From NCBI RefSeq assembly GCF_001583435.1, contig NZ_CP013251.1:311501-375500 (forward strand): a stretch of 64,000 nucleotides of DNA. The letters are read 5' to 3'. The stretch's first letter is position 1. Every line of letters begins with the position of its first letter. The position numbers were made by a program, and so were the translations under genes. The stretch is from Endozoicomonas montiporae CL-33. Lineage in GTDB: Bacteria > Pseudomonadota > Gammaproteobacteria > Pseudomonadales > Endozoicomonadaceae. Shown in pieces: positions 1-64,000 of the stretch. The notes under the pieces are model-generated. The model was given only the letters and a program-made list of their open reading frames with translations. It was not told the DNA's origin and ran no database searches.

Positions 1-1065
1 AACGTTTGGTTTTCAATGTGCCATCGGCATCGTCCTCCTTTCATCAGGGCTTCAATGGTCTTTTCTGTCAGAGGTATGTCAGTGATCCAACTCCAGGTGT
101 GACGATCACCTTTTTTGTCCGTCTCAACAAAATCCAGCACGTTGACATGCTCAACGGGGTTAGACTTGTTGAGGGGCACATCGTTAGTAAAACGATACCA
201 GTACTTGATGCCAGTCACCGGGTCAGTTTTGAGGCAACGTGCCACTTTTCCTTGCTTATCCAGTTCATCTACAGCTTCAATCAGCGAGCCGTGATTGCCG
301 TCTTTCGCAATGATAATGTAATGCCAGCCGTAACTCTTGATCAGGCGGATAGTTGGTCCGTCAGCATACAAGCCATCCAGTACGATAATCAGTTTCAGGT
401 AGGGGTGGTCTTTTTTTACGTTGGCAAGAAAGCGCTTAAGGGCACTCTTTTCACAGTCGTTCTTGGTACAACCATCCTGTCGTACAATAGCTTCGGGAGC
501 CAATGGTATAACGACTTTCTGGTCGGGGTGGACAATGCAACCGCCCATCAGCTGGTGATAATAAGCCTCATTGGCTTTGCCCTGATTTTTTACGCAGCAG
601 TCGTCGCAGTGTAGCTTTCCGGAGAAGAAGGTTTGTGTACCATCAATGGCCAGCAAATAATGGTTTTTAAGGTGGCCGATGTGAAACTCAAACTTCTGCA
701 GGTGCCCCGAACGCTGAAAGCGTGAGAAGATTTTTTTGTAAGGCTTCTGAAACCAGTGTGGAGAAAGCTGGTCAAGTACTTCTCGCATCCGGGTGTCACT
801 GGGAACTCTGCCATTGACGACATCAAACAGGGTTTCCAGATTGTGAGCCTGGACAGGGTCTTCCCTTTGGCTATCAAAGCGGAGCATGGACGGCATTTTC
901 ATTTGCATCATGGCAAAAGCGGACTTGGCAAAGTTGCCAAAGGGAATGCCATTCTTGCAGTGATTAGGTCGGTGATCGGGAATGTCAACCAGACAGTCAG
1001 TAACCTCTTTAATAAGGTGGCTGGCAGTCAGGTGCGTGCAATTTTTTTGAATGGGCTTGGCCATG
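1..1065 (-). CDS. DDE transposase, 3' end beyond window
   Basis: The minus strand is open for 355 codons from an ATG at 1065 to the left edge, beginning MAKPIQKNCTHLTASH. Likely DDE carboxylates are the Asp of LLAIDGTQTF, the Asp of LIIVLDGLYADG and the Glu of RCRWHIENQT close to the edge; that last motif is typical of IS4-like/ISNCY-type transposases. The C-terminal end lies outside the window, so intactness cannot be judged. The right end of the element must lie between 1065 and about 1283, but no terminal repeat was identified. Family assignment is by motif only. Confidence 0.75.
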
Positions 1066-1283
1066 GTTGCAACCGGTCAGATCATGCAGCATAAGGTCAA
1101 AAATAGTCGTTCAATTGTGCGGTTGCAGATTTTTTTATCACGCTCTAAAGCCTGATAGCTGGGGGCTTTTGATAAAGGTCGGGAATTGCTGGTATGTCAG
1201 CCGTCAGCTTAAAGCTCAGTTTAAAAAAATGCATCAACATGAAGTCGGTGGAGGAGCGGATTTCAATTATTGAAATATTGTCC

Positions 1284-1319
1284 CTGTTCAGGCAGATTGC
1301 AGGTTGTCTGCCTGAACAG
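1284..1319. repeat. Perfect 13-bp inverted repeat upstream of the lipoprotein hydrolase
   Basis: CTGTTCAGGCAGA at 1284-1296 is the exact reverse complement of 1307-1319, with a 10-nt loop. It lies 33 bp before the ATG of the next gene and has no T-run. It could be an operator, a 5'-UTR hairpin or the transcriptional end of the preceding element. Confidence 0.5.
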
Positions 1320-1351
1320 CAGTAAGGTTAAGTCTTTCCAGCATACAGCCA

Positions 1352-2095
1352 ATGAACACCAGACCTGCAAAGCACACTTTTTTACTTCTGCCCCTGATCG
1401 CGCTGCTGTCAGCCTGCAGCCCGACAACCCGGATAAACAGTGGGTTCACTGAAACAGAAACCGTGGTTATTATTCATGGCCTTGCCCGCAGTGGCTCGGC
1501 AATGCGTTACCTGACCCGCAATATCGCAGATGCAGGGTTTCAAACCTGTGTGATCGATTACGCTTCTTTGAGGCGTCCTATGGCTGAAGTCGTCAATGAT
1601 GTTTCAGATCAGATAGATCAGTGTGTAGTAAACGGGAGCCGTGTTCACTTTGTTGGTCACTCCCTTGGTGGGCTTCTGACACGATCTTATTTGGCAGATC
1701 CGGATAATGCAGCGCTCAGAAAAAGACTGGGGCAAGTGGTGATGATCGGCACACCGAACCATGGCAGTGCGGTTGTCGATCATTATGAGAACAACTGGTG
1801 GATGAAATCATTGGGCGACACCACTCTGTCGCTGGGTACCCATGACGATGCCTTTCCTAACACCCTTCCTCCGGTTGATTATCATCACGGTGTGATTGCC
1901 GGCACACGCGGCTGGTTTCTGAGTAATAAGGTTTTGGGAGAATCTAACGACGGACTGGTGGCAGTAAGCTCAACCCGAACGACAACAATGAATGATTTTG
2001 TTGAAGTGGACGTTGGGCATTCCCTGATGCGCTGGAATAAAGAGGTCGCCGGACAAACCGTTCATTTTTTAAAGCATGGTCTGTTTCAGCATTGA
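1352..2095 (+). CDS. Lipoprotein alpha/beta hydrolase (lipase/esterase-like)
   Basis: The 247-residue product has a lipoprotein signal: a hydrophobic stretch from residue 10 ending in LSAC with the lipidated Cys at 22. VVIIHGLARSG (38-48) is the oxyanion-hole region and GHSLGG (102-107) the nucleophile elbow with Ser104. Plausible partners are Asp200 (SNDGLV) and His223 (VGHSLM). This arrangement is typical of small PGAP1/lipase-like hydrolases such as those acting on esters at the envelope. Substrate is not predictable. The gene stands alone, convergent with glmS. Start chosen at the ATG that gives a complete lipoprotein signal. Confidence 0.8.
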   Translation: MNTRPAKHTFLLLPLIALLSACSPTTRINSGFTETETVVIIHGLARSGSAMRYLTRNIADAGFQTCVIDYASLRRPMAEVVNDVSDQIDQCVVNGSRVHFVGHSLGGLLTRSYLADPDNAALRKRLGQVVMIGTPNHGSAVVDHYENNWWMKSLGDTTLSLGTHDDAFPNTLPPVDYHHGVIAGTRGWFLSNKVLGESNDGLVAVSSTRTTTMNDFVEVDVGHSLMRWNKEVAGQTVHFLKHGLFQH

Positions 2096-2195
2096 TTCTT
2101 GCAAAATCGTCCAGTATGGAATCAAACTTATTTTTGAAAAACAGCAGTGGGCAGCATAAAACTACCCACATAAGAGCACGATTAGAAGTACAGCA

Positions 2196-4028
2196 TCACT
2201 CCACAGTGACAGACTTGGCCAAATTTCTGGGCTGATCCACATCCGTTCCCTTCAGAACAGCGACATAGTAGGACAACAACTGCAAAGGAATGGTGTAAAG
2301 GATAGGCGCCACAATCTCTGGCACTTCATTCACTGGCAACACTTTCATGCCATCAGCCTGTGTCATTTTGGAGCCACGATCCGCAAAGACATACAGTTGA
2401 CCACCACGGGCACGTACTTCTTCCATATTGGATTTGAGTTTTTCCAAAAGGTCGTTATTTGGCGCGACAACAATGACAGGCATATCGTCGTCAATCAACG
2501 CCAGTGGGCCGTGTTTCAATTCACCCGCCGCATAAGCTTCGGCATGAATATAAGAAATCTCCTTCAGCTTCAGCGCACCTTCCATGGCAATCGGGTATTG
2601 AGTACCGCGACCGAGGAACAGGCTGTGATGTTTGTGGGCAAAGTCTTCTGCCAGAGCTTCGATGTCGCTGCTTAGTGCAAGCGCATCTTTAATAGAGTGT
2701 GGCAGTTCACGAAGTGCCTGAACGATTTCGGCTTCCTGCGCTTCGGTCATACCGGTATGACGACCAATGGCAGCCACCAGCATCAACAAAGCCGTGAGCT
2801 GGGTTGTAAAGGCTTTGGTGGACGCTACACCAATTTCAGCACCGGCACGGGTCATCAATGATATATCCGATTCACGCACCATGGAGGAACCCGGTACATT
2901 GCAGATACTCAGGGAAGCCATGTAGCCCTGCTCTTTCGCCAGATGCAATGCAGCCAGAGTATCCGCTGTTTCACCCGACTGGGAGATCGTTACGAACAAG
3001 CAGTTTTTTGGTACAAAGAATTTTCTGTAGCGGAACTCGGAAGCAATTTCTACACGACAAGGGATACCTGCCAGTTCTTCAAACCAGTAACGGGCGACCA
3101 TGGCAGAGTTATAACTGGTACCGCAGGCAACAATCTGTACGGCTTCCGTCTTGTTCAGGATTTCAATGCCGTCCTTGCCCAGAATATCCAGGTTCAGTTT
3201 GTGCTCACCCAGACGACCTTCCAGCGTATTGGCAATGGCATCAGGCTGTTCATGGATTTCTTTCAGCATGTAATGACGGTACTGACCTTTGTCACCAGCA
3301 TCGTGCTCAATGTCGCTTTCTTTGGCCGGGCGCTCAACGGTTTGACCTTTCGAATCAAACACGGAAACCGTAGTACGGGTGATCTCAGCAACGTCACCTT
3401 CTTCAAGGAACATAAAACGACGGGTGACCGGGAACAGAGCCAGTTGATCAGAAGCAATAAAGTTTTCGCTCAGACCCAGACCAATCACCAGCGGACTGCC
3501 GGAACGGGCAACAATGAGTCGCTCGGTATCGGTACGATCCATAACCACCATGCCGTAAGCGCCTTCAAGCTTTTTTACGGCCTTCTGAACGGCTTCCAGC
3601 AGTGTGCCTGAAGACTTCTGTTCAAGGTTAACCAGATGTGCAATCACTTCAGTGTCGGTATCGGAGGTGAACACATAGCCTTCACCTTTCAGGAATTCAC
3701 GCAGGTCTTCATGGTTTTCGATGATGCCATTATGAACCACGGCAATATCTTCACCGGATACGTGAGGGTGTGCATTTCGCTCGTTTGGCTCACCATGGGT
3801 TGCCCAGCGGGTGTGGGCAATGCCGGTACCACCCGGAGCTGGTGTTTCAGCAATAGCGTCTGCCAGCTCTGCTACCTTGCCGGTTCTGCGAACCCTCTGC
3901 AGTTCGCCCTGATCGTCCACAATCGCAACACCGGCCGAATCGTAGCCCCGATACTCCAGACGACGAAGTCCTTCTAAAAGAATGGGAGCCACATCCCTTT
4001 GCGCTACCGCGCCAACAATTCCACACAT
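2196..4028 (-). CDS. glmS: Glutamine--fructose-6-phosphate aminotransferase (isomerizing)
   Basis: GlmS converts fructose-6-phosphate plus glutamine to glucosamine-6-phosphate, the first step towards UDP-GlcNAc for peptidoglycan and LPS. At 610 residues it has the usual length. The N-terminal glutaminase begins MCGIVGAV, with Cys2 as nucleophile; two SIS sugar-isomerase domains follow (SQSGETADT and [18 protein letters not shown]), and it ends in [13 protein letters not shown]. It lies 67 bp behind glmU on the same strand, the usual glmU-glmS order. No Tn7-type end is seen just beyond its stop, the classical attTn7 position. Confidence 0.97.
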
Positions 4029-4059
4029 ATCTCTTTACCCTGAATTTGTTTACAAAGAA

Positions 4060-4076
4060 GGGCAGGTGATCTGCCC
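4060..4076 (-). other. Stem-loop between glmU and glmS
   Basis: GGGCAG and CTGCCC pair across a 5-nt loop in the 67-bp glmU-glmS spacer. There is no real U-tract behind it, so an mRNA processing or stability element, or a leaky attenuator, fits better than a full terminator. Confidence 0.4.
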
Positions 4077-4095
4077 ACTTTCTTACTGCTGACGT

Positions 4096-5472
4096 TTACG
4101 CCTTTTTGATTGGTCGTTCCCAGCTATCAATATTGCGCTGTCGGGCTCGTCCGACAGCCAGCTGGTTGTCTTCAACAGCTTTGGTAATCACAGAGCCTGC
4201 ACCGGTGGTTGCGCCTTTGCCGACAGAGACAGGTGCCACCAGCGAGTTGTTTGTGCCGATAAAGGCATCGTCACCAATCACGGTCTGATGCTTGTTTACA
4301 CCATCGTAGTTACAGGTCACTACACCTGCACCGACGTTTACGCCGGAGCCAATGTCAGCATCGCCGACATAACTGAGATGATTGACCTTACTGCCTTCAC
4401 CAATGTTGGCTTTTTTGATTTCGACAAAATTACCGACACGCGCTTTTTCAGCCAGATTGGTACCCGGACGCAGTCGTGCAAACGGGCCGACTTCACAGTC
4501 TGCTGCGACCACAGCGTCTTCGAGTACCGAATGCGCTTTGATAATGGCACCTTCGCCAATTTTGGAATTGCGAATGACACAGCCCGGCTCAATGGTGACG
4601 TTGTCCGCCAGTTCGACTTCACCTTCCAGCACGACGTTAATATCAAGGAAAATATCGTGACCTGTCTTAATGTTGCCACGAATATCCAGACGGGCCGGGT
4701 CAACAATGGTCACGCCAGAAGCCATAAGACTGACAGCCAGTTCTTTTTGCAGGGCTCTTTCCAGTTCGGTCAGCTGAACGCGGCTGTTTACACCTTCAAC
4801 TTCTGTAGCCTTCTGCGGCTGCACATGAACGACCGGGGTACCTTCCTGAACCGCTTTGGCTACCACATCGGTCAGATAATACTCTTTCTGGGCATTGTTG
4901 TTATCCAGCCCCATCACCCAGTCACCCAGTTTTCCACCCGGGATGGCCATGATACCGGTGTTAACCTCGTTAATGGCTAATTGCTCAGGGGATGAGTCTT
5001 TGTCTTCTACAATCGCCTGAATGCTGCCAAAACCATCACGAACAATACGGCCATAACCGGAAGGGTTGGGCAGGTTAATGGTTAGCAGTCCCAAGCGTTC
5101 ACCGTTACTGGCAGCCAGCAGGGATTGAAGGGTCGAAGTGTTAATCAGAGGAACATCGCCGTACAGTACCAGTACCACGTCGGCACCTTTGCAACCGGGA
5201 ACCGCCTGCTGAACCGCATGACCGGTGCCGAGCTGTTCGGTTTGCTCAACCCAGTTCAGGTCATAATGACCCAGAGCGTCTTTTACCTTGTCTGCTCCGT
5301 GTCCGATCACCACATGGATATTGCCATCGCCAATCATTTTCTGGGTTTTCTGGGCACTCAGAATCACATGTTCCAGCATGGGTTTGCCTGCAATGGAATG
5401 CAGAACCTTGGGCAGGTTGGATTTCATGCGGCTGCCCTGTCCGGCAGCAAGAATGACAATATCGGCTCTCAT
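4096..5472 (-). CDS. glmU: Bifunctional UDP-GlcNAc pyrophosphorylase / GlcN-1-P acetyltransferase
   Basis: GlmU acetylates glucosamine-1-phosphate and then uridylylates it to UDP-GlcNAc. The N-terminal nucleotidyltransferase carries the signature LAAGQGSRMKSNLPKVLH. The C-terminal half is a left-handed beta-helix of hexapeptide repeats with the acetyl-CoA-site region NYDGVNKHQT. A TTG 15 bp upstream would extend the frame, but the ATG at 5472 has an AAGG about 7 nt before it and gives MRADIVILAAG, close to other GlmU starts and the normal length (458 residues). It is first of a two-gene operon with glmS. Confidence 0.96.
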   Translation of the reverse strand: MRADIVILAAGQGSRMKSNLPKVLHSIAGKPMLEHVILSAQKTQKMIGDGNIHVVIGHGADKVKDALGHYDLNWVEQTEQLGTGHAVQQAVPGCKGADVVLVLYGDVPLINTSTLQSLLAASNGERLGLLTINLPNPSGYGRIVRDGFGSIQAIVEDKDSSPEQLAINEVNTGIMAIPGGKLGDWVMGLDNNNAQKEYYLTDVVAKAVQEGTPVVHVQPQKATEVEGVNSRVQLTELERALQKELAVSLMASGVTIVDPARLDIRGNIKTGHDIFLDINVVLEGEVELADNVTIEPGCVIRNSKIGEGAIIKAHSVLEDAVVAADCEVGPFARLRPGTNLAEKARVGNFVEIKKANIGEGSKVNHLSYVGDADIGSGVNVGAGVVTCNYDGVNKHQTVIGDDAFIGTNNSLVAPVSVGKGATTGAGSVITKAVEDNQLAVGRARQRNIDSWERPIKKA

Positions 5473-5783
5473 GGTTTTACCTTGCAATGCTTTTTAAAAT
5501 GCAGCCATACTGCTTTCTGGGAAAGTGCTGCATTTTTGCACTCCGCTACTTCTATATGTCACCAGTGTCACTGAAAACAGTAGCCCGACAAGACCATCAG
5601 GGCTTTGCCAGCGGGGGAAGACATAAGTAGTGAAAATATCTGTCTGAAACAACGGGTGCAGTAATTCTTTAACGTCAGAAATATTTGTCATTATCGTTAG
5701 TGACACTTCCTGACTGTAACTTTTTTAGCTTATCTTATAGCATCTTAATTACAACACTCTTTGTCATTAAAAAATTGACAATT

Positions 5784-6524
5784 ATGAAACTCGAAATACT
5801 GGAACAACTGGGGCTCAGCGCCAGAGAAGTCAGCATCTATCTGGCTCTGTTAAAAATGGGAACGGCTTCCATTCGGGACATTGCTGCCGAATCCGGCATC
5901 AACCGGGGCACGACCTATGAAACACTGAAGGACCTGGCGGGCAAAGGCATTGTCAGTTATTTCCCGAAAGGCAAACGCCGGGTGTTCTGTGCCGAACCGC
6001 CGGAAAGGCTGCTAGAGCTGGCTGAAGAAAAGCGGCAATCACTGGAGCAGGGCATTGAAGAGATGAAGCACACCCTGATTCCTCAGCTGAATCATCTGAA
6101 ACCTGACTTTAACCCGGGTAATGTGCGCTTTTATGAAGGCGACAGCGGCATTGAGTTTGTGCTCAAAGATATTCTGAACACCATAGAACAGCAGGACGGC
6201 AAGCAGTATTCTGTGTTTTCATCCAAACCAATCCGCCAGCATTTGTACCGGCCTTTTCCGAATTACACCCAGCAACGCATTCGAAAACAGATTAATGTCC
6301 GGGTAATTGCCATTGGTGAGGGCGGTGAAGACGCCGAGTTGTCGCAACGGAAGTGGATAGATGCCAAAGGCAAGATAGATGCCAGCTATATAGCCATCTA
6401 TCCGCCCAAAGTAGCGATGATCTCACTGGCATCCACCAATTATCCGGTGGCAGTGGTGATTGACTCTACGGAAATTGCCAGCACTCAGCAGATTGTTTTT
6501 GATACGTTGTGGAGCACCCTTTAA
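5784..6524 (+). CDS. TrmB-family transcriptional regulator
   Basis: The protein starts MKLEILEQLGLSAREV, a typical TrmB winged-helix N-terminus, with the recognition region SGINRGTTYETLKDLAGKGIV. A Glu-rich helical linker and an effector-like domain follow (RFYEGDSGIEFVLKDIL). TrmB regulators usually sense sugars or related metabolites. It is divergent from glmU, so control of amino-sugar genes is possible but unproven. The frame is open upstream of 5784, but that part looks non-coding and this ATG gives the family start. Confidence 0.75.
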   Translation: MKLEILEQLGLSAREVSIYLALLKMGTASIRDIAAESGINRGTTYETLKDLAGKGIVSYFPKGKRRVFCAEPPERLLELAEEKRQSLEQGIEEMKHTLIPQLNHLKPDFNPGNVRFYEGDSGIEFVLKDILNTIEQQDGKQYSVFSSKPIRQHLYRPFPNYTQQRIRKQINVRVIAIGEGGEDAELSQRKWIDAKGKIDASYIAIYPPKVAMISLASTNYPVAVVIDSTEIASTQQIVFDTLWSTL

Positions 6525-6540
6525 AACCGGTGGAGGCTCG

Positions 6541-8130
6541 TTACTGAGTTGTCCGACCAGAACGGTCTGACATCTTTTGGGAAAACGGCTTAAAGTTAGC
6601 ATAAGGTTCCGCTTGTATTTTTCTGACTATATGTGGATAAAGCATGAGACGAACTTTATTGTGAAAACGATTACTCATATTGGTTCTTTGCGGCCAATCG
6701 TCGATTAACTCTTTTGCCAGATCGGTTTTCCGTTCATGTATAAGGTGCCAAACCAGTGCAGTCAACAAATCACGGTTGTCAGGCTGTATCTTCAGCAACC
6801 CTCTCATATACGCTTCTGCTGCCCAAGCCTGATTGGATTGTTCAAATACTGAAACAACCCACCACCAAAGGCCTTGAATACTGCTGTCATAGCTTTGACT
6901 CTCTTCAATATGTTCTTTTATAAGCTGACGTAAATCAGCTTCATTAGTGGTTAATGCAGCAGTTTGTATAAAGTTGACAAGCTTTTTAAAAGCTAAACGC
7001 TGATCTTGGTCAGCAGCAATATAATTAATTTCGTGTTTCAAAAAGTAGGAGAGATCATTAAACAGCATTGTTAAAGGCACATTATTTTCAAGCTGCCTGT
7101 TTATATGAGCAATGTATTCATCCAATGTATTAAATTGATAGTTTTCACCTCTATCGAACTCACCCCATTGTATGGCGAGCCTTTCCTGCCTTGCATCTTC
7201 CCGATAGTCGGGATCAAGGAGAAACTTTAATGTCTTATGGCTTGTCTGGGGACATTCAACAACAGGAAGATTATCGGAACAAAAGCTGCCAAAGTTATTA
7301 CCTGCATAAGGCCGGACAGCAGCCTCAGCCTGCCCACTGTCGAGATAGTCTTCTGACAATGACTGATTATCCGGCTTTAGCCAGTTAAGGCCAAACCACC
7401 TGCTAACCTCGTCAGTCATGTTGACATTAGAGTACTCTGATAACCGTTTTACAAATTCCTTAGCATCAGGGTCTGATACCAGTACATACGTTTTCACCTT
7501 TCTGACATGGCTGACTCCTCGTTCATCGATTTCCACAATGATAAAAATAAGGGCACCGTTTTTATCGACACTGATCAGTAAATCCGGTTTGTGGGACTGT
7601 TTTTGGTCAAGGCGAGTCGTACCACCAGAATACTCGCGCCCATAAAACGGCTTTGTTAAATCCAGTCGTTTCTTCTGAAAAACAGCCAGTTCATCTTTTC
7701 GCTGGCAAATAGGCGACTGACTATCATCCAGCAACAACCAGTTGCCTTTAGTTCCACTGCTTACAAGGGTGACATCAGGCAATCGGGTAATCAGGCTCTG
7801 GGTATCAGAATCTGGAGAGATGCTATAACTCATGACATTCAACACGTCTGAAGTGAGACCAAATACTTCGGCATTATCATTCAACAGCAGCTCTATGAGC
7901 TCTTGATAGCAATTGGCAAATGTAACGGGCTGCAAATAGTGACCCGACCTGGTTGCAGTTTTTTCTACCCAAAGCCATGATTTCAGTTGTTTCATAGCAG
8001 GCAACAAAGCCAACACCACCGGAATATTGATCTCGACTCTTTGCACAGTTGCCCTGACAGAACAACTGTAACCGGCAACAATCAGACAAGCTGCCGAGAG
8101 GTGGCACGTTAATACTTTCTTGTTAAACAT
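6541..8130 (-). CDS. Secreted protein of unknown function
   Basis: The 529-residue protein starts with a probable signal peptide (MFNKKVLTCHLSAACLIVAG..., possible cleavage near SCSVRA). No family is recognised. The middle (about 175-225) has beta-strand-like runs such as LIFIIVEIDERGVSHVRKV. The C-terminal third is helical and includes one TPR-like helix pair, AWAAEAYMRGLLKIQPDN. Cys residues are few. It ends 17 bp from the convergent TrmB gene and has no operon partner. Confidence 0.6.
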   Translation of the reverse strand: MFNKKVLTCHLSAACLIVAGYSCSVRATVQRVEINIPVVLALLPAMKQLKSWLWVEKTATRSGHYLQPVTFANCYQELIELLLNDNAEVFGLTSDVLNVMSYSISPDSDTQSLITRLPDVTLVSSGTKGNWLLLDDSQSPICQRKDELAVFQKKRLDLTKPFYGREYSGGTTRLDQKQSHKPDLLISVDKNGALIFIIVEIDERGVSHVRKVKTYVLVSDPDAKEFVKRLSEYSNVNMTDEVSRWFGLNWLKPDNQSLSEDYLDSGQAEAAVRPYAGNNFGSFCSDNLPVVECPQTSHKTLKFLLDPDYREDARQERLAIQWGEFDRGENYQFNTLDEYIAHINRQLENNVPLTMLFNDLSYFLKHEINYIAADQDQRLAFKKLVNFIQTAALTTNEADLRQLIKEHIEESQSYDSSIQGLWWWVVSVFEQSNQAWAAEAYMRGLLKIQPDNRDLLTALVWHLIHERKTDLAKELIDDWPQRTNMSNRFHNKVRLMLYPHIVRKIQAEPYANFKPFSQKMSDRSGRTTQ

Positions 8131-8381
8131 CGTGCTTTTGATGAAGTTATAATGACAAGCGCAGAAGCATAGCCTAATTTTTCAACAGTCGGGCGACCGG
8201 AAAAACCTGTCACTTTTGTAAACAACAATTTGCATTAGCTGATACGTTGATAATGAAAAAAAAAGAACACAAATTCATCACATCCAAAAGCTATCATTGT
8301 TCGGATAAGAACTGACCACCATCAGAAAGAGAACACCACTCAACCGATAGCTTCTTTACACTACAAATCCGGACATAACTG

Positions 8382-8405
8382 TATAATATCCGATCAAATT
8401 GATCG
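8382..8405 (+). promoter_or_regulatory. Probable promoter and palindromic operator of the OmpK/Tsx-like gene
   Basis: A perfect TATAAT lies at 8382-8387 with no good -35 hexamer at normal spacing, which suggests activator dependence. A perfect 15-bp palindrome CGATCAAATTGATCG follows at 8391-8405, near the expected transcription start, a likely repressor site. The remaining 8131-8381 and 8406-8539 hold no gene. Confidence 0.45.
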
Positions 8406-8539
8406 GTAATCAACCATCCCTATTTATTTACAGACTCTATAAATTCTGCACAACCGATTTTGACCACAACAGGTACCTGCCGTCTGAACCGGCAAAGCCT
8501 CTTGTGGCTAACACAGTACACACTGGAAACAGGTCATCC

Positions 8540-9277
8540 ATGAAACTGCTGCGTAACGCCACCATCGCTCTGGCTACTCTGACCGCTGCTACGACTGCAA
8601 GTGCCGAATACCTGTACGGTTTTGGTAACGTCAGCATCAACCGTCTGGACTGGACCAACAAGACCGAAAAGAACACTGCCCATAAAGATTTCACCTATCT
8701 GGAAGCTGAAGGCGGTGCTGGTTTTACATGGGGTGAAGTCTATGGATTTTTCGATCTGGAAAACCCTCACAAAAGCAGCAAAGATGGTCGCCGTTTAGCA
8801 ACTAAGGCTAATACCCGTATCAATCTGGGTGAGACTGGTTTCAACCTGTTTGCACAAGTTTATGACCTGCGCACCCATGACTTTGACGAACAAAACCGCT
8901 TCGTTGGATTTGGTTATAACTTCACAGGTGATAACTATTTTTTCAAGCCAACTTTATCGCTGCATCACGCCGAAACTACTTATTTTAAAGGCAACAATGG
9001 CTACATGCTGGGCTGGGTAGCCGGTTATAACTTCAAAGCCATGGGTGAAGACTTCATGATCACCAACTGGCACGAGTACGAATTCGGTCGTAACTCCAAC
9101 TACCTGCGCAGTGCCAGTGGCAACTCTAAAAAGTCTGGCCACAATGGTGGTCTTGCTCTGTGGTGGAATGCTACAGACAGTATTACCGCAGGTCTGCAGT
9201 ACCGCTATGCGGATGACAAGCTGGGCAATGCTACTTATCAGGACGGCATCATCTACAGCCTGAAGTACAACTTCTGA
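8540..9277 (+). CDS. OmpK/Tsx-type nucleoside-specific outer-membrane channel
   Basis: The protein has a signal peptide (MKLLRNATIALATLTAATTASA) followed by EYLYGFGNVSINRLDW, the start of an OmpK/Tsx-type 12-stranded barrel. Alternating amphipathic strands follow and it ends in YSLKYNF with the terminal Phe needed for barrel assembly. Tsx-type channels admit nucleosides. That fits the purine-scavenging genes 3.5-15 kb downstream, although they are not in one operon. Start chosen at the ATG giving a clean signal peptide; the frame is open further upstream. Confidence 0.85.
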   Translation: MKLLRNATIALATLTAATTASAEYLYGFGNVSINRLDWTNKTEKNTAHKDFTYLEAEGGAGFTWGEVYGFFDLENPHKSSKDGRRLATKANTRINLGETGFNLFAQVYDLRTHDFDEQNRFVGFGYNFTGDNYFFKPTLSLHHAETTYFKGNNGYMLGWVAGYNFKAMGEDFMITNWHEYEFGRNSNYLRSASGNSKKSGHNGGLALWWNATDSITAGLQYRYADDKLGNATYQDGIIYSLKYNF

Positions 9278-9291
9278 TAGGCCTGCCTGAT

Positions 9292-9325
9292 AAAAAAATG
9301 CTCCCAACACGGGGGCATTTTTTTT
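9292..9325 (+). terminator. Rho-independent terminator
   Basis: AAAAATGCTCCC and GGGGGCATTTTT form a stem with one G-U pair and a 5-nt loop, followed by a run of T, 14 bp after the channel gene's stop codon. Confidence 0.85.
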
Positions 9326-9428
9326 AACTGATAAAACACAAGCAGGTTCGTCGATGGATAGTTAATCGACCTTCAAAATATGCATTAAACTCCTCTAAAC
9401 CCCTCTCAATAAACAGGACTGAACTGCT

Positions 9429-9653
9429 ATGCAGCTGCAACAGCCTAACAACCCTCTGCATGGGATAACCCTTGAAAAAATTGTCACAGACCTGCATGCG
9501 CACTATGGCTGGAAAAGCCTTGGGCACATGATTGATATCGGGTGCTTTACCCATGAGCCGTCGGTCAAATCCAGCCTGAAGTTTCTGCGCAGAACACCAT
9601 GGGCAAGGGAAAAAGTCGAAAAACTTTATATTGAAACGTTTGCGGACGATTAA
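9429..9653 (+). CDS. VF530 family DNA-binding protein (DUF2132)
   Basis: This is a 74-residue protein with the highly conserved VF530 pattern: [41 protein letters not shown] and [13 protein letters not shown]. The family is a small helical DNA-binding fold of unknown role. It stands 36 bp before the cysteine-protease gene, with no strong terminator between, so co-transcription is possible. Confidence 0.88.
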
Positions 9654-9689
9654 CTCTTTATCGCTATTCATTTCCTCAGGGAGGAGGGT

Positions 9690-10532
9690 ATGAAGCTACC
9701 TACCGGCATTCTGGGGCAGGCTTTAAACTACAAAGTCAGAGATAACAGCAATCAGCTCATAAAAAAACTGCAGCCTCAAAAGACCGATAATCCTGAAGTC
9801 AACCACAAAGGCAGAAAGGTGTCTTCTGTACCGGACCGCAAGTATCTTCCTTCGCCTAAAGCATTGCTCAAGTCCTTAAAAGCGTTAAGTGCCTACTCTT
9901 TGAAGAAATCCAGCGCACAACCCTTGCTGCGTCAGAACAGCTCACCTCTGGCCAATATTGCCAAAGGCATCCGGCACGAAACTTATCGAACTGAAAATAA
10001 TGTACTTCATGGGGTTCCTCACATACAACAAGGTTCACCTAATGGGTGTCTGGATGCCTGCCACGGGATGCTGCTACAGTATTTTGACTGTAAGGACGCT
10101 CATCAGATACAAGGCTCGCACCATAATGGCGTGTTTGTTCAGTCTGACACTCATCGTTCGATGTTAAAGGGAGTGGACTCTGAAGACTTCTCCCACTCAT
10201 TACACGAAAATGGTCTGGAACAAACAGCGTTGAGTCAACCAGATACAGCGAGCCTGAAAAAGCATATTGAGAAAGGTCCGCTACTGGCAACGATAAAATT
10301 TGCCAAAGGGTTAACCACGCACTCGATTCTGGTGGTCGGAAAAGTCGGTAACAATGTTATTCTGAATGACCCATGGCACGGAGGGCATCAGGTCAAAAGC
10401 ATGGCGTGGTTAGAAAAAAATCTGACGAAAGACCCAAACGCCTTATGCCTGATAAGCCGGGCAGACAACGATTCAGCAAACATACCCGAAGCTCCCCCTG
10501 CAACAACGGGCAAACTGTCCAAATTACTTTAA
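9690..10532 (+). CDS. Papain-fold cysteine protease, peptidase C70 (AvrRpt2)-like
   Basis: In this 280-residue protein the N-terminal about 100 residues are Lys/Ser-rich and low in order, with no Sec signal. The C-terminal domain reads VPHIQQGSPNGCLDACHGML with Gln114 and Cys120 spaced as in papain (Gln19/Cys25), then THSILVVG (His211) and LNDPWHGG (Asp227), giving a complete Gln-Cys-His-Asp set. This resembles the AvrRpt2/C70 and C39-like families. A Lys-rich N-terminus on a papain-fold domain suits a secreted effector, an inference. A GGAGG site precedes the ATG. Other papain-like peptidases cannot be excluded. Confidence 0.65.
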   Translation: MKLPTGILGQALNYKVRDNSNQLIKKLQPQKTDNPEVNHKGRKVSSVPDRKYLPSPKALLKSLKALSAYSLKKSSAQPLLRQNSSPLANIAKGIRHETYRTENNVLHGVPHIQQGSPNGCLDACHGMLLQYFDCKDAHQIQGSHHNGVFVQSDTHRSMLKGVDSEDFSHSLHENGLEQTALSQPDTASLKKHIEKGPLLATIKFAKGLTTHSILVVGKVGNNVILNDPWHGGHQVKSMAWLEKNLTKDPNALCLISRADNDSANIPEAPPATTGKLSKLL

Positions 10533-10600
10533 AGCTTTTGTCTAAATGCAAGCCGCTATACTAAATGGTCGAATTCTGCCACAACAACAGGTAGCTCGCT

Positions 10601-11989
10601 GTGCCTGCACTAAGACCAGCACTTATCCCCTTGTCATCGTGTCTGTTATTGTCCGCCAGTTGCCTTGCCAGCACCGGCACCTCGTTTATAGACGACGGCG
10701 CAATAGACGGAAAAATTCGAACGGTTTACTACGACGTAGAAAACACTTACCAGAAAGATCAGGGTGTAAAACCCTACCGGGATGGCGCCTGGACTGGCGG
10801 CTTGCTTGTGAATGTCCGCTCAGGCTATCTCGGTGATATGTTTGCCATTGGTGGCTCATTCTATGGTGCGGCCAAAATCAATTACGACAAAGACCGGTTC
10901 AAAGACTCTTACCAGCTGTTAAAGACCGGCAAAAACGGTAAACAGGAAGGCTTTTCCAAGCTGGGTCAGGCATGGTTTGAATTGAAGTGCGAACAGGAAG
11001 GCAATCCTTTTTCCGGCAGACTGAAAGTGGGTCGTCAGGAACTCTACACAGGTCTGGTGTCCAGCTCCGGTTCCCGTACTGTTCCCAGTACGTGGGAAGG
11101 GGTTAACCTGAATACCAAGCTGTATGAGACACAGTTTAAATTTGCGTACGTGAATAAAATGTCTCTGCGTAACGAAGATGATTTCAACAAAATTGAAAAC
11201 TTCGATGGCAGAAAAATTGATTATATTCTGGCTGCCGAATTGTCCCATACCTTTGACCTGCCCAACCATCAGAGCCTTGAGCTAAAGTACCGCAATGCTT
11301 TTTCCAAGAGTTTTCTGCAGGCACATAACGCTGAAGTTAACTGGAAAACACCTTTGTCAGACAGTACCAGCTTGCGCTTAGGCGGTATGGTGTTTTACAC
11401 CAAAGAAGACGGAAACCTGTGGACAGGCGAGGTTTTCGGCAAGAAGTCATTTGATGACAAAGCCACAGCGGGTAACCTGAATGCCACCCTGAGCGTTGGC
11501 AGCTGGAGTTTTGATACGGCAGTCAGTACGTTTAAAGCCGAGTCCAAAACCCATAAGTTCCGCAGTGACAGCAGCCAGTATGCGGCACCGTCTGTCTATT
11601 ACTACGACCTGGGTAAAAACACCCACGGCATCTGGGGCATGCCCACCAGCCCTTTTGCTGAAGACATGCTGTACGACGGTGAAACGGTATGGATGGTTGG
11701 CTTCGGATACGACTTTACCAAACTGGGCGCGAAAGGCCTGGAAGCCGGGTACGGCTACTACAGCGGCTCAGGCATGAAGGTGTATGACCGGCAGGGTGGT
11801 AGCAAAAAGGTGTCTGAAAACGAGCACGACGTCTGGGTCAAATACGCTTTTCTGCAAACCGTTCTGAAAGGGCTGGTATTCAAGCTTCACTACGGCATCT
11901 ACCGCAATGACAAAGAACTGATGAAAGCAATTGATAAGGAAGAAAACGATCTTCGAGTCTGGCTGGATTATAACTTTGTGATTTTTTAG
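10601..11989 (+). CDS. OprD-family outer-membrane porin
   Basis: The 462-residue protein starts at a GTG with a signal peptide (CLLLSASCLAS) and continues in the OprD pattern: FIDDGAIDGKIRTVYYDVEN, a Gly/aromatic-rich 18-strand barrel with GRQELYTGLVSSSGSRTVPS, and a C-terminus WLDYNFVIF ending in Phe. OprD porins take up small solutes such as amino acids, peptides or organic acids; the substrate here is unknown. It ends convergent with the UshA-type gene. Confidence 0.85.
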   Translation: MPALRPALIPLSSCLLLSASCLASTGTSFIDDGAIDGKIRTVYYDVENTYQKDQGVKPYRDGAWTGGLLVNVRSGYLGDMFAIGGSFYGAAKINYDKDRFKDSYQLLKTGKNGKQEGFSKLGQAWFELKCEQEGNPFSGRLKVGRQELYTGLVSSSGSRTVPSTWEGVNLNTKLYETQFKFAYVNKMSLRNEDDFNKIENFDGRKIDYILAAELSHTFDLPNHQSLELKYRNAFSKSFLQAHNAEVNWKTPLSDSTSLRLGGMVFYTKEDGNLWTGEVFGKKSFDDKATAGNLNATLSVGSWSFDTAVSTFKAESKTHKFRSDSSQYAAPSVYYYDLGKNTHGIWGMPTSPFAEDMLYDGETVWMVGFGYDFTKLGAKGLEAGYGYYSGSGMKVYDRQGGSKKVSENEHDVWVKYAFLQTVLKGLVFKLHYGIYRNDKELMKAIDKEENDLRVWLDYNFVIF

Positions 11990-12045
11990 CCCTAAGTAAT
12001 CCGAATTTGTAATCAGTTCTGTATCCACCGGCAGCCTGTTAGTTG

Positions 12046-12077
12046 AGTACCTGTTCAGCCTGATCCGAACAGGTACT
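12046..12077. terminator. Perfect 11-bp hairpin between convergent genes
   Basis: AGTACCTGTTC at 12046-12056 pairs exactly with 12067-12077 across a 10-nt loop. It lies in the 99-bp gap between the convergent porin and UshA-type genes, so a bidirectional terminator is likely. The T-tract is weak on both sides. Confidence 0.5.
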
Positions 12078-12088
12078 TAGCAAAGCAA

Positions 12089-13732
12089 TTATTTTCTTAT
12101 GATATCACCAGGCTGCGGTTCAAAAACGATCCGCTGTAGTGGTGAATGCTTTTGAATATAATCTTTCAACACCACCGCATCGGTATAACCGGTATTAATA
12201 AACGTCGGGTTGTTGTCAATCTCCGGCCACTTATCGCCACCACTGGCTGAAAACTCGTTGATCGCCAGTCGATAGGTTTTATCTTTCTGAACCGGTTTGC
12301 CATTGATCTCCAGCCGGGTCAGTTTATCACCACCCGAAATCGTTAAACGAACATTGTTGCTGAAATGGGCAAAGCCGCCGTTGGTGGGTTCAATGCTGGC
12401 AATATCCTCAATGAAATGCTTCAGCTCGGTACCCGTCATTTCTACATAGCACACCATATTCCCAAAGGGTTGAACACTCAGTACATCCTTCTCGGTAATG
12501 TTTCCGGCGGGTAACCCTGTGCGAATGCCTCCACCATTAACAACACCAAGATCGGCCTTGGCCTTCTCCATCTGCGCTCTGGCAATCAGTACGCCTATAG
12601 CGGCAGGCCGTGAACGAACAATATCACGTTCTCCGGGCATCGGCTTATCCAGCTCACCCACTGTTCTCAGCAGCATTTTAGAGGCTTTATCCTGATAAAC
12701 CTGCAACACTTTCAATACTTCAGGATTTTCCGGAATCTCCGGTTCAATGCTGACCCATTCACTTTTACCATTCACCAGCACCTGCTTTTTCAGATTCACA
12801 GGAATCAGGCGATAGTTGACCATTTTCAGTACACCACCACGGTTTCCTTTTCCATCAAAGTTATCGACGTAGTAATACACAAAGTCAGCCCGGCCTACAT
12901 ACTTACCCCACTCCCATGCCTGCAGGATATAGGTGCTGTTCTTGATATCCGGCTTCTCCATTTTGTTCTGGGAATGCCCGCCCACAATGATATCAATACC
13001 ATTGACGTCTTTTGCCAGGGTTACATCCCCCGGAGCATTATTACCATGCACTGCATTCAGGTAATGCCCGATATGGGTAAGGGCAATAACGACATCAGCC
13101 TTCTCTTTATCTTTCAGTTTGGGCACCCACTCTTTGGCAGTGCTTACGGCGTCGGTGAAGTAGATGTCTTTAACATTATCCTGCATCACCAGTGCTTCGG
13201 TATCTTCTGTAGTCAGTCCCAGGATAGCGACCCGAACGCCTTCAAGGTCTTTCATTATGTACGGTTTGAACAGAAGCTCATGGTTGTTTTTATAGAAAAT
13301 ATTGGCAGCCAGAAATGGAAAATGTGCCCAGTGTTCCTGCTCCAGTAGTACGGGCAGAGGATTATCAAATTCATGGTTACCCAACGCCATGGCATCGTAG
13401 CCAATCATGTTCATGCCGATAAAGTCCGGTTTAGCCTGCTGGATATCCGATTCAGGCACACCGGTATTAACGTCTCCGGCAGACAACACCAGCACTTTAC
13501 CGCCTTTGCTTTCAACGTCTCGACGAATACGGTCAATCAAAGTCTTGCGAGCAGCCATGCCCATTTCACCATGACGGTTGCGCCAGAACTTTCCGTGATT
13601 ATCGTTGGTGTGCACAACGGTAAATTCGACCGACTTCAACTTCGCCGACGTCGGCACTTTTTGATCATGGGCACAACCGGCAAGCAACAGGGCACCTGCC
13701 AGAAACAGAGACACAAGACGCGAGCTGAGCAT
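12089..13732 (-). CDS. UshA-type 5'-nucleotidase, lipoprotein
   Basis: UshA-type enzymes dephosphorylate extracellular nucleotides (and UDP-sugars) to nucleosides outside the cytoplasm. The lipobox LLAGC puts lipid on Cys20, so it is membrane-anchored, unlike soluble E. coli UshA. The metal-site motifs are complete: HTNDNHGKFW (Asp44, His46), LSAGDVNTGVPES (Asp87), GNHEFD (Asn119, catalytic His120/Asp123), ALTHIGH and GGHSQN. A C-terminal nucleotide-binding domain follows. The ATG at 13732 has AGGAG 8 nt before it and gives a complete lipoprotein signal (547 residues). It is divergent from a paralogue that lacks several ligands. Confidence 0.9.
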   Translation of the reverse strand: MLSSRLVSLFLAGALLLAGCAHDQKVPTSAKLKSVEFTVVHTNDNHGKFWRNRHGEMGMAARKTLIDRIRRDVESKGGKVLVLSAGDVNTGVPESDIQQAKPDFIGMNMIGYDAMALGNHEFDNPLPVLLEQEHWAHFPFLAANIFYKNNHELLFKPYIMKDLEGVRVAILGLTTEDTEALVMQDNVKDIYFTDAVSTAKEWVPKLKDKEKADVVIALTHIGHYLNAVHGNNAPGDVTLAKDVNGIDIIVGGHSQNKMEKPDIKNSTYILQAWEWGKYVGRADFVYYYVDNFDGKGNRGGVLKMVNYRLIPVNLKKQVLVNGKSEWVSIEPEIPENPEVLKVLQVYQDKASKMLLRTVGELDKPMPGERDIVRSRPAAIGVLIARAQMEKAKADLGVVNGGGIRTGLPAGNITEKDVLSVQPFGNMVCYVEMTGTELKHFIEDIASIEPTNGGFAHFSNNVRLTISGGDKLTRLEINGKPVQKDKTYRLAINEFSASGGDKWPEIDNNPTFINTGYTDAVVLKDYIQKHSPLQRIVFEPQPGDIIRK

Positions 13733-13961
13733 GGTACATACTCCTGTGATATCAACGGTCGGATAATAACGCCCGATCAACAGATACAGAACGAGCATAC
13801 GACACTGTTTTTATAAGTCTTTGTTATTGATAAATTTATTTTTCACATCGAAAGTTCTTTACACAGACTTTTCGCAGCACCCTCCTTTCACCGACACTCT
13901 CTCTGGTACTGCAGTGATATATTCAGGCCTGTATTCCAACTAACACGATAAAGACAATTGC

Positions 13962-15536
13962 ATGTCCATTCTTCGTCGATTTCCGTTGATCACAGCCCTG
14001 CTTTCCATGTCAGTCCTGCTGGCAGGATGCTCTCCAGCTGTGGAAAACAGTCGCTACGATGAAGGCAGACATCACAAGCTGACCGTACTGCACACCAACG
14101 ATAATAACGGTCAGTTCTGGCGCAACGACAAAAACGAATGGGGCATGGCTGCCCGTAAAACGCTGATCGACTCCATTCGGGAAGAGGTTGAAAACGAAGG
14201 CGGACATGTTCTGCTATTGTCCGGTGGCAATATCAATAAAGGCGTACCGGAATCCGACCTGCAAAGTGGTATTCCCGATATACTTGGCATGAACCTCATT
14301 GGCTACGACGCCATGGTGGTGGGCAGTCATGAGTTTGATATCCCGCCCAATATCCTCAAAATGCAGCAGGATCTTTCTACCTTCCCTATTCTGGCAGCCA
14401 ACGTCTTTGATTCGGAAACCGGACAACCGGGCTTTGATTCCTTTAAAACGTTTAACTTCAACGGGCTTTCTGTAGGCGTCGTTGGTATTACAACACCGGA
14501 CACTTTGAGAACAGGGCACCCGGAAAACACCAAAGGTATTGAGTTTACAGCACCCGTCAGAGTAGCCCGATCTGCTGTCGATCTTCTTCGTGAAGATGTT
14601 GATGTGCTGATCGCTCTGGCGCATCTTGGACACTTTGAAACCAACAGCGGAAGCCTGAGTTCACCGGGTGATCTCAGGCTGGCCGACAAAGTAGAAGGCT
14701 ATGATCTGATTGTTGGCGGGCACTCCCAAAATGCCCTTTATGAACCTGTGCAGCGAAATGGCAGCTGGATTGTTCAGGCTGGTTGTCGTGGTCAATATGT
14801 CGGCAGAGCGGATTTTGAATTGCGAAATGGCAAACTGACGATGACGCATTATGAGCTGATTCCGGTCAATCATGAAGGCGATGAAAAACTCTGGCGTGAA
14901 GCTCCGGAAATGCTGGAGCTTTTAGCACCTTACAAACTTGATGGCGAACTTCGCCTGCAACAGAGCATTGGCGTGACGGATGAGCGTCTGCAAGGGGAAG
15001 CCGACGAAGTCCGAACCAGCCACACCAATCTCGGCAACCTGATTGCCAGCGCCCAGCAGGAAATGGCCCGGGCTGATTTTGCCGTCGTGAATGCCGGCAG
15101 TATTAAGGCCAGCTTGCCAGAAGGCAGCATTACTTATCAGGATATTCTTTCAGTGCAGCCAGACAGCAATATGATCGGGCTGATTGAAATGAAAGGGTTC
15201 GAAGTTGAAAAATACCTTCGTAAGATATTTATGATTCCTAAAGGCGACAGTGGTTTTGCACAGTTTTCCGGAGTCACCTTCCGCCTGTCGGAAAAAGAAG
15301 GACTTAAAATCAAAATTCGCAATACCGACCTTCGGCAAAAAGCCAATTACCGGATGGCTATTAATACAGCACTGGCTGCCGGAGAAGACGGTTACCCGAC
15401 ACTCATCGACCATCCCGGGTTTATTAACCTGAATCGTACCGATGCCGACGCGCTCTGGTCGTTTATTGAAAACAATACACCGATTCAGGCAGCAAATTAC
15501 GACATTGATCCGATGATCGATCAGTTTGCCCGCTGA
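13962..15536 (+). CDS. UshA-type lipoprotein with degenerate metal site (probable pseudoenzyme)
   Basis: The 524-residue paralogue of the neighbouring UshA-type gene has lipobox LLAGC with Cys23. Three metal ligands are substituted relative to UshA: HTNDNNGQFW (E. coli His43 becomes Asn49), LSGGNINKGVPES (Asp84 becomes Asn90) and GSHEFD (Asn116 becomes Ser122). Asp47, His123, Asp126, ALAHLGH and GGHSQN remain. Asp84 bridges both metals in UshA, so normal two-metal catalysis looks impossible. The frame is intact and uniformly conserved, which suggests a kept non-catalytic role such as ligand binding. It is divergently transcribed from the active-looking copy, with 229 bp between. Confidence 0.85.
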   Translation: MSILRRFPLITALLSMSVLLAGCSPAVENSRYDEGRHHKLTVLHTNDNNGQFWRNDKNEWGMAARKTLIDSIREEVENEGGHVLLLSGGNINKGVPESDLQSGIPDILGMNLIGYDAMVVGSHEFDIPPNILKMQQDLSTFPILAANVFDSETGQPGFDSFKTFNFNGLSVGVVGITTPDTLRTGHPENTKGIEFTAPVRVARSAVDLLREDVDVLIALAHLGHFETNSGSLSSPGDLRLADKVEGYDLIVGGHSQNALYEPVQRNGSWIVQAGCRGQYVGRADFELRNGKLTMTHYELIPVNHEGDEKLWREAPEMLELLAPYKLDGELRLQQSIGVTDERLQGEADEVRTSHTNLGNLIASAQQEMARADFAVVNAGSIKASLPEGSITYQDILSVQPDSNMIGLIEMKGFEVEKYLRKIFMIPKGDSGFAQFSGVTFRLSEKEGLKIKIRNTDLRQKANYRMAINTALAAGEDGYPTLIDHPGFINLNRTDADALWSFIENNTPIQAANYDIDPMIDQFAR

Positions 15537-15570
15537 GCCCGGTGTTGCACCGGACTCAATCATCAAAAGA

Positions 15571-16275
15571 TCACAGCAGAACCGAATCCAGAGCGATCTC
15601 AATCATTTCATTGAACGACAGCTGACGATCTTCCGGAGACAGGGCTTCTCCGCGACGAATATGGTCACTGGTTGTACAGATAGCCAGACCTTTGGCACCG
15701 TATTCTGCACACACGCCGTACAGTCCAGCCGCTTCCATTTCCACACCCAGAATGCCATGACGTTCCATCACGTCAAACATGTCCTGCTCGGGGCTGTAAA
15801 ACAGGTCGCAGGAATACAGGTTGCCCACTTTCACCGGCAGGTTTTTACACCGCGCGGTATTAACAGCATTTTCCAGCAGACCGTAGTCGGCGATAGCCGC
15901 AAAATCATGATTCTTGAAACGCATGCGGTTTACTTTTGAATCGGTGCAGGCTCCCATACCGATAACAATGTCACGCAGCTTAACGTCCTGTGAAATCGCA
16001 CCACAGGAACCCACACGAATCAGCTTGTTGACGCCGTATTCGGTGATCAGTTCCTTGTAATAGATGGATGCTGACGGGATGCCCATACCGGACCCCATCA
16101 CAGAGACCTTGCGACCTTTGTATTCACCGGTATACCCGAGCATGTTACGAACTTCATTAACCAGCTCGGCACCTTCAAGGAAGGTTTCAGCAATGTATTT
16201 TGCGCGCAGAGGGTCACCAGGCATCAGACATACGTCAGCAAAAGCACCTGGTTTAGCGTGAATATGAGGGGTCAC
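15571..16275 (-). CDS. deoD: Purine-nucleoside phosphorylase
   Basis: DeoD splits purine (deoxy)nucleosides with phosphate to base plus (deoxy)ribose-1-phosphate. The 234 residues match the hexameric bacterial family throughout: [57 protein letters not shown] and the catalytic loop [11 protein letters not shown]. The start is GTG ([12 protein letters not shown]) with GAGG 6 nt upstream. It follows deoB by 5 bp, so the two are translationally coupled. Confidence 0.97.
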
Positions 16276-16280
16276 TCTCT

Positions 16281-17510
16281 TTACCTCTTTAACTCATTTA
16301 AAAAACTGGTGCCGTATTCCATTGGCTCCAGTCCAAAATAACTGGCAAGACTTTGCCCGATATCCGCAAATGTCTGTCGGCGTCCCAAAGACCCCGGTCT
16401 GATTTTACGACCAAACACCAGCACCGGAATGTGCTCACGGGTATGGTCAGTGCCAACCCAGGTGGGGTCACAGCCGTGATCCGCCGTGATAATTAACAGA
16501 TCATCGCCTTCCATTTCTTTCAGCAGGCGGGGCAGCATGGCATCCAGCTCTTCCAGTGCCGCTGCATAACCCGCTACATCGCGACGATGGCCAAACGATG
16601 AATCAAAATCGACAAAGTTAGTGAAAATCAGGGACTGGTCACCGGCAGATTCAAACGCCTGCATGGTGGTTTCAAACAATCCGGCAATCCCGTTGGCTTT
16701 CAGCTTTGTGGTGATACCCTGATGGGCAAAAATATCGGCAATTTTGCCCACACTGACCACTTCACCACCTTTCCCGGCCAGTTTATCGAGCAGGGTAGGT
16801 GAAGGAGGCAGTACGGAATAATCACGGCGATTACCGGTGCGCTGGAAATCTCCGGCGTCGTCACCGATAAAGGGGCGAGCAATAACCCGGCCGATATTGT
16901 ACGGCTCCAGAATCTCTCTGACCAGCTCGCACAGCTTATATAAGCGTTCAAGCCCAAAGGTTTCTTCATGACAGGCAATCTGGAACACACTGTCCGCCGA
17001 CGTATAAAAAATAGGCTTGCCGGACTGCATGTGTTCTTCACCAAGTTGTTCCAGAATCACGGTACCCGATGAGTGACAGTTACCCAGAAAACCGGGAATG
17101 TCGGATTTTGCCATGATTTCATCGAGCAGTTTGGTCGGAAAACTGTTTTCCAACTCTTTGAAATAACCCCATTCGAACAATACCGGAACCCCCATCATTT
17201 CCCAGTGACCACTGGGGGTGTCCTTGCCACTGGACAGTTCTTTGGCATGCCCGTAAGCACCAACAATTTCAGCATCCGTCGCCATGCCGGCAGGAAACTC
17301 TCCCGCCGATTCCTGCGCTGCATGCACCAGCCCCAGACTGGACAGTACCGGTAAGCTCAAAGGGCCCTGACGACCGATATCGGCTTTACCTTCTGCACAG
17401 GCCCGGGCGATATGACCAATAGTGTTCGATCCTTTGTCTCCGAATTTGTCAGCATCTTCCGTGGCACCTATGCCGAAAGAATCCATGACCAGAACGATAG
17501 CTCGTTTCAT
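16281..17510 (-). CDS. deoB: Phosphopentomutase
   Basis: DeoB converts (deoxy)ribose-1-phosphate, the product of DeoD, to the 5-phosphate for central metabolism. It is an alkaline-phosphatase-superfamily enzyme. Visible motifs are [20 protein letters not shown] (metal Asp), [12 protein letters not shown] (phosphorylated Thr), [36 protein letters not shown] and ITADHGCDP...[11 protein letters not shown]. The ATG at 17510 has AGG 8 nt upstream and matches the family start; an in-frame ATG 39 bp further up would add a non-conserved leader. It is first of the deoB-deoD pair, an order reversed by strand but usual in function. Confidence 0.96.
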
Positions 17511-17689
17511 CTGCGACACCTGAAGCTTCTGTGATTCATAATCACTCATTATTACCCAGATAATGCAGTTCGTCGCAGTAAATCTTGATTATAAAACAAT
17601 CAGAAAACGTCATTTTCAAGACATTGACAGACGCTTAGGTAAATGCCGATTCATAATCAGCACTTCCCGAAACCTGATCACTTTTAAGG

Positions 17690-17740
17690 TGAAAATATTT
17701 TGAACGAACATATAATTCTTTTGCACGCAGCACTGTAGTG
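17690..17740 (+). promoter_or_regulatory. Promoter region of the purine permease
   Basis: A perfect TATAAT lies at 17711-17716 within the stretch TTGAACGAACATATAAT. The same stretch, with its surroundings, recurs before the relic permease copy (TATAAT at 19252-19257), which marks it as a conserved functional unit. The spacer 17511-17769 between deoB and the permease holds no gene. Confidence 0.5.
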
Positions 17741-17769
17741 CATTATTTGATCAATCATCCGAGTGAGTT

Positions 17770-19125
17770 ATGACCACGTCTGCTATCCGGGATACCCGTC
17801 ACCTTTGCCAGTCATCCTGTCCACAACCACAAAAAACCGGATGGATTGAACGTTTCTTTGATCTTTCAGCAAAAGGCACCAGCATCAAGCAGGAAAGCAT
17901 GGCAGGCGTGACCACTTTCCTGACCATGGCCTACATCATTTTTGTTAACCCGCAGATTCTTTCTGCTGCAGGCATGGATGCTCAGGCCGTATTCGTCACT
18001 ACCTGCCTGATTGCAGCCATTGGCAGTATCGCCATGGGCATTTTTGCCAATCTGCCTATTGCCATGGCTCCGGCTATGGGACTGAACAGCTACTTTGCTT
18101 TCTTTCTGGTGGGCAGCATGGGGCTGGGCTGGCAAACCGGTATGGCGGTTATCTTCTGGGGCTCGCTGTTGTTTGCAATTGCCGCCCCGTTTCGTGCCTA
18201 CATCATCACCAGTATTCCCACCAGTCTGCGAGTAGGCATTGCAACCGGTTGTGGTCTGTTCATTGCCCTGATAGGCCTGCATAACGCGCACATTATTGTC
18301 GATCATCCGGCGACCATGGTGACTCTGGGTAATCCGCGCTCTGCCGAATTTGTTCTGGGTTGTCTGGGTTTCCTGCTGATGGTGGGTCTGGTACACCGGG
18401 GCTTTAAAGCGGCAGTGGTCGTTTCTATCGCGACCATTACCCTGATTGGTCTGGCTATTGGCGACGTGCAATACACCGGTATCGCTTCCATGCCACCGAG
18501 CATTGCACCGGTGGTTGGGCAGCTGGACTATATGGGTGCGCTGGACATGAGCCTGTTCGGAGTAATTCTGTCGGTTATGCTGGTCAGCCTGTTTGAATCC
18601 GCCGGAACCTTTATTGCGGTTACCGATAAAGCAGGTCTTACCGATTCAACCGGCAACTACCCTAATGCGACCAAGTCCTTGTACATCGACAGCCTTGGTT
18701 CGGCAGGTGGTGCGTTTATGGGTACATCATCCATTTGTCCTTTCATTGAAAGTGCGACAGGTGTTGTTGATGGCGGTCGTTCCGGGCTTATGGCAGTTGT
18801 CGTTGGTATCCTGTTTTTGCTGGCTATCTTCTTCTCTCCACTGGCTGGCATGATTCCAGCTTATGCCACAGCCGGTGCGCTGATTTACGTGGGTCTGTTG
18901 ATGACGGCTGATCTGACCAAGGTGAACTGGGAAGACTTTACCGAGTCCGTTCCCGCCTTTGCAGCCACCATCATGATTCCGTTCAGCTTCACTCTGACAG
19001 AAGGTATTGCCACCGGCTTTATCTCTTACACGTTCATGAAAATCGTGGCGGGTCGTTATAAAGAAATCTCTCCGGTCTGTGCCTTGCTGACCGTTGTATT
19101 CCTGCTGCGTTACGCTTTCCTGTAA
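17770..19125 (+). CDS. NCS2-family purine permease (adenine/guanine/hypoxanthine)
   Basis: The 451-residue membrane protein shows about 12-14 hydrophobic helices in the AzgA-like subgroup of NCS2. Characteristic motifs are MAGVTTFLTMAYIIFVNPQIL, AMAPAMGLNSYFAF, LFESAGTFIAVTDKAGL and GTSSICPFIESATGV. It imports purine bases with protons. Its place between deoBD and the adenine-deaminase genes supports a purine-base role; the exact base is not determinable. No gene-end terminator is obvious before the relic copy downstream. Confidence 0.9.
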   Translation: MTTSAIRDTRHLCQSSCPQPQKTGWIERFFDLSAKGTSIKQESMAGVTTFLTMAYIIFVNPQILSAAGMDAQAVFVTTCLIAAIGSIAMGIFANLPIAMAPAMGLNSYFAFFLVGSMGLGWQTGMAVIFWGSLLFAIAAPFRAYIITSIPTSLRVGIATGCGLFIALIGLHNAHIIVDHPATMVTLGNPRSAEFVLGCLGFLLMVGLVHRGFKAAVVVSIATITLIGLAIGDVQYTGIASMPPSIAPVVGQLDYMGALDMSLFGVILSVMLVSLFESAGTFIAVTDKAGLTDSTGNYPNATKSLYIDSLGSAGGAFMGTSSICPFIESATGVVDGGRSGLMAVVVGILFLLAIFFSPLAGMIPAYATAGALIYVGLLMTADLTKVNWEDFTESVPAFAATIMIPFSFTLTEGIATGFISYTFMKIVAGRYKEISPVCALLTVVFLLRYAFL

Positions 19126-19199
19126 TGTCTCCCTGTATCTCCGGAGCCAAAACTCCGGAGGTACTCGCGAAGCCTCACCTACAAACCTGTCAGCTTCTA

Positions 19200-19390
19200 A
19201 GGACTTTCCGTAAACTTGCTCATTTTGAGATGCAAATTTATTGAACGACCATATAATCACTTTGCTTGCAGCACATTAATCTGCCTTTTGTTATTCATTC
19301 GAGTTTGTGATGACTAATTCTGCTATTCAGGCGTCTCGCCACCTTACAGAATCATCCTGCCCCCAGCCTGAAAAAACCGGCTGGATCTGA
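19200..19390 (+). pseudogene. Relic duplicate of the permease promoter and first 26 codons
   Basis: From an ATG at 19310 the frame reads MTNSAIQASRHLTESSCPQP then EKTGWI and a TGA at 19388-19390. The intact permease starts MTTSAIRDTRHLCQSSCPQP then QKTGWIERF. The upstream region is also copied: TTGAACGACCATATAAT here against TTGAACGAACATATAAT before the intact gene. This is the 5' stub of a lost tandem copy. Its promoter now points at the downstream adenine-deaminase gene (start 19544) and may drive it. Divergence shows that the duplication is not recent. Confidence 0.8.
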
Positions 19391-19543
19391 CTCAGGTCTC
19401 GCTCTTTGGGTAGTCACCCTAAATTGAAGTCTGTGACTATTACCCTGATTTGTAATGAATTAGCGGCTATCTGCCGCCTTTTATCTGTTTTTTAAGTCGC
19501 TGTCTGCACAGTAGACAGACAGTGATTACCGAGAGTTTGACCC

Positions 19544-21322
19544 ATGATCAAAGAAAATCTGCGTGACCTGATCGACGCTGGTATGGCAAAAATCCCTGCG
19601 GACATCGTTATCAAAAACGGTCAGCTGGTGAACGTTACGTCTTCCGAAATCTACGACGCTGACGTTGCCATCTATCGTTCCCGAATCGTTGCAACCGGTG
19701 ACTGCGAAGCCTATATCGGTGAAAACACTCAGATTATCGATGCACAAGGCAAGTTCCTGTGTCCGGGCCTGATCGACGGCCACCTGCACATCGAATGCAG
19801 CAAGATGTCCATGACCAGCTTTGCCAAAGCGGTTGTGCCCTGCGGAACCACCAGCATCGTATCGGGTCTGGATCAGTACCTGGTCACTGCCGGTCTGGAA
19901 GGTGTGCGTGACGTACTGGACGAAATCAGCGAAGGTCCTTTGAAAGTATTCTGGGGTCTGCCATTCACCACCCCTTACACCCTGCCAAAGTCCACCGTTG
20001 GTTTTGATGTCACTCCAGAGGTGCATAAAGAAGTTCAGAAGTGGCCTGAAGTATTCGGCGTATGGGAAACCGTTTCCGAGTTCGTTGAAAATAAACACGA
20101 CGGTGTGATGGGCGCTATCGAAACCGCACAGGAAAACAACCTGCCCGTCTTCGGCTGTGCGCCAATGACGACTGGTGAACGTCTGAACGGCATTCTGAGC
20201 GCCGGTGTACGTCTGGATCACGAAAGCTATGACCACAAAGAAGCCATGGAAAAAATCCGCAAGGGTATGTTCCTGCTGGTACGTGAATCCTCAATCTCTC
20301 ACTTCCTCAATGAAAACATGAAGGTCGTGACACACATCAACCCGCGCGTTGCCCGTCGTGTCAGCTTCTGTACCGATGACGTGATTCCTTCCGAGATTCT
20401 GGAAAACGGTCACATGGACAAGCTGATCCGTATGACCATTGCTGCCGGTGTTGACCCGATTACTGCTATCCAGATGGGCTCTCTGAACAGCGCGGAAGCG
20501 TATCGCATTGACCATCTGGTGGGCTCCATCTCTCCGGGAAAAATTGCCGACATCCTGTTTGTTGATGACCTGCGTGAGTTCAGCATCGACAAGGTGATTG
20601 CTAAAGGCAAACTGGTGGTGAATGAAGGGAAAATGGCAGTGGATCTGAAAGCACCCGCTCGTTCTGAAACCCTGTCGTCCAGACTGAAAATCCCGGCGAT
20701 CACTGCTGAAGACATGAAGGTTCGTACCGACATCGACGCTGACCGTGTGAAGGTGTTGTCCATGGAAGTGGATTACGACGTGCCGTTTGTGCGCAAACGT
20801 CGTGATGTAGAGCTGAAAGTTGAAAACGGCGTCGTTCTGCCTGATGTAGAAAACGACGTTTTGTATGCGACTGTTGTTGAACGCTTTGGCAAGAATGGCA
20901 ATAAGCCGGTTGCCTTTGTATCGGGCTGGAAGTTGAAAGGCGGTGCTATGGCCAGCTCCAAGGCACCAGACGACAACAACATCATGTGTATCGGTACCAA
21001 CTCCGAAGACATGGCTCTGGCGATTAATTACATCGCGGAAAATGGCGGCGGTCAGGTAATTGTTAAAGACGGTGAAATTCTGGATTTCATCCATCTGCCT
21101 ATCTGCGGTATCACCTCTGACATAGAGCCGGAAGCTATGGCGGCAGCCGAGCGCCATATGAAAGAAGTAGCCCGTGAACTGGGTTGTGACCTGCCAGATC
21201 CAGTGTTCTACATGTGCTGTCTGCAGATTACTGCCATTCCTGATTATGCCATGACCGATCTGGGTGCGGTGGACTTCCACACACAACAAACCTTTGATCC
21301 GGTACTGGGCAAAACAGAATAA
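19544..21322 (+). CDS. Adenine-deaminase-family amidohydrolase, divergent active site
   Basis: The 592-residue protein has the full two-domain adenine deaminase fold: LCPGLIDGHLHIECSKM (metal His80, His82), GVWE (Glu175), LDHESYDHKE (His226), VSFCTDD and the C-terminal PGxKIADI and KLKGGAMASS regions. Compared with the neighbouring paralogue it lacks the ADPHEIANV motif (here VSGLDQYLVT) and has GCAPMTTG where the other has DGHSPGLSG, so one conserved His is Cys205. The substrate may therefore be another purine or related amidine. The relic permease promoter lies upstream. It shares orientation with the second copy, 68 bp apart. Confidence 0.8.
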   Translation: MIKENLRDLIDAGMAKIPADIVIKNGQLVNVTSSEIYDADVAIYRSRIVATGDCEAYIGENTQIIDAQGKFLCPGLIDGHLHIECSKMSMTSFAKAVVPCGTTSIVSGLDQYLVTAGLEGVRDVLDEISEGPLKVFWGLPFTTPYTLPKSTVGFDVTPEVHKEVQKWPEVFGVWETVSEFVENKHDGVMGAIETAQENNLPVFGCAPMTTGERLNGILSAGVRLDHESYDHKEAMEKIRKGMFLLVRESSISHFLNENMKVVTHINPRVARRVSFCTDDVIPSEILENGHMDKLIRMTIAAGVDPITAIQMGSLNSAEAYRIDHLVGSISPGKIADILFVDDLREFSIDKVIAKGKLVVNEGKMAVDLKAPARSETLSSRLKIPAITAEDMKVRTDIDADRVKVLSMEVDYDVPFVRKRRDVELKVENGVVLPDVENDVLYATVVERFGKNGNKPVAFVSGWKLKGGAMASSKAPDDNNIMCIGTNSEDMALAINYIAENGGGQVIVKDGEILDFIHLPICGITSDIEPEAMAAAERHMKEVARELGCDLPDPVFYMCCLQITAIPDYAMTDLGAVDFHTQQTFDPVLGKTE

Positions 21323-21329
21323 ATATCCT

Positions 21330-21361
21330 GTAGGTTGGGACGAGCGAAGCGACTCCCAACG
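21330..21361. repeat. REP-like palindromic unit
   Basis: GTTGGGA at 21334-21340 pairs with TCCCAAC at 21354-21360 around CGAGCGAAGCGAC. This core is like the widespread GTTGGG-GAGCGAAGCG-CCCAAC type of intergenic palindrome. It lies between the two adenine-deaminase-type genes and may act on mRNA stability. Confidence 0.6.
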
Positions 21362-21390
21362 CAGTGGCTAATTTTTTTCAGGCAGAGATT

Positions 21391-23112
21391 ATGAAACAGC
21401 TTATCGATATGGCCGCCGGACGCACTCCGGTAGATACCCTGATCACCAACTGTAAGGTCGTTGACGTCTTTAACCAGACGCTGGTTGATGGCCCTCTGGC
21501 TATTGGCAATGGCAAGGTCATTGGTTTTGGCGATTACGAAGCCAGAGAAGTGATTGACGCAGAAGGTGGCGTGGTCATCCCCGGCCTGATCGACAGTCAT
21601 GTGCATATCGAATCCTCTGCCATCACACCACCACAGTTTTCCCGTGTTGTTCTGCCTCACGGCACCACAACCATCATTGCGGATCCGCACGAAATCGCCA
21701 ATGTTTGTGGGCTGGACGGCATTCGTTTTATGCTGGATGCCTCTAAGGATCTGCCACTGAACGTTAAAGTGATGTTGCCATCCTGCGTACCCGCAACACC
21801 GTTTGAAGAATCCGGTGCCAGACTGCTGGCTGATGACCTTGCCGAACTGATCAACCACCCTAACGTTCTGGGTGTAGGGGAAGTCATGGATTTCCCCAGT
21901 GTGATTAATGGCGATGACAACATGCTGGCAAAAGTAAAGCTGGCTCTGGACAACGGCTTTGTTGCCGACGGTCACAGCCCCGGTCTGAGCGGTCAGGCTC
22001 TGCAGGCTTACGCCATGTCGGGCATCAAGACCGACCACGAATGTTCAACCGTTGAAGACATGATTGCCCGGATTCGTCTGGGCATGTACGTCCAGATTCG
22101 TGAAGGTTCTGCCTGCAAGGATCTGGTCACTCTGGTGCAGGGCGTCAATGCTAACAACGCCCGTCGTTGCCTGTTCTGTACCGATGACCGTGAGCCAAAG
22201 GACATCTTTGAAGACGGTCATGTGAACAAAAACCTGCGTGTCGCCGTTGAAGAAGGTCTGGACCCGATTACTGCGGTAACCATTGGTTCCCTGAATGCCG
22301 CAGAATGCTACGGCCTGAAATCCAAAGGGGCGATTGCTCCGGGTTATGATGCAGACATTGTTATTGTTAATGACCTGAAAGCTTTTGCTGCCAGACGCGT
22401 GTTCTGCGCAGGTCAGGAAGTGGCCCGTAATGGCGAGATGCTGGTCGGGATAAAGGATTACACCAGCGACACCGTTCTGAACACCGTGAATATCGCTCCG
22501 GTTTCTGAAAGCCACTTTGATCTGCCACTGACCACCCGCAAAGCCCGCGCTATTGGTGTTTGCCCGGGTGGAGTGCTGACCGATGCTGTAGAAGTCGATG
22601 TACAAGCAAATGGGGAAGGCTTGTTTGATGCTCGCCTGAACAGCGGCCTGAACAAACTGGCAGTGATTGAACGTCACAAGGCGTCTGGCAATCTGTCCGT
22701 CGCCATTCTGGCTAACTATGGCCTGAAAGGCGGTGCCATTGCCACCACCGTATCCCACGACTCTCACAATATTGTCGTGGTGGGCGACAACGATGCCGAT
22801 ATGGTCATGGCGGTTAAGCATGTTGAAACCATTGGCGGTGGTTTTGTACTGGTGAAAGAGGGCAGGGTAGTGGGCGACCTGCCTCTGCCTGTAGCCGGTT
22901 TGATGTCTGACAAACCCGCTGAAGAAGTCGCAGCCCGCATGGGTGAACTGCTGGCAATGGCAAAGGATGAGTTTGGTATTAATGCCGACATTCAGCCGCT
23001 GATGACGCTGGTGTTTATGAGTCTGCCCGTGATTCCTGCGCTGAAGCTGACCTCTAATGGTCTGTTTGATGTAACACAATTCAGCTTTACAGAAACCTGC
23101 ATGGCTGACTAA
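21391..23112 (+). CDS. ade: Adenine deaminase
   Basis: The enzyme hydrolyses adenine to hypoxanthine and ammonia using a two-metal amidohydrolase site. All family motifs are present: PGLIDSHVHIESS (HxH), TTIIADPHEIANVCGLDG, GVGEVMD (Glu), VADGHSPGLSG, KTDHECST and LFCTDD. The C-terminal domain holds LKGGAIATTVSHDSHNI. A GTG at 21364 opens the frame earlier, but the ATG at 21391 gives MKQLIDMAAGRTPVDT, the normal start (573 residues). With the permease and DeoD/DeoB it completes adenine salvage. Confidence 0.93.
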   Translation: MKQLIDMAAGRTPVDTLITNCKVVDVFNQTLVDGPLAIGNGKVIGFGDYEAREVIDAEGGVVIPGLIDSHVHIESSAITPPQFSRVVLPHGTTTIIADPHEIANVCGLDGIRFMLDASKDLPLNVKVMLPSCVPATPFEESGARLLADDLAELINHPNVLGVGEVMDFPSVINGDDNMLAKVKLALDNGFVADGHSPGLSGQALQAYAMSGIKTDHECSTVEDMIARIRLGMYVQIREGSACKDLVTLVQGVNANNARRCLFCTDDREPKDIFEDGHVNKNLRVAVEEGLDPITAVTIGSLNAAECYGLKSKGAIAPGYDADIVIVNDLKAFAARRVFCAGQEVARNGEMLVGIKDYTSDTVLNTVNIAPVSESHFDLPLTTRKARAIGVCPGGVLTDAVEVDVQANGEGLFDARLNSGLNKLAVIERHKASGNLSVAILANYGLKGGAIATTVSHDSHNIVVVGDNDADMVMAVKHVETIGGGFVLVKEGRVVGDLPLPVAGLMSDKPAEEVAARMGELLAMAKDEFGINADIQPLMTLVFMSLPVIPALKLTSNGLFDVTQFSFTETCMAD

Positions 23113-23309
23113 TTATTGACGTGAGCCAAAACTTTCCGAGTAAGTTTCCGGTATAAATTGCGCCTCTGTTTTTGCCGTGAAAATTCCCGAATTCAGGGCG
23201 TAAACAACCGCCTTGCACAGAGCAAGGAACTATCGTATCAAACACGAGTTTAGGCTCGTTGTTGTACTTGTCCTAAATAACCGTACTCTTCCAGCTTGTG
23301 CAACCAGCG

Positions 23310-24473
23310 TTAAGCATTCTTCCTGACCATCAAACCCTCGTAATCAGTGTCAGGATCAATATAGGGCTGTCGCTTCTTGAGCAGGGTGTAGATCACACGA
23401 ATCAGTTTATGCGCAATGGCGATCAGACTTTGCTTGTGACCTTTACGAATCACCAGACTCTGGTATTTGCCCTTGAACTGACTCTTCGTTTTGATGGCTG
23501 CATTAGCCACCTCGCAAAGCGTCGTCTTGATCATTTTATTCCCTTTCCGGGTTCGACCACTTTTTCGCTTGCCTGCACTTTCGTTATTGCCCGGACAGAG
23601 TCCAGCCCAGGAGGCGATTTCCTTCATGCCGCCAAACTGGCTCATATCATTACCTATTTCTGCGATCAGCGATGCGGCACTCATCTCGCTAACTCCGGGC
23701 AAAGTTTGCAGAAGCTGCCAGGCTTCTTTCCACGGTTTGATACTGCTGAGAATCTGAGTTTCCACTGCCTGCTGTTGCTCACTGAGGAAAGCGATATGGC
23801 TCCGGATGCTTTTCAGCACAATGAGGTGAGAGGAGGATAGTTTCTCGTCCATGCTGGCCATCAGTTGTTTTCTGTCTCCCCTCAGGCGGCCATCCGCTTT
23901 CTTGATAATATCCTGAAGGGACTCACCATCAATGAGCGCATTCACCATGCGTTGACCTGACTTTCCATTAATGTCACTAATCAGGCCGCCGAGTCTGATG
24001 CCACTGTCGTCCAGTGTTTTATGAAGGCGATTTTTCTCAGTCGCTATTTGTTTGACAATAGTGTCCCGGCGGCGAGTCAGCAGGCGTACCTGCTCCTGAT
24101 CAGGATGAGGCACAAAGCTCGGACGAACCAGGCCGCAGTGGGCAAGGTGCGCAAGCCACTGGCTGTCCAGTGTATCGGTTTTTCGACCGGGTACATTCTT
24201 AACGTGTCGTGCATTCACTACCCAGGGCTTCAGGTCACGGCCAATAATGGACGCATAAATACTTTTCCAGTAAACACCTGCGCTTTCCATCACCACCAGA
24301 TCCACCTGATGCTGCTGAAGGAACTGGCACATTAACTCCCGATCTTTGCGGAAAGTTCCAAATTTCTGCGTGAGCACTTGAATATCGCCTTCTGGCATTT
24401 CCTTGCGAACGGCTACCATGACCATCATTTTATGGACGTCAATGCCGGCACAGTTTTTCACAATGGGTTGCAT
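23310..24473 (-). CDS. IS110-family transposase (DEDD recombinase)
   Basis: The 387 residues have the IS110 layout: N-terminal RuvC-like DEDD domain with CAGIDVHK, VVMESAGVYWK and TDTLDSQWLAHL, a helical middle, and C-terminal LQTLPGVSEMSAASLIAEIG, SWAGLCPG and ESAGKRKSGRTRKGN with the nucleophilic Ser region. It appears intact. It is unrelated at close range to the triple IS110 set at 32.8-37.9 kb. Ends were not resolved; the longer non-coding flank is on the 5' side (24474 on), where bridge-RNA sequence would be expected. Confidence 0.9.
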   Translation of the reverse strand: MQPIVKNCAGIDVHKMMVMVAVRKEMPEGDIQVLTQKFGTFRKDRELMCQFLQQHQVDLVVMESAGVYWKSIYASIIGRDLKPWVVNARHVKNVPGRKTDTLDSQWLAHLAHCGLVRPSFVPHPDQEQVRLLTRRRDTIVKQIATEKNRLHKTLDDSGIRLGGLISDINGKSGQRMVNALIDGESLQDIIKKADGRLRGDRKQLMASMDEKLSSSHLIVLKSIRSHIAFLSEQQQAVETQILSSIKPWKEAWQLLQTLPGVSEMSAASLIAEIGNDMSQFGGMKEIASWAGLCPGNNESAGKRKSGRTRKGNKMIKTTLCEVANAAIKTKSQFKGKYQSLVIRKGHKQSLIAIAHKLIRVIYTLLKKRQPYIDPDTDYEGLMVRKNA

Positions 24474-24789
24474 CGTCTATGCTCCAAACGTTCACGGAGG
24501 AACAGCAGAGCCTGACGGACTGGATAGGATCGCCATAATCTCACCTGGAGAAAAGGGCTGTTTGCCGTGCATTCAATGTTCCAGAAATGGAGACTGATGG
24601 TGCCAGTTCTGAACCATGAGATAAGCGAGGGTGCGAACGATCTAGCCCAGGTCAATTTGAGTTCAGGGTCAAAAGCCACTGCAAAAACATCGACCACTGC
24701 CAGGCTCTGCCACAGATGCATTGTGGCAGAGCATTATTTTCATCGTGCGGGGTGACCGAAAAATGCGGTCATGACGATTTGAGGCGTAT
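24474..24789. other. Non-coding stretch between IS110 and IS630 relic
   Basis: No gene is seen. The part next to 24473 is probably the IS110 5' non-coding end with a possible bridge RNA. An 11-bp perfect hairpin (arms 24704-24714 and 24722-24732, GCTCTGCCACA) lies near the IS630 relic and may be a target or end structure. Confidence 0.4.
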
Positions 24790-26145
<1,356 letters not shown>

Positions 26146-26322
26146 TTATTTGACGGAAGCTGGATAATTTTTTTAAAAGAAAAAGAAAGCGACAAGTCAT
26201 ACAAGAACGGTCTTTTACGGACTATTGTCATTAATTAGAAGGTTGATTCATTTTAACCTTGCTACGCATATCCACGATCAGTAAGCAGTTTGTTTTAATC
26301 TCGTATTCATTGGCAGGGACCC

Positions 26323-28491
26323 ATGGATCAGACAATTGCAGCAACTGAGGAATGGGGTGTACCAGAGCAGGATCAGATGGAATTTGATCCCTTGCTGGAA
26401 TGCCTGGCTTTCCTCACACGTCATTACGGAAAACCGTATTCCAACGACTCTCTCAGAGCCGGTCTGCCCCTTGAAGAAGGTTTGTTTAATGCAGACCTTT
26501 TTATCCGCTCAGCCAACCGTGCCGGCTTGGCCAGCAAGGTGCATAAGCGGGAATTGGTGGATATATCGCCTCTGGTCACTCCGGTTGTTCTGTTTCTGAA
26601 AAAACGCAAAGCCTGTGTCTTATTGGACATTGACCATGAAGAAGGTCATGCCCGGGTGGTTTTGCCAGAAACCGGTGATGGCGTTAAGCGTATTTCTCTG
26701 GAAGACCTTGCAGACCATTACAGCGGTTATGCGATTTATATTCGGGAAAAACACCGCTACGACAAGCGCAGCCCCACCACGCTGGATGTAAAATCCAGAC
26801 ACTGGTTCTGGGGGACGATTCTTGGCTCATGGCGGATTTATCGCGATGTACTGCTGGCTTCGTTAATGATTAACCTGTTTGTTGTGGCAAGCCCGCTGTT
26901 TGTAATGAACGTTTATGACCGGGTGGTGCCCAATCAGGCTTTTGATACCCTCTGGGTGCTGGCTGTTGGAGCCATTATCGTGTTCAGCTTCGATTTTGTG
27001 CTGAAAATGATACGAAGCTATTTTATTGATTTGGCAGGAAAAAAGTCCGATATTCTGTTGTCATCCAGAATCATGGAACGTGTGCTTGGGCTTAGTATGT
27101 CGGCGCGCCCGGCTTCGGTTGGTTCCTTTGCTAAAAACCTTCAGGACTTTGAAAGTATTCGGGAGTTTATTACTTCCTCAACGGTGACTGCACTTGTTGA
27201 TCTGCCCTTCACCTTCATCATTCTGATGGTGATTTTCATGCTGGGCGGCCCTCTCGCCTTTATTCCGCTGTTCTGTATGTTCCTGATCGGAGTGTACAGC
27301 TTTGCCATTCAGGGGCCTTTGCGTCGTTCGGTGGAAAAGACCTTGCGTTCTAATTCCCAGAAAAGTGCGACATTGATTGAAAGCCTGACGGGTATGGAAG
27401 CATTGAAAATTGCCCAGGCTGAAAGCGATATACAGTACAAATGGGAAAAGTCAGTTGGGCATATCGCCACATGGAGCATTCGTACAAAAATGCTCAGTTC
27501 TTCTGCTTCAACCATCAGTGCCTATGTACAGCAAATGTGTAACATCGGTCTGGTGGCAACGGGCGTGTTCCTGATTTCAGAAGGTGACCTGAGTATGGGA
27601 GGGCTGATTGCTACCGTTATGCTGGCGGGTCGTTGCCTTGCTCCTATGGCCCAGGTTGCGGGTCTGGCTACCCGTTACAATCAGGCAAAATCTGCACTTG
27701 ACGGTTTGAATCAGGTGATGGAGATGCCCATTGAACGCCATGAAGACCGGGACTATGTCAACCGTCCTGAACTGAAAGGTGCTATTGAATTCGACCAGGT
27801 TGATTTTACCTATCCTGAACAGGAAATTCAGGCTCTGCGCGGTATCTCCCTCAATTTCAAAGCTGGAGAGAAGGTCGCCATTATCGGGCGAATCGGTTCC
27901 GGCAAAACCACCATTGAAAAGCTTATTCTGGGTCTCTATGAGCCGGAAAATGGCGCCGTACGGATTGATGGCATTGACTTGCGGCAGCTGAACCCTTCGG
28001 ATTTACGAAGCAGTATTGGCTGTGTATCCCAGGACATCACGCTGTTCTACGGAACCATCAAAGAAAACATCACTCTGGGCGCCAGTTTTATTGATGATGA
28101 GGCGTTACTGAAAGCGGCTGAGATAGCGGGTGTTACCGAGTTTGCCAACAAGCACCCTAACGGTATGGATATGATGGTGGGCGAGCGTGGACAGAATCTT
28201 TCTGGTGGACAACGGCAGAGCATCGCCCTGGCGCGGGCTCTGTTGATGGATCCTCCGATTCTGGTGCTCGATGAGCCCTCCAGCTCTATGGACAATACAA
28301 CTGAGCAGCGCATGAAAGAGCAGCTCAAGACCCGTTGTAAAGATAAAACGATTGTTCTTGTTACTCACAAAGCGTCCATGCTCGATATGGTGGACAGGCT
28401 GGTGGTTGTGGATAACGGCAAAGTGGTTGCTGATGGGCCGAAGGAGCAGGTTCATGCTGCTCTGAAGCAGGGCAAGCTGAAGATTGAATAA
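26323..28491 (+). CDS. lapB: Type I secretion ABC transporter (LapB/RtxB-like)
   Basis: The 722-residue inner-membrane exporter drives one-step secretion of a giant adhesin. Residues about 20-145 form a C39-peptidase-like domain that seems to lack the catalytic Cys. About 6 transmembrane segments span 170-440. The ATPase has Walker A GRIGSGKTT (522-530), signature LSGGQ (626-630) and Walker B ILVLDEP (646-652). lapC starts 14 bp downstream and the adhesin fragment follows. The set matches LapB-LapC-LapA systems; no lapE, lapD or lapG is in the window. Confidence 0.9.
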   Translation: MDQTIAATEEWGVPEQDQMEFDPLLECLAFLTRHYGKPYSNDSLRAGLPLEEGLFNADLFIRSANRAGLASKVHKRELVDISPLVTPVVLFLKKRKACVLLDIDHEEGHARVVLPETGDGVKRISLEDLADHYSGYAIYIREKHRYDKRSPTTLDVKSRHWFWGTILGSWRIYRDVLLASLMINLFVVASPLFVMNVYDRVVPNQAFDTLWVLAVGAIIVFSFDFVLKMIRSYFIDLAGKKSDILLSSRIMERVLGLSMSARPASVGSFAKNLQDFESIREFITSSTVTALVDLPFTFIILMVIFMLGGPLAFIPLFCMFLIGVYSFAIQGPLRRSVEKTLRSNSQKSATLIESLTGMEALKIAQAESDIQYKWEKSVGHIATWSIRTKMLSSSASTISAYVQQMCNIGLVATGVFLISEGDLSMGGLIATVMLAGRCLAPMAQVAGLATRYNQAKSALDGLNQVMEMPIERHEDRDYVNRPELKGAIEFDQVDFTYPEQEIQALRGISLNFKAGEKVAIIGRIGSGKTTIEKLILGLYEPENGAVRIDGIDLRQLNPSDLRSSIGCVSQDITLFYGTIKENITLGASFIDDEALLKAAEIAGVTEFANKHPNGMDMMVGERGQNLSGGQRQSIALARALLMDPPILVLDEPSSSMDNTTEQRMKEQLKTRCKDKTIVLVTHKASMLDMVDRLVVVDNGKVVADGPKEQVHAALKQGKLKIE

Positions 28492-28505
28492 CAGATGGTA
28501 TTTCG

Positions 28506-29939
28506 ATGAACGATCAAAAGGACACTGATCCCAAAAAGCAGAGTGAAGAGCAGGTGCTGCAGGAGCAGGATATTCTTGAGCCTTCTGAAACGGCCGAAGA
28601 AGTGGCTGAATCTTCACTGGAAGAGCATGTAAAGCCTGAAGATCTGGAATACATGTCAGATACCAGTGCTGCCATGTTGATGAAAACACCAAGAGGTGGC
28701 CGGCTGCTGATTTACATGATGTTGTTGGCGGTCTTTACCGCCATTATCTGGGCCACCGTTGCCGAGCTGGATGAAATTACCCGGGGCATGGGCAAAGTGA
28801 TCCCTTCTTCCAGATTGCAGGTGGTACAGAATCTTGAAGGCGGAATATTGCAGGAAATCTACGTTCAGGAAGGTGAACTGGTAGAAGAAGATCAGCTGCT
28901 GCTCAGGCTGGACGACACACGTTTCCGCTCGACTTACCGGGAAAGTGCTGTTGAATATTACAGTGAGCTGGCCAGAGCATCGCGCTTGAAAGCTGAACTG
29001 AGCGGCAAAGACATCTATTTTCCTCCTGAGCTGAATGATTATCGCGAATACATTGATCGTGAAGAAACCATCTTTGACAACCGCAAAGCAGGTTTAAGGG
29101 CTGAACTGGACATTGCAAACCGTCAGTCCAGTCAGGCCAAGCATGAATTATCAGCTTCCGAAGCCCAACTGGAGTTTCTGACAACCAGCCTTGATCTGGG
29201 AGAAGAAGAGCTGGAATTAACCAAACCACTGGCTCAGCAGGGTGTGGTTTCCCATGTGGAGATGATTCAGCTGAAGCAACGGGTTAATGATCTGGCTTCT
29301 GAGAGAAAAATGACCGAGTTATCTATTCCCAAGCTTGAGTCAGCCTACCAAGAAGCTCTGGCTCGAAAAAGAGAACTGACTGTTAAGTTCAGGGAAGAAG
29401 TTGTGCAGGAGTTGAGAGAAACTGAACTGAAACTTGCACAAATGACTGAGTCTCATACCAGTCTTGAAGATCAGGTCAACAGAACACTGGTTCGATCTCC
29501 TGTCCCAGGTATTGTTAAGAAAATTAATATAAATACGATTGGTGGTGTTATTCAGCCAGGTATGGATTTGCTGGAAATCGTTCCTGTTGAAGATAATTTG
29601 TTAATTGAAACTGAAATCAGTCCAAAGGACATTGGCTTCTTACGGGAAGGTATGCGTTCGGTTGTTAAATTAACCGCTTACGATTTTGCAATTTATGGTG
29701 GCCTTGAAGGCACACTGGAGCATATTGGTGCAGATACCGTTGAGAATGAAAAAGGCGAAAGCTTTTATATTGTGCACATTAGAACAGAAAAAAATCATCT
29801 GGGTACTGAAGAAAAACCACTGGAAATTATTCCCGGTATGAAAACCAATGTGGATATTATTACCGGCAAAAAAAGTCTGATGGATTATTTACTTAAACCT
29901 ATCTTGAAATCCAAACAGAACGCATTGACTGAACGATAA
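28506..29939 (+). CDS. lapC: HlyD-family membrane fusion protein of type I secretion (LapC-like)
   Basis: The 477-residue periplasmic adaptor links the ABC exporter to an outer-membrane channel. An acidic cytoplasmic N-terminus (about 1-60) precedes one membrane segment (LIYMMLLAVFTAIIWATVA). The lipoyl half-motif GGILQEIYVQEGELVEEDQ, a long coiled-coil hairpin (about 130-310), the second lipoyl half VRSPVPGIVKKININTIGGV and a beta-barrel domain follow. Usual HlyD length. It is co-transcribed with lapB and ended by a strong terminator 59 bp later. Confidence 0.9.
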   Translation: MNDQKDTDPKKQSEEQVLQEQDILEPSETAEEVAESSLEEHVKPEDLEYMSDTSAAMLMKTPRGGRLLIYMMLLAVFTAIIWATVAELDEITRGMGKVIPSSRLQVVQNLEGGILQEIYVQEGELVEEDQLLLRLDDTRFRSTYRESAVEYYSELARASRLKAELSGKDIYFPPELNDYREYIDREETIFDNRKAGLRAELDIANRQSSQAKHELSASEAQLEFLTTSLDLGEEELELTKPLAQQGVVSHVEMIQLKQRVNDLASERKMTELSIPKLESAYQEALARKRELTVKFREEVVQELRETELKLAQMTESHTSLEDQVNRTLVRSPVPGIVKKININTIGGVIQPGMDLLEIVPVEDNLLIETEISPKDIGFLREGMRSVVKLTAYDFAIYGGLEGTLEHIGADTVENEKGESFYIVHIRTEKNHLGTEEKPLEIIPGMKTNVDIITGKKSLMDYLLKPILKSKQNALTER

Positions 29940-29997
29940 TGCGTTAATTCAGCTGAAAATCCTTTTTTAAGAAATAATGTTAAATTAAACCAAATAA

Positions 29998-30044
29998 CAA
30001 CGGCGCATTTTATTTAAAGTAAAACGCGCCGTTGTTATTTTTTA
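29998..30044 (+). terminator. Rho-independent terminator after lapBC
   Basis: CAACGGCGC and GCGCCGTTG form a 9-bp perfect stem (29998-30006 with 30026-30034), extended inside by TTTTA/TAAAA, then TTATTTTTTAT. This separates lapBC from the adhesin gene, which must have its own promoter in 30045-30242; none was recognised. Confidence 0.85.
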
Positions 30045-30843
30045 TATTTTTAATTTCAATTTACTATATAAATACGTACGCGCTACCTGCTTCCATCTGG
30101 CTATTCTGAAACTTATAAACGTTTAAATTGATTTATAAAACAGGTGCGAAGGGAATTCGCCCGCCCTGCGTTTTAATTTCCTATCTCAACGCTCTATCCG
30201 AATTCCCATTGCTCCTATTTATTCAGAGTGAGCATAGGCAATATGAACTCTAACTCCGGAAGCTCTTCGCCAGTTATTGGTGAAATCACAGCCGCATCAG
30301 GCAAAGTCTTTGTTGTTAAACCCGATGGAACTAAGAGGCTGTTTCAAAAGCTATAGACCACTGACTCAAGAAAATTCGTACACAATGTATTACCCTTCAT
30401 AGAGTTTCTTTGATGGAGGGTTCTCCATGTACCCCTCAGATTTGACTGATGACCAGTGGAAAGTCATTCAGCCCTTCTTCCCCGATCCGGGATATGACCA
30501 ACCCAAAAATGGCAGACCCAGAGAGTGGGCTTATCGACACATTCTGGATGCGATTATCTATGTTGATAAAACAGGCTGTCAGTGGCGACAGTTGCCTTCT
30601 GACTTCCCGCCTTGGGGAACCGTTTACACCTATTTCCGAAACTGGCGGCTCGATGGAACCTGGAAGAAATTACACGACGCTTTGAGAGACAAAGTAAGGC
30701 TGAGTGTTGTCAAATTAGCTCAACCAACTGCTGCCAGCATTGATTCTCAGAGTGTAAAAACCTCAGTAAAAGGGGGGGCCGGGGTTATGACGGAGGCAAG
30801 AAGATCAATGGTAGAAAGCGCCATATAGTTGTAGATACGCTAG

Positions 30844-31673
30844 GGGGCGTTCTCAATTACGCCAACCAGACCAAAGAAGCTGTCAACTGAAGCATTCCCA
30901 AGTAATTTCGACCCAACCGTTCGTATCGGGCTGCGATTCTCCGGAAGTGCTTCAGCTTTTGAAATAACCTTTCTACAAGATTGCGCTCCTTGTAAAGCTC
31001 TCTGTCATAGAGCCTTGGTTGCAGTCTTCCTTTTCTCGGCGGGATAACCGGTTCAGCCCCTATACAGCCGATAGCCAGAATGAATGCATCTGAGTCATAG
31101 CCTTTATCTGCAAGAACATAATCTGCAGAAAAAGCCTCTATTAATGCATTTGCCTGACCATATTCTGATGCTTGACCTGCTGTCAGTATTAAGCGAACCG
31201 GATTTCCCAGAGCATCTACAGCAGCATGGATTTTAGTCGTCAGACCACCTCTTGATTTGCCAACGGCCTCATCATCTTGAGCTGTTTTTTTGGTGCTCCA
31301 TGCTGATGAACTCGAGCAATACTGCCGTCTACCATCAGATACTCAAGATTCTTATCCTTGGAAAGCTCTTCAAAGATGTCGCCCCACGTTGCCTTGTGGC
31401 ACCAACGGTTATAGCGAACATAAACTCTGTGCCAATTTCCGAAAGATTTTGGTAGGTCTCTCCATGGTGCTCCAGTTCTGGCAATCCACAGAACAGCTTC
31501 GAGAAACTTGCGATTATCCTTGGCTGTTACTCCACAGTCTGATGATTTTCCTGGCAGGAGGTCTTTGATTCGATTCCATTGATCATTGCGGAGAACTGTA
31601 CGAGGCATAGTGAACCAAAAAAGCCGCAAACTATACCTCAAACATGCATACTTGAGCTAATTGAGAACGCCCC
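30844..31673 (-). mobile_element. IS5-family element (inner)
   Basis: GGGGCGTTCTCAATTA at 30844 has an exact inverted copy ending at 31673. The target duplication CTAG (30840-30843 and 31674-31677) fits the YTAR preference of IS5. Length 830 bp. Perfect ends indicate a fairly recent insertion. Confidence 0.9.
30857..31608 (-). CDS. IS5-family transposase by -1 frameshift (orfA/orfB)
   Basis: orfA (31608 to 31240) begins [20 protein letters not shown] and carries the first Asp in [17 protein letters not shown]. At a run of 7 A near 31284, a -1 shift passes from GAPKKQ to [18 protein letters not shown] and then reads [14 protein letters not shown] and [17 protein letters not shown] to a stop at 30857. 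This is the usual frameshift architecture of the IS427-like subgroup. It looks intact. Confidence 0.8.
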
Positions 31674-32774
31674 CTAGGTCTGATTCTGGTTCTTTGGGTT
31701 CATTCAGCTTCTATCAGTGACAGCCTTTCTGGAGAGATATTGCTTGCCTGTGTGATCAAGCACTTTAAGAAAATCCGTAAGGTTTGGGCAGACTGCGGTT
31801 ACAGAGGGTATCTGGAAGAGTGGTTTTATCGGAGAAAGCCAAGACGAGAGCTGGAAATCACAAAGCGCCCACGGGGTAAATTTGTTGTGCAAGCCAAGCG
31901 ATGGGTCGTAGAGAGAACCTTTGGGTGGTTTGAAGGCTCTCGTCGCTTGGCGAAGGATTATGAGCAACTACCAGAAAATTCAGAATCGTTTATCTATATA
32001 TGCATGATTCGAATAATGGTTAAGAGGCTTGTTTAGTTTTAAAACAGCCTCTAAGAAAGAACTCGAAAAAGGAGACAAGGTCTATCTGAATGATCAGGTC
32101 TTCACTGAGAGTGGTGGTTCCGTTGTCATTAAAACGGCTAATAACCAGGTTATGGAACTGGGGTCGCAGCAGCAACTTACTCTCACGAATAGCATGCTGT
32201 CTGGCCAGGACGATGAGTCAGAGGATGACCTGTCACTTGATGAACTTCAGGCAGCTATTGCCGAAGGCGCTGACCCGATCGAAGTGGCTCAGGCAGCCGC
32301 TGCCGGTGAAGAACAGGGATCGTCGGGTGAAGGCAGCTCTGAAGTCGTAGAGGTTCAGCGTAACTCGCTGGATATGCCTGTTATTGAACGTGAAGATGAT
32401 TACGAATTCAGGCAGCAACAAACAGATGTTTCCTCTGAAGCAGGCGCTACTGAGAGTTCAGCAACTGCCAATGTGGCTGAGGAGGAGTCTGATGAAGAGG
32501 ATGGTGAAACCGAGGATTCGGTAACGACGTCTTATAAACCGGTTGCGCAAACCTCGTCCATGGTGACGAATGAAGATGTTACCGTACTGAAAGGTCAGCT
32601 TTACTCGCTGGATAATAACTCTGACGAAACCATGACTTACACACTGGTTTCTGCACCTGAAGCGGGTTCGATCAGCATAAACGCTGATGGCTCATTCGAA
32701 TTTAACCCGGCATCAGACTTTGAGTATCTGGCAGAGGGTGAAAGCAAAACCGTTACGTAATGCAGATTATCAAG

Positions 32775-33035
32775 AGCGCTCCAAGCCGGGCTCGGCTGAA
32801 CATCTATGAGTAACTTTTCTCCCAACTACTGCCTACATGCCTATGATAGAAAGGAAGACATACCCGGACCAGAGACCGTAAACACACTGGTGCCTTTTGC
32901 CCGTTCGAGAGCGTGGTCGGGGAGCTGGCGACAACATCACTGATGACGCAATATGCGATCTCGTTCGGAAGAATGCGAATCATCGACAGCCCCATATCCG
33001 GATATGCCTTCGCACGGAAGTATAGAGGGTAAATC
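32775..33035 (+). ncRNA. Candidate IS110 bridge-RNA region (copy 1; repeated at 34475 and 36175)
   Basis: Each copy has about 260 bp of non-coding DNA before the recombinase and only about 40 bp after it. A long 5' non-coding end is typical of the IS110 group, where it encodes the bridge RNA that pairs with target and donor. No loop-to-target pairing was worked out here. Three near-identical copies sit side by side. Confidence 0.4.
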
Positions 33036-34433
33036 ATGTCTCGCCGCAGCACATCCAACCGTTCCCATTCTGACAGAGTCAAAAAGCGTATTGCCGGACA
33101 TCTGGAGAAAATCAATCTCTTTGCTGCTGGTATTGATATCGGGTCAGAGTCACATTTTGTTGCTGTGCCAGAAGAGTTAGATGAACAACCGGTGCGTTCG
33201 TTTGGCTGTTTTACCGCAGACCTTGAAGCTATGGCTGACTGGCTCGTAAAGCTTGGCATTACCACCGTTGTGATGGAGTCAACCGGAATTTACTGGATAC
33301 CTGCGTTTGAAATACTAGAATCCCGGGGACTTGATGTAAAGCTGGTCAATGCACGACATGTAAAGAATGTTGCCGGACGTAAGTCTGATGTTCTGGACTG
33401 CCAATGGCTTTTGCAGTTACATACTTACGGGTTGCTCAATGGCGCGTTCCGCCCTGATGAGCAGGTTTGCTCTTTACGATCTTATAGACGACAACGTGAC
33501 ACTCTTGTTGGCTACCGTGCTTCCCACATCCAGCATATGCAAAAGGCACTTCGACAGATGAATCTGTTACTGGATAATGTGGTGACTGATATTACCGGAA
33601 AAACCGGTATGACTATTATCCGCGCCATACTGAATGGGCAGCGGAATCCTGTGGAGTTGGCTAAATATCGTGACAAGCACTGCAAAAAATCCGAGGAAGA
33701 AATCGCCAAATCCCTGAAGGGGCATTACCGGGATGAGCATGTATTTGCTCTGCGGCAAGCTGTTGAACTTTACGATACTTATGATGAAAAAATCAGGGCT
33801 TGTGACAAAGCTCTGGAACAGAAAATCAACACATTTGACAGCAAAGATGATAAAGACTCCCAGAAACCTTCTACGCCAGATAAGCTTTCAAAAAAACGGA
33901 AGTCCCGTTGTGCTCCCGACTTTGATGTACGTTCAGAACTCAACCGGGTGAGCGGTGTCGATCTGACTGATATCGACGGCATCGACGAAAATACGGCTCT
34001 GAAGATTGTTTCAGAAATCGGTTTGGATATGAGTCGATGGCCTTCCGCTAAACATTTTGCCTCTTGGTTAGGGCTCTGCCCCGGAACCAAAATATCCGGC
34101 GGTAAGGTTCTGAACCGGAAAACCAAACGTTTACCAGGCGCAGCGGCAACAGCATTCAGGTTGGCGGCTTATTCACTGACCAGATCAAAAAGTGCTTTGG
34201 GTGCTTATTACCGAAGAATGCGAAGCAAGCTTGGTGCTCCAAAGGCGATTACGGCAACAGCGCATAAGCTGGCAAGGCTGGTTTACAGTATGCTCAAGCA
34301 TGGGAGCCAGTATGTAGATGAAGGTCAGGAATACTTTGAGCAGCGGTACAGAGAAAGAGTTTTGAAAACCCTGAAGCAGAAGGCTAAAGATATGGGCTTC
34401 ACATTAACGCCGGTTGAAACTGCTGTCGGTTAG
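33036..34433 (+). CDS. IS110-family transposase, copy 1
   Basis: 465 residues. DEDD motifs are AAGIDIGSESHF, VVMESTGIYW and SDVLDCQWLLQLH. The C-terminal part has VDLTDIDGIDENTALKI, SWLGLCPGTKISGGKVL (Ser region) and NRKTKRLPGAAATAF. A Lys/Ser-rich insert near 275-300 separates the domains. The frame is intact. It differs from copies 2/3 by single residues, for example RRSTSNRS against RRSKSNRS and KINTF against KLNTF. Confidence 0.93.
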   Translation: MSRRSTSNRSHSDRVKKRIAGHLEKINLFAAGIDIGSESHFVAVPEELDEQPVRSFGCFTADLEAMADWLVKLGITTVVMESTGIYWIPAFEILESRGLDVKLVNARHVKNVAGRKSDVLDCQWLLQLHTYGLLNGAFRPDEQVCSLRSYRRQRDTLVGYRASHIQHMQKALRQMNLLLDNVVTDITGKTGMTIIRAILNGQRNPVELAKYRDKHCKKSEEEIAKSLKGHYRDEHVFALRQAVELYDTYDEKIRACDKALEQKINTFDSKDDKDSQKPSTPDKLSKKRKSRCAPDFDVRSELNRVSGVDLTDIDGIDENTALKIVSEIGLDMSRWPSAKHFASWLGLCPGTKISGGKVLNRKTKRLPGAAATAFRLAAYSLTRSKSALGAYYRRMRSKLGAPKAITATAHKLARLVYSMLKHGSQYVDEGQEYFEQRYRERVLKTLKQKAKDMGFTLTPVETAVG

Positions 34434-34735
34434 GGGCTTGCTAACCGGCGAGCTCAGGGGGAGTTACTCAGAAGAGCGCTCCAAGCCGGGCTCGGCTGAA
34501 CATCTATGAGTAACTTTTCTCCCAACTACTGTCTACATGCCTATGATAGAAAGGAAGACATACCCGGACCAGAGACCGTAAACACACTGGTGCCTTTTGC
34601 CCGTTCGAGAGCGTGGTCGGGGAGCTGGCGACAACATCACTGATGACGCAATATGCGATCTCGTTCGGAAGAATGCGAATCATCGACAGCCCCATATCCG
34701 GATATGCCTTCGCACAGAAGTATAGAGGGTAAACC

Positions 34736-36133
34736 ATGTCTCGCCGCAGCAAATCCAACCGTTCCCATTCTGACAGAGTCAAAAAGCGTATTGCCGGACA
34801 TCTGGAGAAAATCAATCTCTTTGCTGCTGGTATTGATATCGGGTCAGAGTCACATTTTGTTGCTGTGCCAGAAGAGTTAGATGAACAACCGGTGCGTTCG
34901 TTTGGCTGTTTTACCGCAGACCTTGAAGCTATGGCTGACTGGCTCGTAAAGCTTGGCATTACCACCGTTGTGATGGAGTCAACCGGAATTTACTGGATAC
35001 CTGCGTTTGAAATACTGGAATCCCGGGGACTTGATGTAAAGCTGGTCAATGCACGACATGTAAAGAATGTTGCCGGACGTAAGTCTGATGTTCTGGACTG
35101 CCAATGGCTTTTGCAGTTACATACTTACGGATTGCTCAATGGCGCGTTCCGCCCGGATGAACAGGTTTGTTCATTGCGATCCTATAGACGACAACGTGAC
35201 ACTCTTGTTGGCTACCGTGCTTCCCACATCCAGCATATGCAAAAGGCACTTCGACAGATGAATCTGTTACTGGATAATGTGGTGACTGATATTACCGGAA
35301 AAACCGGTATGACTATTATCCGCGCCATACTGAATGGGCAGCGGAATCCTGTGGAGCTGGCCAGATATCGTGACAAGCACTGCAAAAAATCCGAGGAAGA
35401 AATCGCCAAATCCCTGAAGGGGCATTATCGGGATGAGCATGTATTTGCTCTGCGGCAAGCTGTTGAACTTTACGATACTTATGATGAAAAAATCAGGGCT
35501 TGTGACAAAGCTCTGGAACAGAAGCTCAACACATTTGACAGCAAAGATGATAAAGACTCTCAAAAGCTTTCTACGCCAGATAAGCCTTCAAAAAAACGGA
35601 AGTCCCGTTGCGCTCCAGACTTTGATGTACGTTCAGAACTCAACCGGGTGAGCGGTGTCGATCTGACTGATATCGACGGCATCGACGAAAATACGGCTCT
35701 GAAGATTGTTTCAGAAATCGGTTTGGATATGAGTCGATGGCCTTCCGCTAAACATTTTGCCTCCTGGTTAGGGCTCTGTCCCGGAACCAAAATATCCGGT
35801 GGTAAAGTTCTGAACCGGAAAACCAAGCGTTTGCCAGGCGCAGCCGCAACAGCATTCAGGTTGGCGGCTTATTCACTGACCAGATCAAAAAGTGCTTTGG
35901 GTGCTTATTACCGAAGAATGCGAAGCAAGCTTGGTGCTCCAAAGGCGATTACGGCAACAGCGCATAAGCTGGCAAGGCTGGTTTACAGTATGCTCAAGCA
36001 TGGGAGCCAGTATGTAGATGAAGGTCAGGAATACTTTGAGCAGCGGTACAGAGAAAGAGTTTTGAAAACCCTGAAGCAGAAGGCTAAAGATATGGGCTTC
36101 ACATTAACGCCGGTTGAAACTGCTGTCGGTTAG
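34736..36133 (+). CDS. IS110-family transposase, copy 2
   Basis: 465 residues, same domain layout as copy 1 and identical in sequence to copy 3. The frame is intact, so it is potentially active. The start ATG follows AGAGGGTAAACC. Confidence 0.93.
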   Translation: MSRRSKSNRSHSDRVKKRIAGHLEKINLFAAGIDIGSESHFVAVPEELDEQPVRSFGCFTADLEAMADWLVKLGITTVVMESTGIYWIPAFEILESRGLDVKLVNARHVKNVAGRKSDVLDCQWLLQLHTYGLLNGAFRPDEQVCSLRSYRRQRDTLVGYRASHIQHMQKALRQMNLLLDNVVTDITGKTGMTIIRAILNGQRNPVELARYRDKHCKKSEEEIAKSLKGHYRDEHVFALRQAVELYDTYDEKIRACDKALEQKLNTFDSKDDKDSQKLSTPDKPSKKRKSRCAPDFDVRSELNRVSGVDLTDIDGIDENTALKIVSEIGLDMSRWPSAKHFASWLGLCPGTKISGGKVLNRKTKRLPGAAATAFRLAAYSLTRSKSALGAYYRRMRSKLGAPKAITATAHKLARLVYSMLKHGSQYVDEGQEYFEQRYRERVLKTLKQKAKDMGFTLTPVETAVG

Positions 36134-36435
36134 GGGCTTGCTAACCGGCGAGCTCAGGGGGAGTTACTCAGAAGAGCGCTCCAAGCCGGGCTCGGCTGAA
36201 CATCTATGAGTAACTTTTCTCCCAACTACTGTCTACATGCCTATGATAGAAAGGAAGACATACCCGGACCATAGACCGTAAACACACTGGTGCCTTTTGC
36301 CCGTTCGAGAGCGTGGTCGGGGAGCTGGCGACAACATCACTGATGACGCAATATGCGATCTCGTTCGGAAGAATGCGAATCATCGACAGCCCCATATCCG
36401 GATATGCCTTCGCACAGAAGTATAGAGGGTAAACC

Positions 36436-37833
36436 ATGTCTCGCCGCAGCAAATCCAACCGTTCCCATTCTGACAGAGTCAAAAAGCGTATTGCCGGACA
36501 TCTGGAGAAAATCAATCTCTTTGCTGCTGGTATTGATATCGGGTCAGAGTCACATTTTGTTGCTGTGCCAGAAGAGTTAGATGAACAACCGGTGCGTTCG
36601 TTTGGCTGTTTTACCGCAGACCTTGAAGCTATGGCTGACTGGCTCGTAAAGCTTGGCATTACCACCGTTGTGATGGAGTCAACCGGAATTTACTGGATAC
36701 CTGCGTTTGAAATACTGGAATCCCGGGGACTTGATGTAAAGCTGGTCAATGCACGACATGTAAAGAATGTTGCCGGACGTAAGTCTGATGTTCTGGACTG
36801 CCAATGGCTTTTGCAGTTACATACTTACGGATTGCTCAATGGCGCGTTCCGCCCGGATGAACAGGTTTGTTCATTGCGATCCTATAGACGACAACGTGAC
36901 ACTCTTGTTGGCTACCGTGCTTCCCACATCCAGCATATGCAAAAGGCACTTCGACAGATGAATCTGTTACTGGATAATGTGGTGACTGATATTACCGGAA
37001 AAACCGGTATGACTATTATCCGCGCCATACTGAATGGGCAGCGGAATCCTGTGGAGCTGGCCAGATATCGTGACAAGCACTGCAAAAAATCCGAGGAAGA
37101 AATCGCCAAATCCCTGAAGGGGCATTATCGGGATGAGCATGTATTTGCTCTGCGGCAAGCTGTTGAACTTTACGATACTTATGATGAAAAAATCAGGGCT
37201 TGTGACAAAGCTCTGGAACAGAAGCTCAACACATTTGACAGCAAAGATGATAAAGACTCTCAAAAGCTTTCTACGCCAGATAAGCCTTCAAAAAAACGGA
37301 AGTCCCGTTGCGCTCCAGACTTTGATGTACGTTCAGAACTCAACCGGGTGAGCGGTGTCGATCTGACTGATATCGACGGCATCGACGAAAATACGGCTCT
37401 GAAGATTGTTTCAGAAATCGGTTTGGATATGAGTCGATGGCCTTCCGCTAAACATTTTGCCTCCTGGTTAGGGCTCTGTCCCGGAACCAAAATATCCGGT
37501 GGTAAAGTTCTGAACCGGAAAACCAAGCGTTTGCCAGGCGCAGCCGCAACAGCATTCAGGTTGGCGGCTTATTCACTGACCAGATCAAAAAGTGCTTTGG
37601 GTGCTTATTACCGAAGAATGCGAAGCAAGCTTGGTGCTCCAAAGGCGATTACGGCAACAGCGCATAAGCTGGCAAGGCTGGTTTACAGTATGCTCAAGCA
37701 TGGGAGCCAGTATGTAGATGAAGGTCAGGAATACTTTGAGCAGCGGTACAGAGAAAGAGTTTTGAAAACCCTGAAGCAGAAGGCTAAAGATATGGGCTTC
37801 ACATTAACGCCGGTTGAAACTGCTGTCGGTTAG
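36436..37833 (+). CDS. IS110-family transposase, copy 3
   Basis: 465 residues, identical to copy 2. The short 3' end (37834-37874) carries GGGGCTTGCTAACCGG and leads directly into the IS200/IS605 remnant at 37876. Confidence 0.93.
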   Translation: MSRRSKSNRSHSDRVKKRIAGHLEKINLFAAGIDIGSESHFVAVPEELDEQPVRSFGCFTADLEAMADWLVKLGITTVVMESTGIYWIPAFEILESRGLDVKLVNARHVKNVAGRKSDVLDCQWLLQLHTYGLLNGAFRPDEQVCSLRSYRRQRDTLVGYRASHIQHMQKALRQMNLLLDNVVTDITGKTGMTIIRAILNGQRNPVELARYRDKHCKKSEEEIAKSLKGHYRDEHVFALRQAVELYDTYDEKIRACDKALEQKLNTFDSKDDKDSQKLSTPDKPSKKRKSRCAPDFDVRSELNRVSGVDLTDIDGIDENTALKIVSEIGLDMSRWPSAKHFASWLGLCPGTKISGGKVLNRKTKRLPGAAATAFRLAAYSLTRSKSALGAYYRRMRSKLGAPKAITATAHKLARLVYSMLKHGSQYVDEGQEYFEQRYRERVLKTLKQKAKDMGFTLTPVETAVG

Positions 37834-37875
37834 GGGCTTGCTAACCGGCGAGCTCAGGGGGAGTTACTCAGAAGT

Positions 37876-38019
37876 ATCTCTGCAAGAGAGTTTTTCAGGA
37901 GATATCCAGATATCAAAAGAGCATATTTCTGGGGCGGTAAGCTTTGGACTCAGAGCTACTTTGTTGAGACTATCGGAAATGCCAATGAAGAAGTGATACG
38001 GAAGTATGTTCAGGATTAG
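37876..38019 (+). pseudogene. IS200/IS605 TnpA, C-terminal remnant
   Basis: After the IS110 array the frame reads ISAREFFRRYPDIKRAYFWG, then GKLWTQSYFVETIGN and EEVIRKYVQD with a stop at 38017-38019. This is the conserved C-terminus of the HUH transposase TnpA. The few codons before it (VMQIIK) lie at 32759-32774 on the other side of the array, directly abutting the broken adhesin. The N-terminal two thirds, with the HUH motif, are gone. Confidence 0.8.
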
Positions 38020-38071
38020 CTCAAAGTTATGAATAAGAAAGAAGAGAATTGCACGCAGTTAGAGTTGGTGT

Positions 38072-38103
38072 AAAAAGCTCGGTCGCTTGCGGCCGAGCTT
38101 TTT
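38072..38103 (+). terminator. Rho-independent terminator hairpin, 5' exon of the intron
   Basis: AAAAAGCTCGG (38072-38082) pairs perfectly with CCGAGCTTTTT (38093-38103) across 10 nt. It ends 4 nt before the group II intron. Group IIC introns insert just behind such hairpins. Confidence 0.85.
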
Positions 38104-38107
38104 ACAT

Positions 38108-38798
38108 GTGTGCCGAGCATGTTGCACAGCTTGGGGGTGAAAGTCCCCTGCCCAGCCAGATGAGGGCGAAGGGCTAGCGAAGCACAAGGTTTGTATCGCG
38201 AGGTGCAGACTGAAGGCAGTGTGGAGCAAAACTGCGAGCTGACGAATAGAAATCGGATATGAGGCTGTCTGCGTGAGGACGAGTCAGCATGTGATGACGA
38301 AGTCCCATACTCATCCGGACACTCGGACAGTAAATCCGGCAGTTGTGCAGGGAAGGCGGTGTAACTTACCTCGGGAGGTCTGTCTGGTGTCTGATATTTC
38401 AGACTGAGGTCATCGTAAGATGTCCTGATCGCCATACAGAAGTCAGCAGACGGCATAGTAGCTGGCGAAGTCAGTGAAGGCCTGAACGGTTAGAGCGGTG
38501 ATTAGTTTCTGTTTCTCGATATATCGGACGCAGACAAAGGCCAGCAAACACTGGTGCTCATGCCAAGCGGTGACGGCGGAACCGAAAGCTGCAAGGTCAT
38601 AAGAGCTGAGACTATATCGGCATTACAGGATTACAAAAGCCCGGCGGGTGGTGTGAGTCATATGTCTTGTATCACTGACCCTTCCATTGTCATGTTTGTG
38701 CTGATGGTAGACGCTTAACTAACCGAAACGCCCAGTACGGACCCGTACGCTGGGTGTTGTGGGAGGAGTGGAGCCGCGAGGCTCCACCCTATCCCGAT
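38108..38798 (+). ncRNA. ORF-less group II intron (probable class IIC ribozyme)
   Basis: The 5' end GTGTGCCGAGC fits the GUGYG rule. Domain V is at 38729-38756: CGCCCA/TGGGTG lower helix, a 2-nt GC bulge, GTACG/CGTAC upper helix and a 4-nt loop, with CGC as catalytic triad. Domain VI follows, with GTGGAGCC-GCGA-GGCTCCAC, a bulged branch-point A in CCTATCCC, and the 3' end CCCGAT. At 691 nt there is no room for a reverse-transcriptase ORF and none is present, so movement would need an enzyme in trans. GTGTAA at 38359-38364 could be EBS1 for the TTACAT before the splice site (inference). The location behind a terminator supports class C. Confidence 0.85.
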
Positions 38799-39572
38799 TT
38801 GGAGTTGTTTGGTGGGTGATTCCTTCTGCATTAATTAAACCTAAATTCAGCAGTTGAGCGATTACCCACCGCGCTCTAAGAGAGCAATGCCAGCTACTAT
38901 CCTGCTAAACCTTGCTTTCGCTTAACTTGAGTTAATAAGCTGGACAGGCGTAATAATTTCACCTTTTGTTAAAAATTTCGACACAGCCCTCGTTAATATT
39001 CGGCACCAGATATCAATTGGAGTCAACTGCGCTGCAGTCTTCTTAATGGCATCAAAAAATACACAGAGATCTTCCTGCATTGTTTGGATCTTTTTTATCA
39101 AATTATGCTGACTGGTAATCGTTATTTTTTTCTTACGCCCACTCTCTGTTAACTTGCCAATAGCACTCATCAATAATGGCCTGCTGGTTATTGCTTCTTT
39201 ATGCGAATCAGGATTGCTCAGTCTTACAAACAAAGTCCACCAGTTATATGCCAGTGCAACCATCCTTGATAGAATACGACATCGCTTTATATCCTTGGTT
39301 GTGTAACCTCCCCATCCCCAGTGATTTTTGATTTCATCAAAATTATTTTCACAGTCAGCTCTGTCTCTGTAATGATCTATGATGGATACAACGTCATTAT
39401 CAAGACTGGTCACTAATACTGAGTACTCAAAGAGTTTGATGTTTTCAGGGTCTGAGATAAAAGCGATTTCTTTTTGCTTCTTATTATTCTCTTTCTCCAG
39501 CAACAGAGAATCACCTGATAATCTTCTTCGAACAATAATGATTCGTCTTGATTTCTCCCAACCACCTAGTTT

Positions 39573-41296
39573 GTGCCTGTCCGAAAACCCACAAACACTT
39601 GAAAACAGCAGCCTGTAGCCCCATATAGTACTCGAAGATTTTCCAAAACAGGCTGTTTCCACATTTATGCGCCAAACCATCAACCCACAAATGCAGTTGG
39701 GCGAAGTTGATATCTCCGCCATCACGTTTAATCCCAAGTCCAGAGACGACATTCCCCGTCTGCTTCGGGGGCTGCAACATATCTGGATAACACCTGATCT
39801 GCGACACAGGGTTTTTCAGGTGCTTGAGAACATGATTCCTGCCAGTCGGCACAACGGTCGTCCCGGTATGGACCTCTGGAACATTCTGGTTTTCGGCACT
39901 CTGCGCCTTGTCACTAATTGTGACTATGACCGCTTGCAAGAGTTGGCTAATGAACATGGGACATTACGGAAAATGCTCGGTCACGGCCCATATTGTACCC
40001 ATTCCTACCACATACAAACATTGCAGGATAACATCAGCCTCTTCACACCGGAGATACTGGATCAGATTAACCAGGTCACGGTGGATGCAGGTCACCAGCT
40101 GGTTAAAAAAAAGATGAGCCGCTACATGGCCGTGCCGATTCCTTCGTAGTCAAAACCGATGTCCATTTCCCCACGGATATCAGCCTTCTGAGCGACGCTT
40201 GCCGTAAAAGCATTGAGTTTGCATACGCTCTCTCCAATCAGTACCAGCTTCCGGGCTGGCGTCAGAGCAAATATCTTAAAGACCAGCATCGCAAACGCTA
40301 CAACAAGGCTCGAAACCTGAAGCATTCCAGCGCAACCTGTGAACTGAAACAACAGCAGCGGCAGCACGACATTGAAATGGCTCACCTTGAGTACATAAAG
40401 TACAGCCTTTCAATTGTCCGCAAAGCTGAAACGACCTTGTCCTTGCTGTTGAAAAAAACAACCGGATGAGCCAAGGCTGGAAAACCTCAAATACCACATA
40501 GCCCACAGCCGTCACCAGATAAACCTGATTTACCGACGGGTGATAGAACATGAGCAGATTCCCCATAATGAGAAGGTGTTCTCAATCTTTGAGCCTCATA
40601 CAGAATGGATCAGCAAAGGCAAAGCCGGAACTCCGGTTGAACTGGGGTTACGGGTCTGCGTGTTGCAGGATCAGTTCGGTTTTACTTTGCATCATCAGGT
40701 CATGCAAAAACAAACAGACGACCAGGTTACAGTACCTATGGCCGAGGCTGCCAAAAAGCGGTTCCCGACATTAAGCCAGGTGAGCTACGACAAAGGCTTC
40801 TGGAGTCCGGGCAATCTTGAAAAGCTGGAAGTTCTTCTGGAGCATTCAGTTCTTCCCAAGAAAGGCAGGCTGTCAGCCAATGACAAAAAACGGGAATGCC
40901 ACCCGGAATTTATCCGGGCAAGAAGGAAGCACTCAGCCGTTGAATCCGATATCAACGCACTGGAAGCGAATGGTCTCGACAAATGCCCGGATAAAGGGAT
41001 AGAAGGCTTTGAGCGGTATGTCGCACTGGCTGTTGTCGCCAGCAACCTGAAGCGGTTGGGTAAAATTCTGCTGACCAGAGATCGTCAGTAGCCTTTCAGT
41101 CAGGCTCCCGTCAGTTTACTTTTGATCATGCCAAGCATGAGAGATTACTGTGCTCGTAGATAGTCGAATCAGGTTGTATTTTGAGCAGCGCAGTACAAAA
41201 AACATCCTTTGTTCGTCTGGTAACTGAAATCCAGCCGTTATCAACTTCTGTCGGCCAGGAACGACTGCCATTTTTCAGAGGTTTTCTGACAGGCAC
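39573..41296 (+). mobile_element. ISNCY-type element inserted in IS1380
   Basis: The 17-bp ends GTGCCTGTCCGAAAACC (39573-39589) and the inverted GGTTTTCTGACAGGCAC (41280-41296) match but for one base. They are flanked by the 6-bp duplication TAGTTT (39567-39572 and 41297-41302). Length 1724 bp. Confidence 0.9.
39667..41091 (+). pseudogene. ISNCY-family transposase with two frameshifts
   Basis: It begins MRQTINPQMQLGEVDISAIT with SRDDIPRLLRGLQHIW, typical of a known ISNCY group. A frameshift occurs in the 8-A run near 40110, after which RADSFVVKTDVHFPTDISLL (catalytic Asp region) follows in another frame. A second lies near 40455-40475, before YHIAHSRHQINLIYRRVIEH and HTEWISKGKAGTPVELGL to ILLTRDRQ. 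It is inactive although its ends are intact. Confidence 0.85.
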
Positions 41297-42264
41297 TAGT
41301 TTTAATTCTGACTCCTTGCCTTCCCAATATCTGTTGTAGCGAACCCATCCCCCGCTACAGTGCGCATGGTATATGGACTTTTTGACGTTGGCTGTCTTCT
41401 TTACTTTGAATAGATAACCACAATTTGCTTGTTCGAGTTCTGACATCACTCTGTCACTGCCCCAGTCACAATCACCTCGAACAAATTCAGGCCAACACTC
41501 TTTTGGTAGACGGTTTAATAGATTTATTAAACCGGGCAATGAATGCTTACTGTTTCCTTTATCACCGGGCTGAACTTCAACATCAAGAACCAGCTTTAAA
41601 TTAGCCATCATGTAAGAATGATAAGTATGTGAAGGACGCCCTTTCTTATGAGGGTTATAACCTGTTTCTGCTCCTTCCTGACTTCCGTAAATGGTTTTTA
41701 TCGTAACGTCGACATCTAATATCCATGGTAACTTTAATAAGGGTTCATAGCATTCCTGCAAATGATGCTGCATCCATTCAACACCTTCTTTCTCATCTAT
41801 TTTGAGTAAACCCCGACGAGCAGAATCATCACTGACTACCTTTGTCATACCCAGTAATTTGGGATTCACTCCATCCCCGGTTAACGTTCCAATATGAGCA
41901 TAACGTTTGTGACCTGAGAGTATTGAGAGAAAAAGGGAACCTATTACATTAACTTTTTCAGGTGCGTTATTGCTTTTGTAAGTTAAAGGGCAATCTTCAA
42001 CCCATGGTTCAAATCTACAACCTGTTTTTAAAAACTGAATAAAAAAGGGTAACTGCCCCATTGGTGTGACTGATGCGCCAGGTTCCCACTCAACATGGAT
42101 TTTTCCCTCAAACGTGTCCACTTCAAGAGAGGTCGTTGAGCACTTTTTGCTGAGTTCTTTAAGTTCACCTTTTGGGTGAACAGATTTTGGTGGAAAAATC
42201 ATCTGTATCCCTCTTCGCAGATGGGGTTACAGTTTAGTCGGGATTCTCAAGTGATGAATTTAGG

Positions 42265-42517
42265 TTAAAGATTGATTGATAAAATTCCCTGTCGGCTGGT
42301 TCGATTTATATAAATAAAAATCAATGCCGGGCTGAATGGCAATAGAGTATTCAGACAGCCCTTTCAGAGAAAGTGAAGGCTGGCTGGATAAACCGGATGT
42401 TTTCCTGCCTTCCAGTGCCAGGATATCGTAGTGACCTGATAACTTCTTTTTGTTTGCCCGTCTGTTTGGCTCGTTGCTGTCTCCACAGGGATGAATAACT
42501 ATGGAGTCGCCCGGTGA
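42265..42517 (-). pseudogene. Possible gene remnant cut by the IS1380 insertion
   Basis: About 83 codons are open on the minus strand with amino-acid-like composition (VIHPCGDSNEPNRRANKKKL, SGHYDILALEGRK, YSIAIQPGIDFYLYKSNQ). It has no start codon and ends at the IS1380 boundary. The GHYD motif is vaguely like the C-terminal His region of OTU-type proteases, but this is too short to assign. The rest of 42265-42588 shows no gene. Confidence 0.3.
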
Positions 42518-42588
42518 TTAGAAAGATTTAGCGGCAGACGGAGGGAGCATGAACCCGCCCTTTTCAGACAGGTTCATGGAGCTGTGGG

Positions 42589-42918
42589 TTATTCGTCTTC
42601 CAGTACGTGATTTGCAAGGTCCAGTACCACATGGCGAATGTGATAATCGTCCAGTTCATAAAGCATCTGCTTGCCCTTGCGGGACGATTTCAGAATGCGG
42701 GCTTCCCGCAGTCCTCGCAGATGGTGGCTGGTGAGGGGCTGAGACATGCCTGCAATTTCAGACAGGCAGCATACAGGTTGCGGACCATCAAGGCAGGCCA
42801 TGACGAGTCGTAACCGTCCTTCATCGCCCAGCAGGCGAAACAGTGAAGCGAGTCGGGTCAGACGCTCATCAGATAAGCTGGGGATTTCTGTACAACATGT
42901 CTGCTGGGAGTCAGTCAT
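42589..42918 (-). CDS. ArsR/SmtB-family metal-responsive repressor
   Basis: The 109-residue winged-helix protein has the recognition helix SQPLTSHHLRGLREARIL. Metal sites are visible: DDYHIRHVVLDLANHVLEDE gives Asp91, His93, His104 and Glu107 with exactly the SmtB/CzrA alpha-5 zinc-site spacing, and VCCL (Cys50/51) plus N-terminal Cys8/9 could form a CadC/ZiaR-type alpha-3N site. A Zn/Cd-type sensor is likely. No efflux or chelator gene is next to it, so it is orphaned in the IS-rich region. Confidence 0.85.
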   Translation of the reverse strand: MTDSQQTCCTEIPSLSDERLTRLASLFRLLGDEGRLRLVMACLDGPQPVCCLSEIAGMSQPLTSHHLRGLREARILKSSRKGKQMLYELDDYHIRHVVLDLANHVLEDE

Positions 42919-43144
42919 AGGTTACATTTTCTAGGTTTTACTGATTTCAGGGCTCGCTATGGAGTCTAACCTCTTCAATCGAATAGAAAAAGTCTGTATT
43001 CATTCGGTTTGAAGAGTCGTTGAAATTAGTTCATTTTACTGCCGCTTGAAAGAAAACTTACTCTGTACTCAAATAGCCTATTGATCTTAGTGCATATCTT
43101 ATTGGCTGCGGTCGATGATTAAACCATCTTTTTTAGGTGAAGGT

Positions 43145-43528
43145 TCAGAGCAGTTGATAGTGCTCTCGGTAGATGAATTCCCCAATAACCTTATCGTGGA
43201 TTTCTTCTGATCGAGAGAAGCAAATCGTTCTGCGCGCCAGCCTTTTCAAGCGTGTCCTGAAGTTGAGATTTTGCCGTTCAATGCGTTGTGTAAAGAGTTT
43301 CCCAACAATGTGCTGATTTCCTGATATGTACTTTTTGTACGACTTCCAGTTGTCTGTACAAATGAACTCAAAAGAGTATGGTTCCAGCAGTTTGAGCAAC
43401 TTCTTCAACGTGGCATCCGTTCGCCGACCAAAGGCATGTGCAATTATGCGTTTAAACCTTGGTTCCCAAGCGTACCAGAGCCACCGCTGGTTTTTCTTAC
43501 TGCCTACAAATGACCACTGCTCATCCAT
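43145..43528 (-). CDS. insB: IS1 transposase catalytic part (InsB')
   Basis: MDEQWSFVGSKKNQRWLWYA, FICTDNWKSYKKY and FTQRIERQNLNFRTRLKRLA show the IS1 DDE core. It is produced as an InsAB' fusion: a -1 slip near TTAAAAG at the insA end leads into FKRLSPPQVTGLPFQNARV and then MDEQW. The frame looks intact. Confidence 0.88.
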   Translation of the reverse strand: MDEQWSFVGSKKNQRWLWYAWEPRFKRIIAHAFGRRTDATLKKLLKLLEPYSFEFICTDNWKSYKKYISGNQHIVGKLFTQRIERQNLNFRTRLKRLARRTICFSRSEEIHDKVIGEFIYREHYQLL

Positions 43529-43572
43529 TTCGCAGATCAGTTTAACCCTGGCATTTTGAAAGGGAAGCCCAG

Positions 43573-43848
43573 TTACCTGAGGCGGCGATAGTCTTTTAAA
43601 TGTGCGATGACAGTAGTTCGACTAATTTTGAGCACACGCTCTATGTCTCTGACACCAGAGCCATTAATAGTCAGCTGAACGATCTGTTCATGGGTGTTTG
43701 GCTGGTTAGCGTTGTAGAGATAATCCAGTTGAAAGCGCTTGTTGCACATGCGGCAGAGAAACCGTTGGAGGCCTGATTTAGCTTTACCGTTCCTAACAAC
43801 ATCTTCAGATTGGTTACAGTGAATACAAACTACTTTTACGACAGCCAT
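43573..43848 (-). CDS. insA: IS1 InsA regulator/DNA-binding protein
   Basis: 91 residues, exactly the usual InsA length, starting MAVVKVVCIHCNQSEDVVRN. Zinc-finger Cys pairs are CIHC and CRMC, and a helix-turn-helix is GVRDIERVLKISRTTVIAHL. The ATG at 43848 is chosen over an in-frame ATG 15 bp upstream. Confidence 0.9.
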   Translation of the reverse strand: MAVVKVVCIHCNQSEDVVRNGKAKSGLQRFLCRMCNKRFQLDYLYNANQPNTHEQIVQLTINGSGVRDIERVLKISRTTVIAHLKDYRRLR

Positions 43849-44012
43849 GGAGCAACAGAACAAAAGTGCCGAAGATTACCATTTTTGAGGATGAAGTTCA
43901 GCTATCAACTGCTCTGAACCTTCACTCTTTTTTAAAGATCAGCTGGTCAGGTATTCACCATAAAATTCACAGAATTTTCTTATTTGTCCGGTAGATAGCG
44001 ATGATTAGACTA

Positions 44013-45333
44013 GTGCTGGAAAGCTCTAATATACATACACCTCATGTTGTGTTCTGATCTGCATCCATTTTTCGCCCCCCAGCTTTGTCAGAAGCAGCAC
44101 GGATGCAGTCAAAACACACCCAGAAAATCGTCTTGTCAGACCAGCAGCGTAAAGACCTTGAGCTCATAGTCCGCAGACGCAAAAGTAGTCAGTCACTTGT
44201 GCTCAGAGCCAAAATCATACTGGCTGGTGCAGAAGGTAAAAGCCTGCTCGGAACAGCTAAAAAATTAAAATGTACCAGAGAAACGGTTACCCGCTGGCGC
44301 AAGCACTGGGTCGAACGACCTGGTGACCAATCCACCCTGGAAAAGCTGAAAGAAGCCCAAAGGCCGGGCACTCCGCCCAAGTTTACCGCTGAACAGATTT
44401 GCCAGATTATTGCCCTGTCTTGCGACAAGCCAGAAGACCATGGCTACCCCTTCAGCCATTGGTCAGAAAGCTTATTAGCCATGGTGGCAGTAGACAAAAA
44501 AATTGTCTCATCCATCTCGCAGAGACAGGTGGGGCGTTTTTTAAAATCAGGCCGACATTCGTCCAGACAAGGTCAAAGGCTGGGTTGATACTCCGAAAGA
44601 TGAAGCGTTTGAAATCCGCTGCGCCGATATATGTGACACCTATCAGAAAGCCGTTAAGCGTGCAGAGCAAGGCATCAATACCTTTTCCTTTGATGAAAAA
44701 ACAGGCATGCAAGCTCTGGAGCCCGTGAAACCAAACAAACTGGTTAAACCGGGTCACATAGAAAAGCGTGAGTTTGAGTATACTCGTCATGGAACGCAAG
44801 CTTTGCTGGCCGGTATGGATGTGGCTACAGGAAAGATAATTCCTCTTATTAGAGATACTCGAACAGAGCAGGATTTTGCTGACTGGCTGGATCTTGTTCT
44901 GGCCAGTGACCCAAAGGCAGCAGGTTGGCATTTGGTCATGGATCAGCTCAATACACACATGTCAGAAGCGGCTGTCATGAAGGTTGCAGCTATCGAAAAC
45001 ACACCAGCTAATGAGCTTGGCGTCAAAGGTAAATCCGGTATTTTGAAAAATATGGAAACTCGGGCGGCTTACCTCAGTGACCCATCCCATAAAGTAGTAT
45101 TTCATTACACGCCAAAGCACGCATCATGGCTGAATCAAATTGAAATCTGGTTTTCCATTTTGGTGAGACGGTTTTTGAAAAGAGGCATATTTACATCAAC
45201 TGAAGACCTGAAAACCAGACTTCATGGTTTTGTAGATTTCTTCAATGAGCGGATGGCCAAGCCTTTTAAGTGGACTTATCGGGCTCGGCCTCTGCAAGCA
45301 TAAGAGTGTATGGATATTAGAGCTTTCCAGCAC
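44013..45333 (+). mobile_element. IS630-family element
   Basis: GTGCTGGAAAGCTCTAATAT at 44013 and its inverted copy ending at 45333 are flanked by TA on both sides (44011-44012 and 45334-45335), the IS630/mariner target. Length 1321 bp. It is a different member from the relic at 24.8 kb. Confidence 0.9.
44103..45303 (+). pseudogene. IS630-family transposase in two frames
   Basis: The first part MQSKHTQKIVLSDQQRKDLE has helix-turn-helix LLGTAKKLKCTRETVTRW. The frame changes at CGTTTTTTAAAATCAGGCC near 44545, after which ADIRPDKVKGWVDTPKDEAF, FSFDEKTGMQALEP (Asp), HLVMDQLNTHMSEA (Asp) and HYTPKHASWLNQIEIWF (Glu) follow to 45303. TTTTTTAAAA could be a programmed slippage site, as in some IS630 members, or a one-base insertion could have killed it. 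The perfect ends favour possible activity. Confidence 0.75.
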
Positions 45334-45407
45334 TAGTGGGCTATTCACATTCGTTTTTTTAATATGTTATTGTACTGATGTATATCTCACCAAAATTGAC
45401 CATCTGA

Positions 45408-46715
45408 TCAGATATTATCCGGAAAAGAATCAATCACCCTTTCAACAAAAGCATTTGATTCCAAACAGCATGACACATATTTATTATTGTTCAGTGAAAT
45501 GAGGCTGTTTTTGTCCTGGTTATGACAATTGTCCGGGCAATGGGCAAAAGCGTACCAGTGTTTGAGAATATGTCTGATCGATGCTTGGCTGAATTCAGTT
45601 GAAGCAACCCCGGTCAGGTTGGTGCCCCCAAGAACAACCGTCATAGTGTGCGAATTGAATCGCATATGGAATGTCATGCCGGGTGTATAAAATGAATGGT
45701 GATCTGAAGAGATATTTTTTACAAAGCTCAGAGACTTCAGAGGGATGGTCGCGACAATGAGATCACCTCTTACCGGAGTGGTTTCAGAAACCCCAAAGAT
45801 AGATCCCATCCCTGTGCCAGACGCGTTCACAATGGTTTGTCCTGGAGAAAGATGTTTCTGCAGGCTTTCAGGTGAATGTATCACTTCCTGTAAGAAAGAT
45901 ACCCTGCGGCTGTCAGAAAGCTCTTTGATGAACTGTTGCTGAATGCTGACTGGGTCGATCATCAGAGTATTGTGTATTTCGATGATTGAATGAGCAGTTC
46001 GTTTAAATGGCTGATCATTTATCGTAAATCCGGTCAGTGGTTGTTCATGAATCTCGATCGGATAAAGCTCATAACCTAAGAGCTGATTGATCGCCATAGC
46101 ATCATATCGGTAACTTTTGACTTTACGAGGATCGACAGGAAGCAAAGAAATCCGGCTGCCTTTTCTGATCATTGCCGAATAAGACGGATTTTTTCCCAGA
46201 GCTTCCCAGCCATGCTGGGAGTTTTCAATGATGCTCCGTGTTTGTCTGGAATGCAGTTTGGTTCCGAATTTGACCGGCATAATGTAGCCACCACCCACAC
46301 AACTTGGATAATAATTTTCTTTGCTCACCGGGCTGAATGCTTCCGGCAGGCTCCCGGAACCGGGTGGGTAAAACGCAGACAGCATGGTCAGCTGCTGATA
46401 ACCTGCCTGAATCAGGGCTCTGGCAATCGACAGTCCGACAATGCCTGCGCCAATAACCAGAACATTGCCGCGTTTGTCCAGATGATTTCGGTCAAAATCA
46501 CGAATCACCTGATCTGCAACCCCTTGCGACAGACTGATACCGGCACCGCCATAACCATAAGCGTGATAAGTTGGGTAGGAATGGCCATTGAGAAACAACC
46601 GGTCTCCAAAACCGGTGAACGGGGAATCTGCAGTAGGTCTGCTTCCTGCGAACCAGTTAATGCTACCGTGTTTAATGGCCAGGTCGATCAGTTCGGTAAG
46701 CCTTGGTATTTCCAT
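45408..46715 (-). CDS. FAD-dependent DAO-type oxidoreductase with permuted-looking order
   Basis: The 435-residue protein has an FAD Rossmann motif VLVIGAGIVGLSIARAL at 85-101, unusually far in. Before it, residues 22-72 read FAGSRPTAD ... YHAYGYGGAGISLSQGVAD, which in D-amino-acid oxidase-type enzymes (GLRP..., NYGHGGxGxTxxWG) is the C-terminal end holding the substrate Arg. The protein ends soon after MTVVLGGTNLTGVAS, before where that block would normally come. It thus looks circularly permuted, or a fusion remnant of two DAO modules. The frame is open about 20 codons before the ATG. Substrate probably a D- or N-substituted amino acid. It stands alone. Confidence 0.65.
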   Translation of the reverse strand: MEIPRLTELIDLAIKHGSINWFAGSRPTADSPFTGFGDRLFLNGHSYPTYHAYGYGGAGISLSQGVADQVIRDFDRNHLDKRGNVLVIGAGIVGLSIARALIQAGYQQLTMLSAFYPPGSGSLPEAFSPVSKENYYPSCVGGGYIMPVKFGTKLHSRQTRSIIENSQHGWEALGKNPSYSAMIRKGSRISLLPVDPRKVKSYRYDAMAINQLLGYELYPIEIHEQPLTGFTINDQPFKRTAHSIIEIHNTLMIDPVSIQQQFIKELSDSRRVSFLQEVIHSPESLQKHLSPGQTIVNASGTGMGSIFGVSETTPVRGDLIVATIPLKSLSFVKNISSDHHSFYTPGMTFHMRFNSHTMTVVLGGTNLTGVASTEFSQASIRHILKHWYAFAHCPDNCHNQDKNSLISLNNNKYVSCCLESNAFVERVIDSFPDNI

Positions 46716-46847
46716 CCTGTCAGGCTCAATGGTCGGTATCCCTTGGCAGGATTCCGTATGGCTAGTAATAGTAAGTACAGGTGAAATTTAAACAGGAAAG
46801 TAAGAGAAAAAACAGGCAGCTTATTATTCTTATTGTATCGCTGCACG

Positions 46848-47033
46848 ATGACTGGGAGGAAATTATTATTTTTATTGGGACTTTTATTGTTTTTGTTACC
46901 TATAGCTATACAAGCAGCATGCCAGTTTCCAGCCGTTACAATAAAACACAAGAGATACGTACTTTCCACTAATGCGTTTGATCTATACTGGGCAAAAAAT
47001 GATCTGACAATTGTTACGTCACGACACAGATAG
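46848..47033 (+). CDS. Possible small secreted protein
   Basis: 61 codons from an ATG at 46848 begin MTGRKLLFLLGLLLFLLPIA then IQA, a clear signal peptide. The mature part of about 38 residues (ACQFPAVTIKHKRYVLSTNA ...) has no recognised family. It is preceded by no strong ribosome site, and a low-complexity TTATT tract encodes the Leu/Phe core, so chance is possible. It lies divergent from the DAO gene. Confidence 0.35.
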   Translation: MTGRKLLFLLGLLLFLLPIAIQAACQFPAVTIKHKRYVLSTNAFDLYWAKNDLTIVTSRHR

Positions 47034-47290
47034 TGTAACTTTGGATCACAGGTGTTACGTCGTTGAAACATTATGAGTACATAGTCGTTTAGTGAGGGCG
47101 GTGCTCCTGAACGTCTGACCCTTTTAGCCAGTGATGAAAACTTTAATAAACCGTTTATATCCTGCTTTACTCAAGGCGATGCGGTGCATTCACGCATGGC
47201 ATTGCGGCATGTCCTGTCTGTTTTATGATCACCGCTACCCCTAGTATTTACACACAATCTCTTTTCTGAACACGAGTGAGCAATTTCGAA

Positions 47291-48976
47291 ATGAGCCGAG
47301 CTGAATCCCACAGTATCCATACAGGTTTATCCGGACGGATGCTGTTAGAAAACCCACTGCTGAACAAAGGTACAGCCTTCACTCTGGAGGAGCGAAGCGA
47401 GCTGGATCTGCATGGTCTTCTGCCGCCTCGTGTTGAAACACTGGAAGAACAGTGTCGCCGTGCTTACAAATCGTTCTCTATTAAGCCTACTCCGATTCTG
47501 AAGCACATTTACCTGCGCTCCCTGCAGGACACTAACGAAACCCTGTTCTATGCTCTGGTACAAAGACATCTCGAAGAAATGTTGCCAATTATTTACACCC
47601 CGGTAGTGGGTCAGGCATGTCAGCGTTTCAGTGATTTGTATCGTCGTCCGCGTGGCCTTTATATTTCCTATCCGGAACGTGCCCGTATGGATGCCATGCT
47701 GGCAAACTTCAAACGTAATATTGAAGTCATTGTGGTGACCGACGGTGAACGTATTCTGGGTCTGGGTGACCAGGGTGTCGGTGGCATGGGTATCTGTATT
47801 GGTAAACTGTCGCTTTACAGTGCGGTGGGTGGCATTACACCAAACCAGACACTGCCCATCATGCTCGACTGTGGTACTAACAATCAGAAATTGCTCGAAG
47901 ACCCTAACTATCTGGGTTGGAGACACGAGCGCATTGACGACGAGCAGTACTACGAGTTTGTAGAAAGTTTTATCAAAGCCCTGAAGCGTCGCTGGCCGAA
48001 TGCCCTGCTGCAGTTTGAAGACTTTGCTATCAACCACGCGACACCATTGCTGGAAAAATACCGCGACGAGCTGTGCAGCTTTAACGATGATATTCAGGGA
48101 ACAGCCGGTGTTACGGCGGCCACACTGCTGGCCGCAGCCAAGGCTGCAGACAAATCCATTGAGGACATGAAAATTGCATTCCTCGGTGCAGGTTCTGCCG
48201 GTTGTGGTATTGCTGAACAGATCATTCGCCTGATGATGGCAAAAGGACTATCTGAAGAAGAAGCCCGCCAGCGCATTTACATGGTGGATCGCTTCGGTCT
48301 GGTACACGATGAAATGTCCGATCTGCGTGCTTTCCAGCAGAAACTGGCGCAGAAACACGACGATATTCAGCCATGGATGACAGATGGCTCTGTTTCTCTG
48401 GTCGATGTTGTTAAACACGCCAAACCCGATGCCATTATCGGTGTGTCCGGTCAGCCGGGTCTGTTCACTCAGGAAATCATCGAACAGATGTCCGAGAATC
48501 ACGAGCAGCCCATCGTCTTCCCGCTGTCCAACCCGATCAGTCAGGTAGAAGCCATTCCGGAAGACATTATCAAATGGAGTAAAGGTAAGGCTCTGATCGC
48601 AACGGGCAGTCCGTTTGATCCGGTAAGCTATGAAGGACGCAGTTACCCGATTGCCCAATGCAACAATATCTACATTTTCCCGGGTCTGGGTCTGGGCGCA
48701 CTGGCTAGCGGCGCACGTCGTATTTCTGATGGCATGCTGGATGCAGCGGTTCAGACTCTGGCGTTGTCTTCTCCGGCTCTAATCAACCGTGAATCCCCAC
48801 TACTGCCGACTCTGGACAGTATTCAGCGTGTGACTAACGACATTGCTCTGGCAGTGGCTTTGCAGGCACAGAAAGAAGAACTGGCTCCGGAGACTGAACT
48901 GACGGAAATCGAGCAGCGTATTCGTGAAAAACGCTGGAGCCCGGAATATAGACGTATTCGTATGTCTTACTGCTGA
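47291..48976 (+). CDS. maeA: NAD-dependent malic enzyme
   Basis: It decarboxylates malate to pyruvate with NAD reduction. At 561 residues it fits the large malic enzymes. Motifs are [111 protein letters not shown] and [18 protein letters not shown] at 47276 could also start it; the ATG at 47291 is chosen because GAGTGAG lies about 10 nt upstream. Monocistronic. Confidence 0.93.
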
Positions 48977-49617
48977 TAAAGGCGTGAAACCGGGTCAGCG
49001 GTTTTGTTGACCTGGTTCATTCATCAGAAATCAGAGAGAATTAAAAAGAAAGAGTGTCAAAAAGAAAGTAAGTGGATTGGTTTTCAGATGGTTGCGACCA
49101 ATAGCTTATTGGCTTCCCTGTTTTCGGCTAACTCGCGCTGCTTTAGCAGTCTACTCAGTTTTTCCGACGTTCCACACTGTATGCGCAGTCACTAAATCAG
49201 TTTGTTAAAACTGAAGGTAAACCTGCAAACCAATCCACTTAACACCAGCCTTTTATTATTTTTATTATTGGCTGATCCATTACCTTATTATTATTTTTAT
49301 TGCGGTAATGTTTGCTTTCAGTCGTGTATATACAAGCGGTGTGCCAATTGTTTCTAATTCGACCTAAATAACTGATTTTAATAACTAAATTATTTTCCCT
49401 GACCGACGACTGAAGTCTGGTAATAGTCTCTTTTCGTTACGCGCTAAACGGAATCTGTAACCCTTTGGTTTTTACGTAACACTGACATTCGGCACGTAAC
49501 AGGTTCTTGAACCTATCGTCCACAGCTCTCACAATGAATCGTTTGAAGCTTTAAAACAGCTATTCTCAACCCAATAATAATTAAAACGATGTTTATCAAG
49601 GCTTGGGAGTCATACTG
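48977..49617. other. Gene-free intergenic region with a MITE-like segment
   Basis: No convincing gene. A 14-bp perfect inverted repeat (AAGTGGATTGGTTT at 49070-49083 and 49227-49240) bounds a 171-bp segment that could be a MITE or IS relic. Further on, CATTACC/GGTAATG (49278-49284 and 49304-49310) frames a TTATT-rich tract. The stretch resembles in composition the region 46800-46960 on the other side of maeA. Confidence 0.4.
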
Positions 49618-50985
49618 ATGACAACAGATACACACTTCGACTATCTGGTAATTGGTGGCGGCAGCGGCGGCATCGGCACAGCCAACCGCGCCGCAATGTA
49701 CGGTGCAAAAGTGGGATTGATTGAGGCTAAACACCTCGGCGGTACCTGTGTGAATGTTGGTTGTGTGCCTAAAAAAGCGATGTGGTTTGCGGGGCAAATC
49801 TCTGATGCTGTGAAGTATGGCCCGGACTATGGTTTTGATCTGGACCATGAGGCAGTACTTAAAAGCTTCAGCTGGAATAAGCTGGTTGAAAGCCGCGAAG
49901 CTTATATCGGACGTATTCATCAGTCCTATGACCGGGTTTTGGGTAACAACAAAGTTACTGTTATTAACGGCTATGGTCGTTTTGTTGATGCCAGAACCGT
50001 TGAAGTGAATGGCGTACAGTACACAGCTGATCACATTACCATTGCAACCGGCGGTGAACCTGCCATCCCGCAGATTCCCGGAGCTGAATACGGTATTGAC
50101 TCCGATGGCTTCTTCGATTTGACAGAACGACCAGAGCGGGTTGCTGTACTGGGGGCAGGTTATATTGCAGTAGAGCTGGCTGGTGTACTTCATGCACTGG
50201 GTAGTGAAACGCATCTGCTAGTTCGCAAGCACAAGCCATTGCGCAGTTTTGATGACATGCTGTCCGACACGCTGGTTGAAATTATGGCTGCAGAAGGCCC
50301 TGCACTGCATACTCATTCTGTGCCAAAAGAAATTACCAAAGAAAACGACGGTAGCCTCACAGTACATCTGGAAAATGGTAACAGTCTGAATGTAGACACT
50401 GTGATCTGGGCTGTAGGGCGCAAACCTCATACTCACAGCATTAATCTGGAAGCGACGGGTGTTGAAACCGACCAGCGCGGTTACATTCCTGTGGATAAGT
50501 TTCAGAATACCAACGTACCGAACATTTATGCCGTAGGTGACAACATTGGCAAGATAGAACTGACACCTGTTGCTGTTGCTGCTGGCCGTCGGTTGTCTGA
50601 ACGTCTGTTTAATAACAAACCGGAAGAACATCTGAATTATGACAATGTTGCCACGGTTGTCTTCAGTCACCCAACCATAGGAACCGTTGGCTTAACGGAA
50701 AAAGAAGCCGTTGAGCGTTATGGTGCTGAGAATATCAAAGTGTATAACAGTGGTTTTACCGCCATGTTCTCTGCTTTGACCAGTCATCGACAGCCAAGCA
50801 AAATGAAGCTCGTTACCGTTGGTGAAGAAGAGAAAATTGTGGGTATACACAGCATTGGTCATGGCTCCGATGAAATGCTGCAGGGTTTCGCTGTTGCGTT
50901 GAAGATGGGGGCCACCAAGGCCGACTTTGATAACACAGTTGCTATTCACCCCACTTCGGCAGAAGAATTTGTCACTATGAGATAG
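49618..50985 (+). CDS. gor: Glutathione-disulfide reductase
   Basis: Gor reduces glutathione disulfide with NADPH. 455 residues: FAD motif [18 protein letters not shown], redox disulfide [13 protein letters not shown] (Cys44, Cys49), second nucleotide site [17 protein letters not shown] with [12 protein letters not shown] (the Arg residues select NADPH), FAD-binding IYAVGDN, and the C-terminal catalytic [12 protein letters not shown]. The ATG at 49618 has GGGAG 8 nt upstream. A Tn7-like element begins immediately after its stop, so the 3' end of gor is a candidate attachment site. Confidence 0.95.
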
Positions 50986-50989
50986 TGAT

Positions 50990-51059
50990 AAAATTGGAGA
51001 ATCATAAAAGTTTTGACAACTATTAATAGTTTCGACAACTCATAATAATTTTGGCAACT
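50990..51059. repeat. End repeats of the Tn7-like element (probable TnsB sites)
   Basis: AGTTTTGACAACT (51009), AGTTTCGACAACT (51028) and AATTTTGGCAACT (51047) occur at an exact 19-bp period. A degenerate fourth unit may lie at 50990 (AAAATTGGAGAAT), which would put the transposon end right at the gor stop codon (50983-50985). Tandem sites of this kind at the tnsA-side end are typical TnsB-binding sites. The partner end is outside the window. Confidence 0.75.
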
Positions 51060-51066
51060 TTGCCTA

Positions 51067-51124
51067 CCATGATCCATACTCTCAAAGTCGTAGATTTACA
51101 CGACTTTGAGAGTATGGATCATGG
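51067..51124 (+). promoter_or_regulatory. Perfect 25-bp inverted repeat over the tnsA start
   Basis: Arms 51067-51091 and 51100-51124 are exact reverse complements with an 8-nt loop (AGATTTAC). The right arm contains the probable ribosome site (GAGAG) and the tnsA ATG at 51121. As RNA it would hide the start of tnsA in transcripts entering from gor. As DNA it could be an operator. Confidence 0.7.
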
Positions 51125-51987
51125 CTATTGACCTTAAGCTGATTTACGAACAGTGGCTTGCAGAAAGCGTGTCAGGGCCTTATAAAGGCTTCATAAATCA
51201 GCAAACATTCAGCTCAAATGCTACATCTACAGAGTTCTATAGCGTAAAAATGGAGCGTATGGTTTATGCTGCTTCACCGCTGGAAAGAAGACATTTCCTT
51301 ATTAACCTTGAGTTTAATGATCGGGTAACTTCATACTTTGAGCAATATGCAATTACCCCCAGCGTTAGCCTGCAGCTTGCCAAAAAATATGGATTAAGGC
51401 ACCACTTGAATGGTAAGGCTATTGTTACAGTCGATGCTTTAGTATTTTACTCTTGCGAGCAATTTGCCGAATTTCACTCAGTTAAAAGCGATGAAGATAT
51501 TCATAAGTTCATAAGCGAGGAGTTATGCGATGAAACAATGACAAGGCTTGAAGAAAAACTTCTTATTGAAAAAATGAGTAGTGAAAGATATGGAGTGTCA
51601 TGGATACCAATTCGAGATGCAGATGCGCCAAAAATTAAATTCAAAAATTTGGAAGCTCTGTATGCTGGAAATAATGCTACTAAAGAAGACAGGAAAAGAC
51701 TTTCTGATTTCTTTCTGGCTTTTTGTAAAAAGATCACTGCAATAACCAGTGATATTAGATTTGTTGATATCCAAAAAGACCTATCAAAACTCTTGGATTT
51801 ATCTCTAGATAGTATTAGGAAAATATTTTCATTATTAGCTTGGAACAAGGTAATTGAGTTTTCACTAGATGAGTTCTTAGAGCCCACCTCGATGATAAGA
51901 GTCGATACATTCAGAGTTTTTCCCGAAAGGCTTGAAAAATGCATACAGAAAGAAGCATCCAAATCGATGATGCATTACAGGTTGTAG
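51121..51987 (+). CDS. tnsA: TnsA-like transposition endonuclease
   Basis: TnsA cuts the 5' ends so that Tn7-type elements move by cut-and-paste. 288 residues. Catalytic residues align by spacing with Tn7 TnsA: Glu55 and Glu64 in SPLERRHFLINLEFNDRV, Asp105 in IVTVDALVF, Lys123 18 residues later. A winged-helix-like C-terminal domain follows. The ATG at 51121 lies in the 25-bp inverted repeat; an upstream in-frame TTG is less likely. The AT-rich base use differs from gor. tnsB begins 49 bp before its end. Confidence 0.85.
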   Translation: MAIDLKLIYEQWLAESVSGPYKGFINQQTFSSNATSTEFYSVKMERMVYAASPLERRHFLINLEFNDRVTSYFEQYAITPSVSLQLAKKYGLRHHLNGKAIVTVDALVFYSCEQFAEFHSVKSDEDIHKFISEELCDETMTRLEEKLLIEKMSSERYGVSWIPIRDADAPKIKFKNLEALYAGNNATKEDRKRLSDFFLAFCKKITAITSDIRFVDIQKDLSKLLDLSLDSIRKIFSLLAWNKVIEFSLDEFLEPTSMIRVDTFRVFPERLEKCIQKEASKSMMHYRL

Positions 51988-54182
51988 AGTCCAAGTCACT
52001 AAACTCTGGAATGTATAGGGTTGTCCTATTAGGTGATGCTCACACTTACCTTGTAGAGATCTGTAAACGTCCAAGAAAGCTGTATAAAGTTGAGCGAGGT
52101 GATTTGTTTTCAGACATCCAGAAAGAGCGAATCAAAAAAATTGTTTATGAGACGCCATATCATCTTCTGCTGCCTGAAGAAGATATTCCAGAATCCTCAC
52201 TAAAAGAGATGAACCGGCGATATGAAATTATAAATCCTGCTATTGGTGCGATTAATGATGTGATATTGAGGAACTCGTCTGGGCAAGAACTGATAAAGGA
52301 GTGCATAAATAGATCAAAGGGAATAAGTCCTTCTGGGGAAAAAGTTAACAAAACAACTGTTTATCTTTATATATATAGGTTTTTAATGTACGGAAGGGTT
52401 GAGAGAGCATTACTTCCTGATAGATTTTTACAAGGGGCAAGGGGGAAAATAAGAACTGTAACTAAGGATACAAAAATTCGTGGCAGACCACGAAAATACA
52501 AGGAGGATATTGTAACAATAAATATCGATACTGATGCACAGGAGATAATTAAAAAAGCATATAAAAATTATTATAAAAAATTACATAGACCATCTGGTGA
52601 GTGCTGTAATGATTATGTCTCACTATTGAATGCTATTTGGTATGATAATTACATAGAATCAATTGACTCACACGGTAAAATAAAATACAAAAAGCAAAGA
52701 ATATCAGAGACTCAACTAAGGGATTGGCTACCTAAACTAATCGATAATTTTGATAAACTCGAAAGAAAAGTTGGCAGCAAAAATCTTGCTAAGGATTACA
52801 AAGAGTCTTATGGCACGATGAATGATATTGCCGATGGCCCTGCTCATGTATATGCAATTGATGCGAACACTGTAGATACTTACCTTGGTAGTGATTATGA
52901 GTATTTAAAGGAGAATACTACAGGAAAACCATTTCAATACAATGTTGTTGATGTATTTTCCGGTATGCTCACTTGGTCATCAATAGATTTTAGAGACCCA
53001 TGCCTTGCTCGCTTTATGGAAGCGCTACTTGGTGCCTTTATGAAGAAGTCGATAATGGGTGAAATATGGGGCATTGAAATTAATGATGAAGATTGGCCAT
53101 GTGAGCTCATAAGCTATGAGAATCTAGGGGATAGAGGTTCTGAATTTATTACTCCAAAAAAAAATATTATTCACGGTAGGCTTAATGTAATTGCTTCGTC
53201 TGCATGCCCAGCTTACAGACCAGATCAAAAACCTCTCGTCGAGAGTACAAATAAAATATTTAATGAAACACTTTTTCATAGATTACCTGGAGCTGTCATT
53301 AAGGCTATTGCAAGGGGAGATAAACACCCTGCAGAGATGGCTTGTATAGTCATGCCAGAGATATACAAACTTTCAGCAGAAGTGGCTTATGATATAAACC
53401 GGAGGTTATTGGATAGAAAGTACCTTACGCCTCAAATGCTTCGGGATGGAGTACGCCCACAACCAGTAGAAATATGGAAGTGGGGGCTTGAAAATTGTAA
53501 TAGTTATGGAATACCGTCAGGCAATTTTGACACCAAGTTAATGCTGATCACCTTGAGCGAACAAGTAACAATCAGAGCAAATGAAAAAGGTGTTTATACA
53601 TTGGAAGATAAAGGGCAGGACAAAATATTCTATCAGCCCGCGAATAAAGACATACAAAAATTTGTTCGCCTATATCACAATAACTTTAATAGTTCATTGA
53701 TAGCAGACTATTACACTGGCCACAGGATTGCAGGCTCAGTAAATTTTTTATACTTGATTTCAAAGAAAGATAATCAAATTACTAAATGTAGAATACATTC
53801 ACGTAGCAGAAGGCTTGTTAATATGCATATCCATCAAGTTACTTCTCAACTTGAATATGATAGGTGTGAAGATCGAGTTATTAAAAAAGAGGATGCAGAA
53901 AATAAAGCAAAAACCACCAAGGTAAGGAGGGGAATTGTAAAAGATGCATTTAAAAAGACCAAGAAAGGAAAGTCTGTCGCCAGAGCTAGAAGGAAAAACA
54001 TAAAGGAAGATAAGGATTTAGAGCAAGCGATGTTAGATCTTAAGAAAAAAACTGCATATGAAAAGATTCTTGATGAAAAAGTAAATAGTGATAAAACGGA
54101 ACAAATCAAACCCAAAGAATCGAAGAAAAAGCGTAGTGAAAATAAAGATGAATTATTTGACGATTTCATAAAAGGCATTTGA
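51939..54182 (+). CDS. tnsB: TnsB-like DDE transposase
   Basis: The 747-residue rve-fold transposase joins the 3' ends. An N-terminal DNA-binding region (about 90-190, with TVYLYIYRFLMYG and RGRPRKY) precedes the catalytic core: Asp308 (VYAIDANTVD), Asp398 (NLGDRGSEF) and Glu435 (KPLVESTNKIF), with spacings of 90 and 37 close to Tn7 TnsB. A highly charged Lys/Glu-rich tail (about 645-747) may contact TnsC. AAGG lies 8 nt before the ATG. It is in one operon with tnsA (overlap) and tnsC (1-bp gap). Confidence 0.9.
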   Translation: MHTERSIQIDDALQVVESKSLNSGMYRVVLLGDAHTYLVEICKRPRKLYKVERGDLFSDIQKERIKKIVYETPYHLLLPEEDIPESSLKEMNRRYEIINPAIGAINDVILRNSSGQELIKECINRSKGISPSGEKVNKTTVYLYIYRFLMYGRVERALLPDRFLQGARGKIRTVTKDTKIRGRPRKYKEDIVTINIDTDAQEIIKKAYKNYYKKLHRPSGECCNDYVSLLNAIWYDNYIESIDSHGKIKYKKQRISETQLRDWLPKLIDNFDKLERKVGSKNLAKDYKESYGTMNDIADGPAHVYAIDANTVDTYLGSDYEYLKENTTGKPFQYNVVDVFSGMLTWSSIDFRDPCLARFMEALLGAFMKKSIMGEIWGIEINDEDWPCELISYENLGDRGSEFITPKKNIIHGRLNVIASSACPAYRPDQKPLVESTNKIFNETLFHRLPGAVIKAIARGDKHPAEMACIVMPEIYKLSAEVAYDINRRLLDRKYLTPQMLRDGVRPQPVEIWKWGLENCNSYGIPSGNFDTKLMLITLSEQVTIRANEKGVYTLEDKGQDKIFYQPANKDIQKFVRLYHNNFNSSLIADYYTGHRIAGSVNFLYLISKKDNQITKCRIHSRSRRLVNMHIHQVTSQLEYDRCEDRVIKKEDAENKAKTTKVRRGIVKDAFKKTKKGKSVARARRKNIKEDKDLEQAMLDLKKKTAYEKILDEKVNSDKTEQIKPKESKKKRSENKDELFDDFIKGI

Positions 54183-54183
54183 T

Positions 54184-55749
54184 ATGGCTGATGAAGTAGA
54201 TATCCAGCAATATGTAAATAGACGTATTAAAAGATATATTATCGATAATCCAGAGTATAAGCCGTGCCTGAAAAGGTATTCGAACAACCCTCTCACAGAA
54301 GCACTTTATTCTGTGATTTCAAAATCAGAGAATAACCACGACTTTTCCAAGGAAGATCTATTTAAAGCTCTTGCAAAATTACCGTACCACCAAGATCGAG
54401 ATAATAATAATTTTATTAATTTGGATCAGTATACTCATAAGCAGCAATCTTTGTTATCAATGGGCTTGATGGATTGCTGTTTGCCTGACAGTGATTTATG
54501 GTTTGAAATATGGAATGAAGTAACTGACATTCTTATGGATACATACGTGTTCCGAAATCCCTTGTCAGCCGAAAATGTCAGACATCTTACCAAACTATGC
54601 CCGAAAAATAAAAAGGATAAAGATGAGTTAAAGGATAGAACTGAGTATTTGTTTACGCCAAGAGATTCTTGCTCAACTTGCACTAAGACCAGTGTTTTAA
54701 TAGGCTGCACTGGAGTCGGTAAGACTTTTATAGTTGAAAGCATTTTATCTTTAATTCCTAATGTTATCTGTCATAGAAAATATAAGGGTCAGCCCTTGCG
54801 ACTAACACAAATTCCATGGACAAAAATTGATTCTCTTCCATCCGGATCTGAAAAAGGCTGCTGTTTGCAGTATTTGGCAACACTCGACTATCTTCTTGGG
54901 AACAAAGGAAAGGATTGTTACTTCAAGGCAAGCAGTTATAACAAGAGTATTGATGTCTTGCAGCTTGAAATGGCAATAGCAACAACACTACACAATGTAG
55001 GAATGCTGGTTATTGATGATTCTGAAAACATATTAAACAACAAAGAACATCAGAGATTAACCGCTTTTTTGAGTGCTTTAGTTAACTGTGTCGGTTTATC
55101 AGTTTGGTATCTTGGAACAACAAAAATGTGGTTACTATTCACTAGCGAGAAAACAAAAGACTTTAGTGCTATAAGAAGAATTGCTACAGGATTTTACCAT
55201 GAGATAACCCGTTGCAAACCAGAAGACCAGTTTTGGAAAAAATTGGTTAAGCTCTTTTGGATTAACCTTATGGCAAACAATAAAATTGACTTGGATGACA
55301 GTGATGAAGCTGATGATGAGTCAAAATCGTATTACAAACAGATTTATGATTATACTCAGGGCATTCCGGCAATTCTGGCCAGTTTCATGCATCGCTGTAA
55401 CCGCTATCTCGTTAACAACCAAATAGATGAGATCAATGATCAGGTTCTGGAGTACGTTTACAAGTTCAAGATGACTATTATTCACGAAGGCATTGAAGCC
55501 TTGAGAGGTACAGGCCCAAATGCATTTGAGGACTTAGATTCCATTCGAGAACTTATTGAAGAAGACCAGCGAGAAGCTGCTCAATATCAGGAAACTTTTG
55601 ACAGTTCTGATACTGAAGATGCCGCATGTTCTCATTCTAAGACTGAAGACGCTTCTAAAGTTGAAACAACAGTATCCCCTGAAGATGTCTCCGATGAATT
55701 AAAAAAACTGCGTGAACTTATGACTTCGAATTTACAGAATAACGAGTAA
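54184..55749 (+). CDS. tnsC: TnsC-like AAA+ ATPase
   Basis: The 521-residue ATPase bridges target selection and the transposase. Walker A GCTGVGKTF (174-182), Walker B MLVIDDSE (274-281) and a sensor-like YLGTTK. The C-terminal 80 residues are acidic and low-complexity. It starts 1 bp after tnsB, with AAGG in the tnsB end. No TnsD/TniQ or TnsE follows; the next genes are on the other strand. Confidence 0.87.
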   Translation: MADEVDIQQYVNRRIKRYIIDNPEYKPCLKRYSNNPLTEALYSVISKSENNHDFSKEDLFKALAKLPYHQDRDNNNFINLDQYTHKQQSLLSMGLMDCCLPDSDLWFEIWNEVTDILMDTYVFRNPLSAENVRHLTKLCPKNKKDKDELKDRTEYLFTPRDSCSTCTKTSVLIGCTGVGKTFIVESILSLIPNVICHRKYKGQPLRLTQIPWTKIDSLPSGSEKGCCLQYLATLDYLLGNKGKDCYFKASSYNKSIDVLQLEMAIATTLHNVGMLVIDDSENILNNKEHQRLTAFLSALVNCVGLSVWYLGTTKMWLLFTSEKTKDFSAIRRIATGFYHEITRCKPEDQFWKKLVKLFWINLMANNKIDLDDSDEADDESKSYYKQIYDYTQGIPAILASFMHRCNRYLVNNQIDEINDQVLEYVYKFKMTIIHEGIEALRGTGPNAFEDLDSIRELIEEDQREAAQYQETFDSSDTEDAACSHSKTEDASKVETTVSPEDVSDELKKLRELMTSNLQNNE

Positions 55750-55804
55750 CACGTGGAAACCAACATCTAATCTGACACCCTCCTCTCCAAGGTAGTTCGT
55801 ACAG

Positions 55805-57199
55805 CTAATTCAGATTCTTTGGAATGGTTTTCTTCAATTCACTCCATTGAAAACGAACTGGTCGTGTTTTCTTGACTAGAATGCCTTCTTCGACTGCACG
55901 CATCAGCCACTCTTTGACTTGGCTATTATGCAGCCCAAGAGATTGAGATATTTCATCAGGTGCGATAGGGGTACTGCACAAAGAATGCAGATGCTTCAGA
56001 AAGAAGTCATAAAGAGGCTCCAGATCTGGCTCTCTACATGCAGTCAAATCTGCGTCTGCAACGACTTCGTCCTGAATCTTTGGAGCAGCTTTTGCTTTAC
56101 TGTCATTAGCTGCCTGTATACCTTCCTGTTCGGGAAGATTAGGCTGGCTCTCCCCGACTTCACTACCTACCGTAGAGACAGAAGAATATGACTCTAGTTC
56201 CTTATTCTGTGAAACAGACCTTTCTTCCGCTCCCCACAAGTCCAGAGTTGGAGCCTGTGTCGGTTGTAATCGATGTTTGATAAACAGGTCAGTTACAACA
56301 ACCTCATCAATACTGTTGTTACACCAGTGAGCGCCCTGATTAACGATGTCTGCATTTCCTGCAGCTCTGTCTTCAGTCGGCTTAACCCACAATGGAACCC
56401 AGTCTTTTTTCAGGTTCTCCAGAGCACCGCTCCATGTACCGCCTTTAATACCGGAATGCACTACCAGTGCTCCATCAGCTATGCAATAGACATACTTATT
56501 GCGGGCCATGGCATTACCCGCATTAAAGCCAGCTTCAGGATAAAACGGAGAGATCAGAACCAAGTTGTTACTGGCAAGGTGGCTACGCCATTTTTTAGCC
56601 ATTGCTGCTTTCAGCAGGCTGTCTGCCATTACACCGATTGAAGTTCCATGTGCGTTCACAGCTCCCAGCATTGAGGTTTCATCAACACCTCTGGCTCCAC
56701 CGGAAACAATACAGATACCATTGGAAGCACACTTGGCTCCAACAGCATCAGTGAACGCCAAATCAACTGGTGAAGCGTTTCTGGAACCCACTACAGCCAG
56801 GCCACCCTGATTGAGAAGGTCTTGATTACCTACCCCAAAAAACAGAGGAGGAGCTAAAGTACCCAGCCGTGCTTTTAGCCGCTTCGGGTAGCAATCGTCG
56901 GAGCGAGTAATCACCCAGACACCCGCTCTCTGCCACTTTTCCAGAGCAAGCGCCATGGCATTACCACGTTCAAGCAATGCCTTAATGCGCTCAAAGGTAA
57001 TGTTTTTGTCCTGCCAGCTTGCCAGTAGTTTAGAGAGGTTCTTTTGCAATAGTTGGGCAGGTGAGAGCTTCTGGTCTTTCAGCCATAACGCAAAGCGCCC
57101 CCACTCCGTGGGGGTCAAAGGTTTTACAGCTCCTCTTTCAGGCTTTGAGAAGTATGTGTTGAGCAGCAAAATTGCCTGTGTATTTTCTGAAAAACTCAT
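55805..57199 (-). CDS. DprA/Smf-like Rossmann protein
   Basis: 464 residues. Helical N-terminus (1-90), then the DprA core: LGTLAPPLFFGVGNQDLL, LAVVGSRNASPVD, IVSGGARGVDETSMLGAV and ISPFYPEAGFNAGNAMARN. An acidic spacer of about 80 residues and a C-terminal winged-helix (TPIAPDEISQSLGLHNSQVK) follow. DprA proteins bind single-stranded DNA and load RecA; the SMF core also occurs in phage-defence proteins. Its ATG overlaps the recQ stop (TAATG), so expression is coupled. It is longer than competence DprA. Confidence 0.82.
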   Translation of the reverse strand: MSFSENTQAILLLNTYFSKPERGAVKPLTPTEWGRFALWLKDQKLSPAQLLQKNLSKLLASWQDKNITFERIKALLERGNAMALALEKWQRAGVWVITRSDDCYPKRLKARLGTLAPPLFFGVGNQDLLNQGGLAVVGSRNASPVDLAFTDAVGAKCASNGICIVSGGARGVDETSMLGAVNAHGTSIGVMADSLLKAAMAKKWRSHLASNNLVLISPFYPEAGFNAGNAMARNKYVYCIADGALVVHSGIKGGTWSGALENLKKDWVPLWVKPTEDRAAGNADIVNQGAHWCNNSIDEVVVTDLFIKHRLQPTQAPTLDLWGAEERSVSQNKELESYSSVSTVGSEVGESQPNLPEQEGIQAANDSKAKAAPKIQDEVVADADLTACREPDLEPLYDFFLKHLHSLCSTPIAPDEISQSLGLHNSQVKEWLMRAVEEGILVKKTRPVRFQWSELKKTIPKNLN

Positions 57200-58446
57200 T
57201 AGTCACCTGTTGAGGTGGAGGCCAGTGCAACTGGATATACCTTCCCACTGCCCGCCTGCTGTAATAAGGCTGCTGCAACAGTGAAAGTCCAGCCTGAGTC
57301 CACAATATCATCAACCAGCAAAACAGGTGCTGAATAACATTCAGTGACTGCAAAAGCCCCGTCCAGATTGCGACAACGCTGATATCTGTTTTGCTGCAGC
57401 TTCTGAAGGCTATTGTCTCTGTTTTTTGCGATGGCGTCGATAAATGGAAGCCCCAATGCCTCGGCCAGTCGCCGGGCAAAGCTTGGAACCAACTCTGGGT
57501 GATTACGTGAAGGAATACAGCAAACCCATTTAGGAAACTCTTCAGGGTTCCAGCGTTCACGAATCATTTCGGCTGTAGCTGTCACCAACTCATCCCGGAA
57601 GTGACCGTCATGTTTGTCTTCAGCAACCATATAGCCCCATCCTGCATCTCCCCAGCGGGAAAGGACTCGCCCTTCCTGAGCACGCAACCCTTGAGGCAGG
57701 TTACCCCGAAAACCATATTGGGCAAATGCTCCTGCAGCAACCTGTACATTTGGTTTGATAGGCGCTTCTGCCTGCTTCAGGAAAACTGCTGCCTGATGAG
57801 CAATATCAGACTGGATTTCTGTAGCAATGATATTCTGTCCCAAACAATTAGCGCAGCAACCACAAGGTTCCCGATTGCCATCATCCAGTGCATTTCTGAG
57901 AAAAGTCATCATGCATACGTCAGTAGACATATAGTCCTGAACTTCCTGCCATTCACTTTCTCTTTGCTGAGTAAGATGGTCAATACGATCATGATCCATT
58001 GAGAACGGGTTGGTAGTTCGTTTCCAGACTCGACCATCCTTAAAGATAGGTGCAGGGTTTTCGATGCTCAGCATCTTTAGAACCTTTTCTATCTGCCCAC
58101 TGCTGACATTGGAGTGCTCTTCCAGTTCCCTGGCCGTTAAGCCATCAGAGTCATCCAGAGCATTTAGAATCTGACTAACTTCGTCTTCCGAGGGAAATGC
58201 GGAGCCACGGAAGTACTCATGAATATCTCGATCTTCCCGACCACTTAGCAGCACACCAATGGATGAAGCAATTCCACGTCCAGCCCGGCCAACCTGCTGG
58301 TAATAGGCAACAATAGAACCCGGAGCCTGGTAATGAATAACATAAGCCAGGTCAGGCTTGTCGTAGCCCATATGATGGACCCCATAAACTGGACAGGTAG
58401 CTAAGTTAAGTTTTCTGGCTGTAAGATGACCCTGCAGGAGGGAATC

Positions 58447-58731
58447 ATGACAGCAAAAAGAAAACGACATAAGCCCGAATTTAAGGCACAGGTAGCACTC
58501 GAAGCCTACAAGGGCGAAAAGACCATAAACCAGCTGGCAAGCGAACACGAAGTTGCAGCCGTTCAGGTTAGCCAGTGGAAGCGACAGCTACTCCAGGGGG
58601 TTCCAGAAGTCTTCGGCAGGGCACGGCCAGAGGTAGATCCAGATGCGCTCACTGCCCCCCTGTATCAGGAGATCGGACGGCTTAAAATGGAGCTGGACTG
58701 GTTGAAAAAAAAATCTGGCAATGTCCATTGA
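58447..58731 (+). CDS. IS3 OrfA (helix-turn-helix part)
   Basis: 94 residues beginning MTAKRKRHKPEFKAQVALEA with the HTH TINQLASEHEVAAVQVSQWK and a leucine-zipper-like end GRLKMELDWLKKK. The 9-A run near 58706 is the expected -1 frameshift site into OrfB. Confidence 0.9.
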   Translation: MTAKRKRHKPEFKAQVALEAYKGEKTINQLASEHEVAAVQVSQWKRQLLQGVPEVFGRARPEVDPDALTAPLYQEIGRLKMELDWLKKKSGNVH

Positions 58732-59554
58732 TGACAAACGGAGATGCATAGACCCGGATCACTCGAAGATCAGCATTCAGCGCCAATGTGAACTGGTTGG
58801 GTTAAGCAGGTCAAGCTGGTATTACCAAGCTTCTCCAGCTTTGGAAAGCCCTGAGAATCTGAATCTGATGAGGCTCATTGATGAGCAGTATACACGTACA
58901 CCGTTTTACGGCAGTCGTAAGATAACTGCATGGCTGAATGAGCAGGGCTTTCCGGTCAACAGGAAGCGTATACAGCGACTTATGAGGCTGATGGGCATAC
59001 AGGCTGTCGGACCAAAACCGGGCACAAGCCTGAGAAACAAAGAGCATAAGGTTTACCCGTACTTGTTGAACGGCGTTGATATTGTGAGACCCAATCAGGT
59101 CTGGAGTACTGATATTACGTACTGCCCGATGCCTCAGGGGTTTATGTATCTGGTTGCCATTATTGACTGGTACAGCCGTTACGTGGTCAGCTGGGAGCTG
59201 TCGAACACACTGGATGCAGACTTCTGTATTCATGCGCTGGGTCGAGCTTTGGAACAAGGTGAACCTGATATATTCAACACTGACCAAGGGTGTCAGTTTA
59301 CCAGTAATGATTTTCTGGCACCTCTTCAGGAACGGGAAATACGTATCAGCATGGACGGGAAAGGGCGAGCACTGGATAACATTTTTGTCGAGAGGCTGTG
59401 GCGCTCCGTCAAACATGAATGGCTGTACACGCATGAATTTCAGACTGTTCCAGAGCTTTATACTGGGCTGGATGAATACTTTGAGTTTTACAACACTGAA
59501 CGATTACACCAGTCGTTGAGTTATAAAACGCCTAAGGCAATTCACTTTGCATGA
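58721..59554 (+). CDS. IS3 OrfB (rve integrase-type transposase)
   Basis: 277 residues overlapping OrfA by 11 bp. The HTH_21 region is YTRTPFYGSRKITAWLNEQG. DDE residues lie in VWSTDITYCPM (Asp), FNTDQGCQFTSNDF (Asp) and IFVERLWRSVKHEW (Glu). Intact, so the element may still move. Confidence 0.92.
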   Translation: MSIDDKRRCIDPDHSKISIQRQCELVGLSRSSWYYQASPALESPENLNLMRLIDEQYTRTPFYGSRKITAWLNEQGFPVNRKRIQRLMRLMGIQAVGPKPGTSLRNKEHKVYPYLLNGVDIVRPNQVWSTDITYCPMPQGFMYLVAIIDWYSRYVVSWELSNTLDADFCIHALGRALEQGEPDIFNTDQGCQFTSNDFLAPLQEREIRISMDGKGRALDNIFVERLWRSVKHEWLYTHEFQTVPELYTGLDEYFEFYNTERLHQSLSYKTPKAIHFA

Positions 59555-60678
59555 GGGCTTTGGACCACTGCCAGGACTTAACTTAAATTTGTTGGTTTAC
59601 TGTCTTGACAGTGGGGTCCACCATACCATGCCTAAAGCAGTGGTAGCTACCAGTACATCCAGCTGGTTGTTCAACAGCCTGTCTTCCAAATGCTGGCGGT
59701 AACTATCACTGGTTTCAAAAGCCGGATCAGTGACGCCACTGTAATAGGCTTTGGCATTAATCCCATGTTCAACAAGCCAGCCAGCTACCTGATCAGCATC
59801 CCGTTTGGTAAGTACATAAACAATACCTGTGCCGTTCAATTGTGGAATGGTCTGGGCAAGCCAAGCAAGTCTTGATGCTTGGTCAGGCAATTCCAGTGTT
59901 TGCAAGCTCAAACCGTCTCGAATCAGGGGGCCACGCTGAACCACAATATCACCGAGCTGACTCTGAATATCATCTACCACACGGTTGTTTGCAGTTGCTG
60001 TAGTACCTAATACCGGTGTGTTGGCTGGAAGGCGCTGAAGAATATTAATAATACGACGGTAGTCTGGTCGGAAGTCATGCCCCCAGTCAGAAATACAGTG
60101 CGCTTCATCAACCACCATCAAACCGATGTTTTCAGAGATTGGCATCAGGACATTGTTGATAAAATCATCGTTAGCCAGTCGTTCAGGGGAGATCAGCAGG
60201 CAGTCAACCTGGTTGGCCAGGATTCGGTTTTTAATGGTTTCCCATTCATCCCGATTGGTTGAATTCAAAGTAACCGCCTCAACACCCAGTCTCGCTGCAG
60301 AATCAATCTGGTTGCGCATAAGAGCCAGCAGTGGTGAGATAATAATGGTCACACCTCGCCCACGGTCACGGAAGATTTTGGTGCTGATAAAGTAGACCGA
60401 GCTTTTACCCCAGCCGGTGCGCTGAACAACCAGCAGTTTCTGCCGTTGATTGACCAGAGCATTTATTGCTTCCCATTGTCCATCCCTGAACTCAGCCTCC
60501 GGGTTGTCTAGTGATGTTCTGAGCAGCTCCTGAGCCTGATTGTATTCCATACTGCCTCCATTAAGGGAGATTGGTTTTTAGAAAAGAGAGGACTTTTAGT
60601 CCTACAATTTAAAGTTATGGCAAAACTGAAAATATTTTTGATTTGATGATAAAGTTTTTTTAATTTTTCCGACTGAAC

Positions 60679-60706
60679 CTATGCTGTAGATAAAACCACA
60701 GCATAG
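60679..60706 (-). terminator. Hairpin between the UvrD-like and recQ genes
   Basis: CTATGCTGT pairs with ACAGCATAG across 10 nt, 28-55 bp past the UvrD-like stop. There is no T-run on the minus strand, so it is a weak terminator at most. The recQ promoter should lie in 60551-60678, which is AT-rich. Confidence 0.4.
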
Positions 60707-60733
60707 TTAACGCCTTATCAATCGGAATACAGG

Positions 60734-63415
60734 TCAATCTGCTGCTTTAAACTCAGATTTCATCTCTGAAACCAGACTCTCCAGCGATTCAGGCATCTCT
60801 TTCTTACACGCCAAGCCCAAGAATGTTGCAGCACGGGTAGCTCCTACATAAAGGAACTTTTCAAAAAGATCTGGTTTCTCATCAGCCAGTGCATCCACCC
60901 CCAGGAAGAACACCGCTTCAAACTCCAACCCTTTGATGTGCTGGATATCGAAAACACGGACAGAGCTGCCTTCTCCAATGGTGTTACCATTTGAGCAAGC
61001 CTCTGCCTGAAGGTTTATGTCTTCCAACAATTTATTGAGAGCATTGGCTGTGGGAACAACTTCTTCTTCAGAGTTCACCAAAACTGCTATTGTTGGCCTG
61101 CCACCTTCTGCCAGTTCATCAATTTCCTTAATTCGCTCAAAGAGCCAATCAGCCACTTCAGTTGTGTCTTGATACTGCTCAAGCAGAACAGGAGAAACAC
61201 CCTGATGATCGACATGCTCCGGAAGTGTTGCTTTCTCCTCAGCTGCCCCTCCCATTAGCTCCAGAAGCTTCCCTGCAAATGAGTTCAGCTTTTGACTCTG
61301 TCGATAAACGATATTAATCGTTTCATGGGAGATCTTTCCGGATACCCATTCGAACTCGTCTTTACTCTTTGTTCCCCAATCAGTAATTCGCTGATTGAAA
61401 TCACCACAGGCAAAGAAAGAGCCGGTGCTCAGGCTGGTCTGACGCTCCATACATGCCAGCTGTATTGGAGAAAAGTCAGTGGCCTCATCGACCAGAATCT
61501 GATTCTTAAACTGATCGGAAATAATCTTGAGGGTGGAAAACTCTTCCAGATTCATGCGTACAAAATGTTGCTGCAAAAGATCTCTGGCACAATCAAGCAT
61601 GAGCAGAATAATCAAATCCAGCTCTTGCTGACCAATATGACTGGCTTGCTGTGGAGATGAGTGATACCACTGCTCTGTTTTCAGGCAGCTCCTACGGTAA
61701 GCACGATAACTTTTCGGTACACTTGTTGTGTAACGATTTGCCAATTTCGTGAAGCGACGAAGTGCATTCTGGCTATATACAACTTTACCAATACCGAGAA
61801 GCAGCTCTTTGTCTGGTAGACGATTTCCTAGCCATTCAGCAATCTTGGCATTTTTGGTTGTCTTTCCAAATTTGCCTTTCTGGTATGTGACCCTTGCATA
61901 AGCTCTGATGAAAGAGACCAGTGCTTGCGCAGCCGCTTTCTTCGGTGTTTTTTCCAAATTCTGAGGTTCAGGCTCATCGGCATCATAAACTTCATCAGAA
62001 TCTTCATCTTCGGATGAGGCTTTGACAGTAGAGAGAAACTTTGCAAATTCACCAACCAGAGACTTCTCTTTGTTCAGAATAGAGTTAACGGCTTTGCGAA
62101 TTTCTTTTTCAGACTCTTGCTTGAGCTTATCCAGTACGGTTTTGACTTCAGCCTCAAGCATAAATATCTGGCTATAGGTTGCCATCAGAGAGCCAGAAGC
62201 CTCAACAATGCTGCTTATTTTTTCTGCCAGAGGCTTAACATCTGTGATGCTTACCTTCTTCAAAAGCTTGATGCCATCTTTGAGGTGTTTTTCTGCACTC
62301 TCCTCGTGATAAGTCCTGAATGACTCATACCAGTCTATCGCTGCTTCATTGACTTCAGGTTTCAAGTGCCCAGCATCAGTTTTGAGAATAAATCCAGATT
62401 TTTTACTGGCTGACTGCAAAATGTCCAGAACATTTCGACCAAGATCACGACTCTGGGCATCCCAAGTTTTAATATTCAGGTCAGACGCTGCAACCTGTTC
62501 CCTGCTGAAAGCCTCTTTAAGGTAATACTTCAACAAGTCAGTCGGGGTAAACATTATCCAACTGCGCTTATGGTCAGTCTCTTCACCGATTTTTGCCTTC
62601 TCTGTTTCGGTTAAGTAAGCGATATCCAGCTTTTGGCCCAAGCGCCGAATCAAAGTAGTGGTTTTACCTGTACCTGGAGGCCCTAATATCAGTAGCTGGC
62701 TATCCAGAGGCATTCGAAAGATTTCATCCTGAAACTTATCCAGAATTGGCTGGTCTCTAAGACCAATACTGGTCAGGATTTCGTGCTGAATGGAATCTCT
62801 GATGTTGTCGTCAGCATCGTCATCCAGATAATCATCGAAGAAGTCTATTTCTTCGCTTTCAACCGGTGACTTCAACAAACCTCGAAGGCTTGCTATCTGC
62901 CTGAAACCGGTATCAATGTTTTCAAAATTGCTATTTCTTGAGTCCCATTCATCACCTATCTGAGATGGATTCAAAGAAGTTCTTTCAATGACTTCAAGAT
63001 ACCTGTCTCCCTTGGGAGTATGGATGATGACTTCCTCACCAACGGGGGTTGCAGCAATCCTTCCAATAGGGGCCCTATAGTTTACCAACCGCCCCCCTGC
63101 ATTGGCTCCATAAGGGTCGATTCTGCATATAAAATAAGTTTCTTCATTTTCATCATCATCCAGTACAACCACCCTTGAAATGGCAGGCTCTCTTGTAAGC
63201 TGGCTTAATGATTCAGTCTTGCTACGATTCATATCGCTGACTGTTTGGGTTGCACCAGTTTCTGTGAATGAGTTTCTGATAATCGACTGAGAATTCAGAC
63301 CATTATCATTCTGCATTAGCTTTTGCGCAGAACTGGCGACATCATCCATTGTTGAAAGGGCGTCTGAAGCCAGTTCCTCCAAATGACCAGCAATGTCCGT
63401 TTTTACTGCTTCCAT
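60734..63415 (-). CDS. UvrD-like superfamily 1 helicase with Gre-like domain
   Basis: 893 residues. Residues about 108-145 (RLVNYRAPIGRIAATPVGEE ... GDRYLEVIE) resemble the C-terminal domain of GreA/GreB transcript-cleavage factors. The SF1A motor has Walker A GPPGTGKT (245-252), Walker B LVDEA (641-645), GDFNQR (671-676), VYRQS (703-707), QHIKGLEFEAV (825-835) and YVGATRA (856-862). A long Glu/Lys-rich helical insert (about 360-620) splits the first lobe, as in HelD-like proteins. It acts on DNA, perhaps at stalled transcription complexes (inference). Same strand as the upstream unknown gene and recQ/dprA. Confidence 0.8.
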   Translation of the reverse strand: MEAVKTDIAGHLEELASDALSTMDDVASSAQKLMQNDNGLNSQSIIRNSFTETGATQTVSDMNRSKTESLSQLTREPAISRVVVLDDDENEETYFICRIDPYGANAGGRLVNYRAPIGRIAATPVGEEVIIHTPKGDRYLEVIERTSLNPSQIGDEWDSRNSNFENIDTGFRQIASLRGLLKSPVESEEIDFFDDYLDDDADDNIRDSIQHEILTSIGLRDQPILDKFQDEIFRMPLDSQLLILGPPGTGKTTTLIRRLGQKLDIAYLTETEKAKIGEETDHKRSWIMFTPTDLLKYYLKEAFSREQVAASDLNIKTWDAQSRDLGRNVLDILQSASKKSGFILKTDAGHLKPEVNEAAIDWYESFRTYHEESAEKHLKDGIKLLKKVSITDVKPLAEKISSIVEASGSLMATYSQIFMLEAEVKTVLDKLKQESEKEIRKAVNSILNKEKSLVGEFAKFLSTVKASSEDEDSDEVYDADEPEPQNLEKTPKKAAAQALVSFIRAYARVTYQKGKFGKTTKNAKIAEWLGNRLPDKELLLGIGKVVYSQNALRRFTKLANRYTTSVPKSYRAYRRSCLKTEQWYHSSPQQASHIGQQELDLIILLMLDCARDLLQQHFVRMNLEEFSTLKIISDQFKNQILVDEATDFSPIQLACMERQTSLSTGSFFACGDFNQRITDWGTKSKDEFEWVSGKISHETINIVYRQSQKLNSFAGKLLELMGGAAEEKATLPEHVDHQGVSPVLLEQYQDTTEVADWLFERIKEIDELAEGGRPTIAVLVNSEEEVVPTANALNKLLEDINLQAEACSNGNTIGEGSSVRVFDIQHIKGLEFEAVFFLGVDALADEKPDLFEKFLYVGATRAATFLGLACKKEMPESLESLVSEMKSEFKAAD

Positions 63416-63482
63416 ATAACACCGTATCCTATATTCTAACTAGCTTGGATTCCCCCTCCATCCAAAGAGAGAGGGCTTAAAA

Positions 63483-64000
63483 TTATTGTTTCGACTCAAC
63501 AGCCTCAAGCTCATCCAGAGGCTTCACCCATTCCTCATAGGGAAATTTTTCTTTGATCTGCTTCTGGAACTCTGGCTCTTTCAGCATTTCATAAGTTACA
63601 TCTTTATAGGTGCAATGTAGCCTTGTTTTATCAAGGAGCTTGTCTGCAGAAGGTGCGCTTTTCATCAGCATGTCGAGCAGGTATTGCTTGGCAGTTTCTT
63701 TTGTGACCTTACTGCATCGCGCTTGTAGCGACTGAGGCGGTTTGTCTAAGACTATTGGAGACAGCTCTTCTGCCAGTCCTTCAAGTGACTTTTCAATACT
63801 GGACTTAATAGTGGCTCTAGAGCTGTTACAGTAATCGTTTAACCTGGTTCGCAAGCCTTTAACCTTTTCATCGAACTCAGCTCTCCGGGTTTTAAGTACA
63901 ACCCTGCCTAATCGCTTGCCCAGGTTGGGGGCATAATCGTTTCTTAGCTGCTGATATTCACTGCGGAGCTTTTTGAATTCTTTAAGTTCTATGTCTTCAA
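63483..64000 (-). CDS. Unknown charged helical protein, 5' end beyond window
   Basis: The frame is open from the right edge to a TAA at 63483. Visible sequence is Lys/Glu/Arg-rich and probably coiled-coil (EFKKLRSEYQQLRNDY, RAEFDEKVKGLRTRLNDYCN), ending FPYEEWVKPLDELEAVESKQ. No family recognised. It precedes the UvrD-like helicase by 67 bp on the same strand, so it is probably part of the same cargo module. Confidence 0.6.
   Translation of the reverse strand, partial: EDIELKEFKKLRSEYQQLRNDYAPNLGKRLGRVVLKTRRAEFDEKVKGLRTRLNDYCNSSRATIKSSIEKSLEGLAEELSPIVLDKPPQSLQARCSKVTKETAKQYLLDMLMKSAPSADKLLDKTRLHCTYKDVTYEMLKEPEFQKQIKEKFPYEEWVKPLDELEAVESKQ

What the first reader, a model, noticed from the sequence alone, without database searches (positions are those of the whole stretch)
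55805..64000. Candidate undescribed defence or DNA-processing module: Gre-UvrD helicase, RecQ-PRTase, DprA-like protein
Inside a Tn7-like element, a minus-strand gene set combines a charged coiled-coil protein, an SF1 helicase with a GreA/B-like domain, a RecQ helicase fused to a ComF-like phosphoribosyltransferase, and an extended DprA-like protein with coupled start (TAATG). Tn7-like cargo is often defensive, and helicase plus DNA-sensor sets are common in defence. I do not recognise this combination as a named system.
Basis: partly seen in the sequence, partly recalled or inferred. Interest (0 to 1): 0.8.

Follow-up and report, generated by a model that had tools for sequence, protein, structure and literature searches.

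The report
PsyrTA beside an ARMADA-like operon
The suspected new defence module turns out to be two neighbouring, already named phage-defence units carried by one CRISPR-equipped jumping element; the unusual part is a helicase that recurs as an extra in several different defence systems.

Summary
The genes are real, but they are not one module. The recQ-PRTase/dprA pair is PsyrTA (also RqlHI), a named toxin-antitoxin/defence pair: PADLOC PsyrA 1.8e-161, PsyrT 6.5e-150 and 2.2e-155 for its two halves. A full-length IS3-family copy splits psyrT.

The UvrD-Gre helicase and the coiled-coil protein are the last two genes of a six-gene operon that runs past the window edge: YprA-like helicase, BrxHII/DrmD-like helicase, PglX-like methylase, SMC-like ATPase, coiled-coil protein, UvrD-Gre. 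Its first three genes have the content and order published for ARMADA Type I (2025 preprint). No PsyrTA match was found in 93 other UvrD-Gre loci.

Both units are cargo of one Tn7-like element of about 35.6 kb whose right end carries Cas5c-Cas8c-Cas7, six CRISPR repeats and tniQ: the anatomy of a type I-C CAST.

What I did not find in print: UvrD-Gre, a HelD-related motor with a weak Gre-like domain, recurs in ARMADA-like, type III R-M, BREX type 1 and Ssp loci (44 of 90 scored; 46 not assigned), in BREX between brxC and pglX. It may be an accessory subunit traded between systems. Structure prediction could not be run.

The parts
51005..51061 (+). Left-end repeats of the Tn7-like element: three 19-bp direct repeats (putative TnsB sites); inverted copies at 86494 and 86552 in window numbering, outside the window
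   Evidence: the exact outer ends were not fixed
51106..51987 (+). TnsA-like endonuclease
   Evidence: Pfam Tn7_TnsA-like_N 9.8e-7
51939..54182 (+). Putative TnsB (747 aa), named from place and size
   Evidence: ORF; no useful family match
54184..55749 (+). TnsC/TniB-like AAA ATPase
   Evidence: Pfam AAA_22 1.1e-6, TniB 3.1e-4, the latter below cut-off
55805..57199 (-). PsyrA (RqlI-like), DprA-family partner of PsyrT
   Evidence: PADLOC PsyrA 1.8e-161; Pfam DNA_processg_A 2.3e-40
57199..58375 (-). PsyrT (RqlH-like), C-terminal piece: end of the helicase and the phosphoribosyltransferase domain
   Evidence: PADLOC PsyrT 2.2e-155, profile 303-688 of 689; Pfam Pribosyltran 1.5e-4, below cut-off
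58376..59620 (+). IS3-family insertion sequence with two transposase frames, splitting psyrT
   Evidence: HTH_Tnp_1 1.5e-8 and rve 5.9e-23; 21 full-span copies in the genome
59621..60550 (-). PsyrT, N-terminal piece: first part of the RecQ-type helicase
   Evidence: PADLOC PsyrT 6.5e-150, profile 2-304 of 689; Pfam DEAD 8.3e-25
60734..63415 (-). UvrD-Gre: HelD-related SF1 motor with a weak GreA/GreB C-terminal-like domain; last gene of the ARMADA-like operon
63483..64000 (-). C-terminal part of a 414-aa coiled-coil protein that continues to 64727 outside the window
   Evidence: no family match for the whole protein

Best explanation
The stretch is the junction of two separate, known kinds of defence unit inside one type I-C CRISPR-associated Tn7-like element. 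Unit 1 (55805-60550) is PsyrTA/RqlHI. By analogy with published RqlHI (not shown here), PsyrA binds PsyrT and restrains its toxic phosphoribosyltransferase domain, and infection or DNA stress is thought to release it. Here an IS3 copy splits psyrT, so this copy is probably inactive as a toxin (inference). Unit 2 is an ARMADA Type I-like operon reading from 79684 (outside the window) down to 60734. Inferred action: the PglX-like enzyme marks self DNA, and the YprA- and BrxHII-type helicases with a Vsr-like nuclease attack unmarked DNA. UvrD-Gre is an accessory motor related to HelD. I propose, as a hypothesis only, that it docks on RNA polymerase through its Gre-like domain and strips it from, or guides the system to, transcribed invader DNA.
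For: PsyrA and both PsyrT pieces match the PADLOC models over nearly their whole length. Published RqlHI has the same anatomy and action: operon, physical interaction, PRTase-dependent genotoxicity. In 7 of the 9 loci fetched for long PsyrT matches, PsyrA follows PsyrT, and the pair occurs in 2 of 9 other genomes of the genus, where UvrD-Gre is in 0 of 9. The upstream operon has the YprA-BrxHII-PglX order of ARMADA Type I, and the YprA-like protein has a C-terminal DUF559 match, a nuclease-like domain. The same order with UvrD-Gre downstream is seen in all 8 loci with enough sequence, the own one included. 0 of 93 other UvrD-Gre loci hold PsyrT or PsyrA. Both units lie between the inverted end repeats with Cas5c, Cas8c, Cas7, repeats and TniQ.
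Against: ARMADA clade membership was not tested by a tree, and the best PADLOC model for the SNF2 protein is one called DpdE (4.9e-224). The SMC-like and coiled-coil genes and UvrD-Gre are not part of the published Type I core. The 183-bp gap before psyrT holds a weak terminator-like hairpin, but no promoter-like site was found on the minus strand, so separate transcription is not shown. The Gre-like domain passes E<=0.01 in only 5 of 53 members. Many UvrD-Gre loci are short, so the 0 of 93 is a statement about the DNA held.
Confidence: 0.83

Rival explanations
1. One reading: UvrD-Gre, the coiled-coil protein, the RecQ-PRTase and the DprA-like protein form one undescribed defence module.
For: Same strand and close neighbours, 183 bp between UvrD-Gre and psyrT, inside one element.
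Against: 0 of 93 other UvrD-Gre loci hold PsyrT or PsyrA. Among 369 class genomes, UvrD-Gre is in 4 and, in the listed rows, long PsyrT matches are in 9 besides the own one: only the own genome is in both sets. PsyrTA without UvrD-Gre is found in the same genus.
Confidence: 0.04
2. UvrD-Gre is a self-sufficient defence gene or a passenger of defence islands, not a subunit of the operons it lies in.
For: 46 of 90 scored loci were not assigned to any of the four systems; it stands without an evident partner operon on plasmids such as L007, L010 and L011, and its label moves between systems on the tree.
Against: In BREX loci it is directly after brxC in 10 of the 11 that show brxC and directly before pglX in 12 of 12; it is downstream of PglX in all 10 ARMADA-like loci. 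System labels are clustered on the tree: 10 changes against a shuffled mean of 22.9, as low in 0 of 200.
Confidence: 0.25
3. The pair is an ordinary RecQ helicase plus a core DprA competence/repair protein.
For: Both belong to families with core members.
Against: The PsyrTA models match nearly full length, while the generic dprA model stays below cut-off, 93.7 against 191 bits. The recQ model also stays below (60.5 and 197.1 against 640), though each piece is only part of a gene. The genome has another RecQ-type match at C1:3688901-3689902. PsyrA is absent at E<=1e-30 from 7 of 9 other genomes of the genus.
Confidence: 0.02
4. UvrD-Gre is the ArmD helicase of ARMADA Type II.
For: [quoted passage not shown]
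Against: ArmD carries an N-terminal RelE-like domain and has Walker A K266 and Walker B D454; here the N-terminus is Gre-like and the motifs are at K251 and D643. The gene order here is that of Type I. ArmD's sequence was not compared directly.
Confidence: 0.05

Closest known systems
PsyrTA / RqlHI
   Same: RecQ-type helicase with C-terminal PRTase, followed directly by a DprA-family partner; near full-length model matches
   Different: Here psyrT is split by an IS3 copy and the pair is cargo of a Tn7-like element. An insertion between helicase and PRTase parts of rqlH is also published for Shigella sonnei 53G (PMC4670107, section 15)
ARMADA Type I (PMC12458937, preprint 2025)
   Same: YprA-like helicase with C-terminal nuclease-like domain, BrxHII-like helicase, PglX-like methylase, in that order
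   Different: Extra SMC-like ATPase, coiled-coil protein and UvrD-Gre downstream; clade not tested
ARMADA Type II
   Same: Has a UvrD-family helicase beside the three shared proteins
   Different: Other gene order; its helicase has a RelE-like N-terminus and other motif spacing
HelD, RNA polymerase recycling factor
   Same: Nearest solved relatives of the UvrD-Gre profile: 6yxu 9.7e-12, 6wvk 3.1e-9
   Different: NCBIfam HelD match is 46.9 bits against a cut-off of 419; Gre-like domain near the N-terminus; sits in defence operons
Type I-C CRISPR-associated transposons
   Same: TnsABC-like genes, TniQ, Cas5c-Cas8c-Cas7, short CRISPR array, inverted end repeats
   Different: No convincing spacer match in the 110-kb neighbourhood, so the homing mode is unknown. 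That I-C CASTs were reported from metagenomes is recalled, from no call

Membership tests
PsyrTA / RqlHI | RecQ-type helicase fused to a C-terminal phosphoribosyltransferase | tested here: met
   Both pieces match PsyrT, profile 2-304 and 303-688 of 689; the gene is interrupted by an IS
PsyrTA / RqlHI | DprA-family partner encoded directly downstream | tested here: met
   PsyrA 1.8e-161, TAATG overlap
PsyrTA / RqlHI | PRPP-pocket DIVD residues of the PRTase | tested here: met
   DIVD is present in the C-terminal piece (translation); the motif is that mutated in RqlH (section 11)
PsyrTA / RqlHI | Toxin neutralised by the partner; phage defence | not testable with these tools
   Needs bench work
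ARMADA Type I | YprA-like helicase with C-terminal Vsr-type nuclease | tested here: met
   DruE-family match 2.6e-105, DEAD, MZB and C-terminal DUF559, 21.1 against 20.6 bits; that DUF559 is Vsr-like is recalled
[quoted passage not shown]
   DrmD/BrxH-type 962 aa and DrmMI/Eco57I-type 1556 aa, order
ARMADA Type I | Place of the YprA protein in the Type I clade | not tested
   No reference tree was built
[quoted passage not shown]
   YprA comes first; the helicase N-terminus is Gre-like by profile comparison
DISARM class 1 | Helicase and DUF1998 part in two genes (DrmA, DrmB) with a PLD nuclease DrmC | tested here: not met
   Helicase and zinc-binding part are in one 1762-aa protein; no DrmB or DrmC match was listed for the neighbours, although lists for three proteins were cut at 25
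HelD | Curated HelD model score | tested here: not met
   46.9 bits against 419
HelD | Binding and recycling of RNA polymerase | not testable with these tools
   Structure prediction could not be run either (13 attempts, queue full)
Type I-C CAST | TnsABC, TniQ, Cas5c-Cas8c-Cas7 and a CRISPR array between paired ends | tested here: met
   Cas8c and Cas7 are just under their curated cut-offs (201.2 against 218.65; 181 against 182.25); TnsB is named by place. No ORF of cas3 size between 79.7 and 86.5 kb other than those named; cas1, cas2 and cas3 were not searched for by model
Type I-C CAST | RNA-guided transposition | not testable with these tools
   No convincing protospacer near the element

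The most novel reading that the evidence does not exclude
UvrD-Gre is an undescribed accessory motor of modification-based immunity. It is traded among ARMADA, BREX type 1, type III restriction-modification and Ssp/phosphorothioation systems, and uses a Gre-like domain to engage RNA polymerase, so that these systems act on, or are cleared from, transcribed DNA.
Probability: 0.4. Interest if true: 0.68.

Novelty: new member of a known kind. Interest (0 to 1): 0.38.

Why it matters
As a module claim the finding closes: the pair is PsyrTA and the rest is the end of an ARMADA-like operon, so no new system needs testing under this title. Two things remain useful. One mobile element combines a Cas-equipped transposition machinery with two named kinds of defence unit. 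And one helicase family sits inside several different modification-based defence operons, in BREX at a fixed place. If it is a true subunit, it points to a step shared by BREX, ARMADA and type III R-M that has not been assigned, perhaps the handling of RNA polymerase on the DNA under attack.

Tried and rejected
Rejected: one four-gene module; core competence/repair genes; ArmD identity (no direct alignment); DISARM class 1 or HelD membership.

Led nowhere: the search for related loci with the single UvrD-Gre protein found no relative, an alignment query did (149 relatives, best 80 kept). A search for element ends by target duplication gave nothing convincing; the end repeats did, but exact ends are not fixed. 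None of six spacer candidates matched the 110-kb neighbourhood at 10 or fewer mismatches; ignoring every sixth base gave one match with 8 mismatches, not convincing; the whole genome was not searched with them. The PDB profile search with four homologues of the coiled-coil protein gave apolipoprotein helices and one weak other match, taken as helical composition. The first PsyrT C-piece query, was out of frame (26 stops) and was repeated in frame. A PsyrT translation printed at the end was out of frame and not used. Script labels such as PLD414 were guesses of mine; the 414-aa protein has no family match.

Limits: the paper library holds open-licence PMC papers. Searches with UvrD, BREX and related words and ARMADA showed no description of UvrD-Gre in what I saw: passages of PMC12839542, PMC10952713 and PMC8649781, and the abstract, passages and one section of PMC12458937. 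Supplements were not open to me. Sberro et al. 2013 and the report of I-C CASTs from metagenomes are known to me by citation or recall only.
Full report
What is there. The window is C1:311501-375500 of a single-contig genome of 5.43 Mb. On the minus strand lie a DprA-like gene (55805-57199), a RecQ-PRTase gene in two pieces around an IS3-family element (58376-59620), an 893-aa SF1 helicase (60734-63415) and the end of a coiled-coil protein (63483 to the window edge). The IS gives 25 match rows in the genome: 21 span its whole length, 11 of these with the top score (the one in psyrT included), and 4 are partial. The interruption is therefore probably recent (inference).

The pair is PsyrTA. PADLOC's PsyrA model matches the DprA-like protein at 1.8e-161, and its PsyrT model matches the two RecQ-PRTase pieces at 6.5e-150 (profile 2-304) and 2.2e-155 (profile 303-688 of 689). 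The generic dprA model stays below its cut-off (93.7 against 191 bits); recQ also does (60.5 and 197.1 against 640), but each piece is only part of a gene. The E. coli pair RqlHI is published as an operon whose proteins interact, with PRTase-dependent genotoxicity held in check by RqlI (PMC4670107: abstract, outline, sections 11 and 15, and passages). A 2022 paper names shosTA, syrTA and rqlHI together as systems with DprA-like antitoxins (PMC9122126, passages). Among 369 class genomes 236 match the PsyrT model at E<=1e-60, and 9 of 14 control genomes ring; most listed matches end between about 340 and 445 of 689 and look like ordinary RecQ helicases. In the listed rows, a cut list, matches reaching position 624 or beyond occur in nine genomes besides this one. 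PsyrA follows in 7 of the 9 loci fetched for these, L104 and L106 being more distant; L105 and L108, without it, are short.

The helicase belongs to another operon. Beyond the window edge the minus strand continues with the rest of the coiled-coil protein (414 aa), an SMC-like ATPase (656 aa), a methylase (1556 aa), a SNF2 helicase (962 aa) and a YprA-like helicase (1762 aa). Going upward from UvrD-Gre the gaps are 67, 102, 17, 16 and 2 bp, while the gap from UvrD-Gre down to psyrT is 183 bp. That gap holds one terminator-like hairpin on the minus strand (0.3 expected) and no minus-strand promoter-like site, so separate transcription is suggested at best. Family scans give a DruE-type DEAD helicase with MZB and a C-terminal DUF559; a DrmD/BrxH-type helicase whose best single PADLOC model is called DpdE (4.9e-224); a DrmMI/Eco57I methylase; a weak LmuB match (5.1e-8); and nothing for the 414-aa protein. 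A 2025 preprint (PMC12458937: abstract, outline, passages and section 8) describes ARMADA Type I as YprA homologue first, then BrxHII-like helicase, then PglX-like methylase, with a Vsr-type nuclease at the YprA C-terminus. The operon fits in content and order. The clade was not tested.

Are the two units linked? tblastn of PsyrA and both PsyrT pieces against 93 UvrD-Gre loci other than the own one (80 from genome contigs, 10 from plasmids, 3 from genomes; several are short) found no match at E<=1e-3. UvrD-Gre occurs in 4 of 369 class genomes; of the genomes with long PsyrT matches in the listed rows, only the own one is among them. In the genus, PsyrA is in 2 of 9 other genomes with PsyrT beside it and UvrD-Gre in 0 of 9. 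The two units look like neighbours by shared transport.

UvrD-Gre as a recurring accessory. I clustered the genes around UvrD-Gre in 91 loci (own, 10 plasmid, 80 genome-contig) by all-against-all BLAST; 90 could be scored, as L014 gave no such ORF. By marker genes anywhere in the locus, 10 are ARMADA-like, 17 type III R-M, 12 BREX type 1, 5 Ssp/phosphorothioation, and 46 none of these. In some, such as L098, the marker genes are kilobases away. PADLOC scans of representatives gave BrxA, BrxC, PglX, PglZ and BrxL (L024), type III methylase and restriction enzyme (L005) and SspC (L008); the other loci rest on BLAST clustering with these. In BREX loci UvrD-Gre is directly after brxC in 10 of the 11 that show brxC (two genes lie between in L048) and directly before pglX in 12 of 12. 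In ARMADA-like loci the order YprA-BrxHII-PglX with UvrD-Gre downstream holds in all 8 with enough sequence (own, L012, L036, L060, L062, L071, L084, L099); in L020 and L028 the held DNA begins in the methylase. For the 46 unassigned loci, 98 of 131 selected neighbours, from 34 loci, were scanned; the rest were dropped for the residue limit, mostly the last loci of the list. 218 PADLOC families match at 1e-15; the 25 shown include DISARM and BREX proteins, each in at most 3 members. That output counts families, not loci, so it does not say how many of the 46 are defence loci. A quick tree of 88 members shows the four labels clustered (10 changes, shuffled mean 22.9, as low in 0 of 200) but moved several times (6, 3, 5 and 3 changes for B, C, A and D), most BREX members lying among type III R-M members. 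It is a quick tree with several long branches, the own protein among them. The 80 loci are the best of 149 by similarity to this protein, so proportions are not population estimates, and no matched control of random helicases was run.

What UvrD-Gre may do. Walker and UvrD motifs are invariant in the alignments. All 53 members scanned match UvrD models, but only 5 of 53 match GreA_GreB at E<=0.01, the window's own at 21.3 bits against a cut-off of 26.9. A profile comparison of residues 62-165 with 11 GreA/GreB proteins (from 12 loci of the genus and one relative of the order; one gave no protein) gives probability 85.8 and E 5.4e-6 for this single comparison; three other segments of the family give probabilities of 0.4 or less. 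The nearest solved relatives are HelD proteins (9.7e-12 and 3.1e-9), then UvrD (2.2e-7). From this I infer, and have not shown, an RNA-polymerase-linked motor.

The carrier. Three 19-bp repeats at 51005-51061 have inverted copies at 86494 and 86552 in window numbering, and a 30-bp sequence is shared in inverted orientation at the two ends. Near the right end are Cas5c (2.3e-31, above cut-off), Cas8c (2.7e-59) and Cas7 (3.1e-53), both just under their cut-offs, six 34-bp repeats at 66-bp spacing with a degenerate last one, and TniQ (2.3e-10). This is the anatomy of a type I-C CAST. Two of 9 relatives have a TnsA-like gene just after gor, 47-48% identical over 159 and 75 residues, but no TnsB, TnsC, Cas or TniQ match in the 20 kb after gor of one of them and too little DNA in the other.

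Verdict. The named finding is two known kinds of unit side by side. What deserves a second look is the UvrD-Gre family; I found no description of it in the searches made, with the limits told under Tried and rejected.

Noticed in passing
Own genome C1 about 362505-398068 (window numbering 51005-86568; L002, L003): The Tn7-like element is a type I-C CAST-like element: Cas5c, Cas8c and Cas7 at L003 11072-14315, TniQ at L003 15060-15974, inverted end repeats, with two defence units as cargo.
   Followed up: partly
L003 14466-14829 (window numbering 84966-85329): Six 34-bp CRISPR repeats at 66-bp spacing with a degenerate last repeat; no convincing match of the spacers in the surrounding 110 kb.
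   Followed up: partly
gor 3' end, window 50985-51061; L158 1576-2046; L154 3038-3259: Two other genomes of the genus carry a TnsA-like gene just after gor, so this may be a preferred insertion site of related elements.
   Followed up: partly
window 51067-51124: A perfect 25-bp inverted repeat with an 8-base loop just before and into tnsA; a similar stretch lies at the right end.
   Followed up: no
Own genome, e.g. C1:369876-371120 (window 58376-59620): The IS3-family element is present in 21 full-span copies, 11 of them with the same top score: a recent burst.
   Followed up: yes
L024, L031-L034, L039, L041-L043, L047, L048: BREX type 1 loci of diverse Proteobacteria with a UvrD-Gre gene between brxC and pglX.
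   Followed up: partly
L003 9679-10371: A 230-aa protein between the ARMADA-like operon and the Cas genes has no family match; a relative lies in L040.
   Followed up: no
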